This document shows positions 1 through 64,000 of a stretch of 64,000 bases of DNA, piece after piece. The position numbers and the translations under genes are program-made. Within the stretch, counting starts at the first letter, position 1, and each line of letters opens with the position of its first letter. The notes beneath the pieces are model-generated. The model did not search any database, was not told where the DNA came from, and saw only the letters and a list, made by a program, of their open reading frames with translations. This stretch comes from Oligoflexia bacterium (GTDB lineage Bacteria > Bdellovibrionota_G > JANQFH01): positions 1 to 64,000 of the forward strand of contig JANQFH010000008.1 of assembly GCA_028277945.1 (NCBI GenBank), given 5' to 3'.

Positions 1-107
1 TTACTATCCGTTGTTGCTCTTGCTTCCTCATATTTGGTCTCCTCTGACTCTACATCTAAAGAAGACCACTATGTGTCAACTGTCTGTTGGAGTTCTACAT
101 CATCCTA

Positions 108-152
108 CTGTAGAGGAGCTGGGATCTGAACCTACGACCTTCGGGTTATGAG
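108..152 (-). pseudogene. Displaced 3' part of tRNA-fMet; left attachment site (attL) of the island
   Basis: Positions 127-152 are identical over 26 nt to 21335-21360 inside the intact tRNA-fMet gene; identity ends at the 5' edge of the anticodon loop (the CTCATAA loop read on the minus strand). Leftward, 108-126 still aligns with the T-arm and acceptor end of the tRNA but with several mismatches, as expected for a displaced tRNA 3' end no longer under selection. The exact core plus decayed flank marks this as the distal attachment site of a tRNA-targeted element. Positions 1-107 hold no gene I can support. Confidence 0.85.
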
Positions 153-242
153 AGCGAATAAGGCCATTTTCTAGGTACCTGATATCATACCTAAAATTGA
201 CTTAACCTACTGGAACCATTAGATAAACCATGTTCTGACACA

Positions 243-267
243 ATCGGTCAATATCGGTTCAAATCGG
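243..267 (+). repeat. Three phased ATCGG repeats next to attL
   Basis: The pentamer ATCGG occurs at 243-247, 253-257 and 263-267, exactly one helical turn apart, about 90 bp inside attL. Helically phased short repeats in an att region are typical of excisionase or integrase arm sites; this role is inference. No matching array was seen near attR. Confidence 0.35.
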
Positions 268-283
268 CTGTTTTTTACTGCTG

Positions 284-303
284 CTGTTAGATATTTGTTA
301 GAT
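284..303 (+). repeat. Arm-type repeat, left copy
   Basis: This 20-nt stretch matches 21249-21268 near attR with one mismatch (T/C). Each copy contains GTTAGAT twice with starts 11 bp apart. Both copies lie inside the island, within about 150 bp of an att core, in the same orientation, which suits integrase arm-binding sites. Binding is inferred. Confidence 0.5.
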
Positions 304-318
304 GGAAAGTTTGGCGGG

Positions 319-573
319 TCAGGGTTTCAATCCACGCTTTTTTAACTCAGATTGGACCTGTCTCATCCACTTTTCGACCTTATTTCTAGACGGGTATAAG
401 AACTGGCCTAACGTTCGACCATTCTCGTCAATCTTGTCGATCCGCACATTGTTATTAGCGTTAGTTCCCGCATAAACTCCATCACCGATCCACTTCTTAT
501 ATAGTTTCAGTCGCTGTCGAAGTAGACGTGCGGTTTGTCGTTCAATCTGTCGTTTTATGTTGGACGTAGGCAT
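319..573 (-). CDS. Small basic hypothetical protein
   Basis: An 84-residue, strongly basic protein with no family I recognise. The N-terminal half is rich in Arg/Lys/Gln and looks helical; the C-terminal part has a short region ending in basic helices. It is the first island gene after attL and points toward it. No clear Shine-Dalgarno sequence precedes the ATG. A small nucleic-acid-binding protein is plausible from charge alone, but the gene could also be a chance reading frame. Confidence 0.4.
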   Translation of the reverse strand: MPTSNIKRQIERQTARLLRQRLKLYKKWIGDGVYAGTNANNNVRIDKIDENGRTLGQFLYPSRNKVEKWMRQVQSELKKRGLKP

Positions 574-693
574 CGGGAGCTATTCTAGCAGGCCTCTGTC
601 GTGGCTGCAATAGCCACACCATCAGCGCTCATGCCACAAATTAAACATAACCTCATGCTTTTATTGTATTTTTATGCTTTTTTGAATAAACTT

Positions 694-743
694 CCCATTT
701 TGGGAATTTTTTTATTGATCCCATTTTGGGAACATAGTATCAT
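694..743 (+). promoter_or_regulatory. Promoter with duplicated operator for the toxin-antitoxin operon
   Basis: A sigma70-type promoter is visible: TTGATC (715-720), a 17-bp spacer, and TATCAT (738-743). The 13-mer CCCATTTTGGGAA, containing the dyad CCCA-N3-TGGG, occurs twice (694-706 and 720-732). The second copy fills the spacer between -35 and -10. This is the expected layout for autorepression by a HigA-type antitoxin. The rest of the spacer from 574 to 800 shows no other feature. Confidence 0.65.
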
Positions 744-800
744 AGCTTTGAGGTATTGAGATGAAGTATCAATTTTGCGGCAGACGCAGATCGGACAGTC

Positions 801-1085
801 ATGGAATTACTCGGTCGGGGAAGACTTGACGACTTTTGCCGAGGTCATGCTGACGCGAGAAGTTGGATAAGCAACTGGATCAGCGAGGTGGAAGAGGCGG
901 TATGGAAGAGACCTTCTGACGTAAAAGAAAAGTATGCATCAGCAAGCATTCTTTCCGACAACCGAGTTGTGTTTAACGTGAAAGGGAATCGCTACAGGAT
1001 GCTTGTTCAAATAGCTTATAACACGGGCAAGGTAGTAGTGAAAAAGATCGGAACTCATGATGACTACGATACATGGGATCTATGA
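801..1085 (+). CDS. higB: HigB-family toxin (RelE-like mRNA interferase)
   Basis: 94 residues matching the HigB_toxin family along its length. Visible hallmarks are the N-terminal HADARSWISNW region, the central strand segment DNRVVFNVKGNRYRMLV, and the C-terminal signature KIGTHDDYD close to the family's VGTHxEYD. Family members are ribosome-dependent or free mRNA endonucleases that stall translation when their antitoxin is lost. The next gene starts 8 nt after the stop and encodes the matching antitoxin, so this is a toxin-first operon as in higBA. An upstream ATG at 761 is out of frame; the start at 801 gives a full-length family member. Confidence 0.85.
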   Translation: MELLGRGRLDDFCRGHADARSWISNWISEVEEAVWKRPSDVKEKYASASILSDNRVVFNVKGNRYRMLVQIAYNTGKVVVKKIGTHDDYDTWDL

Positions 1086-1093
1086 GGAAGCAT

Positions 1094-2302
1094 ATGGATC
1101 TTAAGATTATTAGAAATAAAGGTGAATATAGTGCCCTCCTAGAACAGGCAGAGGCTCTTGTTGCACTCGATCCTCGCTCTGGGACAGATGAAGCTAAAAG
1201 GCTTGATCTCATTTCATTGCTCATTGAAAAATACGAGAGAGATAATTTTTATTTTGAAATTCCCTCACCCGTTGACGCAATTAAATTCAGAATGGTGCAA
1301 CAGGGTCTAAAGCAAAGAGATCTAGTGCCCTATATTGGTAGTAGGAGTAAAGTTTCTGAAATTCTCTCAGGTAAAAGAAAGCTTACCCTTGCAATGATTC
1401 GTGCTCTGCATGAAGGTTTGGGCATTCCTGCAAAAATTCTTCTACAAGATCCAGATAAAGAGGAAGAGTCGCATGAAGAATTGGTCTGGCGTAGATTTCC
1501 AATAAAAGAAATGGTGAAGAAGGGCTGGATAAAGGCAAAGGCCAAGGATATAGCAGCTAATCCAAAGAAGATAATGCAAGGGTTCTTTGCACAGATAAAA
1601 AGTACCCATTCAATGCAAGCATTCTATCGTGGCACTATTCATAATCGAAATACTGAAAGGGTTGATCAATATGCTCTCAGAGCATGGACCGCAAAAGTTC
1701 TTTTAGAAGCGGAGAAGGTAGATGTTGACTCATTTAATTCAAATATTATCAACCAAGATTTCCTAAAAGAGTTAGCTCGTCTGAGTATCTTTGATAAGGG
1801 GCCTCTTCTCGCTGTCGAGTTTCTAAAGAAAAATAACATAGCTCTTGTCATAGTGCCTCACTTATCTAGAACGCTAGTAGATGGCTGTGCAATTATAACT
1901 GAAGACTCTAAGGCTATAATAGGCATGTCTATTAGATATGATCGTGTAGATAACTTCTGGTTTACTTTAATGCACGAATTGGTTCATTTGTGGAAACACT
2001 GCTCAAGAGAAGCAGATATCTTTGTTGATAACCTAGATCTAGAAGTAACGGAAGATCCAGTTGAAAGAGAAGCTGATATCACTGCAGGAGAAGTATTTAT
2101 TCCTCGTCAGCAATTTAAAAGGAGTAGGGCCTACTTACATAGATCCCGTGACGAAATTGAGAACTATGCCAGGCAACTTAAGATTCATTCTGCAATTGTA
2201 GCTGGAAGGATTCGGAAAGAATTCAAAAATTATCGAATTCTCAGCAGTTTAGTAGGGCATGGTGAAGTGAGAAAGCTTTTCAAAGAAAAACAGTGGGGAT
2301 AG
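1094..2302 (+). CDS. higA: HigA-type antitoxin fused to an ImmA/IrrE metallopeptidase
   Basis: The N-terminal 110 residues match HigA: a conserved acidic linker, then an XRE-type helix-turn-helix (MVQQGLKQRDLVPYIGSRSK followed by VSEILSGKRKLT). The C-terminal part carries the ImmA/IrrE zinc-peptidase motif HELVH near residues 294-298 and a downstream EREAD segment that supplies the usual third ligand. ATG 1094 is preferred over upstream starts because GAGG lies 6 nt before it and the HigA homology begins there. ImmA/IrrE peptidases typically cleave DNA-binding repressors under stress, so this protein may both neutralise HigB and sense a signal. It is followed closely by the beta-family gene. 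Confidence 0.85.
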   Translation: MDLKIIRNKGEYSALLEQAEALVALDPRSGTDEAKRLDLISLLIEKYERDNFYFEIPSPVDAIKFRMVQQGLKQRDLVPYIGSRSKVSEILSGKRKLTLAMIRALHEGLGIPAKILLQDPDKEEESHEELVWRRFPIKEMVKKGWIKAKAKDIAANPKKIMQGFFAQIKSTHSMQAFYRGTIHNRNTERVDQYALRAWTAKVLLEAEKVDVDSFNSNIINQDFLKELARLSIFDKGPLLAVEFLKKNNIALVIVPHLSRTLVDGCAIITEDSKAIIGMSIRYDRVDNFWFTLMHELVHLWKHCSREADIFVDNLDLEVTEDPVEREADITAGEVFIPRQQFKRSRAYLHRSRDEIENYARQLKIHSAIVAGRIRKEFKNYRILSSLVGHGEVRKLFKEKQWG

Positions 2303-2311
2303 GAAGATATA

Positions 2312-3409
2312 ATGTCAGAAAATTTAAAATACATCGCTTTCCTTAAAGGTAAGAAAGGTGAATTCGATGCCATCAAAAATTTAACGACGAAGACCCTTAG
2401 AAATGTCGTTCCATTATTTGATGTGCCGCCTCCACCATGGGATTGGAATGAAAAAAAGTACAAAAAGTCTTTAGATGATCATCTAATTGCCGTTGCAAAG
2501 AATATTGAAAAGAACTGTCAGGCTGTGAATCATGTTCTTATTGATCTATTTGCTATAAATCTGGATGAAAGAGTCGAGAAAGATAATCAGCATCCCTTGA
2601 CATTCCTTTTTGATCAGCTGAGGGAAATGAAGATTCATGCTACTCCAGTGACGGGACTTGATCGCAATGAGGAGCATTGGATCGCAGTCCAGGATATCGT
2701 GAGGAAAAATGGAGGGGTTGTCAGTTTAAGGCTAATGGAAGAAGATTTATTTGATAATGACACGCTAAAACGAAATATTGGCAACGTTTTGAATACAATC
2801 AATATACCTCCTGAATCAGTTGACCTTCTAGTTGATTTTCGAGGTATATCTGAAGATCAGGTTGAGTCCAAAGCAAGTTTCGTAAAAAATGTCCTTAATC
2901 AACTTCCGCATTGTAAGAAGTGGAGAAGTCTAACTGTAGCTGCGTCTGGATTCCCAGAGAATCTTTCTAAGGTTAAGAAAGATGATGAAGCATTTATACC
3001 TAGAGCTGAATGGAAAGTTTGGAAGAAACTATGGCACCATAGGGATTCGCTATTAAGGCTGCCTAACTACGGAGACTATGGTATTTGCCACCCAGATTTG
3101 CCAGAGATAGATCCTAGAACTATGAAAGTGAGTGCAGGTATCCGATATACGTTAGAAGAAGGCTGGCTTATTATTCGAGGTATGAATCTTAGAAAAGGGA
3201 AGAAAGGTGCTCAGTTCCATGATCTTTCTTCCAAGTTGATAAAGCGAAATGAGTATAAAGGAGGGGAATTCAGCTGGGGAGATGACTACATCAAAAAGTG
3301 CGCTATAGAAGAAAGAGGGCCAGGCAATTTAACTACGTGGCGTAATGTAGGTACGAACCATCATATTACGCTGGTAGCAGCTCAGCTCGCCAACCTTTCC
3401 GCTGCTTAA
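2312..3409 (+). CDS. Beta family protein (sce7725-like, T4 beta-protein family)
   Basis: 365 residues opening with KYIAFLKGKKGEFDAIKNL, the N-terminal signature of proteins annotated as beta family or sce7725. No catalytic motif is recognised; the family's biochemical role is unknown to me. It starts 9 nt after the HigA/ImmA stop, so it is probably in the same transcript. Its last 44 bp overlap, tail to tail, the end of the sce7726-like gene on the other strand. sce7725 and sce7726 families are named from adjacent Sorangium genes, so the two probably work together, here in convergent orientation. Confidence 0.75.
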   Translation: MSENLKYIAFLKGKKGEFDAIKNLTTKTLRNVVPLFDVPPPPWDWNEKKYKKSLDDHLIAVAKNIEKNCQAVNHVLIDLFAINLDERVEKDNQHPLTFLFDQLREMKIHATPVTGLDRNEEHWIAVQDIVRKNGGVVSLRLMEEDLFDNDTLKRNIGNVLNTINIPPESVDLLVDFRGISEDQVESKASFVKNVLNQLPHCKKWRSLTVAASGFPENLSKVKKDDEAFIPRAEWKVWKKLWHHRDSLLRLPNYGDYGICHPDLPEIDPRTMKVSAGIRYTLEEGWLIIRGMNLRKGKKGAQFHDLSSKLIKRNEYKGGEFSWGDDYIKKCAIEERGPGNLTTWRNVGTNHHITLVAAQLANLSAA

Positions 3410-3944
3410 GGGTATCACGTACAAGATGCTGCAGTTCATCTATTGTGAGATGTTCAATAAGACGAGACCATAGGGTTTCACGAGGCTTATTTGAATACCC
3501 CTTATGTAGTTTTAAAGATCTCAATGCTAGAAGCGCTTCGTCACGCCAGATCAATTGGACTAGAATGTCAGGATCAACTACTGGATTAGGCAATGAAGGA
3601 CGAGTTTCAATCAAACTAACAGTATTGTTAAAAGGAATTGCCTCAACGATACCCCACCAATCTGGAATGATTTTAATTGCTTTCTCAAGATGCTTCGGGT
3701 GAAGCACAATAGTAAACTCATCGAATATCTTACTATATACTTTTTCTTGTTTGGGAAGGCGGCGTAGTGTATCACGCTCACTCTTGATCTCGAATCCTTG
3801 AATGCTACCGTTAATGACTGCTAAATCGGTCCTGATAGCTCCCTCAGTTAGTCCCAATTCTTCTACTACTAAAGTATCAACATGTATTTTATTATCTTCT
3901 TGTATTTTGATCTTTAGCGCAGCTCTGATCTCGCTATCCTTCAT
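3366..3944 (-). CDS. sce7726-family protein, possible PD-(D/E)XK-type nuclease
   Basis: This matches the sce7726 family: the stretch IRTDLAVINGSIQGFEIKS has the D...E-x-K spacing of restriction-like nucleases, followed by the conserved DTLRRLPKQ segment. Nuclease activity is inferred from that pattern only. The start is taken at the ATG encoding MKDSEIRAALK, where the family homology begins; a start 48 nt upstream (3992) is also open, and neither has a clear ribosome site. It converges on the beta-family gene with a 44-bp antiparallel overlap, and its own promoter lies in the spacer before the HTH gene at 4088. Confidence 0.75.
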   Translation of the reverse strand: MKDSEIRAALKIKIQEDNKIHVDTLVVEELGLTEGAIRTDLAVINGSIQGFEIKSERDTLRRLPKQEKVYSKIFDEFTIVLHPKHLEKAIKIIPDWWGIVEAIPFNNTVSLIETRPSLPNPVVDPDILVQLIWRDEALLALRSLKLHKGYSNKPRETLWSRLIEHLTIDELQHLVRDTLKQRKGWRAELLPA

Positions 3945-4087
3945 AATATCAGTATGCACTATCTCATCACGTTTGGCTAAATCACAAACCATAAGTATCG
4001 GAATGACTATAGATTATACTGGTATAAAACCAAGAAAACCCAACAAAATCCTAGATGATAAGATAAAAGTGAAGTAATATTCATCAG

Positions 4088-4312
4088 ATGAGTCACATCA
4101 AGAGTGATGTTTCCGTTGGCGACACTGAAAGAGTACGTTGGTCTTCAGTTTCAGAGATTGCGGCTTACCTGGGTGTCAGCAAGGACACTATTTATACTTG
4201 GCTTTCACAAAAGCGAATTCCAGCTTACAGAGTAGGTAAACTATGGAAGTTTCAAGTTTCTGAAATCAACGAGTGGGTCCGTAGTGGTGGCGCTAGTGAG
4301 AAGAAAAGTTAG
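4088..4312 (+). CDS. Excisionase-family helix-turn-helix protein
   Basis: 74 residues with a MerR-like winged helix: SVSEIAAYLGVSKDTIYTWL followed by the wing KRIPAYRVGKLWKFQ. This is the AlpA/excisionase (HTH_17) fold. It lies 43 bp upstream of hsdM and probably shares its transcript. Small HTH proteins of this type at the head of type I R-M operons are plausible expression controllers; that role is inference. It is not close in sequence to the two excisionase-like proteins beside the integrase. Confidence 0.75.
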   Translation: MSHIKSDVSVGDTERVRWSSVSEIAAYLGVSKDTIYTWLSQKRIPAYRVGKLWKFQVSEINEWVRSGGASEKKS

Positions 4313-4355
4313 CCCACATGAATATTTAGAAAACCCCATTATTTGAGAATCATCT

Positions 4356-5975
4356 ATGCGACAAAAGAAGAGAAAATCTACCAAGAAAAAAACTACCAGA
4401 AATGGTCATGCTGATCTGATATCAGAGCTGTTTCAATCGGCTATCAAGTTGAGAGGTTCAATTGATGCTCCTGAATACAAGCGCTACGTTTTGCCGCTTA
4501 TATTTTTGCGGTTCCTGTCTCTTCGCTATGAAAAGAGAAGGGCGGCGCTTGAAGAAATGCTTGATAACAAAGATAGTGATTATTTCACCGAAGATAAGAA
4601 ACAACGAGAGGTGATTTTAGAGGATCCTGATGAGTACAGGGCAAAGGGCGCATTCATTATTCCTGAAAAGGCTCGTTGGTCCTACCTTCTAAAACATGCT
4701 CAAGATGACGATATAAAGCTGAAAGTCGATCAGGCCCTAGAGGCTCTCGAAGATGCATATCCTGAACAACTAAGAGGGCTTCTACCAAGAATTTTCGCGG
4801 GTTCAAATATTGAGCCACATAACCTTACTGGACTCATCAATCTCTTTTCTAAAGATGTGTTTAAGTCTGACCATGATGGGCTAGATCTTTTGGGTAGAAT
4901 CTACGAATACTTTATTGGTGAGTTTGCCGATTCCGAAGGTAAGCGCGGTGGCGAGTATTTTACGCCTGTCTCAATTGTTAAAACTCTCGTACACATGCTT
5001 GAACCCAAAGAGGGTATTGTTTTTGACCCGTGTTGCGGGTCAGGAGGCATGTTTGTACAGTCCGACATTTTTACCAAACATAACCATAAACTCAGTTTCT
5101 ATGGGCAAGAGTCAAAGGATTTTACGCTTCGACTCTGCAAGATGAGCCTCTTTATACATGATTTAGAGGGGAAAATTGAAATAGGCAATTCCTACACAAA
5201 TGACCGACACCCTGATCTAAAAGCAGATTATGTGTTGGCCAATCCACCGTTTAATGATGGTGCGAAAGGCGAAGACGGTTGGGGTGCAGATCGAGTTTCA
5301 GATCAAGACCTGCGCTTAAGAATAGGCGATGATAAGATGCCTCTAGCTGCTCGCAACGCCAACACAATGTGGATGCTCCATTTTCTGCATCACCTCAAAG
5401 AGGGTGGGACGGCAGGGTTTGTAATGGCTACAGGTGAACTTTCGAATAGTGAGACAGCACGTCTTGCAGTAAGAAAGGCGCTGGTGGAAGGAAACTATGT
5501 CGATTGTATAGTTCAGCTTTCAGGTCAGCTTTTTGCAAATACACAGATCCCTTGTTGCCTCTGGTTTTTGTCTAAGAACCGTGAAGGATCGCATGGATTT
5601 AGAGATAGGGAAGGAAAAATTCTTTTTATCGATGGGCGGAATCTTGGACGTTTGATTCCAGAATCGAGAAAACAAAAACAATTGTCAGATGAGGAAATAG
5701 AACAGATAGCCTCAATTTATCGACAATTTAGGGTGTCATCTGAGCCTGAAGAAATATTGGGGTTTTGTCGTGTGGCAACTCTTAAAGAGGTGAAAAATCA
5801 AAATTATGCGTTAACACCAGGACGCTATGTTGGATCTGAGGAGATTGAAGAAGATAGCGAGCCTTTTGAGGATAAATTTCCAAAACTTGCTAGCAAATTG
5901 GAACATCAGTTCTCAGAATCCGTTCGACTTCAAAAAACTATTCGGAAATCCTTGAAAGAGTTGTTGGATGTGTAA
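4356..5975 (+). CDS. hsdM: Type I restriction-modification methyltransferase subunit HsdM
   Basis: 539 residues. The N-terminal helical HsdM domain is followed by the N6-adenine methyltransferase core: SAM-binding motif I FDPCCGSGGM near residue 223 and catalytic motif IV NPPF near residue 296. Length is normal. Two HsdM chains join one HsdS to methylate the recognition site and protect self DNA. The gene overlaps hsdS by 8 nt, which indicates translational coupling in an hsdM-hsdS-hsdR operon. Confidence 0.95.
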   Translation: MRQKKRKSTKKKTTRNGHADLISELFQSAIKLRGSIDAPEYKRYVLPLIFLRFLSLRYEKRRAALEEMLDNKDSDYFTEDKKQREVILEDPDEYRAKGAFIIPEKARWSYLLKHAQDDDIKLKVDQALEALEDAYPEQLRGLLPRIFAGSNIEPHNLTGLINLFSKDVFKSDHDGLDLLGRIYEYFIGEFADSEGKRGGEYFTPVSIVKTLVHMLEPKEGIVFDPCCGSGGMFVQSDIFTKHNHKLSFYGQESKDFTLRLCKMSLFIHDLEGKIEIGNSYTNDRHPDLKADYVLANPPFNDGAKGEDGWGADRVSDQDLRLRIGDDKMPLAARNANTMWMLHFLHHLKEGGTAGFVMATGELSNSETARLAVRKALVEGNYVDCIVQLSGQLFANTQIPCCLWFLSKNREGSHGFRDREGKILFIDGRNLGRLIPESRKQKQLSDEEIEQIASIYRQFRVSSEPEEILGFCRVATLKEVKNQNYALTPGRYVGSEEIEEDSEPFEDKFPKLASKLEHQFSESVRLQKTIRKSLKELLDV

Positions 5976-7332
5976 TGAATGGCCCAGATTTGAGGTGCGA
6001 GACCTCCAAGATAAAAAGATTCTTTTAGTAGAAGATGGCAATCATGGTGAATATCGCCCACGCCGTGAAGAATTTTCCTTAACAGGCACTGCATTTATCA
6101 GAGCTGCGAATATGAAACCTGGGAAGGTTGAATTTGATTCTGCGGAATGTATCAATGACATTGCTTTAGCACGGTTGCGCAAAGGAATTGGTAAACCTGG
6201 CGATATTTTATTTTCTCATAAAGGTACAGTTGGGAAATTAGCTCCTATTCCAGATTCAGCTCCTCCTTTTGTGTGTTCACCTCAAACAACGTTCTGGCGA
6301 GTATTGGATGACTCTACAATCGAAAGGCGATTTTTGTATTACTTTATGCAGTCTGAACGGTTTCGTAATCAATGGTTTGTGCGTAAAGGTGAAACCGATA
6401 TGGCAGATTATGTAAGTTTAACTGCCCAAAGATCTTTCTGGATAGAAATACCTCCAATTGAAACGCAACAACTAATAATCTCTGTCCTTGCTCCTCTCGA
6501 TGACAAAATCGAATTAAATCGTGAAATGAACAGAACGCTTGAGACGATAGCCCAAGCTATGTTTAAGTCTTGGTTTGTTGATTTTGATCCTGTAGAAGCC
6601 AAAGCTGCTGGAAAGAAACCAGCCTATATGAGTGCAGAGATCGCAAAATTGTTTCCGAGCGGTTTTGAGGTCAGTGACATAGGGCCAATTCCTAGAGGAT
6701 GGAAAGTTCTCCCAATTGAAGATGTGACATCGCTGATAATTGATCATCGAGGGAAGACACCTAAGAAACTTAATTCTACTTGGGCGGCTAACGGGATTCC
6801 AGCGTTATCGGCAAAAAATATAAAGGCTGGGTATATTGTAAATAAAAATTCAATTAGATTTGTTGACCGATCACTCTATGAAAAGTGGATGACTAGACCA
6901 TTAGCACAGAGCGATGTGATATTAACGTCTGAAGGACCATTGGGAGAGCTGTATTTTTTATGTAAAGAAAAGGAGTATTGTTTGAGCCAAAGGCTATTTG
7001 CTCTACGTGCGAATAGTCAACCTGTGACGGGTGCCTATCTATATATGTGGCTTTCTACAGATATTGGATTTAGGGAGCTTCAAAATCGTGCAACGGGTAC
7101 AACCGTTTTGGGTATTAGGCAGAGTGAGCTTCGGAAGGTGCCTGTTCTAGTCCCAGACGCTAAGTTGTTGGCATCTACTAGTCACATTCTACTTTCCTTG
7201 TTAGAAATGATTCATGAATTTACTGAAGAAGCATCAGCTCTAGGACAGGTCCGTGATATTCTTCTTCCAAAACTTATGTCAGGCGAAATACGCATCAAAG
7301 ATGCCGAGCAATTGGTCTCAGAGGTGGCCTGA
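5968..7332 (+). CDS. hsdS: Type I restriction-modification specificity subunit HsdS
   Basis: 454 residues with the two-repeat layout of HsdS: target-recognition domain 1 (about residues 5-150), a central conserved coiled coil (LDDKIELNREMNRTLETIAQ), target-recognition domain 2 (about 230-380), and a second C-terminal conserved region ending LLPKLMSGEI. It sets the bipartite DNA target of the complex. The ATG lies within the last codons of hsdM and the stop abuts the hsdR start, so the three subunits are made together. The recognition sequence cannot be predicted from the protein. Confidence 0.93.
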   Translation: MCNEWPRFEVRDLQDKKILLVEDGNHGEYRPRREEFSLTGTAFIRAANMKPGKVEFDSAECINDIALARLRKGIGKPGDILFSHKGTVGKLAPIPDSAPPFVCSPQTTFWRVLDDSTIERRFLYYFMQSERFRNQWFVRKGETDMADYVSLTAQRSFWIEIPPIETQQLIISVLAPLDDKIELNREMNRTLETIAQAMFKSWFVDFDPVEAKAAGKKPAYMSAEIAKLFPSGFEVSDIGPIPRGWKVLPIEDVTSLIIDHRGKTPKKLNSTWAANGIPALSAKNIKAGYIVNKNSIRFVDRSLYEKWMTRPLAQSDVILTSEGPLGELYFLCKEKEYCLSQRLFALRANSQPVTGAYLYMWLSTDIGFRELQNRATGTTVLGIRQSELRKVPVLVPDAKLLASTSHILLSLLEMIHEFTEEASALGQVRDILLPKLMSGEIRIKDAEQLVSEVA

Positions 7333-10300
7333 ATGCCAAAACGAGGTACAGAAACTGAATTTGAACTGGCTGCTATCGAGAGACTTGAGACTCTGGGCTA
7401 TACACATATTCATGGTGAAGAGATTGAACGTGATCGAAAAGAGGTAATTCTAAAAGATCGACTACGGATCCATTTAGAGAAAGCCTATCCACATATCCCA
7501 GCTAGGAACTTAGAATCACTAGTATCGAACCTTTCACGGCCAGAAGGTGTAAATCTCTTACTTCGCAATAAGTCATTCCATTTGGCTGCCACTAATGGAA
7601 TTGAGGTAAAGATCGAAGGTAAGGAAAAATCGGATAAACATATGCATGTTTATCCGATTAATTGGGAAGATCCTTCTAAAAATGAGTACCTTGTTGTTAA
7701 TCAACTTTCAATTAGCGGTAAGAATGACCGAAGGCCAGATATCGTTATTTATGTGAATGGTCTTCCATTGGTGGTTTTTGAGTTAAAAAATCCTTATGAC
7801 GAGAATCCTACGGTTGAAGAAGCCTATAATCAAATTCAGCATTACATTGAAGATATTCCTCAGCTTTTTGAGTTTAATTGCCTGACAGTTGTATCTGATG
7901 GCGAAGAGACGCTTCATGGCATGTGGTCTGCTGGTAGTGAGTGGTTTGCTCCTTGGAAATCTATAGATGGAGACTCGGTTTCGTCTACAGGTGTTTCTAG
8001 TATGAAGGTCCTGATTGAAGGACTTTTTTTACCTGAAAGATTGCTCAACTACATACGTAATTTCATAGTTTTTGATACATCGGAAGAGAAGCTCACCAAG
8101 AAAGGCGCCAAGTATCATCAATTTTTTGCAGGAAATAAAGCTCTTGGCAACGCTGTCAAAGCTCAGAAAACAAAAGATAAACGAGTAGGAGTTATCTGGC
8201 ATACGACAGGTTCAGGTAAATCTCTAACTATGGGCTTTCTCGTTGGTCTAATGCGCAAACATTCCAAACTAGAAAACCCAACTATATTGATTGAAGTCGA
8301 TCGGACAGATCTTGATGGTCAGCTTCACGAACAGTTTGTTGGATTGAAAGACCTGGTTGGTAATGTGCATCGTGCTGAATCTGTTGAAGGCTTAAGAAAG
8401 ATTCTTAGTACGCACGGGGGAGAAGTTATATTTTCAACTGTTGAAAAATTTCGTTTAAGGGAAAGCGAGACCAAGCATCCTCTTCTTTCCAATAGAGAGA
8501 ATCTTTTCGTAATTGCTGATGAAGCTCATAGAAGCCAGTACGGGTTTCTAAAAGGTTATGCACGTTATCTCAACGAAGCTTTGCCTGAATCCAAACGTAT
8601 TGGTTTTACAGGTACTCCTATTAGTATGAGTCGAGGGGATACAAGAGCCGTTTTTGGTGACTATATTCACACTTATGACATTAAACAGGCTCAAGAAGAT
8701 GGGGCCACAGTGCCCATATTCTATGATGCCAGACAAATTAAGCTAGACCTAACTGGCATTGATATCGATGAAGCTATTGAAGAAATGGCTAACGTTATAG
8801 ATGCAGAAGGATTAGATCAGCGAAAAAGCAAGTGGGCGAATTTAGCAGCCGCTGCTGGGACAAAAGAACGCGTTGATAAACTCGCAAGAGATATTTTGGC
8901 TCATTTCAGAACTAGGACTGCTGAGTTTGAGGGCAAAGCTCTTGTGGTCTGTATGAACCGAGAAAACTGTGTCCGAGTTTATGATGCCTTGCAGGCTCTT
9001 CCAGCATGCCCTGAAATCAAGGTTATTATGACTACGAATCCAGCTAAGGACCCTAAAGAGTGGAATACCTCTGGACATGTCACAACAAAAAAACAGAGAG
9101 ACGATATTAAAGCCAGAATGAAAAAAGTCGATGACCCACTTAAGATAGCGATTGTTTGCGATATGTGGCTGACAGGTACAGATATACCGTGCCTTCATAC
9201 TCTTTACATCGATAAACCAATGAAAGATCACTCTATGATTCAGGCAATTTCTAGGGTCAATCGCGTATTCAAAGATAAGCCACATGGGCTAGTAGTTGAC
9301 TATATCGGCATAGCTCAAGAATTGAAAGAAGCGGCGTCTAGGTACACGAAAGACGGTTCTGGTGATTTGACTAGAGATGTTGAAGGTGAAGCTGTCCCAT
9401 TATTTATTGAGTATTTATCCAGGATACGTGGCGAGATGCCAGATGGAAAGAGCTATGAAGAATATGACAAGGCATCTCGTGTCGAAAGAGAAGACCTAAT
9501 GGCATCCATTTATGCAGCCTTGCTCGAAGATGAGACAAGAAAAGAAATATTTTTAGACATCGAGAATCAGCTTTCAAGGGCGTTTCTTTTGGTCAAGCAA
9601 CAAGATTCATGCAGAGGTTTTCTGGATGAAGTAGCATTTTATCAAGCCATACGAGGTCAGATTAAGAAGACGGATAGAAAGGCAGCACAACCGAAACGAT
9701 TTGATAATGCTGTGAGAGATTTAGTCGATACGGCAATATCATCACAAGGAGTGATTGATGTATTCAAGGTGGCAGGAATCGAAAGACCTGACATTTCCAT
9801 TTTGGATGACGCTTTTTTACAAGAATTTAAGAATAAAAAATACCCAAATTTACGGTTGCAGCTCCTTGAAAGGATGATGGAAGAGGAGATCAAGCGGTTC
9901 GAGCGTAAGAATAAGACTCGTGCTCGTAGTTTGATGGCTCTGCTAGAAGAAACATTAGGTAAATATCATAACAGGCTCATAGACTCTGCTCAGGTTATTA
10001 AGGTTCTTGTCGATATTCGGAAAAAATTAGAAGAAGAAGGTGAAAGGGCAGCCAAACTGGGTCTTAGTTCCGAGGAAATCGCTTTTTATGACGCTATAGT
10101 AGAGAATAAAGGTTCTATCTATGAGCAGCCATTCTTATGCAGCTTAATTCACGACATAGTAGAGACGATAAAACGTAGCCTTAAGGTGGACTGGACCGAA
10201 CCTCACCGTGAATCAGTAAGAGCTGAGGTGCGTGCTGCGGTAAAGCGTGTCCTTCGTAAGAACAAGATACAGGCCAATGATATGGAGTGGTTTACCAAAA

Positions 10301-10353
10301 GCTTCATGGAACAAGCTGAAAACATCTTCAAGAACTGGCCTGTGGCTGCCTAA
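7333..10353 (+). CDS. hsdR: Type I restriction endonuclease subunit HsdR
   Basis: 1006 residues, a complete HsdR. The N-terminal nuclease domain shows RPDIVIYVNGLPLVVFELKN, the D...E-x-K motif (about residues 136-152). The SF2 translocase follows, with Walker A GSGKS near residue 295, a DEAH box near 396 and motif III TGTP. The C-terminal helical region contacts the methylase. It cuts unmethylated foreign DNA after ATP-driven translocation. It begins directly after the hsdS stop. No frameshift is seen, so the system looks intact. Confidence 0.95.
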   Translation: MPKRGTETEFELAAIERLETLGYTHIHGEEIERDRKEVILKDRLRIHLEKAYPHIPARNLESLVSNLSRPEGVNLLLRNKSFHLAATNGIEVKIEGKEKSDKHMHVYPINWEDPSKNEYLVVNQLSISGKNDRRPDIVIYVNGLPLVVFELKNPYDENPTVEEAYNQIQHYIEDIPQLFEFNCLTVVSDGEETLHGMWSAGSEWFAPWKSIDGDSVSSTGVSSMKVLIEGLFLPERLLNYIRNFIVFDTSEEKLTKKGAKYHQFFAGNKALGNAVKAQKTKDKRVGVIWHTTGSGKSLTMGFLVGLMRKHSKLENPTILIEVDRTDLDGQLHEQFVGLKDLVGNVHRAESVEGLRKILSTHGGEVIFSTVEKFRLRESETKHPLLSNRENLFVIADEAHRSQYGFLKGYARYLNEALPESKRIGFTGTPISMSRGDTRAVFGDYIHTYDIKQAQEDGATVPIFYDARQIKLDLTGIDIDEAIEEMANVIDAEGLDQRKSKWANLAAAAGTKERVDKLARDILAHFRTRTAEFEGKALVVCMNRENCVRVYDALQALPACPEIKVIMTTNPAKDPKEWNTSGHVTTKKQRDDIKARMKKVDDPLKIAIVCDMWLTGTDIPCLHTLYIDKPMKDHSMIQAISRVNRVFKDKPHGLVVDYIGIAQELKEAASRYTKDGSGDLTRDVEGEAVPLFIEYLSRIRGEMPDGKSYEEYDKASRVEREDLMASIYAALLEDETRKEIFLDIENQLSRAFLLVKQQDSCRGFLDEVAFYQAIRGQIKKTDRKAAQPKRFDNAVRDLVDTAISSQGVIDVFKVAGIERPDISILDDAFLQEFKNKKYPNLRLQLLERMMEEEIKRFERKNKTRARSLMALLEETLGKYHNRLIDSAQVIKVLVDIRKKLEEEGERAAKLGLSSEEIAFYDAIVENKGSIYEQPFLCSLIHDIVETIKRSLKVDWTEPHRESVRAEVRAAVKRVLRKNKIQANDMEWFTKSFMEQAENIFKNWPVAA

Positions 10354-10372
10354 AGGATGAAGGGACAACTTT

Positions 10373-11851
10373 TTGAAAAGGGTTCAATTATCCAAAACCA
10401 AAGTCTGCCAAGGGCTTACCTGTCAAAAGGCTCTTCATCTACATGTGCATCAGCGTAATCTTGCTGCATCGGTTACACCGTCACAGCAAGCTTTGTTTGA
10501 CCAGGGCCGCGAAGTTGGCTTGAAAGCGCATGAGCGTTTTCCTGATGGCATGCATATCAGCGTGCCCCATTACCATCCAGATAAGGCGCTTGCTGCTACG
10601 AGCAAGGCGATAGCATCAGGTGCATTGACCCTTTACGAGGGCGCATTTCTCTATGACGACATCATTATCCGTTGCGATATTTTGACGAGGGAAGCAGTAG
10701 GCAAGCCTTGGCGACTGTATGAAGTGAAGTCTTCAACCTCACTTAAAGAGGAACATCTGCCAGATATAGCAGTTCAAAAGTATGTGTTAGAAGGCGCAGG
10801 GCAAAAGGTGGAAGGGTTTTTTCTTACACACCTCAATAAAGAGTGCTATTACCCAGATCTTTCTAATCTGTTTGTTGATGTGGAAGTCACCGACGATCTG
10901 CGTGAGTATTTGGATATCCTACCGTCAGAAATAGCCAAATTTAAAAAGATGCTCATGCAGCAATCACCCCCAGATATTGACATTGGACCTTATTGTAATA
11001 ATCCCTATGAATGCTCATTTAAAGCACATTGCTGGAAAGATGTACCTGTTCCATCGGTATTTAATATTCCAGGAATCAATGGTGATAAGAAATGGCAGTT
11101 CTATACAGATGGTGTCATTGAGTTAAGTGATTCACGTCTCACAGGACTAAACGAGATCCCGCAAAGGATGGTCGATAACAGTGTAGAGCAAAAACCATAC
11201 ATTGATAAATCAGGTTTGCAGGAAGAGCTAAGCCAGCTTGAATATCCTATTACCTATCTTGATTTTGAAACCATCGCTCCAGCTATTCCTCGGTTTGAAG
11301 GCTGTAGACCCTATGGTCCAGAGGTGCCTTTTCAGTTTGTTGTCTATGTAGAAAAGGAAGAGGGCGCTAAGCCAACTTGTGAGGAGTACCTTCATAAAGA
11401 TAATACTGATTCACGGCAGCCATTAATAGATGCTCTCTTAAAGGCTATCCCTGAAACTGGTTCAGTGGTTGCTTATTACAAGGCATTTGAAGCCAAATGC
11501 CTACGGGCATTAGCTGAGTTTGATCCTGCCAATGCCGATGAACTTTCATCCATTGAAAGCCGTCTATGGGATCCGATGGTCGCCATTAAGAAGTGTGTTT
11601 ACGATCCCAAGTTTTTGGGTAGCTATAGCTTGAAAGCTGTAGGGCCAGCACTCTTAGGTGAAGCTGCTTCTTATGCTGATATGGACGTTAGCGATGGTAC
11701 CGAGGCTCGTATTACTTTTGAGAAAATGATTAACATCAAAGACAATGGCAGTAAGAAAAACCAACTCTACAAGATGCTAAGCGATTACTGCCGCAAAGAT
11801 ACTTATCTCATGGCGGAATTGGTCAAGTGGATGAGACAAGTATTACTATGA
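10373..11851 (+). CDS. DUF2779-like protein: Cas4/RecB-type nuclease plus DEDD exonuclease domain
   Basis: 492 residues with two nuclease-like halves. The first half resembles Cas4/RecB: an EVKSS active-site segment near residue 117 and a probable iron-sulphur set, Cys12/Cys17 at the N-terminus and Cys208, Cys214 and Cys220 (in YCNNPYECSFKAHC). The second half looks like a DEDD RNase-H-fold exonuclease: YLDFET near 297, an acid-containing VAYYKAFEAKC segment, and a terminal YCRKDTYLMAEL aspartate. It starts 19 bp after hsdR and may be co-transcribed, suggesting DNA end-processing after restriction; that link is inference. Confidence 0.75.
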   Translation: MKRVQLSKTKVCQGLTCQKALHLHVHQRNLAASVTPSQQALFDQGREVGLKAHERFPDGMHISVPHYHPDKALAATSKAIASGALTLYEGAFLYDDIIIRCDILTREAVGKPWRLYEVKSSTSLKEEHLPDIAVQKYVLEGAGQKVEGFFLTHLNKECYYPDLSNLFVDVEVTDDLREYLDILPSEIAKFKKMLMQQSPPDIDIGPYCNNPYECSFKAHCWKDVPVPSVFNIPGINGDKKWQFYTDGVIELSDSRLTGLNEIPQRMVDNSVEQKPYIDKSGLQEELSQLEYPITYLDFETIAPAIPRFEGCRPYGPEVPFQFVVYVEKEEGAKPTCEEYLHKDNTDSRQPLIDALLKAIPETGSVVAYYKAFEAKCLRALAEFDPANADELSSIESRLWDPMVAIKKCVYDPKFLGSYSLKAVGPALLGEAASYADMDVSDGTEARITFEKMINIKDNGSKKNQLYKMLSDYCRKDTYLMAELVKWMRQVLL

Positions 11852-11880
11852 TTGTAGCGCATCGCATCAGATATAAATAT

Positions 11881-12120
11881 CTACTTCTCCGAGTAGAGAT
11901 CACTAATGCGACAATTTAGCACTTTTGCCCACTTGTGAAGAGTAGATAGCTTCGGATCATAGCCTTTTCGGAAATATCTGAAAACACTAGAATAAGCTAC
12001 TTTTAGTCGCTTAGCGAACTGACGTTTAGATAGTCTCTTCTTTTTCAATACCTCTGCTAACTTAAGTTTGACCATTTGGCCAAACTTTAAGGAATAACTG
12101 GCCTTTCTGTAAGCCTGCAA
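11881..12120 (-). CDS. XRE-family helix-turn-helix regulator
   Basis: 79 residues with a lambda-repressor-like HTH: LAEVLKKKRLSKRQFAKRLK, then VAYSSVFRYFRKGYDPKLST. A shorter product starting at Met16 (MVKLKLAEVL) is equally likely. It converges on the DUF2779-like gene with only 29 bp between stops; a small hairpin (CTACT-TCTCCG-AGTAG) overlaps its stop. Its promoter region is shared, divergently, with the lipoprotein gene, which it may control. Confidence 0.65.
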   Translation of the reverse strand: MQAYRKASYSLKFGQMVKLKLAEVLKKKRLSKRQFAKRLKVAYSSVFRYFRKGYDPKLSTLHKWAKVLNCRISDLYSEK

Positions 12121-12216
12121 AAAATGTTATCCCCTAACATTATTGATATGGTATGATAAATGAAGTGTCGATTTTGCTTATTTGTAAGCACCCCTATGTC
12201 CAGCAGCCGAGGAGAA

Positions 12217-12249
12217 GAGAGGGTTTAGTTACTACTATTTAACCCTCTC
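12217..12249 (+). promoter_or_regulatory. Inverted repeat in the leader of the lipoprotein gene
   Basis: Perfect 9-bp arms GAGAGGGTT (12217-12225) and AACCCTCTC (12241-12249) flank a 15-nt loop, 57 nt upstream of the lipoprotein ATG. No T-run follows the right arm, so an operator or leader hairpin is more likely than a terminator. Confidence 0.4.
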
Positions 12250-12306
12250 ACTCCTTGCTACCAACTGATCGCCTCACAAGCCAAAATACAATTCAAAAGG
12301 CGAGGT

Positions 12307-12825
12307 TTGATGTCCTCTATGTCGAAGGAAGCCAGATTTAAATTCATGTCCGTAATCGCCATCTTTTTTGGGCTTGTTGCTTGTCAGTCTCAACAGAACG
12401 ACATTGTCATGGATACCCAATTATCTAGCGATGTATCTCAACAGCCACAAAAAGAAACGGCTAGCCAATCGGAGCAAGGTAACAACCAAAGATATAGAGT
12501 AGGTCGCCTAAGGCAACCGTGTACAAGTGCGGAGATACGGTTGAGTATGTTTTATCAATGTAAAGCAACTATGGTTCGACGAAGACTTGCAGGTACTACT
12601 AGTAATAGGACTGCTTCTGAAGAATCCATCTGTAGGTGTATGGTTTGGAATAATATTGACTATGACCAACTTGCTAAGGCAGCTAAAAAAGACGGCGTCT
12701 CGTGCAAACGTTCTAAGTATGAAGAATCAATGCAACTAAGCATGTTCACCTTGTCTGCATGGAACTCTTTAGAACGAAATAATCCTATTTGGTGGCAAGA
12801 AGTTAAAATTCAATGTGACTACTAA
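12307..12825 (+). CDS. Hypothetical lipoprotein
   Basis: 172 residues with a lipoprotein signal peptide: a basic N-terminus, the hydrophobic run FMSVIAIFFGLVA and a lipobox ending LVAC. The mature part begins with a Gln/Ser-rich linker and then has several cysteines that could form disulphides in the periplasm. I do not recognise a family. The start could be Met1 or Met2/Met5; all preserve the signal. It sits among regulatory and nuclease cargo in the island, divergent from the XRE gene. Surface exclusion or envelope modification would be guesses. Confidence 0.6.
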   Translation: MMSSMSKEARFKFMSVIAIFFGLVACQSQQNDIVMDTQLSSDVSQQPQKETASQSEQGNNQRYRVGRLRQPCTSAEIRLSMFYQCKATMVRRRLAGTTSNRTASEESICRCMVWNNIDYDQLAKAAKKDGVSCKRSKYEESMQLSMFTLSAWNSLERNNPIWWQEVKIQCDY

Positions 12826-12994
12826 CGCTCGCTGTAAAATATAAAAGACACGGTAGTTGCGTCGTGTACAAATCAACTGTCTTGTCCACGGCAAATAATC
12901 AAAATTTAGGGCTTGCAATATCGGTAGGTTAGATCTCAGATCTGATAAGGGTTTTGCGGACAGCAGATTTGTTTACGCCTCATCGTCGTTTGCC

Positions 12995-13690
12995 CTAGTG
13001 CGTGGATTTGCGCTCTACTTTTTGGTGTTTGTTAGTCCGCTCTTGCCTTAGATCTTTAAGCCAGGTCAGAATTTCTTCTACATCACCATAAGCACGACCA
13101 TGCTGGCGCAAGTAAGCTACGCCATGCTCACAGACAGAGATAGCTTCATCTATTTTGTTGTTGTTTCTATGGATGGAAAGGGCATAGCCTCGCCAGTAGA
13201 GCGATGATTTTGGATTTTTTTCAACAAGCTGGGCAAAGAGTTTCTCTGATCTATCAGTATGGTTAGCATATTCATCACAACTAACCGCTAGAAAAAACTG
13301 AGCATCATCACAGCCCTTATCTACTTCAAGGTATGCGGTAGCTAGTTCATGCAATAGCCTCCATTGTTTTTGATGAAAGGCTTGTTGCATAGCCTGTAGA
13401 GTCTCGGCCTTAGTTCTATCCAGGTTTTCACGGCATTTCTTGCAATCTGGATTTATAGACAACGCACTATTAAAACACGTAAGCGCTTGAGCAAACTCAC
13501 AGAGGTGATAGAGGCTGTAGCCCTTCATGCGTAAAAGCTCAAACTCCAGCTTTCTATTTACCGCTAGAACTTCCCAGTGCTTATTGATGTCAGCTACAAC
13601 CTGAGTCCAGGCATCAAGGTGGTAGTTGCCACAGGTGACTAAGAACTTCTCTTGCTCAGGTGGGGGTAGGATATGCCAGTATTTGGACAT
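12995..13690 (-). CDS. TPR-like repeat protein
   Basis: 231 residues from the chosen start. Helical-repeat character is clear: segments such as GYSLYHLCEFAQALTCFNSA, then LSINPDCKKC, and later KLFAQLVEKNPKSSLYWRGY fit tetratricopeptide repeats. ATG 13690 is chosen because GGAGG lies 6 nt upstream on the minus strand; a longer frame to 13735 lacks this. No signal peptide, so cytoplasmic. A partner-binding scaffold is the only function supported. A copy of the ATACAAG motif lies upstream (13764-13777). Confidence 0.6.
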   Translation of the reverse strand: MSKYWHILPPPEQEKFLVTCGNYHLDAWTQVVADINKHWEVLAVNRKLEFELLRMKGYSLYHLCEFAQALTCFNSALSINPDCKKCRENLDRTKAETLQAMQQAFHQKQWRLLHELATAYLEVDKGCDDAQFFLAVSCDEYANHTDRSEKLFAQLVEKNPKSSLYWRGYALSIHRNNNKIDEAISVCEHGVAYLRQHGRAYGDVEEILTWLKDLRQERTNKHQKVERKSTH

Positions 13691-13763
13691 CGTGAGCCTC
13701 CCTGTGATGATGAACCTGCCGATGTGCAGAGGCATTTTTTATTTTAGCAATAGAATATTATAT

Positions 13764-13777
13764 ATACAAGCACTATA
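13764..13777 (+). promoter_or_regulatory. ATACAAG-type operator candidate upstream of the TPR gene
   Basis: ATACAAGCACTATA resembles sequences at 14100 (ATACAAGCTCTATATA), 17057 (ATACAAGAGAATAAG) and the reverse complement at 17189 (ATACAAGAGATTATA). All four lie upstream of, or at, the starts of island genes near the two RHH-like paralogues. A shared RHH binding site is inferred. Confidence 0.35.
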
Positions 13778-13793
13778 GATCTAAACTAGCAAC

Positions 13794-14099
13794 TTAGGAG
13801 CGTTTCCGCTTCTTCTTTGATTTCTGGGTTTGCTTGGCTATAGTGGCCTTTACCAGCCTCAACTGCCTTTCAAATTCTCGGTCCACTTCCTGCTGAGTGA
13901 GGCTGCCATAGATGTTAGTAAGATTTCGTAAATAATATTCAATGGATATCTGTAACGTCGAGGTTAATGTCGATGCTTTGGTCAACGCCAATAAGGTGCG
14001 CAATCCTGCAACGGATGTGGCTGCTAGGCGGAAACTGCATAGCAGGTGACCTTCTTGCTCAGGATGAGGTAATTGCGGTTTTTCCTTCTTTTTAGTCAT
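13794..14099 (-). CDS. RHH-like protein, paralogue 1
   Basis: About 101 residues. Its core (SFRLAATSVAGLRTLLALTK, then ASTLTSTLQISIEYYLRN) aligns with the core of the protein at 16670-17047 (SFRLNYWSLASIRALIRITH, then ASTAVSVMQQALEFYLNH). Pattern: FRL...S.A..R.L...T.AST..S..Q...E.YL. A beta strand followed by two helices suits a ribbon-helix-helix DNA-binding fold, followed here by a very basic tail. ATG 14099 is taken instead of a TTG at 14105. An ATACAAG motif overlaps the start region, consistent with autoregulation. Confidence 0.6.
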   Translation of the reverse strand: MTKKKEKPQLPHPEQEGHLLCSFRLAATSVAGLRTLLALTKASTLTSTLQISIEYYLRNLTNIYGSLTQQEVDREFERQLRLVKATIAKQTQKSKKKRKRS

Positions 14100-14206
14100 A
14101 TACAAGCTCTATATATAAATCCTAACCCCAGAACATCTCTTTGTCCAGTAAAGCTCTCACAGGCTGAATATGGGGCTCTCAGGGGTATGTTCTGAGGTGG
14201 TTAAAC

Positions 14207-14767
14207 CTAAAAAATCGTAGGTGGTAGCTTTCCTACCCGCTGACAGGGACTACTGGCGAGGGTGGGCTTCTCCACAGCATGTTGTAAAAGCATGATCTCC
14301 ATCCTGTCGATACTTATCGGGGTTGACTGGTTCCGAATTTGAATTTTTTGTTGATGTTCAGCTAGGGTATTAGGAGGTATTTCACTACCACATATAGGGC
14401 AGGTGGTTTTAGACGCTGATTTAGCTACTGGCCTGAAGTCTATGTTTACTTCGTTCCAATCCCTGGATGCATTTTTGGTCTGTATAGAGCTGGTATTAGA
14501 CTTAGAGGGAGTTTCGGTTTGAATGTCCCATAGGTTTTTTATATCTACCTTTTTGTCTGAAAGAGACATTTTATTTTTACTACCATCTTGAGGGTTACTT
14601 TTTTGAGCAGACAATTTACCAGAAAACTTGATTTCCCAACGTCTGAGCGTTTTACGGTTGATACCGTGACGGCGGGCGAATTCTGTTTTTGTCTCAGGAA
14701 ATGTCTCTAGTTTTCTGAGTATTTGTAGCTTTTCAGCTTCGGTATGATGCTTTTTTGTTAATTTCAT
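14207..14767 (-). CDS. Transposase-like HTH protein with a zinc-knuckle-like motif
   Basis: 186 residues. The N-terminus carries a helix-turn-helix like that of small transposase subunits: EAEKLQILRKLETF, then EFARRHGINRKTLRRWEIKF. A polar linker follows, then CPICGSEIPPNTLAEHQQ, a CxxC...H pattern that could bind zinc. No DDE catalytic domain is present and no inverted repeats were noted around it, so it is probably a DNA-binding protein and not an insertion sequence. The last 30 residues look unstructured. Confidence 0.55.
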   Translation of the reverse strand: MKLTKKHHTEAEKLQILRKLETFPETKTEFARRHGINRKTLRRWEIKFSGKLSAQKSNPQDGSKNKMSLSDKKVDIKNLWDIQTETPSKSNTSSIQTKNASRDWNEVNIDFRPVAKSASKTTCPICGSEIPPNTLAEHQQKIQIRNQSTPISIDRMEIMLLQHAVEKPTLASSPCQRVGKLPPTIF

Positions 14768-15149
14768 GGTTAAAATCCTATTTTTAGGCCGAGAAACAGC
14801 ATTGACCGTAAAAGCAGTATTCTTTACTTGCCTACGGCCTTGCTTGGTTGAGGGGGCAAATGTCCCCTTATTTAGTTAAGATTACTGTTCGCAGTTTTTG
14901 CTGAGTGTGATTTAGGTAAATGCGCAGCGGGGATTAAGCTTGGTATCAAAGCATCCGCTGATTCTACATGAATATTTCCTACGTATTATGAGTACGCGAA
15001 TGAGCCTTATCGGCCATCGTTATCTCTTAGACTTTTGTGAGTGGTACAGAGGTGGCTAGCTTTATTAAGGAAGTACACCAGGATACCGCTTGCACGCCCT
15101 TGGAGGGCGCGCGGCCAGCGGCAGCACATGAAATGTACGTAAGTAGACA
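14768..15149. other. Intergenic stretch without a supportable gene
   Basis: 382 bp between the HTH/zinc-knuckle gene and the HNH gene. It must hold the promoter of the former. A GC-rich hairpin CGCCCT-TGG-AGGGCG at 15095-15109 lies 41 bp past the HNH stop, without a T-run. A 66-codon frame from 15037 runs antisense into the HNH gene and shows no family features; I do not count it as a gene. Confidence 0.5.
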
Positions 15150-15929
15150 TCAATTAACACCTTGTTTCTTCCTTTTACGGACGATAACTTTTGGTGGCTT
15201 AAATGACCCTTTTTGTTTGTTGGTCTGTGGGAACTGATATATGGCCTGTCCGAGTTTGCGTGTATTAGGAGAGAGGTGGTTCAGCACGTCTTGAACACTG
15301 TTCTTCCCCATCTTTGTAGCTATTTTCATCGCTAGTACCTTGGTTCTGCTAACTCCCATCATTTTAGCCGTTTTAGTAACCTCAACTTCCTCTTCTTGAG
15401 ATAACCTTGGTAAGCGAGGGTTCCTATCTTCGTATGCTTTAGCCACCTCGTAGTATTCCGTTGGGATTCGCTGTACTTGCCTGATTTGGTCTTTTTCTGC
15501 GTTACTGAGGATGTGGTGTGCTTGATGTTGAGCTACAGTCTTTATTCTAAGGTTGGCAGGGCGGTCATTTGTGGGGTTATGGTCAATGTGGTGTATCTCG
15601 GTACCTGGGCGTAACATTCTTCTAAGAACTACCATCATAACCAGCCTAGACCGCAGTTCCCAACCACCTAGACGATATCTCTTATGATAAGGATGATCTG
15701 AAGGTACGTAGACAAAGTAGCGGTTACGGTGAGGATGTTTGATACCGTATTTGGCTAGTTTTTTAGGGGTGCATTCTGCTAGATCGTAAGAAATTTGACC
15801 GCGTTTCCTGTTCTTCAGTGAATCTATCTCAATTTTCTGCTGCGTGATATCAGCAAGGTTTTGGTCACGCCTTTTTCTGAAGGCTTTGTTTACATCATAC
15901 TTACTTCTGAACTTGCGTCTGTTGTACAT
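15150..15929 (-). CDS. HNH endonuclease family protein
   Basis: 259 residues. The HNH (HNH_3) motif is clear: RPGTEIHHIDHNPTNDRPAN, followed by LRIKTVAQHQAHH, giving the paired His, the Asn and the final His of the beta-beta-alpha metal site. The N-terminus is basic; the C-terminal part contains KMMGVSRTKVLAMKIATKMG, a helix-turn-helix-like segment. Nicking or cutting of DNA is the family activity. It may be an island-borne homing-type or defence nuclease, or a phage-derived remnant; context does not decide. Confidence 0.8.
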   Translation of the reverse strand: MYNRRKFRSKYDVNKAFRKRRDQNLADITQQKIEIDSLKNRKRGQISYDLAECTPKKLAKYGIKHPHRNRYFVYVPSDHPYHKRYRLGGWELRSRLVMMVVLRRMLRPGTEIHHIDHNPTNDRPANLRIKTVAQHQAHHILSNAEKDQIRQVQRIPTEYYEVAKAYEDRNPRLPRLSQEEEVEVTKTAKMMGVSRTKVLAMKIATKMGKNSVQDVLNHLSPNTRKLGQAIYQFPQTNKQKGSFKPPKVIVRKRKKQGVN

Positions 15930-16464
15930 GGTTTGAACCTCACTTGTGATTTAGGCATAGCTATCCCAATAACCTACTGTTCTATTCTGACGATCCTGGC
16001 TTGGTATTGTGCTCCAGGGTGTTGGCCCCTTCGTTTATATCCTTGTGGATAATGGCTAATTACCAACACGGCTACATTGCGCCTTACGGACTCAGCAGTA
16101 ATAAATTACTAGCAGGTAGCCTGACCTAGAATCGCCTCCCATAAAAAAATGGGACGGGACGGCTTTCATGCCCCTGGGTATATCCCCTAGTTTTTCGACC
16201 CTATTGATGTAACTGCGGTAGAGTCGCTAGCCGCAGTTGATGAAACCGTTTCACCAACATACCTAAAAGGTTAAGTCGCTGAGTATTGGTGTAGGTCAGT
16301 TGAATGCTTAGAATCAGGGCGGGTTTTATTTATCTTATTGAAATTATTAACTATATTTACTTAAAAAAAAATTTAGTCTAGAAGCAAATTACAGCTGAAT
16401 ACGTTAACAGATCTCAGCAGTAATCTTATGAGTGTAAGGAAGAAGCAAAGGAAAGGTCATCAAG
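15930..16464. other. Long intergenic region with DnaA box, hairpins and AT-rich tract
   Basis: 535 bp without a credible gene. It contains a perfect DnaA box on the minus strand (TGTGGATAA, 16044-16052), the hairpin AACTGCGG-N12-CCGCAGTT (16211-16238), the near-palindrome TGAAACCGTTTCA (about 16240-16252), and an AT-rich tract from about 16328 to 16380. These are parts found in replication origins, but they could equally be divergent promoter elements for the HNH gene and the gene at 16465. No initiator gene is present nearby. Confidence 0.4.
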
Positions 16465-16680
16465 ATGAATACAGCTAACGGCAATATCCGAATTCTTATT
16501 GATTCAAACGAGGTGAGCAGACGATTCGGTTTGAAGAAGACTTATCTACGTGATTTGCGCCACCAGAACCGAATTCCCTATATTAAAATAGGCCGCCTTG
16601 TACGATATGACCCAGTGGAACTAGAGCAGTGGCTTAGGTCAGGTCAAAGTGCGGTGACAAAGAAAGAGTCTACTTCTTAG
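16465..16680 (+). CDS. Excisionase-like HTH protein, paralogue 1
   Basis: 71 residues with a winged helix: EVSRRFGLKKTYLRDLRHQN, then RIPYIKIGRLVRYDPVELEQ. It aligns well with the protein at 17268-17492, sharing the YLRDLR/YVRDLR turn and IPxIKIGRLVRY wing. Such proteins bend DNA as directionality factors for tyrosine integrases. The last 11 bp overlap, tail to tail, the RHH-like gene on the other strand. A good purine-rich ribosome site (AAGGAAAGG) precedes the ATG. Confidence 0.75.
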   Translation: MNTANGNIRILIDSNEVSRRFGLKKTYLRDLRHQNRIPYIKIGRLVRYDPVELEQWLRSGQSAVTKKESTS

Positions 16681-17047
16681 TTCGGTGACTTTGCTCTCGA
16701 AGATTGTGCGTAACCTTGTCCAAGACCGTCTTTTTCTTGGGACGACCAGCTTTTCTTGAACCTGTTTTCCGTTGGGCTTCCTGTTCCGCAAGCACTTGAA
16801 GCTCTTCTTCTACAATCTTGTGAACATCTTCCTTTGAGTAAAAAGGAAATAGTTCAGGGATGTGGTTGAGGTAAAACTCCAACGCCTGCTGCATCACACT
16901 AACGGCAGTACTGGCGTGGGTGATGCGGATTAGCGCCCTTATACTGGCCAGACTCCAATAATTGAGCCTGAAACTTGTAATTTTAGAATCATAGGGTTCT
17001 GCGAATAACGAGCCTTCTTTTTTTCTTATATTTTTTGTATCTTTCAT
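16670..17047 (-). CDS. RHH-like protein, paralogue 2
   Basis: 125 residues. The middle matches the protein at 13794-14099 (see that entry) and suits a ribbon-helix-helix fold; the tail is Lys/Arg-rich (KAGRPKKK), as in AT-hook-like sequences. Two inverted-repeat systems lie in its 5' region: one arm of a 16-bp repeat at 17051-17066 immediately before the start, and a perfect 10-bp inverted repeat at 17084-17114. It is divergent from the excisionase-integrase genes, which places it well as their repressor; this is inference. Confidence 0.65.
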   Translation of the reverse strand: MKDTKNIRKKEGSLFAEPYDSKITSFRLNYWSLASIRALIRITHASTAVSVMQQALEFYLNHIPELFPFYSKEDVHKIVEEELQVLAEQEAQRKTGSRKAGRPKKKTVLDKVTHNLREQSHRTKK

Positions 17048-17050
17048 AAT

Positions 17051-17204
17051 TTAATAATACAAGAGAATAAGAATGTGGTCAACATAGAATACTGAAAAAA
17101 GAAGAGTATTCTATAAAATATAAATAAAATTAATATATTATGTAAATTACAGTCATTTTTGCAAGGAGGCAATTGATTTATGATATAATCTCTTGTATGA
17201 TTAA
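17051..17204. promoter_or_regulatory. Divergent control region of the RHH and excisionase-integrase genes
   Basis: A 16-bp inverted repeat with one mismatch has arms at 17051-17066 and 17189-17204 (core ATACAAGAGA). A second, perfect repeat, ATAGAATACT-N11-AGTATTCTAT, lies at 17084-17114. The rightward promoter has TTGCAA (17159-17164) and TATAAT (17184-17189) with an upstream TG (extended -10), although the spacer of 19 bp is long. The right arm of the first repeat starts at the end of this -10, so a bound repressor would block it. Confidence 0.6.
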
Positions 17205-17267
17205 TGAAAGTCAGGACAGTTACCCGCCAATCGTTACTGACCATAAGCAACAAAGTAAGTCAGCAAG

Positions 17268-17492
17268 ATGAGGTCAGGCATGAAGGAATTTGAAGAACTA
17301 TGGGATGACAAGGAGCTTTGCAGGAGGCTGAAGCTCAAGCCCAGCTATGTACGCGACCTCCGTTACATGAAGCGCATACCGTTTATTAAGATTGGAAGGT
17401 TAGTCAGATACGTTCCAGAGGATATCTATGCTTGGATTGCCACTGGTGCCTGTTCTGTCGTTTCCAAATTTTCTGAGGAAGAAGCCGCTTAA
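17268..17492 (+). CDS. Excisionase-like HTH protein, paralogue 2
   Basis: 74 residues, same fold as the protein at 16465: DKELCRRLKLKPSYVRDLRY, then KRIPFIKIGRLVRYVPEDIY. Met5 (MKEFEELWDD) is an alternative start. It lies 25 bp upstream of the integrase, in the place usual for a recombination directionality factor, and behind the putative RHH-controlled promoter. A regulatory role in integrase expression is also possible. Confidence 0.75.
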   Translation: MRSGMKEFEELWDDKELCRRLKLKPSYVRDLRYMKRIPFIKIGRLVRYVPEDIYAWIATGACSVVSKFSEEEAA

Positions 17493-17517
17493 GTGAATTC
17501 AATCAAGGAGTACATCA

Positions 17518-18621
17518 ATGGCTATCATAAAAAGAGAAACTAATAAGGGCTTTGTCTATGACGTTATCATACGTGATCTTGGGGGCAAGCAAAGGTGGAA
17601 GACGTTTTCTAAGAAGAAGGATGCAGAGCAGTTTGAAAGATTTGTTCTTGATAAGAAACACAGAGATGAATTTCCTGAAGTTTTTGATCCCAAAAAACGT
17701 ATCAACTTTTCAGAATTGGCAAAAAAGTGGTTAGAATTACATTCAAAGCCTAATAAAGCTCCTAAGAGCTACGTTAAAGACCGAGGTGTCTGCTATAATT
17801 ATTTGATCCCACATTTTAGCAATACGCTTGTTCAGCGTATTACCACAGAACAGGTTCAAGAGTACCTCACGTATAGGCTACAGAGTATCTGTTCAAAAAC
17901 AAAGAGATCTGTGTCTCCCAATACCGTTAATAGAGAGCTTGAGATCATCCGTAAGATGTTCAATGATGGCATCAAATGGGGCTACTTAAGACAGAATCCA
18001 TGCAAGGGGATAAAAAAGTTCAAAGAGAAAAGCCGTCGTACAGAATTTTTGTCTGAAAAAGAAGTTCGTAATCTCCTGAACAATGTTCTTTCATCTGACC
18101 TGACTCTTTTTGCTACAGCCATATATACTGGCATGAGGTTTGGTGAATTGGCTAACCTTGAAAAAAAACACGTAGATCTGAAAAAAGGCTTGATTACAGT
18201 TGAGATTGGGAGTGAAGAATCAGGTACTACCAAAAGCGGCAAAATAAGGTACATACCAATAGCAACTGCGCTCAAGCCTCACATAAAAGAAGCTCTTAGC
18301 TCATCTGGTAAGCTATTATTTCCATCAAAAAGAGGGCCAGACATAAAGAGAACCGAGGCTACCAAGGCCCTAGAAGGCGCCCTTAAACGAGCGGGTATAA
18401 AAAGACACATTCGTTTCCATGATCTCCGTCATACCTTTGCCAGTCATTTTGTTATGAGGGGAGGGGATTTGTTAGCTCTAAAGGAACTACTAGGGCACTC
18501 TGACTTGCAAATGGTGCAACGTTATGCACATCTTGCTCCCGATCATCTTAGAGGAGCTATAGATCGCCTTGATTTTTCAGTAACAGGTAGATCTGCTGGG
18601 GATTCAGAGGGTGATAAATAG
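17518..18621 (+). CDS. int: Tyrosine recombinase / integrase of the island
   Basis: 367 residues with an N-terminal arm-binding domain (about 1-60), a core-binding SAM-like domain (about 65-165) and the catalytic domain. Catalytic residues are in place: Arg207 (TGMRFGEL), His301 and Arg304 (HDLRH), His327 (LGHSD) and the nucleophile Tyr336 (MVQRYAHL). It should catalyse exchange between the two tRNA-fMet core repeats. It lies about 2.7 kb from attR, not directly at it; the PIN-GNAT operon sits between. AAGGAG precedes the ATG at good spacing. Confidence 0.95.
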   Translation: MAIIKRETNKGFVYDVIIRDLGGKQRWKTFSKKKDAEQFERFVLDKKHRDEFPEVFDPKKRINFSELAKKWLELHSKPNKAPKSYVKDRGVCYNYLIPHFSNTLVQRITTEQVQEYLTYRLQSICSKTKRSVSPNTVNRELEIIRKMFNDGIKWGYLRQNPCKGIKKFKEKSRRTEFLSEKEVRNLLNNVLSSDLTLFATAIYTGMRFGELANLEKKHVDLKKGLITVEIGSEESGTTKSGKIRYIPIATALKPHIKEALSSSGKLLFPSKRGPDIKRTEATKALEGALKRAGIKRHIRFHDLRHTFASHFVMRGGDLLALKELLGHSDLQMVQRYAHLAPDHLRGAIDRLDFSVTGRSAGDSEGDK

Positions 18622-18670
18622 GGTAATAAGAAGCTCAAATTACCCCATTTAAGTGAGTTGTTACCCTATT
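18617..18670. repeat. Inverted repeat after the integrase
   Basis: Perfect 10-bp arms AATAGGGTAA (18617-18626) and TTACCCTATT (18661-18670) overlap the integrase stop codon and end 8 bp before the integrase remnant. An inner GGGTAAT...ATTACCC pairing competes with it. There is no T-run, so a terminator is not clear; it could be a recombination scar or operator. Confidence 0.45.
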
Positions 18671-18678
18671 CTGGGTAG

Positions 18679-18750
18679 CAGATGGTCCAGAGGTATGCGT
18701 ATTTGGCACCAGATTATTTGAGGAAGACGATTGATAGATTGAAATTCTAG
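18679..18750 (+). pseudogene. Remnant of a second integrase (C-terminal 23 codons)
   Basis: Read from 18679, the sequence encodes QMVQRYAYLAPDYLRKTIDR followed by LKF and a stop. This closely matches the end of the intact integrase (QMVQRYAHLAPDHLRGAIDR), including the catalytic tyrosine. It has no start or upstream domain. It shows that a second, related integrase gene once lay here and was mostly deleted, or that part of the gene was duplicated by recombination. Confidence 0.75.
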
Positions 18751-18799
18751 ATCCAAGTGGGGGATAGTATACTTGTTATCTGAAAGGTTGCACTAAGAA

Positions 18800-20251
18800 A
18801 TGCGTTTTTTGTTGGATACCAATATACTTATTCCTCTAGAGGATTCAAAGGCTGTATTAAAACCAAGTTTAAGCCGATTTATTCAATTAGCATCGAGTAA
18901 TGGGCATGCTCTTCTGTATCACCCTGCATCTGAGCAGGACATTCAACGTGATACAGATGAAAATAGAAGATCACAAACACTTGCTCGAATTAAAAGATAT
19001 CAGCGTTTAGAGAATCCACCTGACTGTCCATGGAATACCAGCGGTACAAGTGCAAATGATGTAGCTGATAATGAAATTCTGTATGCATTGGAACGCAATG
19101 CTGTTCATGCGTTGGTCACCGAAGATAGATTGATTCATACAAAGGCGAAACAGAGAGGGATTGGTAACCGTGTTTATTATATCCAAACAGCAGAAGAATG
19201 GCTGAAACGTCTTCATAGTGAAGAGCCGCTAGCGCTTCCGAATATCAAAAAAATTAATTTGTATGAACTCGAAGTTGAACATGAATTTTTTGACACCCTT
19301 CGTGCGAGCTATGAACGGTTTAATACATGGTTCAATAGAGCAGCGCAAAATGGCAGAAAAGCATGGATGTATGGTGAAGACCCCAGCAAATTAGAAGCTC
19401 TTTGTATATACGCGGTCCAAAACGATGAGAGAATAACCGACAAAGGGGCAATACTAAATGGGAAAGCTCTTAAGTTATGCACTCTTAAAGTAGGTGAGGC
19501 AGTAAGGGGGCGTAAAATTGGAGAACTGTTCCTAAAAGCTGCTTTTAGATATGCAACTAGCAATGAAATTGAAAACATATTTATTACCGCTAAATCGGAG
19601 GAATATCATCTTCTGGACCTTTTGGTTGATTTTGGGTTTGTAGAATCAGGTTCTTACAGAGGGGATGTCGTCTATGTGAAGCCCCATCCTATTCTTCCAC
19701 CCAAAGACGATTTAGCTACGTTCGAGTTTCATCAAAGATATTTTCCGCATTTCAGAGATGATGAAGAAGTTCAAAAATTTATTGTCCCAATTAAGCCTCA
19801 ATATCACACTATTCTGTTTCCTGACTATGAAGCCCCGCAAGAACAGCTTCAATTAGGTTTGAATCAATCTCATGTTGGAAATGCTATAAAGCTTGCCTAT
19901 CTTTGCCACGCACAGGTAAACTCGATGAAGAGAGGGGACATTGTACTTTTTTATCGCTCCACTGATTTAAAAGCCCTCACAAGTCTTGGAATTGTTGAAA
20001 GTTTTTCAGTCTCAAATGATTCGGACGAGGTTGCTAGTATGGTGTCAAGAAGAACGGTCTATAACTTAAAAGAGATAAAAAAGATGACAGTCCGAAAAAC
20101 AAAAGTAATTTTGTTCAGGCTTGTACGGCATTTTGAGAAGCCGATAAAATTTGATTGGCTTATAAAAAATGGAATAGTAAACGGGTATATTAGGTCAATT
20201 CAGAAGATTGCAGATGATAGCTATCGAGAAGTTGTAAATTATGCAAGGTAG
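18800..20251 (+). CDS. PIN-GNAT-PUA/EVE-like fusion protein
   Basis: 483 residues in three parts. Residues 1-135 form a PIN nuclease domain: MRFLLDTNILIPLED with Asp6, a later ADNEILYALERNAVHALVTE block and TEDRLIHTKAK. Residues about 200-285 look like a GNAT acetyltransferase, with LKVGEAVRGRKIGELFLKAA resembling the acetyl-CoA loop (RGxKIG). Residues about 315-480 resemble an EVE/PUA-like nucleotide-binding domain (IKPQYHTILFPD; GDIVLFYR). The stop overlaps the ASCH gene by 11 bp. An RNase and a modifying enzyme in one chain suggest a toxin- or defence-like effector; this is inference. Confidence 0.75.
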   Translation: MRFLLDTNILIPLEDSKAVLKPSLSRFIQLASSNGHALLYHPASEQDIQRDTDENRRSQTLARIKRYQRLENPPDCPWNTSGTSANDVADNEILYALERNAVHALVTEDRLIHTKAKQRGIGNRVYYIQTAEEWLKRLHSEEPLALPNIKKINLYELEVEHEFFDTLRASYERFNTWFNRAAQNGRKAWMYGEDPSKLEALCIYAVQNDERITDKGAILNGKALKLCTLKVGEAVRGRKIGELFLKAAFRYATSNEIENIFITAKSEEYHLLDLLVDFGFVESGSYRGDVVYVKPHPILPPKDDLATFEFHQRYFPHFRDDEEVQKFIVPIKPQYHTILFPDYEAPQEQLQLGLNQSHVGNAIKLAYLCHAQVNSMKRGDIVLFYRSTDLKALTSLGIVESFSVSNDSDEVASMVSRRTVYNLKEIKKMTVRKTKVILFRLVRHFEKPIKFDWLIKNGIVNGYIRSIQKIADDSYREVVNYAR

Positions 20252-20726
20252 AAACACAGCTCTACTATCTATAAAACCAATATATGCTGATTCGATATTA
20301 GATGGTGCAAAGAGGTTTGAATTTCGTAAAGTTGGTTTAAAGGAAGATGTTGAATTTATTCTTATATATGCTTCTTCTCCTGTCAGAGAATTTGTTGGTT
20401 TGGCTGAGGTAGAAAAAATAATTAAGGGCTCTCCGAAGGCGCTCTGGAAGTTAGCTGGTGATTTGGGTGGAATAACGAAAGAAGACTACAATGAGTATTT
20501 TCGAGGAAAGAGATACGGATATGCCATAAAAATAAAGGAAATTTATAGATTTGAAAACCCTATAGCTCCTAAGAAAGTGTTTAGAAAATTCCATCCACCT
20601 CAATCATTTATGTATATATCACGTAATAAGGTTGAGGGTGTTTTGAAAGCGATAGGAGATGAAATTAGTCTTTGTTGGTGGCATTCACGGTGTAGGCAAG
20701 ACGACATTTTGTCAGCATGTTGCTAA
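20241..20726 (+). CDS. ASCH-domain protein
   Basis: 161 residues opening with the ASCH/PUA-like signature: ALLSIKPIYADSILDGAKRF followed by EFRK, containing the GxKxxExR motif. ASCH proteins bind RNA or modified nucleosides and some cut RNA or hydrolyse acetylated nucleosides. It overlaps the PIN-GNAT gene by 11 bp and the P-loop gene by 68 bp, so the three are probably translated together. Its last 22 residues come from the out-of-frame start of the next gene and look unrelated to the domain, which suggests an original stop was lost. Confidence 0.75.
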   Translation: MQGRNTALLSIKPIYADSILDGAKRFEFRKVGLKEDVEFILIYASSPVREFVGLAEVEKIIKGSPKALWKLAGDLGGITKEDYNEYFRGKRYGYAIKIKEIYRFENPIAPKKVFRKFHPPQSFMYISRNKVEGVLKAIGDEISLCWWHSRCRQDDILSACC

Positions 20727-21192
20727 CAAGTGCGGTTTGACTCACCTTACGGCTAGCGAATTAATTAAAGAACGGCTCCCATCTGCAATTTCAAAGGGCA
20801 GGAAAAGCGTAAAGAATCTCGATGAGAATCAAAAAGCTTTAGTCGAAGCTATTACTGCCTGCCGAGCGAACAATGACGCAATAATACTCGATGGTCATTT
20901 TACACTCTTGGTAGGGAGTAACATCGAACCAGTACCGCTAACGGTTTTTTCCAAAATCAATCCTAAATTAATTGTAGTTCTAACAGCGAAGCCCAAAACT
21001 ATATACGAGAGGCTTTACGCAAGAGATGGGGCCAGGATACCACTCCATAGTATCCAGCAGCATCAGGAGGAAGAACTCCGACATGCGAGTGTAGTCGCCA
21101 ATGATCTAGGCATTCCCATTCTGACAGTTGATGTCGAAGAGGATAGTGCCGATCCCGCCATTTTAAGAATTAGCGCAATCTTGGCTGGGTAG
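20659..21192 (+). CDS. P-loop kinase-like ATPase
   Basis: 177 residues. Walker A is at the N-terminus (MKLVFVGGIHGVGKTTFCQH). The later IILDGHF segment resembles a Walker B or substrate site, and ERLYARDGAR has the Arg pair seen in LID regions of adenylate- or nucleoside-kinase-like proteins. Substrate unknown. AGGAG lies directly against the ATG, so spacing is poor and coupling to the overlapping ASCH gene is likely. It is the last island gene before attR. Confidence 0.75.
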   Translation: MKLVFVGGIHGVGKTTFCQHVANKCGLTHLTASELIKERLPSAISKGRKSVKNLDENQKALVEAITACRANNDAIILDGHFTLLVGSNIEPVPLTVFSKINPKLIVVLTAKPKTIYERLYARDGARIPLHSIQQHQEEELRHASVVANDLGIPILTVDVEEDSADPAILRISAILAG

Positions 21193-21248
21193 GGAGATAG
21201 TTGGGTTTATACTGTCTCTACGTACACTTCGATTTCTTCAGTAAGCAA

Positions 21249-21268
21249 CTGTTAGATATTCGTTAGAT
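21249..21268 (+). repeat. Arm-type repeat, right copy
   Basis: Matches 284-303 with one mismatch, same orientation, 66 bp inside the attR core. See the left copy for the internal GTTAGAT pair. Confidence 0.5.
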
Positions 21269-21274
21269 AAAGCA

Positions 21275-21312
21275 AAAACAGGGATTTAGCGAAATTGCTA
21301 AGTCCCTGTTTT
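21275..21312 (-). terminator. Rho-independent terminator of tRNA-fMet
   Basis: Minus-strand stem of 16 bp with one mismatch (arms 21275-21290 and 21297-21312) and a 6-nt loop, with a run of five U after the right arm in the transcript. It lies 3 nt beyond the tRNA 3' end, on the island side of the crossover, so the element supplies the terminator along with the replacement tRNA end. It also faces the P-loop gene and may end that transcript. Confidence 0.8.
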
Positions 21313-21315
21313 AAT

Positions 21316-21393
<78 letters not shown>

Positions 21394-21493
21394 TAAGAGT
21401 TTGTTAACGGAACGCCTCTTATCTCATTTGCAGTGACCATCGTCAACACCTGCAGGGGCGTGCTGGGTGGTATGTAACTAATTAAAAATAAAG

Positions 21494-23116
21494 ATGAAAA
21501 TTGACATTTTTGCGACCACTGGTAGGCTGGCGGTTGTGGCAGAGCAAAAGGGGCAAGCAGCTGGTGTTCAGCGTGCTGCTGGCACAGTTGGTTTCTTTAC
21601 CTTAATCAGTCGCATCCTCGGTTTTTTGCGTGACATTCTCACGGCCGCCTTTCTTGGGGCGGGATTCTTTAGCGATGCCTTCTTTGTGGCCTTCCGCATT
21701 CCCAATCTGTTCCGGCGCCTCTTTGGCGAAGGCTCGCTTACCGTTGCCTTTGTTCCCATCTTTACCCAAGAGCTGGTGGAGAGGGGTGAGGCAGCAGCCA
21801 AGCAGTTTATGCGCTCAACCTTCACCTGGTTGTTACTGCTGTTGCTGTTCTTGGTGTTGGTAGGTGAGGTCTTTGCCAAACCTGTGGCGTGGCTCTTTGC
21901 CGCTGGTTTTTCTTCAGACAAGCTGGAGACCACAACGCAGATGTTACGCATTGTCTTTCCCTACATTCTGTTTATCAGTCTGGTGGCGCTAAGCATGGGA
22001 GTGCTCAATAGCTTGAAGCACTTTTCTAGCCCTGCATTTAGTCCGGTACTACTGAATCTCGCCATGATCAGCAGCTTGCTACTGTCGTTTTGGCTGCCGC
22101 TGCACCCTGCTTACTGTCTGGCGGGTGGCGTGATTGTAGGCGGTATGCTGCAACTGGCTTTGCAGCTCTATGTAATGGCGCGGCGGCGCTTTCACTATAA
22201 AGTCACTTGGAAAAAACCCTCTGCCGAAGTCAAAGAACTTGCCAGCATTATGTTTCCTTCGGTGTTTGGGGCGGCGGCGTATCAGTTAAACCTGCTTATT
22301 AATACGCAGCTGGCGTCTCGACTACAAGAGGGTAGTGTGTCGTTTCTCTACTATGCGGATAGGTTGGTCGAGTTTCCCTTGGGCGTGGTTGCCGTAGCAT
22401 TGGGTACAGCTATTCTGCCGTTTCTCTCAAGGCAGGCTGCAGAAGAGGATTTTGCAGGACTAAAAGCAACCTTAAGAGATGGTTTGAAGTCGCTCTACCT
22501 GCTGATCTTTCCCGCCACGGTCGGACTGGTAGTTTTGCGCCTGCCGTTGATTGATCTGCTGTTTCATCGGCGCGCCTTCAGCTACGAAGATGCGCGCATG
22601 ACCGCCTTTGCCTTGCTGTTTGGCGCGCTGGGCATGGTGGGCGTGGGCACGGTGCGGGTGGTAGTGCCGGTGTTTTACGCATTCAAGGATATGTGGACGC
22701 CGTTTAAGGTCTCGTTGGTGACCTTGGGTTGCAACCTGACCTTGGCGCTGCTGCTCATGGGACCACTACGCCACGGTGGCTTAGCGCTGGCAGTGTCACT
22801 TGCTTCTAGCATTAATGCGCTGCTGCTTATGGGGATTCTACGTCGCCGTCTCGGTAGGTTGGGTGTGCGTCAGATTGTTGTGCCGCTGGTGAAGATGGCT
22901 GTAGCAGCACTTTTGATGGGCCTGTTTCTCTATACGGTCGTGCATAGATTGGGCTGGCACGCTGGGCTTGGCGCCAACCGTCTACTTTCAGCCCTGCAGC
23001 TGCTCGCTACCATCGTTACTGGCGCTGGGATCTATTTCATCCTCTGCCGCCTCATGCATTTGCACGAGGCGAAGAGGCTCTTTGCCCTTCTAGGAGAAAA
23101 ACTACTCGGACGTTGA
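21494..23116 (+). CDS. murJ: Lipid II flippase MurJ (MviN)
   Basis: 540 residues, polytopic, about 14 membrane segments. The N-terminus shows AAGTVGFFTLISRILGFLRD and the typical AFFVAFRIPNLFRRLFGEGS, the MurJ signature. It flips lipid II across the inner membrane for peptidoglycan synthesis. The longest frame begins at ATG 21494 with a weak ribosome site; a GTG at 21536 (VAEQKG) would also give a normal MurJ. First core gene beyond the island. Confidence 0.93.
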   Translation: MKIDIFATTGRLAVVAEQKGQAAGVQRAAGTVGFFTLISRILGFLRDILTAAFLGAGFFSDAFFVAFRIPNLFRRLFGEGSLTVAFVPIFTQELVERGEAAAKQFMRSTFTWLLLLLLFLVLVGEVFAKPVAWLFAAGFSSDKLETTTQMLRIVFPYILFISLVALSMGVLNSLKHFSSPAFSPVLLNLAMISSLLLSFWLPLHPAYCLAGGVIVGGMLQLALQLYVMARRRFHYKVTWKKPSAEVKELASIMFPSVFGAAAYQLNLLINTQLASRLQEGSVSFLYYADRLVEFPLGVVAVALGTAILPFLSRQAAEEDFAGLKATLRDGLKSLYLLIFPATVGLVVLRLPLIDLLFHRRAFSYEDARMTAFALLFGALGMVGVGTVRVVVPVFYAFKDMWTPFKVSLVTLGCNLTLALLLMGPLRHGGLALAVSLASSINALLLMGILRRRLGRLGVRQIVVPLVKMAVAALLMGLFLYTVVHRLGWHAGLGANRLLSALQLLATIVTGAGIYFILCRLMHLHEAKRLFALLGEKLLGR

Positions 23117-23133
23117 TACTGTTGTCACGAACG

Positions 23134-25005
23134 TCAGTTCGTTGGCTTTGCTTCCTGTAGAATTGTAAACTCCACACGCCGGTTGGCAGCACGGCCTGGT
23201 TGGGTTAGGTTGCCGGCTACAGGTTTAGAAGGTCCAAAGCCGACCGCTGTTAGGCGCACGCGCTTTACTCCACGTGAGATGAGATATTCCATGACTGCTT
23301 CTGCCCGTTTTTGTGACAGAAAGACATTGTAAGATTTCTTTCCGGTGCTGTCTGTGTGGCCTTCAACCTGCAGCTTGGTGATCTGAGGATTGTCGTTGAT
23401 GAGATCGGCAACGCGGTTGAGCAAGGACTCTGAGTTGGGTGTGAGTGCCCACTTGCCAGTGGCAAAGTAGATCTTATCAGCAATGACAATCTTTTCCTTG
23501 GTCAGCTTGATACGATCTCCTGTTTCACGCAGCACAAAGGCAGCAACCACCTTGGTGTCGGGTTCTATATAGATGTCATGTTCTTCTGCCTGAAAGCCGT
23601 CCGAGCCAACGAGAATTTTATGGCGGCCAACGGCCATTTTGACCTGCACGCCTTTTTTCGGGATCGCCGCCGGCTTCATATTGGGATAGCCAACAAAACC
23701 AACTTGACCAAGCAGTGGGTTGCCGTCGGCATCGGTAATGCGAAGGATAAGGGTGCCCTTCTTTTTTACTGCGAGTGGTTTTAACTTGATTTCACGGTTG
23801 ATGCTTTTGCCAGCTTCGACAAGAAATTCGACATTGGCAGTCTCATAGCCCTGAAGCTGGACCTTGGCCGTGATCGTGCCGGGACTAAGGCCAGCCAATG
23901 CAAAGCTGCCATTCTCTGGATGAGACTGCAGGCGTGTCTTTTCCATTTCTGGGAAAGAGATAATAGCGCCGCCAAGCTGGGTAAGGCTGGTGGCGTCGAG
24001 CACGATCCCAGCGATACTGCCGGTTGCGGGAACTTTAGGCGCAGGTTTGCTTGAGATAAACGTATAGGTAAGCCCAAAGATGAGGTTGTAGTCTGGTTCT
24101 GCCAACGTATTGGCGCTGGGGTTGCCGTTGAACAAGCCAACGTCAGCTCCGGCGTCAATGGCGAGGGCATTATTGTTGGTCGGAAAGAAACGTAAACCGA
24201 GTGTCACCCGCTGTGGGTTGTCATCAAAGCCACCGCTACCGGAGCCAACAGTTTGTTCCGTGGTGTACTCGGCGAGAAAGGTGATGTAATCGATAGGCAC
24301 TTCCAAGCCAGCTCCAAAGAGGAGTTGGTCAAAGGGGCTGACCCCGAGGATGAACTGCTGCTCGGCTGTGAGGGTTGTCGTATCGTTAGCATCAAAGCTG
24401 TTGTCGAAACGGTAGCCAACGTTGGCGTGGAGGCGCAGCGGTACGGGATCTTCACGACGGCTGAGATCCAAGGTTAAGAGCCCTACAAGCGCAAAATTCC
24501 AAGCGGTGTCGGTAATGTCGAACTGGCCGACCTTGTTGATGTGTTCCGCCTGAAACGCACCGGCAATGCTAAAGACAGGCCAAGGGTCAAAGCCAATTTT
24601 GGTACCGAGGTTGAAGTTGCCAAATTGCTCAATACTACCGGTACTAGTGTGATCTCTACTTGAGATTATTTCCCAGAGGGAGAAAAACTCGGTGTAAGGC
24701 CAGGGTGTGAAGTTAGTGGTCAGCTGACCGATAGCACGGGTAGTGTCGTTACCACTAGCGAAGAAGTCTTTCTTGGTGAAAAACTGTCCGTGCAGGCCGA
24801 ACTGCACACCCATACTACCTGTATAGGCACGTTGAGCAGAGAGCAGACGAAACCCTCCCAACGGACCCCAAAGCGACGGCGCTAGAAGATTCTCACCACT
24901 CTGTTCATTGGCGAACCGAAACTCCGCTTGCACTAAAGAGGTGAGTGCAAAGAACAGCGTTAAAGCCAATAACAGACTATAACAGCTACGTTGCAATCTG
25001 TTCAT
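23134..25005 (-). CDS. OmpA-family outer-membrane protein with carboxypeptidase-regulatory-like domains
   Basis: 623 residues from ATG 25005, chosen for GAGGAAG 6 nt upstream. A signal peptide (LLLALTLFFALTSLVQA) leads into a probable beta-barrel (about 30-320), a segment opening GSIAGIVLDATSLTQLGGAI that fits a CarboxypepD_reg/PEGA-like fold, and a C-terminal OmpA domain (IYFATGKWALTPNSESLL; LQVEGHTDSTGKKSYNVFLS; GRAANRRVEF) that binds peptidoglycan. It anchors the outer membrane to the wall. The next upstream gene (25035-25520) is in the same direction 29 bp away. Confidence 0.88.
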   Translation of the reverse strand: MNRLQRSCYSLLLALTLFFALTSLVQAEFRFANEQSGENLLAPSLWGPLGGFRLLSAQRAYTGSMGVQFGLHGQFFTKKDFFASGNDTTRAIGQLTTNFTPWPYTEFFSLWEIISSRDHTSTGSIEQFGNFNLGTKIGFDPWPVFSIAGAFQAEHINKVGQFDITDTAWNFALVGLLTLDLSRREDPVPLRLHANVGYRFDNSFDANDTTTLTAEQQFILGVSPFDQLLFGAGLEVPIDYITFLAEYTTEQTVGSGSGGFDDNPQRVTLGLRFFPTNNNALAIDAGADVGLFNGNPSANTLAEPDYNLIFGLTYTFISSKPAPKVPATGSIAGIVLDATSLTQLGGAIISFPEMEKTRLQSHPENGSFALAGLSPGTITAKVQLQGYETANVEFLVEAGKSINREIKLKPLAVKKKGTLILRITDADGNPLLGQVGFVGYPNMKPAAIPKKGVQVKMAVGRHKILVGSDGFQAEEHDIYIEPDTKVVAAFVLRETGDRIKLTKEKIVIADKIYFATGKWALTPNSESLLNRVADLINDNPQITKLQVEGHTDSTGKKSYNVFLSQKRAEAVMEYLISRGVKRVRLTAVGFGPSKPVAGNLTQPGRAANRRVEFTILQEAKPTN

Positions 25006-25034
25006 CTCTGTCTTCCTCAAATTAAAGATAGGGT

Positions 25035-25520
25035 TTAATAGCGCATCCCAATACCGATTAACCAATCAAAGGTAATGGGATTACCGGGGACACCACTAGG
25101 TGTGAAGAAGAAATTGACATCGGTGATGAACTCCCACGGTTTGCGCATGGGTAGTACTATGCCAGAGCCGAGCCTCACTCCTAAGGCCTGGTCTTCAAAG
25201 TTATAGAGTTCCAGCCCCGCACCCGCCAGCATGTATAGGGTGGCTGGGACAAAGTAGACGAGGTTGTATTTGACCGCGGGGATGAGCTGGAAGAGCGGAT
25301 CGTCGCTGATGCCGACTTGGGTAGCGAGGTTGAAGCCAAAGCCATAGCCCAGCTCGTAGTCAAACTCACCGCCGACCTTGAAGCTATTTTGGGAGTCCTG
25401 AACCTCAAAGGAGGGGCCAATCTTGACGTGCAAGGCGTACTCGCCAGGCGTCGGCCAGGCAGCTGGGGCCCAAAGGCTGTAGGCGATAAGGCCAAGCCAA
25501 CAGATAGCGCGCTGCTGCAT
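25035..25520 (-). CDS. Small probable outer-membrane beta-barrel protein
   Basis: 161 residues. A likely signal peptide ends near PAAWPTPGEY, followed by alternating hydrophobic strands with aromatic girdles (VGGEFDYELGYGFGFNLATQ; AVKYNLVYFVPATLYMLAGA) and an aromatic C-terminus GIGMRY, as expected for BamA recognition of outer-membrane barrels. Eight strands would fit the length. Probably co-transcribed with the OmpA-family gene downstream. No specific family recognised. Confidence 0.65.
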   Translation of the reverse strand: MQQRAICWLGLIAYSLWAPAAWPTPGEYALHVKIGPSFEVQDSQNSFKVGGEFDYELGYGFGFNLATQVGISDDPLFQLIPAVKYNLVYFVPATLYMLAGAGLELYNFEDQALGVRLGSGIVLPMRKPWEFITDVNFFFTPSGVPGNPITFDWLIGIGMRY

Positions 25521-25603
25521 AGGCGAAAGTATAGCTTTTCCTAACTCAGATGCAAGCGAACTTTCCTCTAGATGTCGATTTTTCTTGGCTTTGACACCAT
25601 ATG

Positions 25604-25627
25604 TTGTATATGCATTTGCATATACAA
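25604..25627. promoter_or_regulatory. Perfect palindrome upstream of the clamp-like gene
   Basis: Arms TTGTATATGCA and TGCATATACAA (11 bp) around a 2-nt centre. A consensus -35 hexamer TTGACA lies at 25591-25596, so the palindrome would sit over the promoter. A dimeric repressor operator is likely. Which protein binds is unknown; the RHH gene at 26365 is a candidate. Confidence 0.5.
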
Positions 25628-25676
25628 AAGTTTTTCCTGCGGACTTGTTGTTTTATTCAGGTGGAGGAAGAAGCCG

Positions 25677-26357
25677 ATGCAGCTACAGACAGAGAGGCAG
25701 AGCAGCTATCATGACATTCGTCTTGAACCACGAGATTTGGAAAAAATGCGTAAGGCCTTTACGGGGATACACGTGCCGCCGCGACGGGCGGTCTATTACC
25801 GTATTCACCTTGAGGCTGGACAGGCCTATATGACCGACGGCGCCAGGCTGCACACCATTCCCGTCAGATATCGATCGCCCGTGGGTGTTGATGTCGATCT
25901 TGACGAAGTGAAACGGGCCTGGACACACCCAGAGCCAATACGCTTACGGCCCACCTATCCTATGGACTCTTTTCTGCATTGGGATGAGCTTATGCCCAAA
26001 GCCGATATTGGTGTGCTCTGTGACGTGGATGTATGGATGCCGACCCTGGAGTCTATTCGTGGTTGGGGTTGGTCAACCTTTGCCTTTTTCCGTGAGGAGA
26101 CCGTGATCCAACCGGTGTCCGATCATGGCAATACCATGCAGGTTGGTCTGTCGCATTTGATGTACAAAGGTAAGAAGGTTATGCAGATCCAAGAGCGTGT
26201 CTTCAACCCGCAGTTTATCTATGACGTCTTTCGTAATGCAACCGGGCTTGGTGACAGCCGCGTCTTTCTCTGTCTTGTATCTCAGAACCTTGGCGCGCCC
26301 TTACTCTGCCGAGGTAATAACAGCTCGTTGCTTGCTTTGATCTTACCGCGCAAATAG
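25677..26357 (+). CDS. Unrecognised protein with DNA sliding-clamp-like C-terminus
   Basis: 226 residues from ATG 25677, chosen for GGAGGAAG at good spacing; a frame extending to 25572 lacks support. The last 50 residues (VFNPQFIYDVFRNATG ... LGAPLLCRGNN ... LALILPRK) follow the pattern of domain III of the DnaN beta clamp: FN-x-x-Y/I-hhD, a strand, PxLL, and a hydrophobic strand ending in P. The rest was not matched. A divergent processivity-clamp-like protein is possible but unproven. Followed on the same strand by a small RHH gene and a TrpR-like gene. Confidence 0.55.
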   Translation: MQLQTERQSSYHDIRLEPRDLEKMRKAFTGIHVPPRRAVYYRIHLEAGQAYMTDGARLHTIPVRYRSPVGVDVDLDEVKRAWTHPEPIRLRPTYPMDSFLHWDELMPKADIGVLCDVDVWMPTLESIRGWGWSTFAFFREETVIQPVSDHGNTMQVGLSHLMYKGKKVMQIQERVFNPQFIYDVFRNATGLGDSRVFLCLVSQNLGAPLLCRGNNSSLLALILPRK

Positions 26358-26364
26358 GTCTTCA

Positions 26365-26538
26365 GTGGCAGTCAAGGACTACAATCTCATGCTCCGTCTG
26401 CCACGCAGCCTAAAGAGCGCAATCGAAAAAAAGGTGGGTACCGGACGTGTCAGCGAATTCTTGCGTCACGCTGCCGAAGAGAGACTGATGACCATCTGCC
26501 GTCGCTGCAAGGGCACGGGTAGGGTGTTGAGAAAGTAA
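26365..26538 (+). CDS. Short RHH protein with CxxCxGxG motif
   Basis: 57 codons from a GTG start, missed by simple length cut-offs. The sequence VKDYNLMLRLPRSLKSAIEK, then GRVSEFLRHAAEERL is a classic ribbon-helix-helix (strand, helix, turn, helix). It continues into CRRCKGTGRV, a DnaJ-zinc-finger-like CxxCxGxG half-motif. It starts 7 bp after the clamp-like gene and is probably co-translated. It could bind the palindrome at 25604-25627 as an autoregulator. Confidence 0.6.
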   Translation: MAVKDYNLMLRLPRSLKSAIEKKVGTGRVSEFLRHAAEERLMTICRRCKGTGRVLRK

Positions 26539-26556
26539 GGACGGGCACCTTAACAG

Positions 26557-26751
26557 ATGGCAGATAGGAAAAAACTAAAGAAGTTGAGCGGGATTTTTCG
26601 CACGCCAGTTAGTGACAAGGAGATGCAAGCGCTGCTCGATGACTTCCTCACACCAGCCGAGATCGACACCCTTTACGAACGCTGGAAGCTTGTCTGCCTT
26701 TTGCTCGAGGGCAAAACACAGCCCAGAGAGTCTGTTACACCCGCCAGCTGA
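26557..26751 (+). CDS. Truncated TrpR-like protein
   Basis: 64 residues. EMQALLDDFLTPAEIDTLYE and RWKLVCLLLEGKTQ match the first helices of the TrpR/YerC superfamily. Family members continue with a REIAxxLGVSxATITR recognition helix; here the frame ends after PRESVTPAS, so the DNA-binding helix is missing. The end overlaps the convergent outer-membrane gene by 17 bp, as if a deletion fused the two. It may be a pseudogene or a dominant-negative fragment. Confidence 0.5.
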   Translation: MADRKKLKKLSGIFRTPVSDKEMQALLDDFLTPAEIDTLYERWKLVCLLLEGKTQPRESVTPAS

Positions 26752-27544
26752 AGCCAATGCCGGTGGTGATGTCGGCAGTGCTGTCGTTGAGGCCGATCTG
26801 CACAAAGCTGTCGAGCTGAAAATCCGGTGTCACCAAAAAGGTCACGCCGGTATCTAAGCTGTGCTCTTCATCCTTGCCACTCTTCAGGGGAAAGGCGCCG
26901 GTAAGCTCAACAAAGAGGCCGGTTCGCTCGGGCAACAGCGGCAGCGGATGCCCGAGGGCGACCGCGTAGAGATAGCGCGCAAAGCGATCGCCGGCACTGT
27001 CGCGGGCGGGCAGGTCGATACCGTTGTTGGCCGCTAGGGAGAAATCTGCTGGCAGCTCCCAGTCGGTGAGCAGTTTGATTTCAGGTTGTGTAGCATCAGC
27101 CGTGAAGCCAGCGTCACCAACAGGTGTTTCAATGTTGAGCAATAGCCCCAAGGAGGGGATGATGCCACCACCGTCGACAAAGTGACCTTTGAGGCCAAAG
27201 GCTAGGTCCGCAAAACCAGCGTCCGACGGCAGGCCCTCGGGTTTTTCTACGGTAATCAGCTCACCCTCAACCCGCAGCTCAGCCCATGTTGTAAAACCAT
27301 AACGCAGCAGTGTGGGGAAGCTGAAAATGTTTAGTTCGGTGCCACTGGAGTCATCTTGACTGTATTGGACGCTGGTTTCAATCTGGACACGATCTTTACC
27401 CACGGTCTGACTCGACTCTGCAGCATCGGGCCGGTCGGTGATAAGGGCGTCTGCAAAGTCCTCTGCTGCTAATGCCACCCTGCCGGTGCTGAGTAGCAGC
27501 AGCAGAAGTGTGCTGCTGAACATTACATGAATCGACTTTTTCAT
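26735..27544 (-). CDS. Outer-membrane protein of the MetA-pathway transporter type
   Basis: 269 residues from ATG 27544, preceded by AGGA. Signal peptide FSSTLLLLLLSTGRVALAA. The mature protein begins DALITDRPDAAESSQTVGKD and RVQIETSVQYSQDD, the signature of the Phenol_MetA_deg outer-membrane family, and continues in beta-barrel strands to an aromatic end GFSWRV. It is the last gene of a five-gene minus-strand operon with a diheme peroxidase and ABC transporter, so it may be the outer-membrane channel for the same substrate. Confidence 0.75.
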   Translation of the reverse strand: MKKSIHVMFSSTLLLLLLSTGRVALAAEDFADALITDRPDAAESSQTVGKDRVQIETSVQYSQDDSSGTELNIFSFPTLLRYGFTTWAELRVEGELITVEKPEGLPSDAGFADLAFGLKGHFVDGGGIIPSLGLLLNIETPVGDAGFTADATQPEIKLLTDWELPADFSLAANNGIDLPARDSAGDRFARYLYAVALGHPLPLLPERTGLFVELTGAFPLKSGKDEEHSLDTGVTFLVTPDFQLDSFVQIGLNDSTADITTGIGFSWRV

Positions 27545-27573
27545 CGCAAATCCTTTCCTAACATGAAGTTTTT

Positions 27574-28389
27574 TCAACGCACGTAGCGGCGGGCCCAATA
27601 GGTAAGTTGATCGAGGAGGGTGACCATGAGGATGATGACCAAAACCAGCACGGCAACCTTGTCGTATTGAAACGAACGCACATAGAGCTGGATGTAGTAA
27701 CCAATACCGCCTGCTCCAACCAGTCCCAGAACCGTGGCATCGCGGAAGTTCATCTCAAAACGGTAAACCGTGAAGGTGATGACCTGCGGCACACATTGGG
27801 GAAATAGGCCGTAGCGTAGTGTCTGTATCCATGTCGCACCGGTACCGCTGACAGCGTTAATAACACCGCGGTCTGCAGTTTCAAACTCTTCCGCATAAAA
27901 CTTTGCCAGCATACCAATTGAGTGCAGGGCGATCGCTAGGGTGCCCGCAAAAGGGCCTAGACCAATGGCAACCACAAAGAGGATGGCAACGACAATAAGG
28001 GGTACAGACCGAATCAAACCGAGTAGCCACTTCACTGGATGTGACACCCACGCCGGGCTGACATTGGCAGCTGCTAAAAAGCCAAGTGGCAAGGCGATCA
28101 ACACAGCAAGAAACGTTCCCGCCAAGGTGATCATGACCGTCTCTAGGGTGGAGTTGATGATGAGGCCGGTCACGCTCCAGTCTGGCACGAGCATACGCCC
28201 GAAGAACTCGGCAAAGCGCGGTCCGGAACGGACAAGCGCCTGTAGATCAAATTCAGCCCACTGCAGCGACCAAACAAATAAAACGCTAATCGTTAAGTAG
28301 GCGGAGATTTGTAACAGTAGCTTTGTCTTCCACTGTCTTTCTAGACTTGTTGTCGCCTTTACTCCTATTTGCTTTGCCATTTTTTTCAT
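27574..28389 (-). CDS. PhnE-like ABC transporter permease
   Basis: About 271 residues. Six membrane segments, with the permease loop region RSVPLIVVAILFVVAIGLGP and the downstream GVINAVSGTG segment typical of PhnE. ATG 28389 is chosen with GGTGG just upstream; ATG 28380 is an alternative. Its 5' end overlaps the ATPase gene by about 100 bp. It forms the inner-membrane channel with the ATPase at 28286 and the binding protein at 29136. The phosphonate family does not by itself define the substrate. Confidence 0.85.
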   Translation of the reverse strand: MKKMAKQIGVKATTSLERQWKTKLLLQISAYLTISVLFVWSLQWAEFDLQALVRSGPRFAEFFGRMLVPDWSVTGLIINSTLETVMITLAGTFLAVLIALPLGFLAAANVSPAWVSHPVKWLLGLIRSVPLIVVAILFVVAIGLGPFAGTLAIALHSIGMLAKFYAEEFETADRGVINAVSGTGATWIQTLRYGLFPQCVPQVITFTVYRFEMNFRDATVLGLVGAGGIGYYIQLYVRSFQYDKVAVLVLVIILMVTLLDQLTYWARRYVR

Positions 28390-29131
28390 AGCCACCGCGA
28401 TAGACAATCTCAGCCATACTCGCGGTAAATCCTTCTGGCGGGCCGTCGTAAATCATCTTCCCCTCGGATAGGCCGATGAGGCGGGTGGCAAACTGTCTCG
28501 CTAAGGAGGGCTGATGTAGGTTTACCACCAGAGTGACGCCACGACGTTTGGCGCAGTTGATCAAGAGTCCGAGGGCGTCTTCAGCGAGTTCTGGATCGAG
28601 ATTTGAGATGGGTTCGTCAGCTATGATAATCTCTGCATCCTGCATTAAGGCACGTGCAATGGCGGTTCTCTGCCGTTGCCCCCCACTTAAGGTCTCAATC
28701 CGCCGCGCACCAAAACCTTCAAGCTCTACCTCACTTAAGATCTCTTCAGCGACCTGCCACTCTCCGCTAGGATACCAACCGATCAGCGTACGCAGGGTGG
28801 ATACCCTTCCTAGGGCACCACTGAGTATGTTGCTGATGACGGTATGCCTTGGGATCAGATAGAACTCTTGATCGATCATGGCAATGCGTCGTTGTACGGC
28901 ACGTCCTTGGTCTGACTGGGTCGAGGTGGGATCCTGACCCAGAACCCGGACTTCGCCGGTTGCAGGCCGCTGCCGTCCTTTAATCAGGCGAGAGAGCGTG
29001 GTTTTGCCCGAGCCACTACGACCGAGCACAAAGACTCGCTCGCCAGCGGCAATCGTCAGATGTTCAATGTCAATGGCGCAGGTGCTGCCATAGAGTACGT
29101 GAATATTTTTCATGTCGATAATGGGTTGCAA
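28286..29131 (-). CDS. PhnC-like ABC transporter ATP-binding protein
   Basis: 281 residues. Walker A GRSGSGKTT, signature LSGGQRQR, Walker B AEIIIADEP and the switch His (VVNLHQ) are all present, so the ATPase should be active. About 35 C-terminal residues (Lys/Asn/Asp-rich) extend over the start of the permease gene and look like a read-through extension. It starts 4 bp after the binding-protein stop. Confidence 0.9.
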   Translation of the reverse strand: MQPIIDMKNIHVLYGSTCAIDIEHLTIAAGERVFVLGRSGSGKTTLSRLIKGRQRPATGEVRVLGQDPTSTQSDQGRAVQRRIAMIDQEFYLIPRHTVISNILSGALGRVSTLRTLIGWYPSGEWQVAEEILSEVELEGFGARRIETLSGGQRQRTAIARALMQDAEIIIADEPISNLDPELAEDALGLLINCAKRRGVTLVVNLHQPSLARQFATRLIGLSEGKMIYDGPPEGFTASMAEIVYRGGYEKNGKANRSKGDNKSRKTVEDKATVTNLRLLND

Positions 29132-29135
29132 GGCA

Positions 29136-30023
29136 CTATCTCTTCTTTTTTAAGAAACCATAAGTGCGGGCAATCTCTTCGACGTCAGCGTAGTCTTTGT
29201 GACTGACCTCAATGTAGCCATCGACGCTGTAAAGATACTGCAGTAGCTTGCGGTTGGCTCCTGAGTTGAGAGCCAGCATTGCCTGTTTGAGCCTTGCTAC
29301 CGTCCGTGGATCTAGATCTTTGCGTACCACTACACAGTGCGACGGAATCGGCGCAGACTCGGCAATGTAGGTCACCTGATCGCGCTGCTCAGGACGCAAC
29401 AGGTTGAACGAATACTGACCAATGCCGGCAGCATCGACAAAGCGGTTGTAGACGGCACTGATTGCCTGTTGGTCGCCGCCGGCGAAGTAGATTTTTTTGA
29501 AGAACTCTTCTGCTTTGTCTCTCTGCTTGATCAGTCCCGCCTGTTTGAACAGATTGAGCGGATACATATAGCCTGATGAAGAGATCGGGTCGACAAAGGC
29601 GATGGATTTACCGCGCAAATCCGCAAGTTTTTTGATGCCGCTGTCTTTGCGCACAAAGATACGTGACACGTAGGTGGGTTTACCCTTATAGACTTCTCCC
29701 AAAATAGGGTAGGCGCCCGCTTGATCATGGGCAATGACATACTGTAGTGGCCCCATAAATCCCATGTCGGCATTTTGATTGCGCAGTGCCTCGACCACGC
29801 CCGCATAGTCTGTTGCCACAAAGTGTTTGACTCGCATGCGCAGTTCTTTTTCCAGATAGTGGACAACCGGCCCTACCTCTTCAACCAACTGCTCGGGGTT
29901 TTCGTAAGCGATGAAGACGACCTTGAGAGTATTTGTCGTGGTTTCGCTTGCAGTCGCCCAGTGCATGAAAGCGGTGAGTGAGCTAGCCAGGAGTAAAAAG
30001 AGATGACATGCAATTTTAATCAT
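29136..30023 (-). CDS. PhnD-like substrate-binding protein
   Basis: 295 residues from ATG 30023 (AAGGA upstream); a longer frame to 30161 overlaps the preceding gene and is not supported. Signal peptide LFLLLASSLTAFMHWATA, then the PhnD/SsuA/transferrin-type fold (YENPEQLVEEVGPVVHYLEK; ADMGFMGPLQYV; KSIAFVDPISSSGYMYPLNL). It captures the ligand in the periplasm. Because the operon sits behind a metal-regulator-type box and beside mntR and feoAB, a metal complex is as plausible a ligand as a phosphonate. Confidence 0.85.
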   Translation of the reverse strand: MIKIACHLFLLLASSLTAFMHWATASETTTNTLKVVFIAYENPEQLVEEVGPVVHYLEKELRMRVKHFVATDYAGVVEALRNQNADMGFMGPLQYVIAHDQAGAYPILGEVYKGKPTYVSRIFVRKDSGIKKLADLRGKSIAFVDPISSSGYMYPLNLFKQAGLIKQRDKAEEFFKKIYFAGGDQQAISAVYNRFVDAAGIGQYSFNLLRPEQRDQVTYIAESAPIPSHCVVVRKDLDPRTVARLKQAMLALNSGANRKLLQYLYSVDGYIEVSHKDYADVEEIARTYGFLKKKR

Positions 30024-30042
30024 TGGTGAGCTATCCTTAAAC

Positions 30043-31956
30043 TTACTTGAGGTTGTCCACGTTTTCTCGGTAGAGTTTGCGATACGCCGCAACTTTGGCA
30101 TCAACCAGAGCTGGCTTGCCTTGCTTGTTAGCTGCGTAGGCCTCATCCATAAGCTGTGCAAGCTGCTCCATAACCGGCAGATAGCGCAGATCTTGTAGGC
30201 CCCATTTGTGGGCGCGGATCTCTACGGCAATCGTCTGAAAGGTGATGTTCATGATGTCAGGTTTCTGACGTTGTTTTAGGAATTCATAGGTTGAGAGAAA
30301 GAAGCTGAACTCTTCCATCTCCGCTTCTACGACAAACGGGCTATCTTCATAGGCATCGACACCATCACCGACAGTTTCTAAATAGGCCGTAAGATCAGCG
30401 AGTTGTTTTTTGCTTAAGCCGAGTCGGTAGTTTTGATCAAACCACTCGACTACGGCTCTCAGAGTGGGCTGGCTGCCATCATGGAAATAGGGGGCCGTGA
30501 ACTTGGCACTCAAAAGCGTTGGCGTATCCAGTGCGCCGTCGCGCGAGTAGGGGCTACTACCTTGCACCGTGCCTATGTTGTGACGTTTGCGATCCAAAAA
30601 GTGGTCTGAGGGTATATGGCAACTGGCACAGCTCCTTCCTGCCATCTTTTTAAAGCGTTTGTGGAACAACCGCTCACCCCGCTTTGCCGCCTTGGACACC
30701 TTATCGTTGAGAGTGCCGTCTGGATTAAGATAGGGGTTGGGCAGGAAATCAAACTCGTTCATATAGGCTATCATGGCGTCGAGGATCAACGGATCGGGCT
30801 CAGGGCCATTGAACTCATGGCGAATACCGTTGCGAACAAACTCGCGTAGCGACGTAAAGCGACCGTTACGCCCATAGGGCGCGGTAAAGCGAATGCCTCG
30901 CAGGTCAGGAATGTCAACCGGATTAAAATGACCATCGTTGGCGTGGGGCGAGAGAACGCTACTGCTCACATCGACATTGCCCGGCCGGGACGAGATTCCA
31001 GGGATGAAAAAGTTTGGATTGGTGACGCCTTTGTTGTGACAGGTGTTGCAGTTGATGACCAGCGAGCGGGAGGGTTCGCCAAAGATGTAGGAGCTATCAA
31101 ACACCATGTCACCAAGAGCGATCATCGCAGTTTCACTTTCGTCAACACCCCGTGCAGCCATATTGAGGATCTGCCGAGGTCGTGGTAGCTGTTTATTGAT
31201 GTTGTGGCCTGGTGGCAGCTTCATCTTCAGGCTTGCGGCACGATTAAACGTTGGGCTTAACCTGGGCAGGGGTCGTAGCTCTCCAGTCGTGGGCGCTGCA
31301 AAGTCTTTGTCAAAGTTGGTCTCCAGATAGGTAATGATTGCCGTGGCATGTTGGTTAAACTTTTTTGTATCAGCAGGTGTGCTACCTTGCTGAAGGATGC
31401 CAGGATTACCCAAGGCGGTTGCCAAAGCCAGCCAAGCACGGCCAAGACGTAGGAAGGCAGGGTGGTCGGTGTGTTCAATCTCATAAGCGAAGCTAGCCCA
31501 GAGTTGTCTTGCCGTCCTAAGGTGTTGGGAAGCATCGCTGAAACGGTTGAGTGATCTTTCTGCCGTCTGTAAATGAAACACCAGTGTCTGACTGACGGCG
31601 CGGGTAGAGTGTTCAAAGAGGTTGCGGGCTTGTTGCCGTCTCTGTGCTGGCTCCAAGGGTGCGGCTGTTTGTACCGCTTTTGTTTGTGTGCGATACGCTT
31701 GAGCCGCAGCTGGAGAGAATGATGCGAGCTCTTTGGCAATGGTGTTGGTTTCGACAAAGACCTTATCCCAGAGGACGGGGTTTAGATTGAGAAGGAAGTT
31801 GAGACGGCGATAGCTCTCGGCTACGGGGTGAAATTTTTCTGCTGGGACAATATGGCCATAGATGGGTGGGGCAATCGTGCCGATATAGAGAACGGTGCTA
31901 CTGATAAGCAATCGTTTCAGAGCACAGCGACGGAGCCGCTGCCATTGGGCGGACAT
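30043..31956 (-). CDS. Diheme cytochrome c peroxidase / MauG-MbnH family protein
   Basis: 637 residues. A signal peptide leads to a long helical N-terminal domain (about 30-260), then two c-type heme sites: CNTCH near residue 303 and CASCH near residue 443. Spacing and the AAKRGERLFHKRF and DTPTLLSAKFTAPYFHDGSQ blocks match the CCP_MauG family. The N-terminal extension is longer than in standard peroxidases. It probably works in the periplasm, reducing peroxide or oxidising a ligand or peptide. First gene of the operon, 66 bp from the proposed metal-regulated operator. Confidence 0.88.
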   Translation of the reverse strand: MSAQWQRLRRCALKRLLISSTVLYIGTIAPPIYGHIVPAEKFHPVAESYRRLNFLLNLNPVLWDKVFVETNTIAKELASFSPAAAQAYRTQTKAVQTAAPLEPAQRRQQARNLFEHSTRAVSQTLVFHLQTAERSLNRFSDASQHLRTARQLWASFAYEIEHTDHPAFLRLGRAWLALATALGNPGILQQGSTPADTKKFNQHATAIITYLETNFDKDFAAPTTGELRPLPRLSPTFNRAASLKMKLPPGHNINKQLPRPRQILNMAARGVDESETAMIALGDMVFDSSYIFGEPSRSLVINCNTCHNKGVTNPNFFIPGISSRPGNVDVSSSVLSPHANDGHFNPVDIPDLRGIRFTAPYGRNGRFTSLREFVRNGIRHEFNGPEPDPLILDAMIAYMNEFDFLPNPYLNPDGTLNDKVSKAAKRGERLFHKRFKKMAGRSCASCHIPSDHFLDRKRHNIGTVQGSSPYSRDGALDTPTLLSAKFTAPYFHDGSQPTLRAVVEWFDQNYRLGLSKKQLADLTAYLETVGDGVDAYEDSPFVVEAEMEEFSFFLSTYEFLKQRQKPDIMNITFQTIAVEIRAHKWGLQDLRYLPVMEQLAQLMDEAYAANKQGKPALVDAKVAAYRKLYRENVDNLK

Positions 31957-31990
31957 GATCGAGATTACTCCCCCTATAGAATGGTTGAGA

Positions 31991-32022
31991 TAACTTAGAA
32001 AAACTAAGTTAGCCTCACCTAA
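31991..32022. promoter_or_regulatory. DtxR/IdeR-like operator between the peroxidase operon and mntR
   Basis: Positions 32004-32022 match the DtxR/IdeR consensus TWAGGTWAGSCTWACCTWA at 16 of 19 positions. An overlapping perfect inverted repeat, TAACTTAG-N5-CTAAGTTA, spans 31991-32011. The site lies 48-66 bp upstream of the peroxidase ATG and 83 bp upstream of the divergent mntR gene, so one regulator could control both. Metal-dependent control is inferred from the match and the neighbour. Confidence 0.6.
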
Positions 32023-32104
32023 TTATGCTTTAAGATTCGCATAGATAATAATGTTAGTCAAATAAAACTTTACGCCCGCCTGCAATCGACCCTATAAACT
32101 GGGC

Positions 32105-32533
32105 ATGGCAAAACAGGCGAGCAGCAAACCGAGCCAGAGTACGGAAGACTATCTCGAGAGGATCCAGGAGCTCATCAGTCGCAAGGGATACGCGCGTGTC
32201 TCTGATATTGCCGCGGAGCTTAACCTCACCCGGCCGAGCGTCACCAATATGGTGCAGCGACTGAGCCATCAAGGCTTTGTAAGTTATGAGAAGTATCGTG
32301 GCATTACCTTAACCGAAAAGGGTAAGGAGGTGGCGCTGCAGATCCAGATACGGCATGTGATTATTACCGAGTTTCTCACCATGCTCGGATTGGATAGACG
32401 TACCATTGCCCGCGATGTTGAGGGTCTCGAACATCACATCAGCCCGGAGACACTCAAAAAGCTTGAGCAGCTTGTGGATTACTGGCGGCACAATCCAAAA
32501 CAGCTGCGCGACGTCTTTCTTGCGAGTAAATGA
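32105..32533 (+). CDS. mntR: Manganese/iron-dependent regulator MntR (DtxR family)
   Basis: 142 residues, the length of Bacillus MntR. Winged helix: GYARVSDIAAELNLTRPSVT, then MVQRLSHQGFVSYEKYRG. All six metal ligands of MntR are present with a constant offset of seven: Asp15, Glu18, His84, Glu106, Glu109 and His110 (in DVEGLEHH). No C-terminal SH3 domain. It should bind DNA when loaded with Mn(II) or Fe(II). Divergent from the peroxidase/ABC operon and convergent with feoB, whose stop is 6 bp away. Confidence 0.88.
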   Translation: MAKQASSKPSQSTEDYLERIQELISRKGYARVSDIAAELNLTRPSVTNMVQRLSHQGFVSYEKYRGITLTEKGKEVALQIQIRHVIITEFLTMLGLDRRTIARDVEGLEHHISPETLKKLEQLVDYWRHNPKQLRDVFLASK

Positions 32534-32539
32534 GCGCTG

Positions 32540-34624
32540 CTAGACCACCAGCCAATCGGTGACTTGGTAAGTCACCCACGCCAACCCATAAGCGAGAACA
32601 TAGGTATAAACGATGGCAAGCAGTGGCCACTTCCACGAGTTGGATTCACGACGCATGATGGCCACCGTGGACATACACTGCATGGCAAAGACAAAGAAGA
32701 CCAAAAGCGCTAGCACCATCGGCAGGTTAAAGAGCAGTTGGCCGCTCTGCTCGTTCCTGTCCTGTTTTAGCGCCTGTTGCAGTGAGATTGAAGTTTCATC
32801 GGCATCTTCAATGTTGTAGAGCGTCCCCATGGTTGCGACAAAGACCTCTCTAGCGGCGAACGATGCTAGTAACCCAACACCGATTTTCCAATCAAAGCCA
32901 AGTGGAGCAATAACAGGCTCGATCACATGGCCGATTTGACCGGCATAGGAGTGCTCTATGCTCTGCTCTTGGTTTTTTGGAAAAGAGGCGAGAAACCACA
33001 TGACAATGGACATAGCTAGGATGATTTTGCCAGCGCGAAAGAGAAAGAGTTTGGTACGGGTCCACAGGTAGCGCAGGGTGTGGCGTAGCTGTGGACGTTT
33101 GTAATCTGGCAGCTCTAGTATCAGCGTTGAGCGCTCGCCCTTAAGCAGGGTTTGTCGAAATACCTTGGCGGCGACAACCGCTCCGACCATGCCCAGTAGA
33201 TAGAGGCCAAAGAGAACCACTCCTTGCAGACGCAGACCGTAGACAATCTGTGCCGGGACAAAGGCGCCAATGAGCAAGGCGTAAACAGGGAGTCTGGCAC
33301 TGCAGGTCATCAGTGGTGCAACCATAATCGTCGTGAGACGGTCACGTTCGTTTTTGATCGTACGGGTAGCCATAATGCCGGGAATGGCGCAGGCAAAGCT
33401 GGACAACAACGGTATAAACGACTTACCGGTGAGTCCAGAGCGTACCATCAGACGGTCGACAAGAAAGGCCGCGCGTGCCAAGTAGCCACTCGCTTCAAGC
33501 AAGCCAATGAAGAAAAACAAGATCATGATCTGTGGCATGAAGATAATTACAGAGCCAACCCCGCCAATGACCCCTTCTACGAGTAGATCGCGAAGGACGG
33601 AGGCAGGCAGTAAATAGACAACGGCAGTACTTATTAAGCCCATACTGCTATCAATAAGATCCATAAGCGGCTCGGCCCAAGAGAAGACCGCTTGAAAGAT
33701 CAAGGTCATCACAGCAATAAAGATCACAGGTCCAAAGAGTCGGTGCAGAACAATGCGGTCGATTTTGTCAGAGAGACTACGGCTACTACCACCTTGGATG
33801 ATGATCTTTTGACAGATCTCTTCGATCCAGCGGTAACGCTGCTCAATCTCTTGGGTGGCAATTTTGTTGGGCGGACAAAGCTGTTCTATCTTTGGCTGCC
33901 ACTTCTTGGCTGCAGCTGTGAGCATTTCCACGGTTTTACCTTGCAACGACTGCAAGCGGCCGCTGATGATTTTGCCAGCCCAGAAGTCAGCTTCTCTCTC
34001 AGGCACGAGGAGCTTTTGCACCAGGTCATCAGCGATCTCGCGGCGCAGTTGTTCGATCTCGGCAGACATGCGGAAGGGGCGACGAGACGGCTCAAGTTGG
34101 CTGGTATTGGCGAGGATCTTCGCCACCTCCTGCTTGCCTTTGCCCTCAATGGCGACCGTAGGGACAACCGGCATGTGCAAAAGTCTAGAGAGTAGTGAGA
34201 GGTCAAAGACGATGCCTTTCTTTTCTGCAATGTCATACATGTTCAGGCAGAGCACCACTTTAAGCCCAAACTCCATGAGCTGGCTGATAAGAAAGAGGCT
34301 GCGTTCAAGATGGGTGCTATCCACGATGACGAGGATGGTCTCTGGGCGCTCGGTGTCGTCGCGCAGGCCGAGCAGTATCTGTTGCGCAATGATTTCATCT
34401 GGGGAGGCGGCGTCTAGCGAATAGGTGCCGGGAAGATCAATGACTTTGATAGACCGATCATCTGAGTCTTGGAGAAAGCCTTCTTTTTTTTCTACAGTAA
34501 CGCCCGGAAAGTTGGCGATCTTCTGTTGGGAACCCGTCAGCAGGTTAAAAAAAGCGCTCTTGCCCGAGTTTGGGTTGCCGGCAATGGCAATAGCATGCGG
34601 TTGGAGGTCAGCGCGCATGAACAT
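32540..34624 (-). CDS. feoB: Ferrous iron transporter FeoB
   Basis: About 694 residues. N-terminal G domain with G1 GNPNSGKS, G3 DLPGTY and G4-like NMYD; helical spacer; then the membrane part with two Gate repeats (SFACAIPGIMATRTI). Imports Fe(II) across the inner membrane. ATG 34624 is used; a GTG at 34636 overlapping the feoA stop is an alternative that would couple translation. Confidence 0.93.
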   Translation of the reverse strand: MFMRADLQPHAIAIAGNPNSGKSAFFNLLTGSQQKIANFPGVTVEKKEGFLQDSDDRSIKVIDLPGTYSLDAASPDEIIAQQILLGLRDDTERPETILVIVDSTHLERSLFLISQLMEFGLKVVLCLNMYDIAEKKGIVFDLSLLSRLLHMPVVPTVAIEGKGKQEVAKILANTSQLEPSRRPFRMSAEIEQLRREIADDLVQKLLVPEREADFWAGKIISGRLQSLQGKTVEMLTAAAKKWQPKIEQLCPPNKIATQEIEQRYRWIEEICQKIIIQGGSSRSLSDKIDRIVLHRLFGPVIFIAVMTLIFQAVFSWAEPLMDLIDSSMGLISTAVVYLLPASVLRDLLVEGVIGGVGSVIIFMPQIMILFFFIGLLEASGYLARAAFLVDRLMVRSGLTGKSFIPLLSSFACAIPGIMATRTIKNERDRLTTIMVAPLMTCSARLPVYALLIGAFVPAQIVYGLRLQGVVLFGLYLLGMVGAVVAAKVFRQTLLKGERSTLILELPDYKRPQLRHTLRYLWTRTKLFLFRAGKIILAMSIVMWFLASFPKNQEQSIEHSYAGQIGHVIEPVIAPLGFDWKIGVGLLASFAAREVFVATMGTLYNIEDADETSISLQQALKQDRNEQSGQLLFNLPMVLALLVFFVFAMQCMSTVAIMRRESNSWKWPLLAIVYTYVLAYGLAWVTYQVTDWLVV

Positions 34625-34635
34625 GGTGGCGAACA

Positions 34636-34866
34636 CTAAACAGGGAGTGGCTCAACCGGGATGCAGGCAGCATCCTCTTGGCAGATGGCGAAACGGCTCT
34701 GTTTGATCATGATTTTGATGGGGCCACCCCAAGGCGCCCTCTGTAGGATGGCTAGGCGTTCACCATTCTTAAAACCAAGCTCCATCAACCGCAGCTGTTG
34801 GCTAGTGGTCGGATAGAAGCCTTTGATTTGATAGCTTCCAACCCTATGTGCCTGTTTAAGTGTCAT
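34636..34866 (-). CDS. feoA: Ferrous iron transport accessory protein FeoA
   Basis: 76 residues, SH3-like fold: YQIKGF...TSQQLRLMELGFKNGERLAI and GGPIKIMI match FeoA. It assists FeoB. The stop lies at the feoB start, and a Fur box sits 26 bp upstream of the ATG. RBS AAGG is visible. Confidence 0.9.
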   Translation of the reverse strand: MTLKQAHRVGSYQIKGFYPTTSQQLRLMELGFKNGERLAILQRAPWGGPIKIMIKQSRFAICQEDAACIPVEPLPV

Positions 34867-34891
34867 TTCAATACCTTACCTAGTTCAGAGT

Positions 34892-34910
34892 GATAATGAA
34901 AATCATTATC
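34892..34910. promoter_or_regulatory. Fur box upstream of feoAB
   Basis: GATAATGAAAATCATTATC matches the classical 19-bp Fur consensus (GATAATGATAATCATTATC) at 18 of 19 positions. Its place 26 bp upstream of feoA predicts iron repression of feoAB by Fur, distinct from the DtxR-like box controlling the neighbouring peroxidase operon. Confidence 0.9.
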
Positions 34911-34956
34911 AATAAGCCACTAATTAAAGACTTTAAAATCGGAAGTCAATAGGAAT

Positions 34957-35544
34957 CTAAGACTCAACTGTAGCGCCGTGTTTGTGCAGTAAAGTATAGC
35001 CAGGCCGGGAGGTTAGACGCTCGAGCGACATATAGCCAGGTTGGCTCTTATGGAAAGCGTGCAGCCGGTTTACCAGCACGGCACAATCAAAGATGATCTG
35101 CGCCAAGCTGTCCTCATCGTGAAAGGGGTTGCGTCCCTTATAGTCAACTTTCTCAAAACCCTCGTGGGTGATCTCATTACGTATCTTGTTGATGGTATCG
35201 AGGTTTTTGAGATCATTGCGGCTCAGCTGGGAGTAGTGTTTTAGCAGCGGTGCTAACAGGCGGAACACGTGGACAAAGTTCATCCGTTGCACCGGTACCT
35301 TGAGTTTTTTCTGCAATGCCTTGTGGGTGGTCTGATCGGATGTTCGGTGGAATGTCGTAAGTTGTGCCGTTAATATAGACTTGAGAATTTCATCGAGTGT
35401 TGCGTGTATTTCGTTCATGGCAGAGGCGATGAGTCGAATTTTCTCGGAGCGCTTTGGCAAAACGTTGGCCAACTCGCGATAGACTAGGTTGCTCGATTCA
35501 AAGCCTAGTCTTTTCAAGTAGTAGTTCTTTGACCGCGACGGCAT
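34957..35544 (-). CDS. HEPN-like hypothetical protein
   Basis: About 195 residues, mostly helical. The segment LKNLDTINKIRNEITHEGFE contains R-N-x3-H, the Rx4-6H pattern of HEPN nucleases and nucleotide-binding proteins. No MNT/nucleotidyltransferase partner is next to it. ATG 35544 (MPSRSKNYY) is chosen; a start at 35598 is open, and neither has a good ribosome site. RNase activity is speculative. Confidence 0.55.
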   Translation of the reverse strand: MPSRSKNYYLKRLGFESSNLVYRELANVLPKRSEKIRLIASAMNEIHATLDEILKSILTAQLTTFHRTSDQTTHKALQKKLKVPVQRMNFVHVFRLLAPLLKHYSQLSRNDLKNLDTINKIRNEITHEGFEKVDYKGRNPFHDEDSLAQIIFDCAVLVNRLHAFHKSQPGYMSLERLTSRPGYTLLHKHGATVES

Positions 35545-35764
35545 AGATTCTTGATGGTTGTTATTACCCCTACCAAGAGTATAAAATTCTACACACATTT
35601 AGCGTAATAAGTGAGTATTTTTTGACTGTACGTGGACCAATGTCACAACGCATTGGCAGGGATAATCAAGTCCCGTGCCACAGCTCAGCCACCGTTATTA
35701 TTGGCTTTTGTCTACTGTAGACGGAATGGCAGTTTTGATTTTGTACCTTACGGGTCCGGATTCC

Positions 35765-36325
35765 CTACGATCGTTTTACGCTAGGCCATTCGTGCTGCAG
35801 CATGGCATAGAGATAGGAGTCACGCCACTCCTCTTGAACACGGACGTGCTCTTTCATAAGACCTTCGCGGCGCATGCCTAACTTTTCTAGAATACGCCAG
35901 GAGCCAACATTTCTGGGATCACACAGAGCGCAGATGCGATGTAGCTTTAACTCTCTAAAACCGAAATCGAGAAGCGCCTGGGCGATTTCTGTGCCGTAAC
36001 CTTGGCGCCAGAATTCAGGTTTAAGATAGTACCCGGTCCAGGCGTCACCATCCTGCTCGGAATTGCGAATCAGATCTCCACCGCCGATCAGCTCCCCAGT
36101 TTCTTTTAACGTTGCGGCAAGATCATAGGCGAGCCGTGGTGAGGCAGTGCGAGCCTGTCTGGTTTTGGCAATAAATCGATCCACACTCTCCCGACTGGAG
36201 AGGTTCCAAGTCAGATACCGGCGGAACTGTGGATCGGCGACATACTGGCTAAAGGTCTCCGTATCTGCGGTTTCGTAGTCACGCAAGAGCAGCCTTGGCG
36301 TCTCAATGGAAAATTTATCCATCAA
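35765..36325 (-). CDS. GNAT acetyltransferase of the RimJ/RimL type
   Basis: 186 residues. TPRLLLRDYETADTETF at the start, the acetyl-CoA segment KPEFWRQGYGTEIAQALLDF (Q/RxxGxG/A), and PRNVGSWRILEKLGMRREG near the end are diagnostic of the Acetyltransf_3 family. Substrate could be a ribosomal protein N-terminus or a small molecule. Divergent from the FMN reductase gene with only 44 bp between starts. Confidence 0.85.
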   Translation of the reverse strand: MMDKFSIETPRLLLRDYETADTETFSQYVADPQFRRYLTWNLSSRESVDRFIAKTRQARTASPRLAYDLAATLKETGELIGGGDLIRNSEQDGDAWTGYYLKPEFWRQGYGTEIAQALLDFGFRELKLHRICALCDPRNVGSWRILEKLGMRREGLMKEHVRVQEEWRDSYLYAMLQHEWPSVKRS

Positions 36326-36369
36326 TTATAAGATAGCAAATCTTCGTCAATCTGATAATAAATAGCGTC

Positions 36370-36927
36370 ATGAAATTACTGATGTTTGCCGCCTCGCTAC
36401 GACAGGGCTCCTACAATAAGCAGCTCATCCGTGTGGCTGCACGTCTGGCCGAGGATCTCGGTGTGGAGGTTGATGTAGCGGATTTCTCTGAGTTTGATGC
36501 GCCGCTTTATAATGGCGATTTAGATAAGCCCGAAAGTATGCCCAAAGGCATTGAGCATTTTCGTGATCGTTTGCAGGCAAGCGATGGGCTGGTGATCGCC
36601 TCGCCAGAGTACAACTACTCTATTCCAGGTCCGCTTAAAAACTTCATTGATTGGGTTTCGCGTTTTCGGCCGATGCCGTGGAACGAGTGCAAGGTCTTAC
36701 TGCTCTCAGCCTCGCCATCGGGTGTTGGTGGTAACCGCGCTCTTTGGCAGTTGCGTATTCCATTGGAGGGATGTGGTGCCTTTGTCTATCCGGCGATGTT
36801 CTCTCTCTCATCCGCGCATAGTGTTTTTAACGACTCAGGAGACCTACAGGACGCTAAGAAAGTCGAGATGCTACGAGACAACCTGCGTGGTTTTATGAAC
36901 ATGGTCCAATCTCTAAATTCCCAATGA
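36370..36927 (+). CDS. NADPH-dependent FMN reductase / NAD(P)H quinone reductase
   Basis: 185 residues with flavodoxin-like fold: FMN loop ASLRQGSYNKQL, SPEYNYSIPGPLKNFIDW, and LLSASPSGVGGNRAL. Matches the FMN_red family, which reduces FMN, quinones, azo dyes or chromate using NAD(P)H. Single gene; a hairpin at 36945-36972 follows the stop. Confidence 0.88.
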   Translation: MKLLMFAASLRQGSYNKQLIRVAARLAEDLGVEVDVADFSEFDAPLYNGDLDKPESMPKGIEHFRDRLQASDGLVIASPEYNYSIPGPLKNFIDWVSRFRPMPWNECKVLLLSASPSGVGGNRALWQLRIPLEGCGAFVYPAMFSLSSAHSVFNDSGDLQDAKKVEMLRDNLRGFMNMVQSLNSQ

Positions 36928-36944
36928 TAAGCAACTTAGCCTGA

Positions 36945-36972
36945 GGGGTAAAAAAGTACACTCTTTTGCCCC
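36945..36972 (+). terminator. Hairpin after the FMN reductase gene
   Basis: Arms GGGGTAAAAAAG and CTTTTGCCCC can form a stem with a short loop 18 nt past the stop. No T-run follows, so it is at most a weak or factor-assisted terminator. Confidence 0.4.
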
Positions 36973-36996
36973 GCTGCAAAAAACATCGATAAAACA

Positions 36997-37005
36997 TGAT
37001 ATAAT
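36997..37005 (+). promoter_or_regulatory. Extended -10 promoter for the kinase gene
   Basis: TGATATAAT is a consensus extended -10 (TGnTATAAT). No -35 hexamer is seen 17 bp upstream, as is common with extended -10 promoters. It lies about 150 bp upstream of the kinase start. Confidence 0.5.
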
Positions 37006-37158
37006 ATAGAAAACGTGAGAACAGTTGTTTTCAACGTCTATCCCGCCATCGCACGCACCCCTAGATAAGCAGCGATTACCGATCAAGCGCCACCCTCGCG
37101 GCCACAAGAAAAGAATCTAGACCTCCACGGAGATGGTCCATTGAAGGAGCGACCCACG

Positions 37159-38778
37159 GTGACGTCGATAATCCGCGTCCTGTCCATAGAAGACAGTCGC
37201 GTGCATTCTGCATTCCTCGCCCGTTGCTTTAAAGCGTTCAAGGACTTCCAATTGGAAAATGTCGAAACTCTGGCAGAGGGAATCAAGCGGGTCGCACAGG
37301 GAGGTGTTGACATTGTCCTGCTAGACCTGTCGTTGCCTGACAGTAATGGTTTAGGGCTAGAAACCCTCAAGCAATTTCAGAAACAGGCGCCAGATATTCC
37401 TGTAGTGGTGATGACAAGTCTAGACAACAAAGAGGTGGCGCTTGAGGCGGTAAGGATTGGCGCTCAAGACTATCTTGTTAAGGACCAAGCTGACAAAAGA
37501 GTTATTGAAAAAGCTTTGCGCTATTCGATGGAACGGCAACAGATGTCGGCAAAACTCAACCGCAGTAGTCATCTGGCAGCAATCGGCGAACTTGCGGCAG
37601 GAGTCGCGCACGAGATCAACAACCCAGTGACCTTTACGCAGATGAATCTGACGCTTTTACAGGATCATCTAAAGAAACATGCCAACGAACTGAAAGATTT
37701 TTGGCAACAGAGCTTAAAACAGTTGGATTCCAAATCGCAAAAGGTGATATCGAACTTAGTTGATGATCCTGCTATGTTTGCGCGTCTTGAAGAGATGCAA
37801 GAGATGATAGAAGACAACCTCAGCGGCGTCGAGCGCATCTGTAACATTGTCAAAGATCTGCGCACGTTTTCTCGTATTGAAAAAGAAAATGTCGAGCTCG
37901 TTAAGATCAACGAAGTTGTCGATGTCGCCTGCAATTTTGCCTACAACTCTATTCGCCATCGTGCCAGGCTAGTCAAAGATCTTGGCAGGGTGCCGCTGAT
38001 TCAAGCAGATCGCAGCAGGTTGACGCAGGTGATCGTCAATCTGCTATTGAATGCCGCCCATGCCGTTTCTGAAGGCGCGCCTGATGATAATCAGATCAAA
38101 GTATCGACCAGGAAGCTGAATGGACATCTCATCGTGTCCGTGGAAGATACCGGCTGTGGTATAGCACCTGACGTCAAAGAACGAATTTTCGAGACCTTCT
38201 TCACCACCAAAACACGTGGTCATGGAACCGGGTTGGGATTGTCGATCTCATCAGAACACGTTCGTAAACACGGTGGTGAGATCCAAGTAGAGAGTAAACT
38301 TGGAGAAGGTTCTCAGTTTAAAGTCCAGCTACCTCTGGATACCGGGCTCGAGCTCTCTGAGAGACCTGTTGAAGTTTCTGAGCAAGATGTTGGTGGACAA
38401 GGAGCCAGGGTGCTTGTCATTGATGATGAACTGCCGTTGCAGAGAATCTTTCGCAGGCTGCTTGGGAGTGTTCATGAAGTCGTGTGTGCATCCAATGGTA
38501 GAGAGGGTATCAAGATCTTGGATCAGGACAGCAATTTTGATGTGATTATCTGTGATCTCATGATGCCAGAGCTCGACGGTGTTGCTGTGTACAATGCTGT
38601 CAAGAAGGCATACGGTGAGCTTGCGGATCGGATCGTCTTTCTCTCGGGTGGTGCTGTCACTCCCCGAACCAAGGAATTTGTCGGCTCGGTAGACAACATG
38701 TTCTTAGAAAAGCCGGTCTCAGGACCGATGCTCAAGGGTATCATCAGCCGTCTCGTGCGTACGGATACCAAGTCCTAA
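37159..38778 (+). CDS. Hybrid sensor kinase: receiver - HisKA - HATPase - receiver
   Basis: About 539 residues from GTG 37159, chosen for AAGGAG at suitable spacing; a TTG at 37141 is also open. Domains: N-terminal receiver with phospho-Asp in VLLDLSLPD, HisKA with GVAHEINNPVT, HATPase (VNLLLNAAHAV; DTGCGIAP; GTGLGLSIS), and C-terminal receiver with Asp in IICDLMMPELD. No membrane segment or sensor domain, so it is cytoplasmic and takes input through its first receiver. A phosphorelay intermediate is likely. No partner gene next to it. Confidence 0.9.
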   Translation: MTSIIRVLSIEDSRVHSAFLARCFKAFKDFQLENVETLAEGIKRVAQGGVDIVLLDLSLPDSNGLGLETLKQFQKQAPDIPVVVMTSLDNKEVALEAVRIGAQDYLVKDQADKRVIEKALRYSMERQQMSAKLNRSSHLAAIGELAAGVAHEINNPVTFTQMNLTLLQDHLKKHANELKDFWQQSLKQLDSKSQKVISNLVDDPAMFARLEEMQEMIEDNLSGVERICNIVKDLRTFSRIEKENVELVKINEVVDVACNFAYNSIRHRARLVKDLGRVPLIQADRSRLTQVIVNLLLNAAHAVSEGAPDDNQIKVSTRKLNGHLIVSVEDTGCGIAPDVKERIFETFFTTKTRGHGTGLGLSISSEHVRKHGGEIQVESKLGEGSQFKVQLPLDTGLELSERPVEVSEQDVGGQGARVLVIDDELPLQRIFRRLLGSVHEVVCASNGREGIKILDQDSNFDVIICDLMMPELDGVAVYNAVKKAYGELADRIVFLSGGAVTPRTKEFVGSVDNMFLEKPVSGPMLKGIISRLVRTDTKS

Positions 38779-38891
38779 TTTCTTTCCTGGGGTAGTCTTT
38801 TTGCACTGCCTTGCAGGCTCTTCATACTAAACACAAGCCAGCAAACCACCATTGCCAGGAATGGCCGAGAGTTGTAGCAACGGCGCTGCTT

Positions 38892-39767
38892 TCACCGTTT
38901 ATTGGTTGCGAACAGTAGTACTGTTTCGTCTGCGCGAAAAGATTTGTCTAAACGGGCAGCTTTTAAAAAGATGTATTGTTTGTTGGGATCTGTCGGGGCT
39001 TCCAGTTCATTAATTAGTTTTGCCAAGTCCTGATTATTTTCACCGGTAATTTCAACATGGATTTTCCAGCCTGACGAATCATCATGCAAACCCTGTGCAC
39101 TAAAGGCTCTATCATCCGCAAACTGTATGACGTAGCCGCTGTCATATTCAGCAAAACCAACTGGCAGCCTTTGCTCCTCAGCCTGTTTTTCAAAATAGTC
39201 TTCTAAAGTTTCTAGACTATCGGCAGTAAGGTTTTGGAGGTTCGCTAGTTTGTGCACCTCAAACATAACGCTTGCATCGCCATCGGGCAGATTCAGGTCT
39301 GTAGGTAACGCATAGTCGCGTTTAAAGAGAAGTAGGAAACTATTGCCTAGGTCATTGGCGGCCATATCGACATACTGCCAGCCATTTTTTATCAACGCTT
39401 TTAGCTCATCCAACTTATTTTTGTCTATCAGCTCCTCTCGTGTGATGGGTATTTCTTCATAGATATAGGTGGTTGCATCATTGCGACGAGAAAAAATTCG
39501 ATAACAAGAACCATCGAAGTGATTTGAGTGAATCTCAGCGATACTCACCACTTCCAGCTGATTTTTCGTATAGTCGGCAAGGGTTCTCTCGGAACTAGTT
39601 TCAAGTTTGTTCAGGATTCCATCGACATAGAACGCGGTATCCGCCTGTATGGCGTGGCGGACGCCACTCTCTTGCGCGTAGCTGCTGCCAAAGACACTGA
39701 AGCACAGGAGCAAACCCGCACCTGTAGATATCAGCATGATTTTAAAGGATGTTTTGTGTGCTCTCAT
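38892..39767 (-). CDS. Secreted hypothetical protein
   Basis: 291 residues from ATG 39767 (GGAGTG upstream). Signal peptide LISTGAGLLLCFSVFGSSYA ending before QESG. The mature protein is acidic with no family I recognise. Divergent from the secreted protease gene at 39896, with 128 bp between starts; a functional link is possible but not shown. Confidence 0.6.
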   Translation of the reverse strand: MRAHKTSFKIMLISTGAGLLLCFSVFGSSYAQESGVRHAIQADTAFYVDGILNKLETSSERTLADYTKNQLEVVSIAEIHSNHFDGSCYRIFSRRNDATTYIYEEIPITREELIDKNKLDELKALIKNGWQYVDMAANDLGNSFLLLFKRDYALPTDLNLPDGDASVMFEVHKLANLQNLTADSLETLEDYFEKQAEEQRLPVGFAEYDSGYVIQFADDRAFSAQGLHDDSSGWKIHVEITGENNQDLAKLINELEAPTDPNKQYIFLKAARLDKSFRADETVLLFATNKR

Positions 39768-39895
39768 AGTGACACTCCATGCTCTATATGAGTCGTGGCC
39801 CTTAAAGAATTGCAATTTCCAAGCCAACTAGGTATTGACATTATGCATTACCAACAGTACAACGCAAAGTGCTATCAGGTAGCGATTGAGAACCG

Positions 39896-41158
39896 ATGAA
39901 AAAACTATTACTTTTTGAAATTATTGCCTTTTTGCTGTTTGCCGGTATCCACGTTGGCAATGCTGAGCCTTGTATCTGGCCTCACGCTGAAGATAACCCA
40001 CCGCTATTTGGTCCCGTAGTCAAACTTTCATCCAATGGCAGCGCTAGGGGTAGTGGTAGTGGCGTCTTTATCGGCGATAAACGTACCATCGTCACGGCAT
40101 TTCATGTAGTCGCAGGCGATACCAAAATTGATGTCACTTTCAATGATGGAACCGCTCAAGGGAGCTGTTTACGGATAACGCTCAGTCAGTATACTGCGGT
40201 CTCCTTTGCTTACGATTTGATTGTCCTAAAAATCGATGACAGCGTCGCGAAACTCTTTGACGTAAGCCTACCCGTGCTTGCTAGCGAGACCGAACTGTCG
40301 ACGATTTTGCACACGCCCATAAAACTCAAAGGCTATCCCGGGAGTGAGCTGCAGACCTATGATGTTACGCTGACCGCGCTTAAAGAGCTTGCCGGTGCCG
40401 AGCCTAGTTCCTATGAACGCTTCTATGAGGGTAAAACCGATGGCGACTGTGCCTGTGATACAGCACTCGAAGGTATGAGTGGTGTTGTCATCTATGATGC
40501 GTCCGAAGGCCAACCGTGGAAGGTGTATGCTATTGTTTCCTGGGGCTCCATTCACAAAAATTCCGGCACACACAGCCTCTTCGGGGCAACAGCAGCGACG
40601 GTCCAACGTCTGCTCGATGAACAGCAAGCACCTGAGAGTCTACAGTTTCTTGCCGGTTCTGAAGAGGCACGTCTGTCACGCCAAGCAACAGAGTGGCAGA
40701 CTTTGGTGAACTTCGGCGAAGTCAGCGCGGTGGTTCGTCTTGCCCAATCTTCGCTTAGTCCAGCAAGTAAGGATTTTTTCTGTCTCTATATGGCTGCTGA
40801 ATGCTGTATGTTAGTTGGTGAACCTGACAGCGCCTGTATTTGGTTGGAGAGTGCCATAGAGAACAGTCCACCCTCGATTGCTAAAACGATCAACCTCGAA
40901 CAAGTCTACAGGTCTTACAACATTGCCTCGGTTGATCGTGCCTTTACACAACTCAACACCTCGGTGCTGCACATGGCAGCAGCTGTCATTAGTCTAACCA
41001 GTGATGACGACGAACCAATTTTTGTGGTACCAGCGATACCAGTTGATGTTCATTTGCGAGCTGATGCAAATGGTCGACCTGAGTACAACGCTGAGCTTAT
41101 TGCCACAACGTTGGACGCCATCGATAGCCTGCTAGAAACGACCACCAGCGTCGTATGA
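39896..41158 (+). CDS. Secreted trypsin-like serine protease
   Basis: 420 residues. Signal peptide IIAFLLFAGIHVGNA. The trypsin-like triad is visible: His in TIVTAFHVVAGD, Asp in FAYDLIVLKID and Ser in LEGMSGVVIYD. The first ~235 residues are the protease; the last ~185 (rich in short helices: ARLSRQATEWQTLVNFGEVS) could be a TPR-like binding region. Acts in periplasm or outside. Overlaps the next gene by 4 bp (ATGA), so they are translated together. Confidence 0.75.
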   Translation: MKKLLLFEIIAFLLFAGIHVGNAEPCIWPHAEDNPPLFGPVVKLSSNGSARGSGSGVFIGDKRTIVTAFHVVAGDTKIDVTFNDGTAQGSCLRITLSQYTAVSFAYDLIVLKIDDSVAKLFDVSLPVLASETELSTILHTPIKLKGYPGSELQTYDVTLTALKELAGAEPSSYERFYEGKTDGDCACDTALEGMSGVVIYDASEGQPWKVYAIVSWGSIHKNSGTHSLFGATAATVQRLLDEQQAPESLQFLAGSEEARLSRQATEWQTLVNFGEVSAVVRLAQSSLSPASKDFFCLYMAAECCMLVGEPDSACIWLESAIENSPPSIAKTINLEQVYRSYNIASVDRAFTQLNTSVLHMAAAVISLTSDDDEPIFVVPAIPVDVHLRADANGRPEYNAELIATTLDAIDSLLETTTSVV

Positions 41159-41652
41159 TGCGAATCCACGCCATTGGCAACGCCCTGATGCTGGAAGACG
41201 ACGCACGGGTAGCCAGTTATTGGCAGGAGGCCGAAAGAGAGGTCAAGGCGGAGATTGAAAATTTGCGTCAACTCTATCAAAACCACACCAATCCCAATCA
41301 ACGTATCCGTGAAAACGAGCTCTTTCCTGTAGGCGATCTTAAGCCCATCCTTCCCTTGCAAGAGGTAGTAGATCATGAGACCGGATTGCTGAGGAGCCTG
41401 CCGGGATTCGAGGCCGCCGTGCCGGCACTGCTGAGTCAGGGTTTTGCCCACGCTGTTTACGGTGAATATGATGCCGCTGTAGCACTCGTAGAGAATTTAG
41501 GCAGGCTTGATGATGAGCTGTTGCCGTTTGAATCGTACGAATACCTCGTAGCCGTGGTCACAGTCCGCAAGATCAAAGATGCTTTTCATGAAGAGATTGC
41601 AACCGAGGCAGCACCTGATGAGGCTGGTACCGGGAGTTCAACCGAACGCTGA
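41155..41652 (+). CDS. Hypothetical protein coupled to the serine protease
   Basis: 165 residues, acidic, helical, no signal peptide or recognised domain. It starts in the ATGA overlap with the protease stop. Co-translation suggests a partner or regulator of the protease, but a cytoplasmic product would not meet a secreted enzyme. Alternatively it continues the protease's helical C-terminal domain after a frameshift: its start reads on in similar style (LMLEDDARVASYWQEAEREV). A sequencing or real frameshift should be considered. Confidence 0.6.
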   Translation: MMRIHAIGNALMLEDDARVASYWQEAEREVKAEIENLRQLYQNHTNPNQRIRENELFPVGDLKPILPLQEVVDHETGLLRSLPGFEAAVPALLSQGFAHAVYGEYDAAVALVENLGRLDDELLPFESYEYLVAVVTVRKIKDAFHEEIATEAAPDEAGTGSSTER

Positions 41653-42034
41653 GCACATCTCGGTATCGTCAACTTTAGTTTCTCAACTTAACGATGGTTT
41701 GCATTCAATGGTGAGCCAATGTCGACCTCTTTTCTGTAACTAACTGTTAATACTAAACTATTTTTACCTACATAATGGCAGAAGTAATGAGATCATCAAC
41801 CATAAAGTCAAGGATGCAAAGATTCGCACCGCCCTGCAAGTTTTTTTCCTGCGGCAGAGAATGTGGTTGGTGGGTTTCTCTATCTCATCCAGTTATTTCT
41901 TATCCAGTTATTGAAAATACAATTAATGTTTTTGAATTCGGTTCATGCAAGCTCACCTGGAAGCTCTGTCGTTGTATTATTACTGAGAGTTCCGTGTATA
42001 CTGGTAGTTACACTAGTGGTGACTGATTGCAACA
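41653..42034. other. Intergenic stretch without a supportable gene
   Basis: 382 bp between the protease pair and the tRNA-Arg fragment. Short overlapping frames at 41775 and 41863 have no start signal or family features; one frame around 41790-41890 reads like a protein fragment (KVKDAKIRTALQVF) and could be a decayed gene, but I cannot place it. Confidence 0.4.
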
Positions 42035-42080
42035 TGAGCGATACAGGGCTCGAACCTGTAACCTCTGGCTCCGGAGGCCA
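42035..42080 (-). pseudogene. Displaced 3' part of tRNA-Arg; left end of a mini-island
   Basis: 46 nt matching the 3' half of the tRNA-Arg gene (44314-44359) with four mismatches; the innermost 20 nt (42061-42080, anticodon arm) are identical. Mutations are confined to the outer, displaced acceptor/T-arm part. Same orientation as the intact tRNA 2.3 kb to the right. This is the pattern left by integration of an element at the anticodon loop. Confidence 0.8.
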
Positions 42081-42324
42081 CTTTAGCGTATTTTTATCGA
42101 GTTTATTTAGAATAGAATTCAACTTATTATGTTGGAACTACTAGAATATTTTATTCTTGAACTCAATTTGGATCAACTCATGCTATATGAATTTTGGCCA
42201 ATTTAGTATAGATCAGAAGAAATGCGGAAGAAAGTACGCTCGGGAATATAGCACTTCTTGGATGATCTATTCCATGTTTGGGTGACGAATGAATCCAAGG
42301 AACAAACTAATCTCTCATGTAACA

Positions 42325-43389
42325 TCAAATATGTTCTCTGAAAACTTCGTTAGAAATAATCATCGAGCCGCCAGAATATGCTTCTTTAATGTTTCCATCA
42401 GAGGAGACTGCAGATGAGAACACACCGAGAACTTCACCCGACTCATTAAGAATAAGTTTGCCACTTCCACCCGGTACACCATCAATGTTGGCGTAAAAAA
42501 CAGTCTCGGCGGGCTTTTGAATCAACTCAACTAATTCTTCTGGCATGCCTCTTTGTCGCATCAAATCTTGATACCCTATGCGTTGGCCATGTGTATATCG
42601 CAGCTCCCCTCCAGGCGAATCTGGAGCACCAAGCGATTCTCTGCCCGATGTTGTTGAGGGGTAACTCAAGGCCTGCAAAAAGTCTACTTCTGTACTTCCC
42701 TCATCCGCTAATAAGAATGGCTTGGCACCATCTATGTTTTCATGTAGATGAATCACCGCAACATCCAGATATTGGCCACGAATATTCCACTCACGACGTT
42801 CGTTTTCATCACGCGAACGGTTGTTAGCCGTTGTTCCGATGAAAACGATGTTTTTATCCTTGTGCGGACTGCGATACACAAGATTTCCGCTCTCATCTTC
42901 TGCGAAAAATGAACAGGAATTTTGGCGTATGAAACCTCGTCGTTCGGCCATACTAAGTTTTAAAAAATCTGTATGGTAGACCGCTATGTAGAACTGTAAA
43001 ACCACGTGAGCCGCGGTTACCAATGTAGACGTGTTACCAAGGAGCGACGCGGTACCGTTAGTTTGGGCATAGCTATACTTTGGACAAGTCTCATCACCGC
43101 TCTCTTTACAATCATAGATGTCTCTTAACATCCATCGCTTAATGTCGTCCGGTATTTCGGGATGCTCTTTAACAAGGCTCTCCCTTGCAATCATTTCGGC
43201 AGCTGGGATGTTACCGAGGAATTTTGCTGGAAAAATCCTGAAAACACTTGAACGCTGCTGGCGAATAGATTCGGGTACCCGCTCATGATCTAATGGATAG
43301 AAACCAGCATCCGCGAAGACAAGGTTGCACTGAAAAAACAGGCCGATAGCCAAGGTCGTTGCAGTTAATGTTTTCAATAACTTGTTCAT
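42325..43389 (-). CDS. Secreted trypsin-like serine protease of the mini-island
   Basis: 354 residues. Signal peptide ATTLAIGLFFQCNLVFADAG. His in STLVTAAHVVLQ, Asp in YLDVAVIHL, and Ser in DGVPGGSGKLIL give a complete trypsin-type triad with the GxSG-like GGSG. Four cysteines suggest disulphides. It differs clearly from the protease at 39896. Together with BrnTA it makes up the cargo of the mini-island. Upstream 42081-42324 is AT-rich with no gene. Confidence 0.75.
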   Translation of the reverse strand: MNKLLKTLTATTLAIGLFFQCNLVFADAGFYPLDHERVPESIRQQRSSVFRIFPAKFLGNIPAAEMIARESLVKEHPEIPDDIKRWMLRDIYDCKESGDETCPKYSYAQTNGTASLLGNTSTLVTAAHVVLQFYIAVYHTDFLKLSMAERRGFIRQNSCSFFAEDESGNLVYRSPHKDKNIVFIGTTANNRSRDENERREWNIRGQYLDVAVIHLHENIDGAKPFLLADEGSTEVDFLQALSYPSTTSGRESLGAPDSPGGELRYTHGQRIGYQDLMRQRGMPEELVELIQKPAETVFYANIDGVPGGSGKLILNESGEVLGVFSSAVSSDGNIKEAYSGGSMIISNEVFREHI

Positions 43390-43586
43390 TGAAGCCTAAT
43401 AACGTAAAAAATGCGTCGCGTCAAGTAGGGCCTTATTCAAAAGATTACCAAGAGATTGTTAAAAATAGGCAAGAGTGATTAGGAGGCTGAAGGTTAGGCG
43501 CTATGATATAGACATGTTCAAATGGTTTAGTAGTCTGTATTTTATACCATATTTTTATATTGATAAAAATCGGGGTTTATGCTAAG

Positions 43587-43898
43587 GTGGATAAAGTAAA
43601 AAGGACAATAACCTACGGAAAATTCGAATGGGATGAAGGTAAGGCAGCTGAGAACCTTGAAAAGCACGGCATTAGCTTTTTTGAGGCCATCCAAGCCTTT
43701 TTCGACGAGAAGCTCGTTATCGCCACTGATGAAGAGCATAGTGATAAGGAGCAGCGCTATTTCTGTTTAGGTAAGATTGAGAGCAGGGTGGCCACAGTGC
43801 GTTTTACCTATCGCCAAGGCAAGGTTCGCATTATTGGTGCGGGCTTTTGGCGAAACGGGAGAAAGTTTTATGAAGAAGAAAACCATGAGAAAAGCTAA
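43587..43898 (+). CDS. brnT: BrnT-family toxin
   Basis: About 103 residues. KFEWDEGKAAENLEKHGISF is the BrnT signature, followed by a RelE-like RNase fold (VRFTYRQGKVRIIGAGFWRN). BrnT toxins cut mRNA and are neutralised by BrnA. GTG 43587 is chosen with GGGG upstream; a TTG at 43560 is also open. The stop lies 29 bp inside brnA. Confidence 0.88.
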   Translation: MDKVKRTITYGKFEWDEGKAAENLEKHGISFFEAIQAFFDEKLVIATDEEHSDKEQRYFCLGKIESRVATVRFTYRQGKVRIIGAGFWRNGRKFYEEENHEKS

Positions 43899-44124
43899 GG
43901 TTGATCCTGATCAGCCGATTGGCAAACTAACTCGCGTTGAAAATTTCTTGCCACCACCGGAGGAGCTGCTACCGAAAAAGGACTTGGTGAAGATTACGCT
44001 TGAGCTCGACAAGGGTACAGTTGAGTTTTTCAAGGGAGCTGCCGAGAAAAATGGCAATCGTTACCAGCGTCTAATTCGAACAGTTCTTAAGAGCTACTCT
44101 GAACGTTATAAGGAAACGGCTTAG
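43870..44124 (+). CDS. brnA: BrnA-family antitoxin
   Basis: 84 residues from ATG 43870, chosen for GGGAG 8 nt upstream; a longer frame to 43777 lies inside brnT. N-terminal partner-binding region (LPPPEELLPKKD) and C-terminal ribbon-helix-helix (LVKITLELDKGTVEFFKGAA; RYQRLIRTVLKSY). It neutralises BrnT and represses the operon. Overlap of 29 bp couples translation. Confidence 0.88.
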   Translation: MKKKTMRKAKVDPDQPIGKLTRVENFLPPPEELLPKKDLVKITLELDKGTVEFFKGAAEKNGNRYQRLIRTVLKSYSERYKETA

Positions 44125-44203
44125 ACGCTTTCAACGGAAGAAATAGAGAAGAAAACAGCCGACCCGTCGCAGCAACAAATTCTATAACTATCTAAAATTT
44201 GAC

Positions 44204-44321
44204 AATGGGCGATACAGGATTACCTGCGCGCGCTTCGCGTGCTCGGTGATCCTAAGGTAGCTGCGCTCAATTATAAGATCGCCCATTCAAGTCTTTCTAG
44301 CGAAAGCCTTGAATGGGCGAT
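44204..44321. repeat. Palindromic cluster of tRNA-Arg acceptor copies
   Basis: Three copies of the tRNA-Arg 3' end occur close together: 44204-44221 (direct, 18 nt identical to the tRNA end), 44278-44291 (inverted), and the tRNA itself. The perfect 14-bp inverted repeat 44278-44291/44308-44321 forms a hairpin just beyond the tRNA; its inner part (TTCAAG...CTTGAA and CTTTC-GCTA-GAAAG) could act as the tRNA terminator, although no U-run follows. The arrangement suggests repeated or nested integration events. Confidence 0.55.
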
Positions 44322-44387
44322 ACAGGATTCGAACCTGTGACCTCTGGCTCCGGAGGCCAGCGCTCTATCCAGCTGAGCTAATCGCCC
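44314..44387 (-). tRNA. tRNA-Arg (CCG)
   Basis: 74 nt. Acceptor GGGCGAT/ATCGCCC, anticodon stem-loop CTGGC-CTCCGGA-GCCAG with anticodon CCG, T-arm ACAGG-TTCGAAT-CCTGT. CCA is not encoded, so it depends on a CCA-adding enzyme (candidate at 60304). Target of the mini-island. Confidence 0.93.
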
Positions 44388-44463
44388 GTGCGTTGTGCGA
44401 GTAATTGCCAGGGCGTCATACCTGATGCAAGGACGTGGAACAACCCTTTTCCAGCCATGGTGT

Positions 44464-44567
44464 TGTGGATAGCTTGCGACGATTCAGGGCTGCAATCATT
44501 GGCTGTAGCAATTGAGTCTTTATCCAAGACCTTTACCTCCCTAACCTTTATCCACAGCTGTGGATAA
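44464..44567. promoter_or_regulatory. Cluster of four DnaA boxes
   Basis: TTATCCACAGCTGTGGATAA (44548-44567) is a perfect 20-bp palindrome of two consensus DnaA boxes. Near-matches are TGTGGATAG (44464-44472) and TTATCCAAG (44520-44528). The cluster lies between the mazG stop and the tRNA-Arg 5' end. It could control the tRNA, titrate DnaA, or be part of an origin; dnaA, dnaN and gidA are not in the window. Confidence 0.65.
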
Positions 44568-44597
44568 CTTTGGCGTGACCATATAGGGTAGTGTATG

Positions 44598-45428
44598 TCA
44601 GCTCTTTTTGGCGGCCTCCCACATTGCCTCTTGCTCCTCCAGTGAATAGTCGGCAAGGTGACGTTGCTCTGCCGCCGCCATTTGCTCCATTTTGGTGAAA
44701 CGATCGGTAAATTTGTCATTGGCTTGTCGCAGCGCTAGCTCAGGATCAAATTTGAGTTGGCGTGCGAGGTTGACAAAGCAAAAGAGCATATCGCCCATCT
44801 CTTCTACCAGTCCCTCCTGATTGTTACTGTCGAGTGCCTCGCGCAGCTCCTCCAACTCCTCTTTGATCTGATCGACCACCTGGTGTGGCTTCTCCCAATC
44901 AAACCCCACACCCGCGGCTTTATCGGTCAGGCGCCACGCCCGTTGCAGTGCTGGCATGTGTTTGGGAATGCCTGCTAGCATAGATTTTTTACCCTCATCT
45001 CTTTTGGCATCTCCCCATACTCGCTTGACCTCCTTGGCACTTTTGACACTTCCCCGCTTATCGCCAAAGACATGCGGATGCCGGTGGATGAGTTTATCGC
45101 GGATGGAGGTGATCACGTTGCCTATTTGAAATGAGCCCGCTTCGCTGGCAAGTTGCGCGTGGAAGACCACGTTGAGCAGAAGATCACCAAGCTCTTCTTT
45201 AATGAGTTCTGGCTCGCCGCGGTTGACAGCCTCGATGAGTTCGTAAGCTTCTTCTATAAGGTGAGGCAGTAGGGTTTTGTGGTCTTGCTCGCGGTCCCAC
45301 GGACAACCCTGCTCCGAGCGTAGGATTGCCATAATCTTGACCAGCGTCTCAAACAGCTCGCCGACCTGGTCTGGCTCTGCTGCCAGTAACTCTTGGTTTA
45401 ATGGTTGGTCGTTTGTTGTCATCAGCAT
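44598..45428 (-). CDS. mazG: Nucleoside triphosphate pyrophosphohydrolase MazG
   Basis: 276 residues with two MazG domains: the first has CPWDREQDH and LIEEAYELIEAV with EELGDLLLNV, the second has KEELEELREAL and EEMGDMLFCF. The ExxE...ExxxD metal sites are present in both. It hydrolyses NTPs to NMP and pyrophosphate, clearing damaged or stress nucleotides. Its 5' end overlaps recO by 80 bp. Last gene of the long minus-strand series. Confidence 0.93.
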   Translation of the reverse strand: MLMTTNDQPLNQELLAAEPDQVGELFETLVKIMAILRSEQGCPWDREQDHKTLLPHLIEEAYELIEAVNRGEPELIKEELGDLLLNVVFHAQLASEAGSFQIGNVITSIRDKLIHRHPHVFGDKRGSVKSAKEVKRVWGDAKRDEGKKSMLAGIPKHMPALQRAWRLTDKAAGVGFDWEKPHQVVDQIKEELEELREALDSNNQEGLVEEMGDMLFCFVNLARQLKFDPELALRQANDKFTDRFTKMEQMAAAEQRHLADYSLEEQEAMWEAAKKS

Positions 45429-46203
45429 TATCCTTCTTTTGTGCCATCAGCGGTAGGAGGCGCAGACTTTTGAGTTCCGCTCCGATGGTGAATTGGATCA
45501 TATCAAACAGCGTAGGCTGTAGCCACTGCGAAAGCTGCGGCCGCAGACGGATACGTTGCAGTGGAATCTTTTGCTTGGTGAGTTGTTGCACGGTTTTGAG
45601 AGCGCCACCGTCTATGGGATTATCTGACTGAAAGTTGACGCGGCAGCGGCTGCAGGTGATGCCGCCAGCGGCTGCAGTAAAGTAGTAGCGTTGTTTGACC
45701 GCTGCCTTGTCAACGCTGGCGCCACACTGGGTACATCGATCAAAGCAGGGTTGGAAACCGACGGCAGCGAGTAGGTGGAACAAAGAAATGCCCAGATCGA
45801 GATCTAGGTTTTCGAGAGGTTTTTCACCAACGCGGGTGAGGAACCCATCTAAGAGTTCAAAAAGCTGGGGGTGGTGATCCATTTCAGCGGTTAGTTTTTG
45901 TACAGACTCTAAAAAGACGCAGGCAGCAATGATACGGCGCAGATCTTTGCGAATATCGAGTCCAAAGTCTAAATAGTGAAAATCTGCAAGTCGCAACAGC
46001 GTTGAGCGGCCGCGCCGACTCTTAACCTCTGCAGCAATTTTGACAAAGAGATCGAGCGCCTGTGCCGAGCGTTTTTTGCTGCGCCTGGCACCTGGCACAA
46101 AGATGGAGATTTTGCCATGGGTTGACGTCAATAGGGAAAAAATACGATCGGATTCCCCATAATCGATGCTGCGGAGGATGATTCCCTCGGTGGTGAAGGA
46201 CAT
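45349..46203 (-). CDS. recO: DNA repair protein RecO
   Basis: 284 residues. The N-terminal OB fold (TTEGIILRSIDYGESDRIFS; THGKISIFVPGARRSKK) and C-terminal zinc-binding region (CTQCG...CSRC) match RecO, which loads RecA with RecR on SSB-coated DNA. About 35 basic C-terminal residues overlap mazG and are poorly conserved in style. Confidence 0.93.
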   Translation of the reverse strand: MSFTTEGIILRSIDYGESDRIFSLLTSTHGKISIFVPGARRSKKRSAQALDLFVKIAAEVKSRRGRSTLLRLADFHYLDFGLDIRKDLRRIIAACVFLESVQKLTAEMDHHPQLFELLDGFLTRVGEKPLENLDLDLGISLFHLLAAVGFQPCFDRCTQCGASVDKAAVKQRYYFTAAAGGITCSRCRVNFQSDNPIDGGALKTVQQLTKQKIPLQRIRLRPQLSQWLQPTLFDMIQFTIGAELKSLRLLPLMAQKKDNADDNKRPTIKPRVTGSRARPGRRAV

Positions 46204-46208
46204 GACGA

Positions 46209-47615
46209 CTACATAGGTATCAGAGCCGTGGCAATGAGCAAATAGATCAACAAGCCGAGGATGTCGGTAGCCGTGGTCACAAAGGGTCCCGTGGCTATGG
46301 CAGGGTCAATATTAAGGCGCTGAAACATCATCGGTAGGGAGGTGCCAATGGTCGCTGAGACCATCATCGACAAACAGAGGCTGACGCCGACCACCGGGCC
46401 AAGTAGCGGGCTGGTCTTATAGACGAAAAAGGTCAGTAGCGATAGCCCCAACCCATAGAGACAACCCATGAGCAGGGAAATGCGTATTTCACGAAATAAA
46501 ACCTTGCTGAGCTGGCCAAGAGCAATACGCTTCATCGCCAGACCTCGCACCACCAGGGTTGAGGACTGTGTACCAACGTTGCCGCTCATACCGATAATGA
46601 TCGGGATAAAGCCTGCCAAGGCAATGGCCGTGTGTAGCATATCTTCAAACCAGCCAATGATGGCTAGCGCCACCAAGCCGCCGATACAGGAGAATAACAA
46701 CCAAGGCGTGCGTTGGCGCACGCTCTGCAAGGTGCGGTGGCTCGGAAAGTCATCCCCAGCACCCGCCATTTTGAGGATGTCTTCTGTAGCTTCTTCACGA
46801 ATGACGTCGATGACATCATCGACCGTGATGATACCCACGAGCTTGTTGGTGGCGTCGACCACCGGCACTGCCAAGATGTTGTAGCGCGAGACCATGCGCG
46901 CCACCTCCTCCTGATCCATATCGGTCCTTACGGAGACCACATGGCTGTTCATAATCTTCTTAATCGGCGTGGTTGGTGGCACCGTGAGCAGCTGTCGCAA
47001 TGAGAGTACGCCAATGAGATGGCCGCCATCATCGGTAACATAGATGTAGAAGACCATCTCTTTGTCTTCTGCCTGTTGTAGCGCCTCGATGGCCTCTTTG
47101 ACATTGACCTTCTCATTGAGCGCAAAGAAGTCTGGCAGCATGATGCTGCCAGCGGTGTCTTCGCCGTAGTTGAGTAGTTTTTCAACTTCGCTGGAGCGGT
47201 CCTTTTTCATCTTCGTCAGCAGCTCCTCAGCCTTTTCCTCCGGCAGTTCGTTGAGGACACTGGCGAGATCGTCTTCGGGCATGGCGGCAAAGAGCTCTAA
47301 GAGCTTGGCCTCCGACATGTGTTCAACAAAAAAGTTCAGCTCAGAGCCTGCCATTTCAGAGAGAACCTCGGCCGCGGTTGCCTTATCGTCTATCTGCTCA
47401 AACAGCAGCCACTGCTCTTCCGGATCAAGCTGACGGAAAATGAGGACGATGTCTGCAGGATGGCTTTTCTTTAGGATGTTTTTTAGGTTGTTAAAGGCGC
47501 CGCGACGTAGGAGCTTTTGTAAGGTTTCAACAAAAACCTTGAACTTTACGTTCTGTAGTGCTGGCAGTTCCGAGGAAACGGCCTCACCGTTGATATTTTT
47601 TGACGAAGTTGCCAC
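46209..47615 (-). CDS. mgtE: Magnesium transporter MgtE
   Basis: 468 residues: N-terminal superhelical domain (ILKKSHPADIVLIFRQLDPE; AAMPEDDLASVLNELPEEKA), two CBS domains (ELLNYG...IMNSHVVSVRTDMDQEEVAR), then five membrane segments with GNVGTQSSTLVVRGLA, the MgtE pore motif. Mg2+ channel gated by internal Mg2+. The GTG start overlaps the TPR gene by 32 bp; no leader riboswitch can fit here. Confidence 0.93.
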   Translation of the reverse strand: MATSSKNINGEAVSSELPALQNVKFKVFVETLQKLLRRGAFNNLKNILKKSHPADIVLIFRQLDPEEQWLLFEQIDDKATAAEVLSEMAGSELNFFVEHMSEAKLLELFAAMPEDDLASVLNELPEEKAEELLTKMKKDRSSEVEKLLNYGEDTAGSIMLPDFFALNEKVNVKEAIEALQQAEDKEMVFYIYVTDDGGHLIGVLSLRQLLTVPPTTPIKKIMNSHVVSVRTDMDQEEVARMVSRYNILAVPVVDATNKLVGIITVDDVIDVIREEATEDILKMAGAGDDFPSHRTLQSVRQRTPWLLFSCIGGLVALAIIGWFEDMLHTAIALAGFIPIIIGMSGNVGTQSSTLVVRGLAMKRIALGQLSKVLFREIRISLLMGCLYGLGLSLLTFFVYKTSPLLGPVVGVSLCLSMMVSATIGTSLPMMFQRLNIDPAIATGPFVTTATDILGLLIYLLIATALIPM

Positions 47616-48366
47616 AGAGCTTACCGATTTCGCCTTCCTTGTCGAGTTCCCTGCACTTGTTAAAGCTCTTTAAGGCCGTCTTCTTTTTGTCCACCTTGAA
47701 TAGAGCCAAACCCAAACGGTAATAAGGCTCTGGACAGAAGTTGCAGCCTTTGATTGCCGCTTGGAAGTTGTCAATCGCCAGGTTGTACTTTTTCAGATCA
47801 AAGTAAACCATGCCGAGGTTTTGGTGGGCGATGTAGAAATTTTCGCGATAGCGCAACGCCTTCTTGTAGCTCTGGATGGCGTTCATCATGTCGCCTTTCT
47901 TATAGTAGGCCCAGCCCATGTTATGGTAAGCCTTCTCCGGTGAGGCGTAGGTGATGATCGAGACCGCCTTTTCACAGTGCTCGATGGCCTGGTCCCATTG
48001 CGAGCGAGAAATGTTGAGGCCACAGAGGTTGTTGTAGACGTCGGCGTAATTGGGGCGCAAGCGCAGTGCCTCACGCAGTTCTGCTTCCGCCTTATCGAGG
48101 TGGCCACTACTGGCGTAAATCAAGCCATATAGGTTGCGAAATTCCGGATTTTTTGGCTCTAGTCGGACAGCCTTGTCAATCTGTTCAATGGCCGGGCCGA
48201 GCTCGCCCTTCTGCAACAGGTCGTAGGCGATGTCGTAGTGCAGGGTCGCCTTATCGCGATTAACCTGTTTGTTACCGCAAGCCATTGAGGTGCTCACAAC
48301 AAGCAATACGCTCAAGGTTCGCAGCACGGTTGCAGTGAAGCTCTTGTTGCCATTACCATGGATCAT
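47584..48366 (-). CDS. TPR lipoprotein, PilF/PilW/Tgl-like
   Basis: 260 residues from ATG 48366 (GGGGGT upstream). Lipobox VSTSMAC, then five or six TPRs (AIEQIDKAVRLEPKNPEFRN; AEAELREALRLRPNYADVYN; AIQSYKKALRYRENFYIAHQ). This is the layout of the type IV pilus secretin pilotins PilF/PilW and Tgl. Probably in the outer membrane. A pilin-like gene lies in this window at 55885, but the true pilus genes are not. Confidence 0.8.
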   Translation of the reverse strand: MIHGNGNKSFTATVLRTLSVLLVVSTSMACGNKQVNRDKATLHYDIAYDLLQKGELGPAIEQIDKAVRLEPKNPEFRNLYGLIYASSGHLDKAEAELREALRLRPNYADVYNNLCGLNISRSQWDQAIEHCEKAVSIITYASPEKAYHNMGWAYYKKGDMMNAIQSYKKALRYRENFYIAHQNLGMVYFDLKKYNLAIDNFQAAIKGCNFCPEPYYRLGLALFKVDKKKTALKSFNKCRELDKEGEIGKLCGNFVKKYQR

Positions 48367-48389
48367 GCTAACCCCCACTTGAAAATCAG

Positions 48390-48998
48390 TTAAAAGGCGC
48401 TGAGTAGTTTTGCCAGCGCGGCCAGATTCGGTTGGTTGTTGCTCGCTGCTGGCTTGTCGGGCTCTGATTTTAGTTCTGGCTCTGGCGCAGCTTCCTGCAG
48501 CGGTTCACGGTCATGACTCAAAAGGACTTCAGCCTCTACGCCAAGATCGACGAATTCCTCTGGGTTTTTCGGCGCCGAGCTCTCTACTGGAGGCGCTGAG
48601 CGAAAACCGCTGCGATCTAGGGTAAACGGCGGTAGAGTCTTGAGCAGCTCGGTTTTGGCTTCGACATCCAGTTTCTTGAAGTGCATGTTGTCCATCATAA
48701 ATCCCATATTCTGGGTAAACTCCACGGCAGCTGCTTCTATTTCCGCGTAAACGCTGCTGTCTACTGCACCGCCCTCATAGCGATAGAACTCGCTGCTGTT
48801 GTTTTTGGGTTGGAAGAGCATGATATAGACTTCAAGCGGCCCCTCTCGCTTTTCCTGGATGGCACAGATGTAGGCAAAGGTCGACGCTGCCGGCGCATCC
48901 CCAAGTGAAAGGTTGATCTGGTTGATGGAGGTAAATAGAGAGTAGACTTGACCTGGGGTTGCCTCAATCTTAGTAGTGGCTTGGTCCAAATCAAACAT
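48390..48998 (-). CDS. Hypothetical protein
   Basis: 202 residues; GGAGG precedes the ATG at good spacing. The first ~115 residues look like a compact alpha/beta domain; the rest is a Pro/Ala/Glu/Ser-rich linker ending in a short hydrophobic helix (LAALAKLLSAF). No signal peptide, no family recognised. Its place between mtnP and the Tgl-like gene and its tail suggest a docking role, but this is a guess. Confidence 0.65.
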   Translation of the reverse strand: MFDLDQATTKIEATPGQVYSLFTSINQINLSLGDAPAASTFAYICAIQEKREGPLEVYIMLFQPKNNSSEFYRYEGGAVDSSVYAEIEAAAVEFTQNMGFMMDNMHFKKLDVEAKTELLKTLPPFTLDRSGFRSAPPVESSAPKNPEEFVDLGVEAEVLLSHDREPLQEAAPEPELKSEPDKPAASNNQPNLAALAKLLSAF

Positions 48999-49022
48999 AG
49001 TCGGCCTCCTGCCTAAAGCAGG

Positions 49023-49889
49023 CTAAAGGTACTTGCCAAAGAGTACCCTTAGCTCCTCCTTTTTGGCTGCGCTGATGGCCTCTGGATGGGTGACAATGGC
49101 GTGTTTCAGTACGCTGTGCATGGGACTCTCCGTAGTGGGAGGGCGTTTGACAAACTCTCTGAAGACGCGTTTGGCTTTGTCAACATTTTGCATCAGTGTC
49201 TGAATGACCATATCTGAAGTGACAACTTCCTCATCTTCTTTCCAGCAGTCGTAATCTGTTGACATGGCTAAGGTGCCGTAGGCAATCTCCGCTTCACAGG
49301 CAAGCTTGGCCTCTGGCAAGTTAGTCATGCCAATAATGCTAGCGCCCCAGCTGCGATACAGATTAGACTCCGCCCGTGTGGAGTACTGCGGCCCCTCCAT
49401 ACAGACATAGATGCCACCGCGATGAAACTTAACCTCGGCTGCCTCGCAAGCCGCACAGATGGATTTGAACATCTCCGGGCAGATGGGGTCGCCAAAGGCC
49501 ACGTGCCCAACAATGCCATTGCCAAAGAAGCTCGATGGCCGGGCTTTGGTGCGATCAATGAACTGATCGACCACAACCATCTCCCCTGGTTTGATCTGTT
49601 CCTTTAAGCTGCCAACCGCACTTACCGAGAGCAACCAGCGCACCCCGAGTTTCTTCATGGCAAAGATGTTAGCGCGGTAGTTGATCTCACTGGGTAGGTG
49701 GGTATGCTCTCTACCATGTCTAGGTAGGAAAACCACTTTAGTGTCGCCAATCAGTCCGACCATCGGTGTGGCAGAGGTGGGTCCAAAAGGCGTGGAAGTA
49801 GGGACCTCCTTGAGATCGGCAACCTCATCCATTTTATAGAGACCCGAGCCACCAATGACGCCAACGATGTTTTCTTCTCTGTTTTCCAT
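49023..49889 (-). CDS. mtnP: S-methyl-5'-thioadenosine phosphorylase
   Basis: 288 residues. GVIGGSGLY, FLPRHGREHTHLPSEINYRA, MEGPQYSTRAESNLYR and GMTNLPEAKLACEAEIAYGT are diagnostic of MTAP-type phosphorylases. Splits methylthioadenosine to adenine and methylthioribose-1-phosphate in methionine salvage. The GMTN...ACEA pattern fits MTA rather than inosine/guanosine as substrate. In the ndk operon. Confidence 0.92.
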   Translation of the reverse strand: MENREENIVGVIGGSGLYKMDEVADLKEVPTSTPFGPTSATPMVGLIGDTKVVFLPRHGREHTHLPSEINYRANIFAMKKLGVRWLLSVSAVGSLKEQIKPGEMVVVDQFIDRTKARPSSFFGNGIVGHVAFGDPICPEMFKSICAACEAAEVKFHRGGIYVCMEGPQYSTRAESNLYRSWGASIIGMTNLPEAKLACEAEIAYGTLAMSTDYDCWKEDEEVVTSDMVIQTLMQNVDKAKRVFREFVKRPPTTESPMHSVLKHAIVTHPEAISAAKKEELRVLFGKYL

Positions 49890-49936
49890 TTTCTGTTTTA
49901 TTACTCCTATTTAGCTATTAACGCAAGCTGTGTAGC

Positions 49937-50350
49937 CTAGGCCGAAGCGAGACCGTCAAAAAAGTAGGCGATCTCTGTCTTTGCCGTTGCCTCGGCATCA
50001 GAGCCGTGGACAATGTTTTGCTCAATACTGCTGGCGTAGTCCGCACGGATCGTACCCGCACTCGCCTCTTTTGGATTGGTAGCGCCCATGAGGCTGCGTA
50101 CCTCGGCGATGGCATCTTTACCCGCAACCACCATCACGACCACGTCGCCACTCGACATAAAGGTGGTTAAGCTGTCAAAAAAGGGCCTTTGCCGATGGAC
50201 CTCGTAAAAACCTTCGGCCTCCGACTTAGACATGCGCAGCATCTTGAGGGCGACAATTCTTAGTCCAGCCTGCTCAAAACGGCGGATGACCTCGCCAATG
50301 AGCGCCTTGTTCACTCCATCTGGTTTGATGATCGAAAGTGTCTGTTGCAT
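49937..50350 (-). CDS. ndk: Nucleoside diphosphate kinase
   Basis: 137 residues, normal length. SIIKPDGV at the N-terminus and active-site His in [11 protein letters not shown]. Balances NTP pools and can take GTP made by succinyl-CoA ligase, next upstream. GAGG before the ATG; 3 bp from sucD. Confidence 0.95.
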
Positions 50351-50353
50351 GCT

Positions 50354-51235
50354 TCAACCTCGCTTTGTTAGTGCAACCTTCATGGTACGACCAAGGTGTG
50401 CTGGATTCTCTTCAACAACAACACCGGCGCTGCGAAGGCGTTCGATCTTTTCCTCAGCACCGCCTTGACCGCCGGCAATAATTGCGCCTGCATGTCCCAT
50501 ACGTTTGCCTGGAGGAGCGGTGCGCCCGGCAATGTAGGCGACTACGGGTTTGCGGACGTTGGCTTTGATGTAGTCCGCAGCCTCTTCTTCTGCTTGCCCG
50601 CCAATCTCGCCAATCATGACGATACCATCCGTATCGCTGTCGGCCTCAAAACGTTGCAACAGATCCACAAAGCTGCTGCCAACAATGGGATCACCCCCAA
50701 TACCAATGCAGCTGCTCTGCCCTATGCCAAGTTTGCTGAGCTGATAGACCGCTTCATAGGTGAGGGTACCGCTACGCGAGATCACGCCGACGCGACCGCG
50801 TTTATGAATCGAACCTGGCATGATACCGATTTTGCACGCCTCTGGTGTAATCACACCCGGACAGTTGGGCCCAATGAGGGTGGTTTTGCTGTCTTTAAGC
50901 GTAGCGCATACACTGACCATATCCAACACCGGAATGCCTTCAGTAATGCAGACAATCAACGGGATGTCAGCGGCCGCGGCTTCACAAATGGCGTCTGCAG
51001 CAAAGGGAGCCGGCACAAAGATCATCGATGCGTCGATCGGTCCTAGTTGGTCACACACCTCTGCCACAGAGTCAAACACAGGTAGACCAACGTGCTTCTG
51101 TCCGCCCTTACCCGGAGTCACCCCGGCGACGACTTTGCTGCCATACTCTAAACACTGCTCGGTGTAAAAGGAGCCGTTCTTTCCGGTAATGCCTTGACAG
51201 ATCACGCGTGTCTCTTTGTCAACCAAGATTGCCAT
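50354..51235 (-). CDS. sucD: Succinyl-CoA ligase alpha subunit
   Basis: 293 residues. CoA-binding [25 protein letters not shown], and phospho-His region [20 protein letters not shown]. Forms the enzyme with SucC, making ATP or GTP in the TCA cycle. Its ATG overlaps the sucC stop by one base. Confidence 0.96.
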
Positions 51236-52404
51236 CAGCGTTGTACTCGCTCGACTATAGTCTTTGCCGCATGTTCTAGGCTCTCTGCCGGTATGAGCGT
51301 TAAACCGCTCTCTGCCAAGATGCTTCTGCCTTGTTCAACGTGCGTGCCTTCAAGTCGTACGACAACCGGAAGGTCGAGAGAGAGGTTCTCTGCTGCCGTG
51401 ACAATACCCTTTGCCACCCGGTCACAGTGAACAATGCCGCCAAAGATGTTGACCAAGATGCCTTTGACTCTCTTTGAAGAGGTTAGCAGTTTAAAAGCAG
51501 CGCTCACCTGCTCACTGCTCACCGAGCCGCCGACATCGAGAAAGTTTGCCGGTTCACCTCCATAGAGCTTGATGAGATCCATGGTTGCCATGGCCAGTCC
51601 TGCGCCGTTGACCATGCAACCGATGTTGCCATCCAGAGAAACAAAGCTAACGCCAATCTCTCTGGCCTGTTGTTCTAGCTGGTTCTCAGCAGCGCGGTTC
51701 TCCTGCTGATAGATTTGCGCAAGCTGACGTTGTCGAAAAGCGGCGTTATCATCGATGCTGAGTTTGCCATCTAGGGCGACGAGGTTACCCTCGGTGGTGA
51801 CAACAAGTGGGTTGATCTCTACCAGCGAAGCGTCCTTGTTGACAAACAGCTGACAGAGATTGCCCAGTAGCGTGGCAAAGCTGACTAGCTGTTTTCCCTC
51901 TAAACCAAGCTTTTTTGCCAGGTTGCGGCCGATATACGGCGAATAGCCAACCGTTGGTAGTGTCGCGGTATGAATCTTTTCCGGCGTCTGCTCAGCCACG
52001 GTTTCGATTTCCACACCCCCTTCACCGCTAGCGATGATGGTCACCGCCTGCTGTTGCCGGTCAACCACCAGGCCAAGATAGAGGCTCTTGTCAATGGTCG
52101 ACTTGGCCTCAACGTAGAGCGTGCGGATGGTCTCACCTGCCGAACCGCTCTGTACGGTAGTCAAGGTTTTGCCGAGAAGCTGTGTGGCTATGCTCTTGGC
52201 CTCTTTGTCGCTTGCGGCAAACTGAATACCACCTGCTTTGCCACGACCGCCAGCCAACACCTGTGCTTTGATGACCACCGGTGTGCCGCCAACCGCCTCA
52301 ATGGCTTTGCTGACCTCACCCACCTCCGTAATGGCTCTGCCTTTGGGTATGGCTATGCCATGTTCGGCAAACAGCGTTTTGGTTTGATATTCGTAGAACT
52401 TCAC
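51235..52404 (-). CDS. sucC: Succinyl-CoA ligase beta subunit
   Basis: 389 residues. ATP-grasp domain starting [32 protein letters not shown], and [11 protein letters not shown]-terminal ligase domain with [13 protein letters not shown]. Partner of SucD. Overlaps mdh by 4 bp. Confidence 0.96.
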
Positions 52405-53351
52405 AACTTTTCTAAGAGCGTTTTCGCCTTGTTGATGGTGGCTTGGACGGCCTCGGCAGACTTGGCTAAGGCTGCCTTTTCTTCGGCCTGCAGGGGAACT
52501 TCGATAATCTGCTCAACACCGCCTGCGCCCAGTTTTGTTGGCACGCCGAGCGGGAATCCACGATAACCAAACTCGCCGTTTAGAAAAGCGGCACAGGGAA
52601 GTACCCGCTTTTTGTCGTGGATGATGCTGGCTGCCATGCTAACGACGGCGGCAGCCGGTGCATAAAAGGCCGAGCCAGTTTTCAGCAGCGAGACAATTTC
52701 AGCACCACCATCACGGGTGCGCTGGACAATGGCATCGATCTTCTCCTTGGATAACAGCTCAGTAATGGGTATGCCGCCCATACTGGAATAGCGCACCAGC
52801 GGCACCATGCTGTCGCCGTGGCCCCCGAGGACGTAAGCTTGGACATCCTCTACAGAACAGTCGAGCTCTTGCGCTAAGAAGGTACGAAAGCGAGCCGTAT
52901 CCAAAATACCCGCCATGCCAACCACTCTGCTGTCGGGGAAGCCGCTTACCTGCCGTGCGACCCAAGTCATGACGTCCAAGGGGTTGGCCACCATGATAAT
53001 GACGGCCTCGGGAGAGCGCTTGGCTACTTCGCCAATGACCGAATGAACGATTTTAGTGTTGATCTCGAGAAGATCGTCCCGGCTCATCCCTGGTTTGCGT
53101 GGTACGGCTGCGGTGACGATAACAATGTCGCTATCTTTGCTGGCGTCATACTCCTGGCCACCGCGGATGACGAAGTCGCAGTTGTAGACCGGTCCGGCTT
53201 GGCATAGATCTAACGCCTTACCCGCTGCAAGCCCCTCGACAATGTCGATGAGCACTATATCTCCTAGTCGTTCCAGTGCCGCCCAATGCGCGGCGGTAGC
53301 GCCAACGTGGCCAGCACCGATGATGGAGATCTTGCTTCGTTTATTAGCCAT
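52401..53351 (-). CDS. mdh: Malate dehydrogenase (LDH-like type)
   Basis: 316 residues. NAD-binding [25 protein letters not shown], catalytic His in [11 protein letters not shown]. The glutamine-free [12 protein letters not shown] loop has Arg at the substrate-specificity position, fitting malate rather than lactate. Follows icd with 11 bp. Confidence 0.94.
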
Positions 53352-53362
53352 GGCAAACCCTC

Positions 53363-54607
53363 TTAAGCCAAGTTGTTGCTGATGGCGGTGGCGAATTCAG
53401 AACATTTGAGCAGGGTTGCACCCTCTAGGTGGCGGGCGAGATCGTAGGTGACCCGCTTTTGTTGGATGGTCTTTTGTAGACCTTGCACCACTGCGTCCGC
53501 AGCCTCCTGCCAGCCAAGATGCTCCAGCATCATCACTCCCGAGAGAATCAGCGATGATGGGTTCACCTTGTCTTGGTTAGCGTATTTGGGGGCAGTGCCA
53601 TGGGTGGCTTCAAACAGCGCCGCTTGATCACCAATATTGGCACCTGGTGCCATGCCAAGTCCACCCACCTGAGCAGCACCCGCATCTGAGAGGTAATCGC
53701 CATTCAAGTTGGGAGAGGCGATCACATCATACTCATGCGGTCGGATCAGCAGCTGCTGAAACATGTTGTCGGCAATGCGATCTTTAATGACGATCTTGCC
53801 GGCAGGTGCTTTACCATCATGGTTTTGCCACAGCTCATCCTCTGTGATCGTCTGCTGCGGAAAGGCCTCTTTGGCAATCTCATAGCCCCACTCTTTGAAT
53901 GCCCCTTCAGTAAACTTCATGATGTTGCCTTTGTGCACCAGGGTAACGCTGCTGCGCTGATGATCGATGGCGTATTGGATGGCCATACGGATGAGCCGTT
54001 TTGAAGCAGTGATGCTGATCGGTTTGATGCCAACACCAGAGTCCTCGCGTACCTTGGCCTTGAGTTCGTTGTTCAAAAAGTGGATTAGCCGCATGGCTTC
54101 GTTGCTGCCCTGTTTCCACTCAAGGCCGGAGTAGACATCTTCGGTATTCTCGCGAAAGATGACAAAGTCGACTTTCTCTGGCTCCTTGACCGGTGCTGGG
54201 ACTCCAGTGAAGTAACGTATTGGGCGTACACAGGCGTAGAGCTCTAACAGCTGTCGCAAGCTGACGTTGAGGCTACGAAAACCTCCACCTACGGGCGTGG
54301 TCAGCGGTCCTTTGATGGCTACACGATAAGTGGCAATGGCCTTGAGGGTATCTTCGGGCAGCCACTCACCATAGTGGGCTTGGGCCTTTTCCCCGGCATA
54401 AATCTCAAACCAGTGAATCTTACGTTTTCCAGCGTAGGCTTTGTTGACCGCGGCATCAAGCACCTCTCTGCAGGCACGCCAAATGTCAGGACCGATACCA
54501 TCGCCTTCAATAAAGGGGAGGATCGGCGTATCGGGTACGCGCAGCCGGTTGCCCGTCTCCATGTGGATGGTCTCACCACTGGTTGGTGGGGATAGCTTCT
54601 GAAACAT
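53363..54607 (-). CDS. icd: Isocitrate dehydrogenase (NADP type)
   Basis: 414 residues. [14 protein letters not shown] near the start, [34 protein letters not shown] and the C-terminal nucleotide loop region HGTAPKYA match the prokaryotic NADP-dependent enzyme. AAGGA precedes the ATG. First gene of the TCA operon; its promoter lies in 54608-54753, divergent from efp. Confidence 0.95.
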
Positions 54608-54753
54608 AGGTTTTCCTTAACTAGCAGTCTTTTTTAAACTTTTGGCCGTTGATAGCCAGCGTTGCAACGGCTCCTGCCTCTACCAAATATTAAGGTTAAG
54701 ATCCAGCTTTATTGACCTCTTGCAATTCCCGCGGCTTTTGGGCATGAACTCTC

Positions 54754-55320
54754 ATGCTCACAGCAACGCAGATTCGCGTGGGACACCTGATCGAGGTAGA
54801 TGGGAAGGTCTACCGTGTCTTACAGATGGATCACGTCACTCCGGGTAAGGGGCGTGGTCATGTACAGGTGAAGATGCGTGATATTGCAGATGGCACATCG
54901 AGAACTCAGCGTTTCCGTTCTGATGAGAAGGTGAGCAAAATACACCTAGAGCAGCGTTCGATGGAGTACCTCTACGATGAGGGGGAGCGGTTGACGTTTA
55001 TGGACAGTGAGAGCTTTGAACAGATCAGCCTCTCCAAGGATCTCCTTGGAGAGGCTGCTGGTTTTTTGACAGCCAACGCTCAGGTGGCTGTGAACTTTCA
55101 TGAAGACAAAGCCGTTGGGATCGAATTACCCGTTGCGGTCGACCTCAAGGTCGTTTCTGCTGGAGCTGTGCTCAAAGGTGCAACGGCAACGGCTCAATAC
55201 AAACCAGCTACCCTAGAAACCGGAATAGATATCCAAGTACCGACTTTCATCAAGACAGGGGATATCATCCGTGTTGAGGTTGCAACCGGTAAGTATCTTG
55301 AAAGAGTTCGCTCCGCTTAA
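54754..55320 (+). CDS. efp: Translation elongation factor P
   Basis: 188 residues, three beta-barrel domains of EF-P. The tip loop reads HVTPGKGRGHVQVKM with the conserved Lys, the site beta-lysylated in many bacteria. EF-P rescues ribosomes stalled at proline runs. No modification genes (epmA, epmB) are adjacent. Single gene, divergent from icd. Confidence 0.95.
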   Translation: MLTATQIRVGHLIEVDGKVYRVLQMDHVTPGKGRGHVQVKMRDIADGTSRTQRFRSDEKVSKIHLEQRSMEYLYDEGERLTFMDSESFEQISLSKDLLGEAAGFLTANAQVAVNFHEDKAVGIELPVAVDLKVVSAGAVLKGATATAQYKPATLETGIDIQVPTFIKTGDIIRVEVATGKYLERVRSA

Positions 55321-55369
55321 CTTCGCACAGTCAGTAGTGACGGGTCATCTGATCCCATCGACACAAAGC

Positions 55370-55389
55370 AAGTAACCCAGAGGTTACTT
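55370..55389. terminator. Hairpin between efp and the histone-like gene
   Basis: AAGTAACC-CAGA-GGTTACTT, a perfect 8-bp stem, overlaps the stop of the histone-like gene and lies 50 bp past the efp stop. Could serve both convergent genes; no strong T-run. Confidence 0.45.
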
Positions 55390-55758
55390 CTTCCGTCTGC
55401 GGCGTCTTCTTCTCTTAGGCTTTGCCGTTTCTTTAGCGGCTCTCTTCTTACGACGTCTAGCTGGCTTTTTCTTTGCAGCTTTTTTACGACGACGTGCTGG
55501 TTTTTTCTTTGTTGCTTTCTTTGCAGCTTTTTTACGACGACGTGCTGGTTTTTTCTTTGTTGCTTTTTTCGCAGCTTTTTTACGACGACGTACTGGTTTT
55601 TTCTTTGCGGACTTTTTTGTCGCCTTTTTTCTGCGGGTAGCTTTTTTGCGTGTTGCTTTCTTTTTCGCTACCTTTCTCTTGGCTGTGCGCTTCTTCGGTT
55701 TTCTACGGGTCGCTTTTTTCTTGGCTGCTGTCTTCTTGCGTTTACGTTTCACGGCCAT
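55384..55758 (-). CDS. Lys/Arg-rich histone H1-like protein
   Basis: 124 residues, almost only Lys, Arg, Ala, Thr and Pro, with KKPARRRKKA-type repeats as in eukaryotic H1 tails and bacterial HC-like proteins. It should coat or condense DNA. The coding region contains a 48-bp tandem repeat. A strong RBS (AAAGGAGG) and TATAAT (55788-55793, minus strand) predict high expression. Confidence 0.8.
   Translation of the reverse strand: MAVKRKRKKTAAKKKATRRKPKKRTAKRKVAKKKATRKKATRRKKATKKSAKKKPVRRRKKAAKKATKKKPARRRKKAAKKATKKKPARRRKKAAKKKPARRRKKRAAKETAKPKRRRRRRRKK
55475..55618. repeat. 48-bp tandem repeat inside the histone-like gene
   Basis: Units begin at 55475, 55523 and 55571; the first two are almost identical and the third has diverged at its end. 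Each encodes 16 residues around KKKPARRRKKAAKKAT. In-frame unit length allows copy-number change without frameshift. Confidence 0.75.
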
Positions 55759-55787
55759 GATATTCCTCCTTTGGGAAGTTTATATAA

Positions 55788-55793
55788 ATTATA
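55788..55793 (-). promoter_or_regulatory. -10 element of the histone-like gene
   Basis: TATAAT on the minus strand, about 30 bp before the start codon, in an AT-rich spacer (55759-55884). Short leader with a consensus Shine-Dalgarno AAAGGAGG. Confidence 0.5.
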
Positions 55794-55884
55794 TACTAAT
55801 TAAATTTTATTAAGATATCAATTATAAAATTAAATCTGAGGTCACTTTCGCGCCGTGTCGTTTACCGATGATTTTCACAGAAAT

Positions 55885-58467
55885 CTACTTTCCTCCGATT
55901 CCTGTTCCTTGATCACCGATATCAAGACCCGGATCGTGTGGTCCGACATAGGTGACAATGTCCCCGTCCAGAACACCATGGTAGGGGCCTTCGACTTCAG
56001 GAGGAACACCAAGGTAGATAGCCATATCCCTGGCATCTTCAAGCCAACCTGGATCAGGTAGGGGTGGATAGTAGGGTTTATTGTCTTGGCATGCGGTCAC
56101 GGGGTTTTGCTCGATCATGGGATAGAAATAGCCACTACCCAGGTCTCCACCAAAGGTATTGGCACCATTCCAGGTCAACTGCACCTTTGCTCGCGTCATG
56201 ACGGCGTTTGGTTCGATCGAGGCCTTCATCAATCCGGCGTAAATCCTCTGTAGCTGGGGTGCATAGGTGAGCTCCTGCAGGTTCGGTTCGATGAGAGCAC
56301 TGCTAAAAAACATATCGACCACGCTGTGGTTACTCTCTTTCATAGCTATAGCGGTTTTGATCATGGGTGCGCCATACAACAGGCCATTGTTGTATCCTGC
56401 GGCAATAGCCGCTTGACTCATCATCTGCGGCTGCAGGAAATTATCACAGTAGACCGTATTGCCGACTTTGGTCACGGTCTGCATATTTACCAGCGCGCCG
56501 GGGTTGGCTAACAGATCCAGCACCATCTGGGAGAAGGCAGTATAGGAGGCCAACAGCGGCGTGGTGTTGGCAGAAATCTGGTAAGCGGTAGGGCGGCTTT
56601 CACCATCGATGTAAATCGGCTTAAAGTCCGTTATCGGACCATCGGTGAACTCAAGAATCTGTCCCAGCTTTATGACGTTGCCGGGATCAGGAGCCGGATC
56701 GGGTAGGGAGGTGTTGACTCCTACCATAAATATAAATAGGCCGCCTGGGACAATCGTGCCATCCGCAGCTTCAGCTGGCGAAGTGAGGATCATGACGCTG
56801 TCGTGCCACTGGGTTGGCTTGGCAATACCAGCCCCGACAATGAGAGTCGAGACACCCTCTGGAAAGAGCAGGTTGTAGTCGGCAAAGGTCGTAAACTCTT
56901 TATCATCTGGCGGCGTGGTTGTGGGGTCATCCCGATAGATCAATTTAGCCTTGCGAATGCGGTCTTTGTTTGCCTGGAGTGCTGGATTATCAGGAGGAGT
57001 GTCATGCGACATCAGCCAACGTACGTCTTTACCCGCCGTATTGAAGGGCACCATCACCGTGGCACTGTTGAAGCCGGGGATGGTGTGCTGGTAACTAGGC
57101 GAGTCGACCGAGATCTCACCGTTTTCATCTTCCATAATTTCAATGATTTGTGCTGTGTAGTCGATTTCTGTGCCGGATAGTTCGCCCTGGCGCGCGAGCA
57201 GGACGCTGACATCACCAAAGTAGGGGTTGTGATCGATGTTGAGCGCGGGCATCTTTGGATCGTATCCCAGCGGATCAAAGACCTCGCCATCCTCGATAAA
57301 CTGCAATTTGCCGCCTACCACTTCGGTGCCACTACCTTGAGTGGTTAACGTATAGACATTTCTAATGGCGACGACGCTGTCTGAGGTGGGAACGAGGACG
57401 CCGGCGCCAGGCTGTAAGATCTCGCCTGCATCACCCTGATAGTTTTCAGATGGGGTGGCCCTGAGTGCGGCTAATTTTGATAGGTTGTTGCCTCCCAGCT
57501 TGCCCTGTAATGAGATGGTGGCGGAATTGGTCTCTGTGCGTTCGCTGGTGGCAAATCGAAACGACAGGTTGATTTGAGCCACGTTCTTTGCTGTTTCGAG
57601 ATCGGTGCTACTAACCTGTGAGGTCAGGTCGTTCAAGACAGCGGTGAGCTGCATATCATGGAATCTTGCCTGCGTAACCTTCTGAGCGGCATCGTCGTTG
57701 TCGATCGTACGGTAGAGCGTTACCTTGTTGTCGCTATCGGGTGCCAAGAAGTACTTCTCCAGCTGTACCCTTTGGATGGTCGAAGTCTCCGGGGTAAAGG
57801 GCTGCATGTTATCTGGGTCGTTGTAGAGGCTGCTGGAATCCTTGTACTCAAAGGCGGTAACTGCGGTGCCATCGGACAGTTTCAGTATGGAGTCGGTGTA
57901 ATTCTCAAGGCTGAAGGTTACAGCGGTTGGATTTGCAGCATCCGGAATGAAGACAGGGTCATCCTCACCAATGCGCTTCAGCTCAAAGGCATCGCGGTTG
58001 CTGATGATGACAAGATCATCGCTTTCAAAGGGAGGAAGCTGGCCAGCGGTAACCTTAACCGTGATGCTTGTGGCGTTTGCAGCGAAGTTTTGGTTCAGGC
58101 CGTACTCAGCACCCAAAGTCTGGATAAAGGTCAGTTGATCTGGCGAGGTCGAGGCTTCACCGAACTTATTGCCCGGTTCAGCAACCACTGGAATCGGCCC
58201 GTCGATCATCAACACCCGTCCGTAATTGTGGCTGTCGACATCCTGATAGACCTTGGAGAGAGAGTTGACGATCATTTCCTTGGCACGCCGCATGTCTGAG
58301 GTTGCCTGAGAGACGAGCCTCTCTTGTTTTTGACGCTCTTCAGAACCGCGCATGACTTGGTAGATTCCCGCAATGATGATTGTCACGGCCAGAGAGGTAA
58401 TGGTGATCTCAACCAGCGAGATGCCCTGGTGTCTACGTTTCCCAAAGGATGTGAAGATGTGTCTCAC
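55885..58467 (-). CDS. Giant pilin-like protein with prepilin N-terminal methylation site
   Basis: 860 residues. The N-terminus carries a prepilin peptidase site: basic leader, Gly15, then ISLVE with Glu at +5, and a hydrophobic helix (ITSLAVTIIIAGIYQVM). The remainder is a very long, beta-rich region unlike any pilin I know, with proline-rich patches. Pseudopilins/minor pilins are normally 150-250 residues; at 860 this may be a tip adhesin or PilW/PilY-like component. Partner gene upstream (58486) starts in the same operon. Confidence 0.75.
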   Translation of the reverse strand: MRHIFTSFGKRRHQGISLVEITITSLAVTIIIAGIYQVMRGSEERQKQERLVSQATSDMRRAKEMIVNSLSKVYQDVDSHNYGRVLMIDGPIPVVAEPGNKFGEASTSPDQLTFIQTLGAEYGLNQNFAANATSITVKVTAGQLPPFESDDLVIISNRDAFELKRIGEDDPVFIPDAANPTAVTFSLENYTDSILKLSDGTAVTAFEYKDSSSLYNDPDNMQPFTPETSTIQRVQLEKYFLAPDSDNKVTLYRTIDNDDAAQKVTQARFHDMQLTAVLNDLTSQVSSTDLETAKNVAQINLSFRFATSERTETNSATISLQGKLGGNNLSKLAALRATPSENYQGDAGEILQPGAGVLVPTSDSVVAIRNVYTLTTQGSGTEVVGGKLQFIEDGEVFDPLGYDPKMPALNIDHNPYFGDVSVLLARQGELSGTEIDYTAQIIEIMEDENGEISVDSPSYQHTIPGFNSATVMVPFNTAGKDVRWLMSHDTPPDNPALQANKDRIRKAKLIYRDDPTTTPPDDKEFTTFADYNLLFPEGVSTLIVGAGIAKPTQWHDSVMILTSPAEAADGTIVPGGLFIFMVGVNTSLPDPAPDPGNVIKLGQILEFTDGPITDFKPIYIDGESRPTAYQISANTTPLLASYTAFSQMVLDLLANPGALVNMQTVTKVGNTVYCDNFLQPQMMSQAAIAAGYNNGLLYGAPMIKTAIAMKESNHSVVDMFFSSALIEPNLQELTYAPQLQRIYAGLMKASIEPNAVMTRAKVQLTWNGANTFGGDLGSGYFYPMIEQNPVTACQDNKPYYPPLPDPGWLEDARDMAIYLGVPPEVEGPYHGVLDGDIVTYVGPHDPGLDIGDQGTGIGGK

Positions 58468-58485
58468 GGTGTTACTCCTTAATGC

Positions 58486-60045
58486 TTATTCGAGGTAGGC
58501 CTTTTTTGCCTTGGCAAGCCAGTGGTCATACTCTGGCATGCCTGGGTTAAGATCGGATGCCGACAGGAGTAGCGGATAGGCAGAGGAAAACTCCTGGCGG
58601 TGAAACTTCATTTTGCCAAGCCGATAGAGGCGTGCGGCCATGGTTCGCATTTCTTCGTTACCGATGATGCTCTTACGGTAGCTACGGCGTTGGAAGTCAT
58701 TTTCCAGGGTTGTATAGGCTTCATTGAGCTTGTCTCGCAGCTTACCGCAGTGTTGTGCATCCAGCGGTTCTAGCAGAGCTAACGTACGTTGGTGCGCTGT
58801 TCGAATCTCTTCCTTGCTGGCAACCGTCCACGGTAGGTTGAGACGGTGAAAGTAGTTACTGGATTCCAGCCAGTTTGGAACTGGCGCAGGCTTATCCGTT
58901 TGCCGATGCGCTTGGGGATGCCGCAGCTCGACCAGTCCCGTTGCAACTAGGGCGACAATAAAGGCGCGAACATCAAGCCGAGCCAGTTCAGGGTTGTTGA
59001 ACAGCGCTCGTGGTGTTGGCTGCTGAGAGACAATATGTTCCCAGAGCGCGGCTTCCTGATTGCTGTGAAAGAATAGGTGCAGCGGACGTTTTCCTTGGAC
59101 AATGCGAAAGTCTCTAAAGTTACAGAGCAGCGGTAGGGTGACCTCATCACGATGTCGTGCTTGGCGGTATAGGCTGTGAAAACACGCCTGCTGTAGGTCT
59201 AGCTCTGGCTCAATCCAATCGAGCTGCTGCTTGGGTTCTTCACGATAGAAGAAAAACTCTCCCTCTTGCCAATGCAAAATCTCATCGAGTTTGATCTCTA
59301 GCTGCCACTGCAGACCCTTTTGGATTTCTTCCCAGGAGAGTAGGCCCCTTTCCAAGAGGATGGTGCCTTGTCTTTTGCCAGTACGTACCATCGCCACTAG
59401 ACTTGCATGGAGCTCTTCTTGGCTGATGGATCCCACCCGTTTAAGAATCCTACCAAGACAGTAGTTCTCGTTAAATTTAGAAGAGTGGATTTCAGTGGGT
59501 ATGCCTTCTCGCAACTGCAAATTACGAAACTCATCGTTATGATAAATACGTAAGACACCGTTTTCTGCCTTCTCTTTGAGGTGCATCAACAGCAGCGGTA
59601 GGCTGCAACAGTTGAGGTCCTTGCCCGAGGAGGCAAATATATGGCGGTCGACAAAGGTATGAACGAGCTTGCCGGAAAAGGTGACTTGTTGCTCAGTTCC
59701 CTGCCGCTGTTGGTTGATCCAACTTTCAATAAGCTGCATCTGTTGTTTAGAGACGTCGACGAACTGGACGCCGGCACCAAAGGATTGCGTCTGGACTACT
59801 TTGCCATCGAGTTCGATTTCTCTCTTTGCACCTGGAAGTTCAAAGCCGAGACGGAGCATCGTGCCAACAGGGGGAGGAAAGGGGGTTTCAATGAAGACCC
59901 CGCCTTTACTGAAATCACGGCTGTAGAGCTCGAGAAATTCGTCTTTGCTGTGGCAGCGAATCTTCTGTTTGACGTAGATCCGCGAGCTTCGACGTCTCTC
60001 CCGTTTGCGCCGTTGGCTATGCCTTTTTCCTCCACCTTTTGGCAT
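58486..60045 (-). CDS. PilZ - DUF4388 - J-like regulator
   Basis: 519 residues. PilZ domain (RRRSSRIYVKQKI ... SRDFSKGGVFIET) with the RxxxR and D/NxSxxG c-di-GMP-binding motifs; then a DUF4388 region (about 130-275: LLLMHLKEKAENGVLRIYHN); then a J-like helical region (YFHRLNLPWTVASKEEIRTA; LNEAYTTLENDFQRRSYRKS) and C-terminal TPR-like helices. Probably a c-di-GMP effector; 18 bp upstream of the giant pilin gene, which suggests control of pilus or adhesion. Confidence 0.82.
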   Translation of the reverse strand: MPKGGGKRHSQRRKRERRRSSRIYVKQKIRCHSKDEFLELYSRDFSKGGVFIETPFPPPVGTMLRLGFELPGAKREIELDGKVVQTQSFGAGVQFVDVSKQQMQLIESWINQQRQGTEQQVTFSGKLVHTFVDRHIFASSGKDLNCCSLPLLLMHLKEKAENGVLRIYHNDEFRNLQLREGIPTEIHSSKFNENYCLGRILKRVGSISQEELHASLVAMVRTGKRQGTILLERGLLSWEEIQKGLQWQLEIKLDEILHWQEGEFFFYREEPKQQLDWIEPELDLQQACFHSLYRQARHRDEVTLPLLCNFRDFRIVQGKRPLHLFFHSNQEAALWEHIVSQQPTPRALFNNPELARLDVRAFIVALVATGLVELRHPQAHRQTDKPAPVPNWLESSNYFHRLNLPWTVASKEEIRTAHQRTLALLEPLDAQHCGKLRDKLNEAYTTLENDFQRRSYRKSIIGNEEMRTMAARLYRLGKMKFHRQEFSSAYPLLLSASDLNPGMPEYDHWLAKAKKAYLE

Positions 60046-60303
60046 CTCTAGAGTTCCCCCTGGAAAACCTTGAATATAGGAATTAAAGTTCCTTTTTTTG
60101 ATATTATTTTGGATTTATTAATAAATCCTTCTCAAACAACGCACCTTGTAATAATAAAAGTTTAACAATATCAATATAATTAGTCAATATGGAAAAACCC
60201 AAAACTAACACGGTCTTTAGGAACTATAGTTTACAGAAAGAAAGGCGATCGCTGCTATCGCGCTCGCTTGCTTTGCCGGATTGGAGTTGTTAAGAATTGT
60301 CGA
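60046..60303. other. AT-rich divergent promoter region
   Basis: Between the PilZ gene and the CCA-adding enzyme. Strongly AT-rich at 60080-60185 with several TATAAT-like stretches; it must contain promoters in both directions, but none stands out. No gene seen. Confidence 0.45.
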
Positions 60304-61632
60304 GTGAAATCAAAGGGCTTGACATCTTTGCGACGTCTGCGCCAGGCATTCTCTGCGCCTATTATTATAAAGGTTATGGACCGTCTGCACCGTGCTGGCT
60401 TTCAAGCCTACGTCGTCGGCGGCAGTGTTCGTGATACCTTGTTAAATCGACCCGTTATAGATTGGGATGTGGCTACGGATGCCAGGGCAGAGACCGTCAC
60501 GCGGCTTTTTCAACGCACCGTACCGACCGGTATTGAGCATGGCACGGTGACCGTGCTCATAGGTAAGAGCGCCGTGGAGGTTACCACCTTTCGTCAAGAT
60601 GGTGACTACCGAGACCATCGTCGCCCAGCCGCGGTTCAGTTCGTCGGAACGATTGAGAGCGATCTTGGTCGCCGAGATTTTACCATCAACGCGCTGGCTT
60701 GGGACCTAGAGCAGGGTCGCCTTCTAGATCCTTATGGTGGTGTGAACGATCTTAAGAGGCGCTGTATCCGTACCGTGGGTAAGCCTAGCGCGCGTTTTGC
60801 CGAGGATGCCCTGCGCCTAATGCGTGCGGCTCGCTTTGCAGCTCAGTTGGGTTTTACCCTTGAGCCAGCGACTCTTGCTGCCATGTCTGCCCAGGCTCCT
60901 CTCATTGCCCACATATCCCATGAGCGCGTGCGTGATGAGTTGGTGAAGATACTCAACTCCCCTCGACCTGGCGATGGCTTGCGACTTTTATACCGAACTG
61001 CTCTGCTCAAGTGGATCTTACCTGAATTGTATAGGGCTCATAAAGATATCCGCGAGCACCGGTTTCGTACTGCGGATTGTTTGCGGCAGCAGGGCGCCGA
61101 TACCGCGGTTCTGCTCGCTGGGTTGCTGCACGGTCTTGGTAAAGCAGCCAGGCCTTCTGATAACGGCACTCCATGGAGCGAAAAACTGCTGCGCCGCCTC
61201 TGCTTTTCTAATCACGACATAAAAAGAGTGTCGCACCTTATCCGTAAACAGGCCATAGATTATGAGAAGCATTACAGTGATGCTGAACTGCGATTTCTTA
61301 TTGCTGATATCGGCAGAGAGGCGGTTGACGATGTCTGGCAGCTGCGCTTAGCCGATGTCGCGGCCAGGCGGCCGGCAAAGAGAAAAATCCGCCAAAAACT
61401 GGTAACCTTGGGTAAGCGGCTCAAGCAGCAGCTGAGACAACCGGCTGCCTATAGCGTCAGCGAAGTCGTGGTCAATGGTGAGGATGTCAAGCAGGTCTGT
61501 GGGCTGCGGCAGGGTAGGAAGGTTGGCTCGGTGTTGTCCGAGTTGTTGAAGTTGGTACTGCAGCAACCAGAGTTGAACCAACGGGAGATTCTGCTGCAGG
61601 TTCTTATAGAACGGTATCGACAGGAACGGTGA
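60304..61632 (+). CDS. cca: CCA-adding tRNA nucleotidyltransferase
   Basis: About 442 residues. Nucleotidyltransferase head: AYVVGGSVRDTLL, DWDVAT (catalytic Asp pair), RRDFTINALAWD; then EDALRLMRAARFAAQLGF. The poly(A) polymerase signature (GRRFxLxHV) is absent, so CCA addition is preferred. An HD-like position reads LLHGLGK, not LLHDIGK, so phosphohydrolase activity is probably lost. GTG 60304 is used; a TTG at 60268 is also open, and neither has a clear ribosome site. The tRNA-Arg here lacks CCA and needs this enzyme. Confidence 0.82.
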   Translation: MKSKGLTSLRRLRQAFSAPIIIKVMDRLHRAGFQAYVVGGSVRDTLLNRPVIDWDVATDARAETVTRLFQRTVPTGIEHGTVTVLIGKSAVEVTTFRQDGDYRDHRRPAAVQFVGTIESDLGRRDFTINALAWDLEQGRLLDPYGGVNDLKRRCIRTVGKPSARFAEDALRLMRAARFAAQLGFTLEPATLAAMSAQAPLIAHISHERVRDELVKILNSPRPGDGLRLLYRTALLKWILPELYRAHKDIREHRFRTADCLRQQGADTAVLLAGLLHGLGKAARPSDNGTPWSEKLLRRLCFSNHDIKRVSHLIRKQAIDYEKHYSDAELRFLIADIGREAVDDVWQLRLADVAARRPAKRKIRQKLVTLGKRLKQQLRQPAAYSVSEVVVNGEDVKQVCGLRQGRKVGSVLSELLKLVLQQPELNQREILLQVLIERYRQER

Positions 61633-63047
61633 TGAAAGCGTGGCATAGATGGTTTGTTGTTTTTCTCGTGCCCATCTTTGCGTTCCAGAGCCTGTTATTT
61701 TCTTTTGCGTCCTTTGATCGGCTTGCTGTTGCGCAGTCCGCGCCAGAGATTGCCATTGTTGGATTCCAACCTGCGGTCGAGGCTGTCGAGCGGGATCTGT
61801 TGGAGGGGCTAAGTAGCTATCTGCAAGGTCAAGCCAACGTAAGAGTGGTCTCTGCAGAGAGCGTCAACTCCTTCCTCACCAAGATGGAGCTGAAAGAAAC
61901 GAGTGACGCCCAGACAAAACTCAAACAGGCAGAAGAGTCGTTTCGTGCCGGTAAGCGCGCCTATGAGCTACTCAAGGCAGATGTTGCCGTTCGTGAATTT
62001 ACAGCGGCATTGCGTGCCTTTGAGAAGTCCATGGCCTATCTGGAGTCCAATCGCTACCTGCTGATGGCCTACCTATACCTGGGTATGAGCAAGTTTTTGC
62101 GCAAAAAAACCAAAGAGGGTCGAGACGCTATTCGTGCGATGATCGTCCTAGATCCAAAGCGCGCTTCACGTAAGCTCAGCGCCAAGTTTTTTCCACCCAA
62201 GATCATCAGCACCTACGAGGATATCAAACAGGAGGTGCTTGCCAACTCTAAGGCCACGCTCGAAGTAAACTCCACCCCCGAACGGGCTCGCGTACTTCTA
62301 GATGGCGTGCGTGTTGGTAGAACTCCCTACAAGGCAACTGGTTTGAGTGCCGGCAAACACTACGTCTCCGTATACAAACGGGGTTTTGCCAGGTGGTCGC
62401 AGGCTGTGACGTTGAAGCCAGGCAAAAACAGTGTCGATGCAGAACTCAAACGCAATCTTGCTTATCCACCGGTGGAACGGCGGGCTCTGTTTATCAGTCA
62501 AAGCACAGCTTTGCAGCAGACAGCCAAACAGCTCGGTGCCGATATTCTCTTGTTAGCAACCTTGCAAGCTGCACCGGCAAAAAAGTCTGCTTACCAAATC
62601 AAAGGTCAGCTTTTCAGCGCTTCTACAGGCAGCTTTAGCAGGGTTGAAGTGTTGCAGGTTGAAAACAGTGGCCTGGCAAAGCAACGTGGCTTTCGCTTTG
62701 GTAAAATTCTGTTGGACAACTTAAACGAGCAGGGCGCTGTAGTGCCATGGACGCGAGGTTCAGGCGACAGACTAGCCAAACAAGAGCCACAATCGGGACG
62801 TGAAGCTGATCTGCAAGTCCCTGCCTTGAGCGATGTTCCTGGTATTACTGAGACGGACATTCCAGAGCTGGCAGAGTGGCAAGCGATTAAGCGCTCACGC
62901 AAAAAGCCCTTCTATAAGAGCACTTGGTTCTGGGTGGTTGTTGGCGCGGTTGTGGCTGGTGGCGCCGGCGTGTTGGTTTTTACGGATATTGGTAAGAGCG
63001 ATGCCGATCACAATATTTTGGTCATTGACAATCCCTCCCTACCATGA
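61632..63047 (+). CDS. PEGA-domain membrane protein
   Basis: 471 residues. Signal or anchor segment near the N-terminus (VVFLVPIFAFQSLLFSFASF), a domain binding IAIVGFQPAVEAVERDLLEG, TPR-like helices (about 95-190), PEGA domain (TLEVNSTPERARVLLDGVRV; KHYVSVYKRGFARWSQ), and a C-terminal helix WFWVVVGAVVAGGAGVLVF. The ATG overlaps the cca stop (TGATG). Role unknown; PEGA proteins are common surface-linked proteins in deltaproteobacteria. Confidence 0.75.
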   Translation: MKAWHRWFVVFLVPIFAFQSLLFSFASFDRLAVAQSAPEIAIVGFQPAVEAVERDLLEGLSSYLQGQANVRVVSAESVNSFLTKMELKETSDAQTKLKQAEESFRAGKRAYELLKADVAVREFTAALRAFEKSMAYLESNRYLLMAYLYLGMSKFLRKKTKEGRDAIRAMIVLDPKRASRKLSAKFFPPKIISTYEDIKQEVLANSKATLEVNSTPERARVLLDGVRVGRTPYKATGLSAGKHYVSVYKRGFARWSQAVTLKPGKNSVDAELKRNLAYPPVERRALFISQSTALQQTAKQLGADILLLATLQAAPAKKSAYQIKGQLFSASTGSFSRVEVLQVENSGLAKQRGFRFGKILLDNLNEQGAVVPWTRGSGDRLAKQEPQSGREADLQVPALSDVPGITETDIPELAEWQAIKRSRKKPFYKSTWFWVVVGAVVAGGAGVLVFTDIGKSDADHNILVIDNPSLP

Positions 63048-64000
63048 ATGATGCATTCATGGATCAGGTTCTCAGCTTTATCAGAGCCAACCGGCAGCGT
63101 TTTCTCGATGAGCTCTTCACGCTCCTACGCATTCCCTCGGTGAGTACGAAGTCGGAACACCAAGAAGATATGCAACGCTGTGCCCAGCTGCTAGTCGAAG
63201 AATTTCAAAACATCGGTATGCCGGTTGTCGAACTGCACCAGACTCCGGGTCACCCGATTGTTTACGGCGAATGGCTGCAAGCGCCGGGCAAGCCAACGGT
63301 GCTCATCTATGGCCACTACGATGTCCAGCCACCCGAGCCCTTGGAGGAGTGGCACTCGCCGCCATTTGAACCGACGATTAAAAACGACGAGCTCTTCTGC
63401 CGTGGCAGCGCTGATAACAAGGGTCAGCTGTTTATTCACGTCAAGGCGGCAGAGGCCTTTCTCAAGCAGCGCGGTCGCCTGCCGATCAACGTCAAGTTCT
63501 TAATTGAGGGGGAAGAAGAGGTAGGTGGTGAGCACCTTGAGCAGTTCATCGTAGAAAATAAACAGAAGCTGCAGTGTGATGCTGCGTTGGTTTCAGATTC
63601 CCACATGTTTGCCAAAAACCTGCCAACCCTTGTGAGCAGCTTGCGCGGCATTGTTTACCTGCAAGTGGATGTGCAGGGCCCACGACAGGATCTGCACAGT
63701 GGCTGTTTTGGTGGAGCAGTTCAGAATCCGGCTAATGCTTTGGCGACAGTCATTGCCAAGCTCAAAGACGATAGCGGTCGCGTATTGATTCCCGGCTTTT
63801 ATGACAACGTTCGTGAGCTCTCTGCAACCGAGAAGAGTATGCTTGCGTCGCTGCCCTTTGATGAAGAGGAGTACCGTAAGGAGCTCGGTGTTAAAGCACT
63901 CTTTGGTGAATCAGGCTTCGGGGTGTTAACCCACGTTGCCGCAAGGCCAACCTTAGACGTCAACGGCATCCTGAGTGGTTACACGGGTGAGGGTGCCAAG
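63044..64000 (+). CDS. M20-family metallopeptidase / dipeptidase (partial)
   Basis: At least 319 residues; the gene runs off the window. VLIYGHYDVQPPEP (zinc His, Asp), FCRGSADNKGQL and IEGEEEVGG (catalytic Glu pair) match M20 dipeptidases of the CNDP/DapE-like group. The ATG overlaps the PEGA stop (ATGA). Likely cytoplasmic dipeptide hydrolysis. Confidence 0.9.
   Translation, partial: MNDAFMDQVLSFIRANRQRFLDELFTLLRIPSVSTKSEHQEDMQRCAQLLVEEFQNIGMPVVELHQTPGHPIVYGEWLQAPGKPTVLIYGHYDVQPPEPLEEWHSPPFEPTIKNDELFCRGSADNKGQLFIHVKAAEAFLKQRGRLPINVKFLIEGEEEVGGEHLEQFIVENKQKLQCDAALVSDSHMFAKNLPTLVSSLRGIVYLQVDVQGPRQDLHSGCFGGAVQNPANALATVIAKLKDDSGRVLIPGFYDNVRELSATEKSMLASLPFDEEEYRKELGVKALFGESGFGVLTHVAARPTLDVNGILSGYTGEGAK

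Follow-up and report, generated by a model that had tools for sequence, protein, structure and literature searches.

Anatomy of the locus

The DNA analyzed here, a stretch of 64,000 nucleotides that we call the window, contains a PD-Lambda-2 locus, made up of genes A, B, and C, together with a convergent fourth gene, D (Table 1). A preliminary description of this DNA had proposed a four-gene module whose last gene is convergent, with a 44-bp tail-to-tail overlap; this was correct, and the four open reading frames (ORFs) lie at the coordinates that it gave. Genes A and B overlap by 13 bp, and B and C are spaced by 9 bp. An ATGA stop/start at 1082-1085, where A ends, offers an alternative, possibly the true, start for B at 1082. 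By its PADLOC matches, A-B-C is a member of PD-Lambda-2, and we consider this membership and the anatomy of the locus firm. Since A-B-C match PD-Lambda-2 and D matches cII of the satellite phage P4, the window unites the core of one known system with the third gene of another.

Table 1. Features of the locus, with positions in the window
Feature	Position	Strand	Description
Gene A	801-1085	+	HigB-like (RelE superfamily), PD-Lambda-2_A; PF09907 6e-27, PADLOC 4.5e-40, PDB HigB 5ycl_B 6.6e-5
Gene B	1073-2302	+	HigA-like HTH fused to ImmA/IrrE (M78) zinc peptidase; PD-Lambda-2_B, PADLOC 6.7e-152
Gene C	2312-3409	+	Beta protein, PF14350 1e-75; PD-Lambda-2_C, PADLOC 1.3e-74; predicted TIM barrel
Gene D	3366-3944	-	sce7726/P4-cII family, predicted PD-(D/E)XK nuclease; ORF open to ATG 3992
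C/D tail-to-tail overlap	3366-3409		44 bp; C stop 3407-3409, D stop 3366-3368
Operator palindrome O1 (putative)	692-706	+	TTCCCATTTTGGGAA; motif family upstream of A
Operator palindrome O2 (putative)	719-732	+	TCCCATTTTGGGAA; 26 bp from O1, overlaps promoter-like site

Genes A and B

B matches PF06114 (Peptidase_M78, 1.9e-7) and HTH_3 in Pfam, its PADLOC match to PD-Lambda-2_B spans 399 positions, and its residues 13-121 match the solved HigA 5ycl_A (6.7e-7). The HELVH motif, previously placed at residues 294-298, was found at exactly these residues, and H294, E295, H298, H302, D312, and E324 are each present in 100% of 84 homologues. Judged from its sequence, B retains the zinc-peptidase residues. 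RosmerTA (RmrTA) and CapH/CapP also combine an HTH with an ImmA/M78 peptidase, separate or fused; an assignment of B to RosmerTA or CapP was rejected, the matches being weak (RmrA, 1e-4; CapP, 2e-6) against that to PD-Lambda-2_B.

The locus shares with HigBA type II toxin-antitoxin (TA) systems (5ycl, 5ifg) a HigB homologue in first place, a HigA-like HTH in second place, and a palindromic operator upstream, but here HigA carries a fused zinc peptidase and two extra genes are present. A simple HigBA TA with a peptidase-free HigA was rejected, because the M78 peptidase is fused to HigA and beta comes next. The earlier view that this looks like a defense system rather than a simple TA gains support, as A-B-C corresponds to PD-Lambda-2, an experimentally shown abortive infection system (PMC9519451). 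In E. coli, the toxic protein is B and not A, B being toxic alone and A rescuing (PMC9519451), which calls for caution in treating A as an ordinary HigB toxin.

The same genome encodes another HigA-ImmA homologue (L002, 939-2117), which lies next to a transposase-like gene and has no beta.

Palindromes upstream of gene A

The sequence TCCCATTTTGGGAA occurs twice upstream of A, 26 bp apart, and these two are all the TCCCANNNTGGGA sites that the 64-kb window contains, against 0.03 expected. The palindrome is conserved: members of the family TTCCCA-N3-TGGGAA, a motif that was defined on the window plus a few relatives before being counted over the whole set, precede A in 40 of 75 loci, compared with 0.5 expected in shuffles. 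Strict matches number 62 before A (overlapping matches inside one palindrome are included, so that separate sites are fewer) and 2 elsewhere in 907 kb. Two E. coli loci (L153 and L154) carry near versions, agreeing at 11 of 12 positions. The motif is absent from the beta loci that have no HigB, which assigns it to the A-B module; as an operator of D it was rejected, with 0 strict matches before that gene. We regard the palindrome as a putative operator that B may bind.

A promoter-like site surrounds O2 (TTGATC at 715-720, TATCAT at 738-743). The sigma-70-like consensus did no better than chance (6 found versus 9.4 expected in shuffles), and for D, no candidate promoter exceeded chance expectation.

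The beta protein

Gene C had been labeled sce7725; it matches no NCBIfam family, so beta/PF14350 is the better name. A sequence search of the PDB gave no significant relative of C, the closest beta protein compared is 33% identical to it, and a single-sequence query of IMG/VR with beta gave no match. The AF2 model of C is confident (pLDDT 94.6, pTM 0.93), and Foldseek returned 44 PDB matches below 1e-3 with TIM barrels ranking first; the TM-scores were modest, at ~0.3 to 0.5. Residues P34, D78, D175, D255, and H351 are conserved in at least 65 of 68 proteins, P4 beta among them, and several conserved residues lie at or near strand ends in the predicted secondary structure. The conserved polar residues, taken with the TIM-barrel-like prediction, suggest that beta is an enzyme or a ligand binder and not a plain antitoxin.

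It is conceivable, if doubtful, that beta and not the peptidase acts as the trigger. As a TIM-barrel enzyme, it would produce or break down a small signal needed for the peptidase or the nuclease to act, and its known antitoxin effect on Gop would be a by-product. Such a role fits the confident model with its TIM-barrel matches and the constancy of the five residues, even in P4, while the partners vary (HigB, Gop, DUF6932, GNAT, and others); it fits less well with the absence of R231 and Y256 from P4 beta.

The predicted nuclease and its overlap with beta

The fourth gene had been drawn from 3366 to 3992. The ORF is indeed present, but the protein is probably shorter (192 amino acids, from ATG 3944), since alignment with the family profile starts only at residue 17 of that ORF. 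D matches the NCBIfam family sce7726 (NF033832, 4.9e-49) and the PADLOC P4 'cll' profile (5.4e-28), and residues E29, D40, E52, K54, D58, and Q66 are invariant in 61 proteins, P4 included. By sequence, D has no significant relative in the PDB. Its AF2 model (pLDDT 93.3) has an alpha-beta-beta-beta-alpha-beta core, and a structure search placed 3dnx first (5e-6, the sole PDB match below 0.001), followed by the Cas4 protein SSO0001 (4ic1) at a weak E value of 0.01. The predicted PD-(D/E)XK core aligns best to SPO1766 (3dnx), which we take to be a member of an MmcB/DUF1052-like family, and weakly to Cas4 SSO0001; identities are 17% and 13%, respectively, and significance is reached for 3dnx alone. 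By sequence, D retains a complete PD-(D/E)XK site, within a matching modeled fold, and is a predicted nuclease.

Of 56 convergent C/D pairs, 51 overlap by at least 10 bp, 50 bp being the commonest length, and 48 of these 51 share one phase, as do 30 of 30 where HigB is present. Recurring in this way, the overlap is not due to chance. Nor is it required, since the P4 pair has a 27-bp gap and a terminator.

Association of gene D with beta

We collected 80 GTDB loci with a B homologue, from which the A to D profiles were built. C is present in 45 and D in 34, and all 34 copies of D are convergent with C. Considering the PD-Lambda-2-type loci that have beta and enough sequence to show D, D is found in 34 of 42. 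The expectation that the four families occur together elsewhere therefore holds in these 34 loci, mostly from other phyla, whereas the beta/sce7726 pair is often found without HigBA.

As the 80 loci were picked by similarity to the B of the window, samples picked otherwise were required. Each was drawn from the phylum of one starting genome. With a Pseudomonas genome as the start, 13 of 399 genomes have beta, and D is adjacent and convergent in 10 of these; with a Bacteroidetes genome, D is so placed in all 6 beta-bearing genomes out of 346; with a Patescibacteria genome, beta occurs at 4 loci in 380 genomes, and all 4 are full A-B-C-D loci. Pooled, the three phylum samples give D adjacent and convergent in 20 of 23 beta-bearing genomes, or 18 of 20 once the genome from which each sample started, a known B carrier, is set aside. 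Counting family matches over curated cutoffs, the first and third samples (779 genomes) contain 14 genomes with both genes, 3 that have beta alone, and 4 that have D alone (Fisher p = 7e-24); three genomes of the first sample (G030, G275, and G409) have D without a beta family match over the cutoff in the same genome. Beta proteins typically have D as their convergent neighbor.

It might be argued that D is a passenger of beta, an independent defense nuclease or regulator that the overlap makes hard to separate and that has no role in HigBA-ImmA function. That beta-cII exists without HigBA, that HigBA-ImmA occurs without beta in 35 of the 80 loci, and that the tested form of PD-Lambda-2 is devoid of D would all agree with this. 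If D were independent of beta, though, it should be common alone, yet it adjoins beta in 14 of the 18 D-bearing genomes of the two samples, and its catalytic residues are invariant; we judge a passenger role rather unlikely and prefer to see D as a working part of the locus.

Modularity and relation to known systems

PD-Lambda-2, found by functional selection, consists of three genes, acts by abortive infection, and requires C against lambda-vir (PMC9519451). The window has the same three genes (HigB-like, HigA-ImmA, and beta), in the same order and on the same strand, but belongs to a different phylum and adds the convergent, overlapping PD-(D/E)XK gene. The E. coli loci of the PD-Lambda-2 type (strain C and others; L153 to L155) have A-B-C without D. 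This D-less type and the three-gene composition of the tested system indicate that the mechanism of PD-Lambda-2 does not in itself depend on D. In the beta tree, most of the D-less rows fall in a beta/gammaproteobacterial group with the E. coli loci, and accounting for the presence of D takes only 4 changes over the typed rows of this 76-row tree, which is unrooted and has many weak forks. Loss of D in the D-less clade is a simpler reading than gain, because P4 and distant ImmA-beta loci have D.

The gop-beta-cII system of P4, which protects against lambda and P1 (PMC9122126), has the same arrangement of beta facing a convergent cII/sce7726 gene, with the same invariant D residues. Gene C also matches the PADLOC beta profile of gop-beta-cII (6.7e-10). 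The two loci differ in that the window has HigB and HigA-ImmA instead of Gop, and an overlap where P4 has a gap with an annotated terminator. No match to gop was found among nine proteins scanned at 319-10353, with a profile that finds P4 Gop at 4.8e-70. The idea that Gop is itself an ImmA-like peptidase was rejected, as it has no Pfam match.

Upstream of beta, we found HigB with HigA-ImmA; XRE-ImmA with DUF6932 or DUF4917; Gop; stand-alone ImmA with GNAT or with apparently membrane proteins; or nothing recognized. Without HigBA, beta-cII is found in P4 gop-beta-cII, a Rac prophage, actinophages, and plasmids, which points to a portable core joined to different toxin or peptidase modules. The preliminary description had considered that independent carriage of sce7725/sce7726 would speak against its module, and such carriage is partly a fact (P4, Rac-SA53, Rhodococcus, and a Gordonia phage). 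With the pair found without HigBA and HigBA-ImmA found without the pair, these are two joined modules and not one indivisible four-gene system; the association nevertheless stands. In the beta-less HigBA-ImmA loci, a common replacement gene was sought by clustering the downstream ORFs and rejected, none being shared.

What looks new is the presence of gene D, the connection of this gene with gop-beta-cII, the operator, and the fold of beta, whereas the PD-Lambda-2 system itself is known; in the open-access literature searched, we found no paper on any of these four. PD-Lambda-2 and gop-beta-cII, which are listed as separate defense systems, are linked here through one conserved pair, and the E. 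coli-type PD-Lambda-2 is without a component that most relatives keep. This suggests that the three-gene definitions in annotation tools under-describe most such loci. We are evenly divided on a broader proposal, namely that beta, as a TIM-barrel enzyme, and the overlapping cII nuclease form an ancestral defense core whose upstream modules were swapped (HigB-HigA/ImmA; ImmA/GNAT/others; DUF6932/XRE-ImmA; Gop). PD-Lambda-2 and gop-beta-cII would then be branches, the E. coli type being a reduced, nuclease-less one.

Several individual loci deserve mention. In L131 and L146, a parallel set of four genes encodes a DUF6932 protein (PADLOC PDC-M63A), XRE-ImmA, beta, and a convergent sce7726. In L133, L134, L135, L139, and L140, an apparently membrane protein is followed by a stand-alone ImmA and directly by beta, possibly a separate defense type. 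On an Acinetobacter pittii plasmid (L147, 14557-25720), a block with blaNDM-1, IS30, and IS91 separates two parts of a beta gene in an ImmA-beta-cII module.

Proposed mechanism

From these features we infer a scheme of operator binding, triggering, a role for D, and a division into sensor and effectors, and it seems to us reasonably probable that the window holds a D-bearing PD-Lambda-2 anti-phage locus working along these lines. HigA-ImmA (B) would bind the TTCCCA-N3-TGGGAA operators and keep A-B-C expression low, with A and B held in a mutually neutralizing complex. The ImmA peptidase would be triggered by infection, probably through damaged DNA or exposed ssDNA in the manner of IrrE/PprI, and would then cut the HTH half and release both repression and A/B toxicity. 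There are precedents in PprI/IrrE, which senses ssDNA (PMC10904395), and in ImmA, which cleaves an HTH repressor (PMC10440598); even so, we would give a trigger of this kind about an equal chance. Beta, likely enzymatic or ligand binding, would couple trigger to response and be needed for defense. D, which would be transcribed from a separate promoter and is coupled to beta through their overlap, may act as another effector by cleaving nucleic acid, which would give the cell a nuclease arm beside a translation-arrest arm; whether D is an effector or a regulator we consider evenly balanced. Three features of the locus lend themselves to direct tests: the nuclease site of D and the operator, both named here, and the conserved residues of a predicted enzyme.

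Genomic surroundings

The locus lies at one end of a 21-kb island of low G+C content (110-21392; ~0.41 versus 0.52) that ends in tRNA-Met. The 3' part of this tRNA gene is repeated over 48 bp at 110-157 and 21318-21365 (85% identical), and the island integrase lies at 17518-18621. With A and B matching solved HigB and HigA, this position would suit an ordinary HigBA addiction module that stabilizes the tRNA-Met island, beta and sce7726 being bystanders. We find that improbable: the PD-Lambda-2 relatives give protection against lambda that depends on C, the coupling to beta and the nuclease is conserved in many phyla, and restriction-modification genes adjoin. An anti-phage role remains our preferred reading of the locus.

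Between the integrase and tRNA-Met (18800-21192), two genes without a Pfam match and an AAA-type kinase-like gene overlap one another. At 4088-10353, the type I restriction-modification genes come after a MAD1-like HTH gene that is divergent from D, with ~95 to 143 bp between the two; as a conserved partner of D, this HTH gene was rejected, being present only in the window among the loci compared. Directly 3' of hsdR, at 10373-11851, lies the gene for a DUF2779 protein with a Cas4-like stretch.
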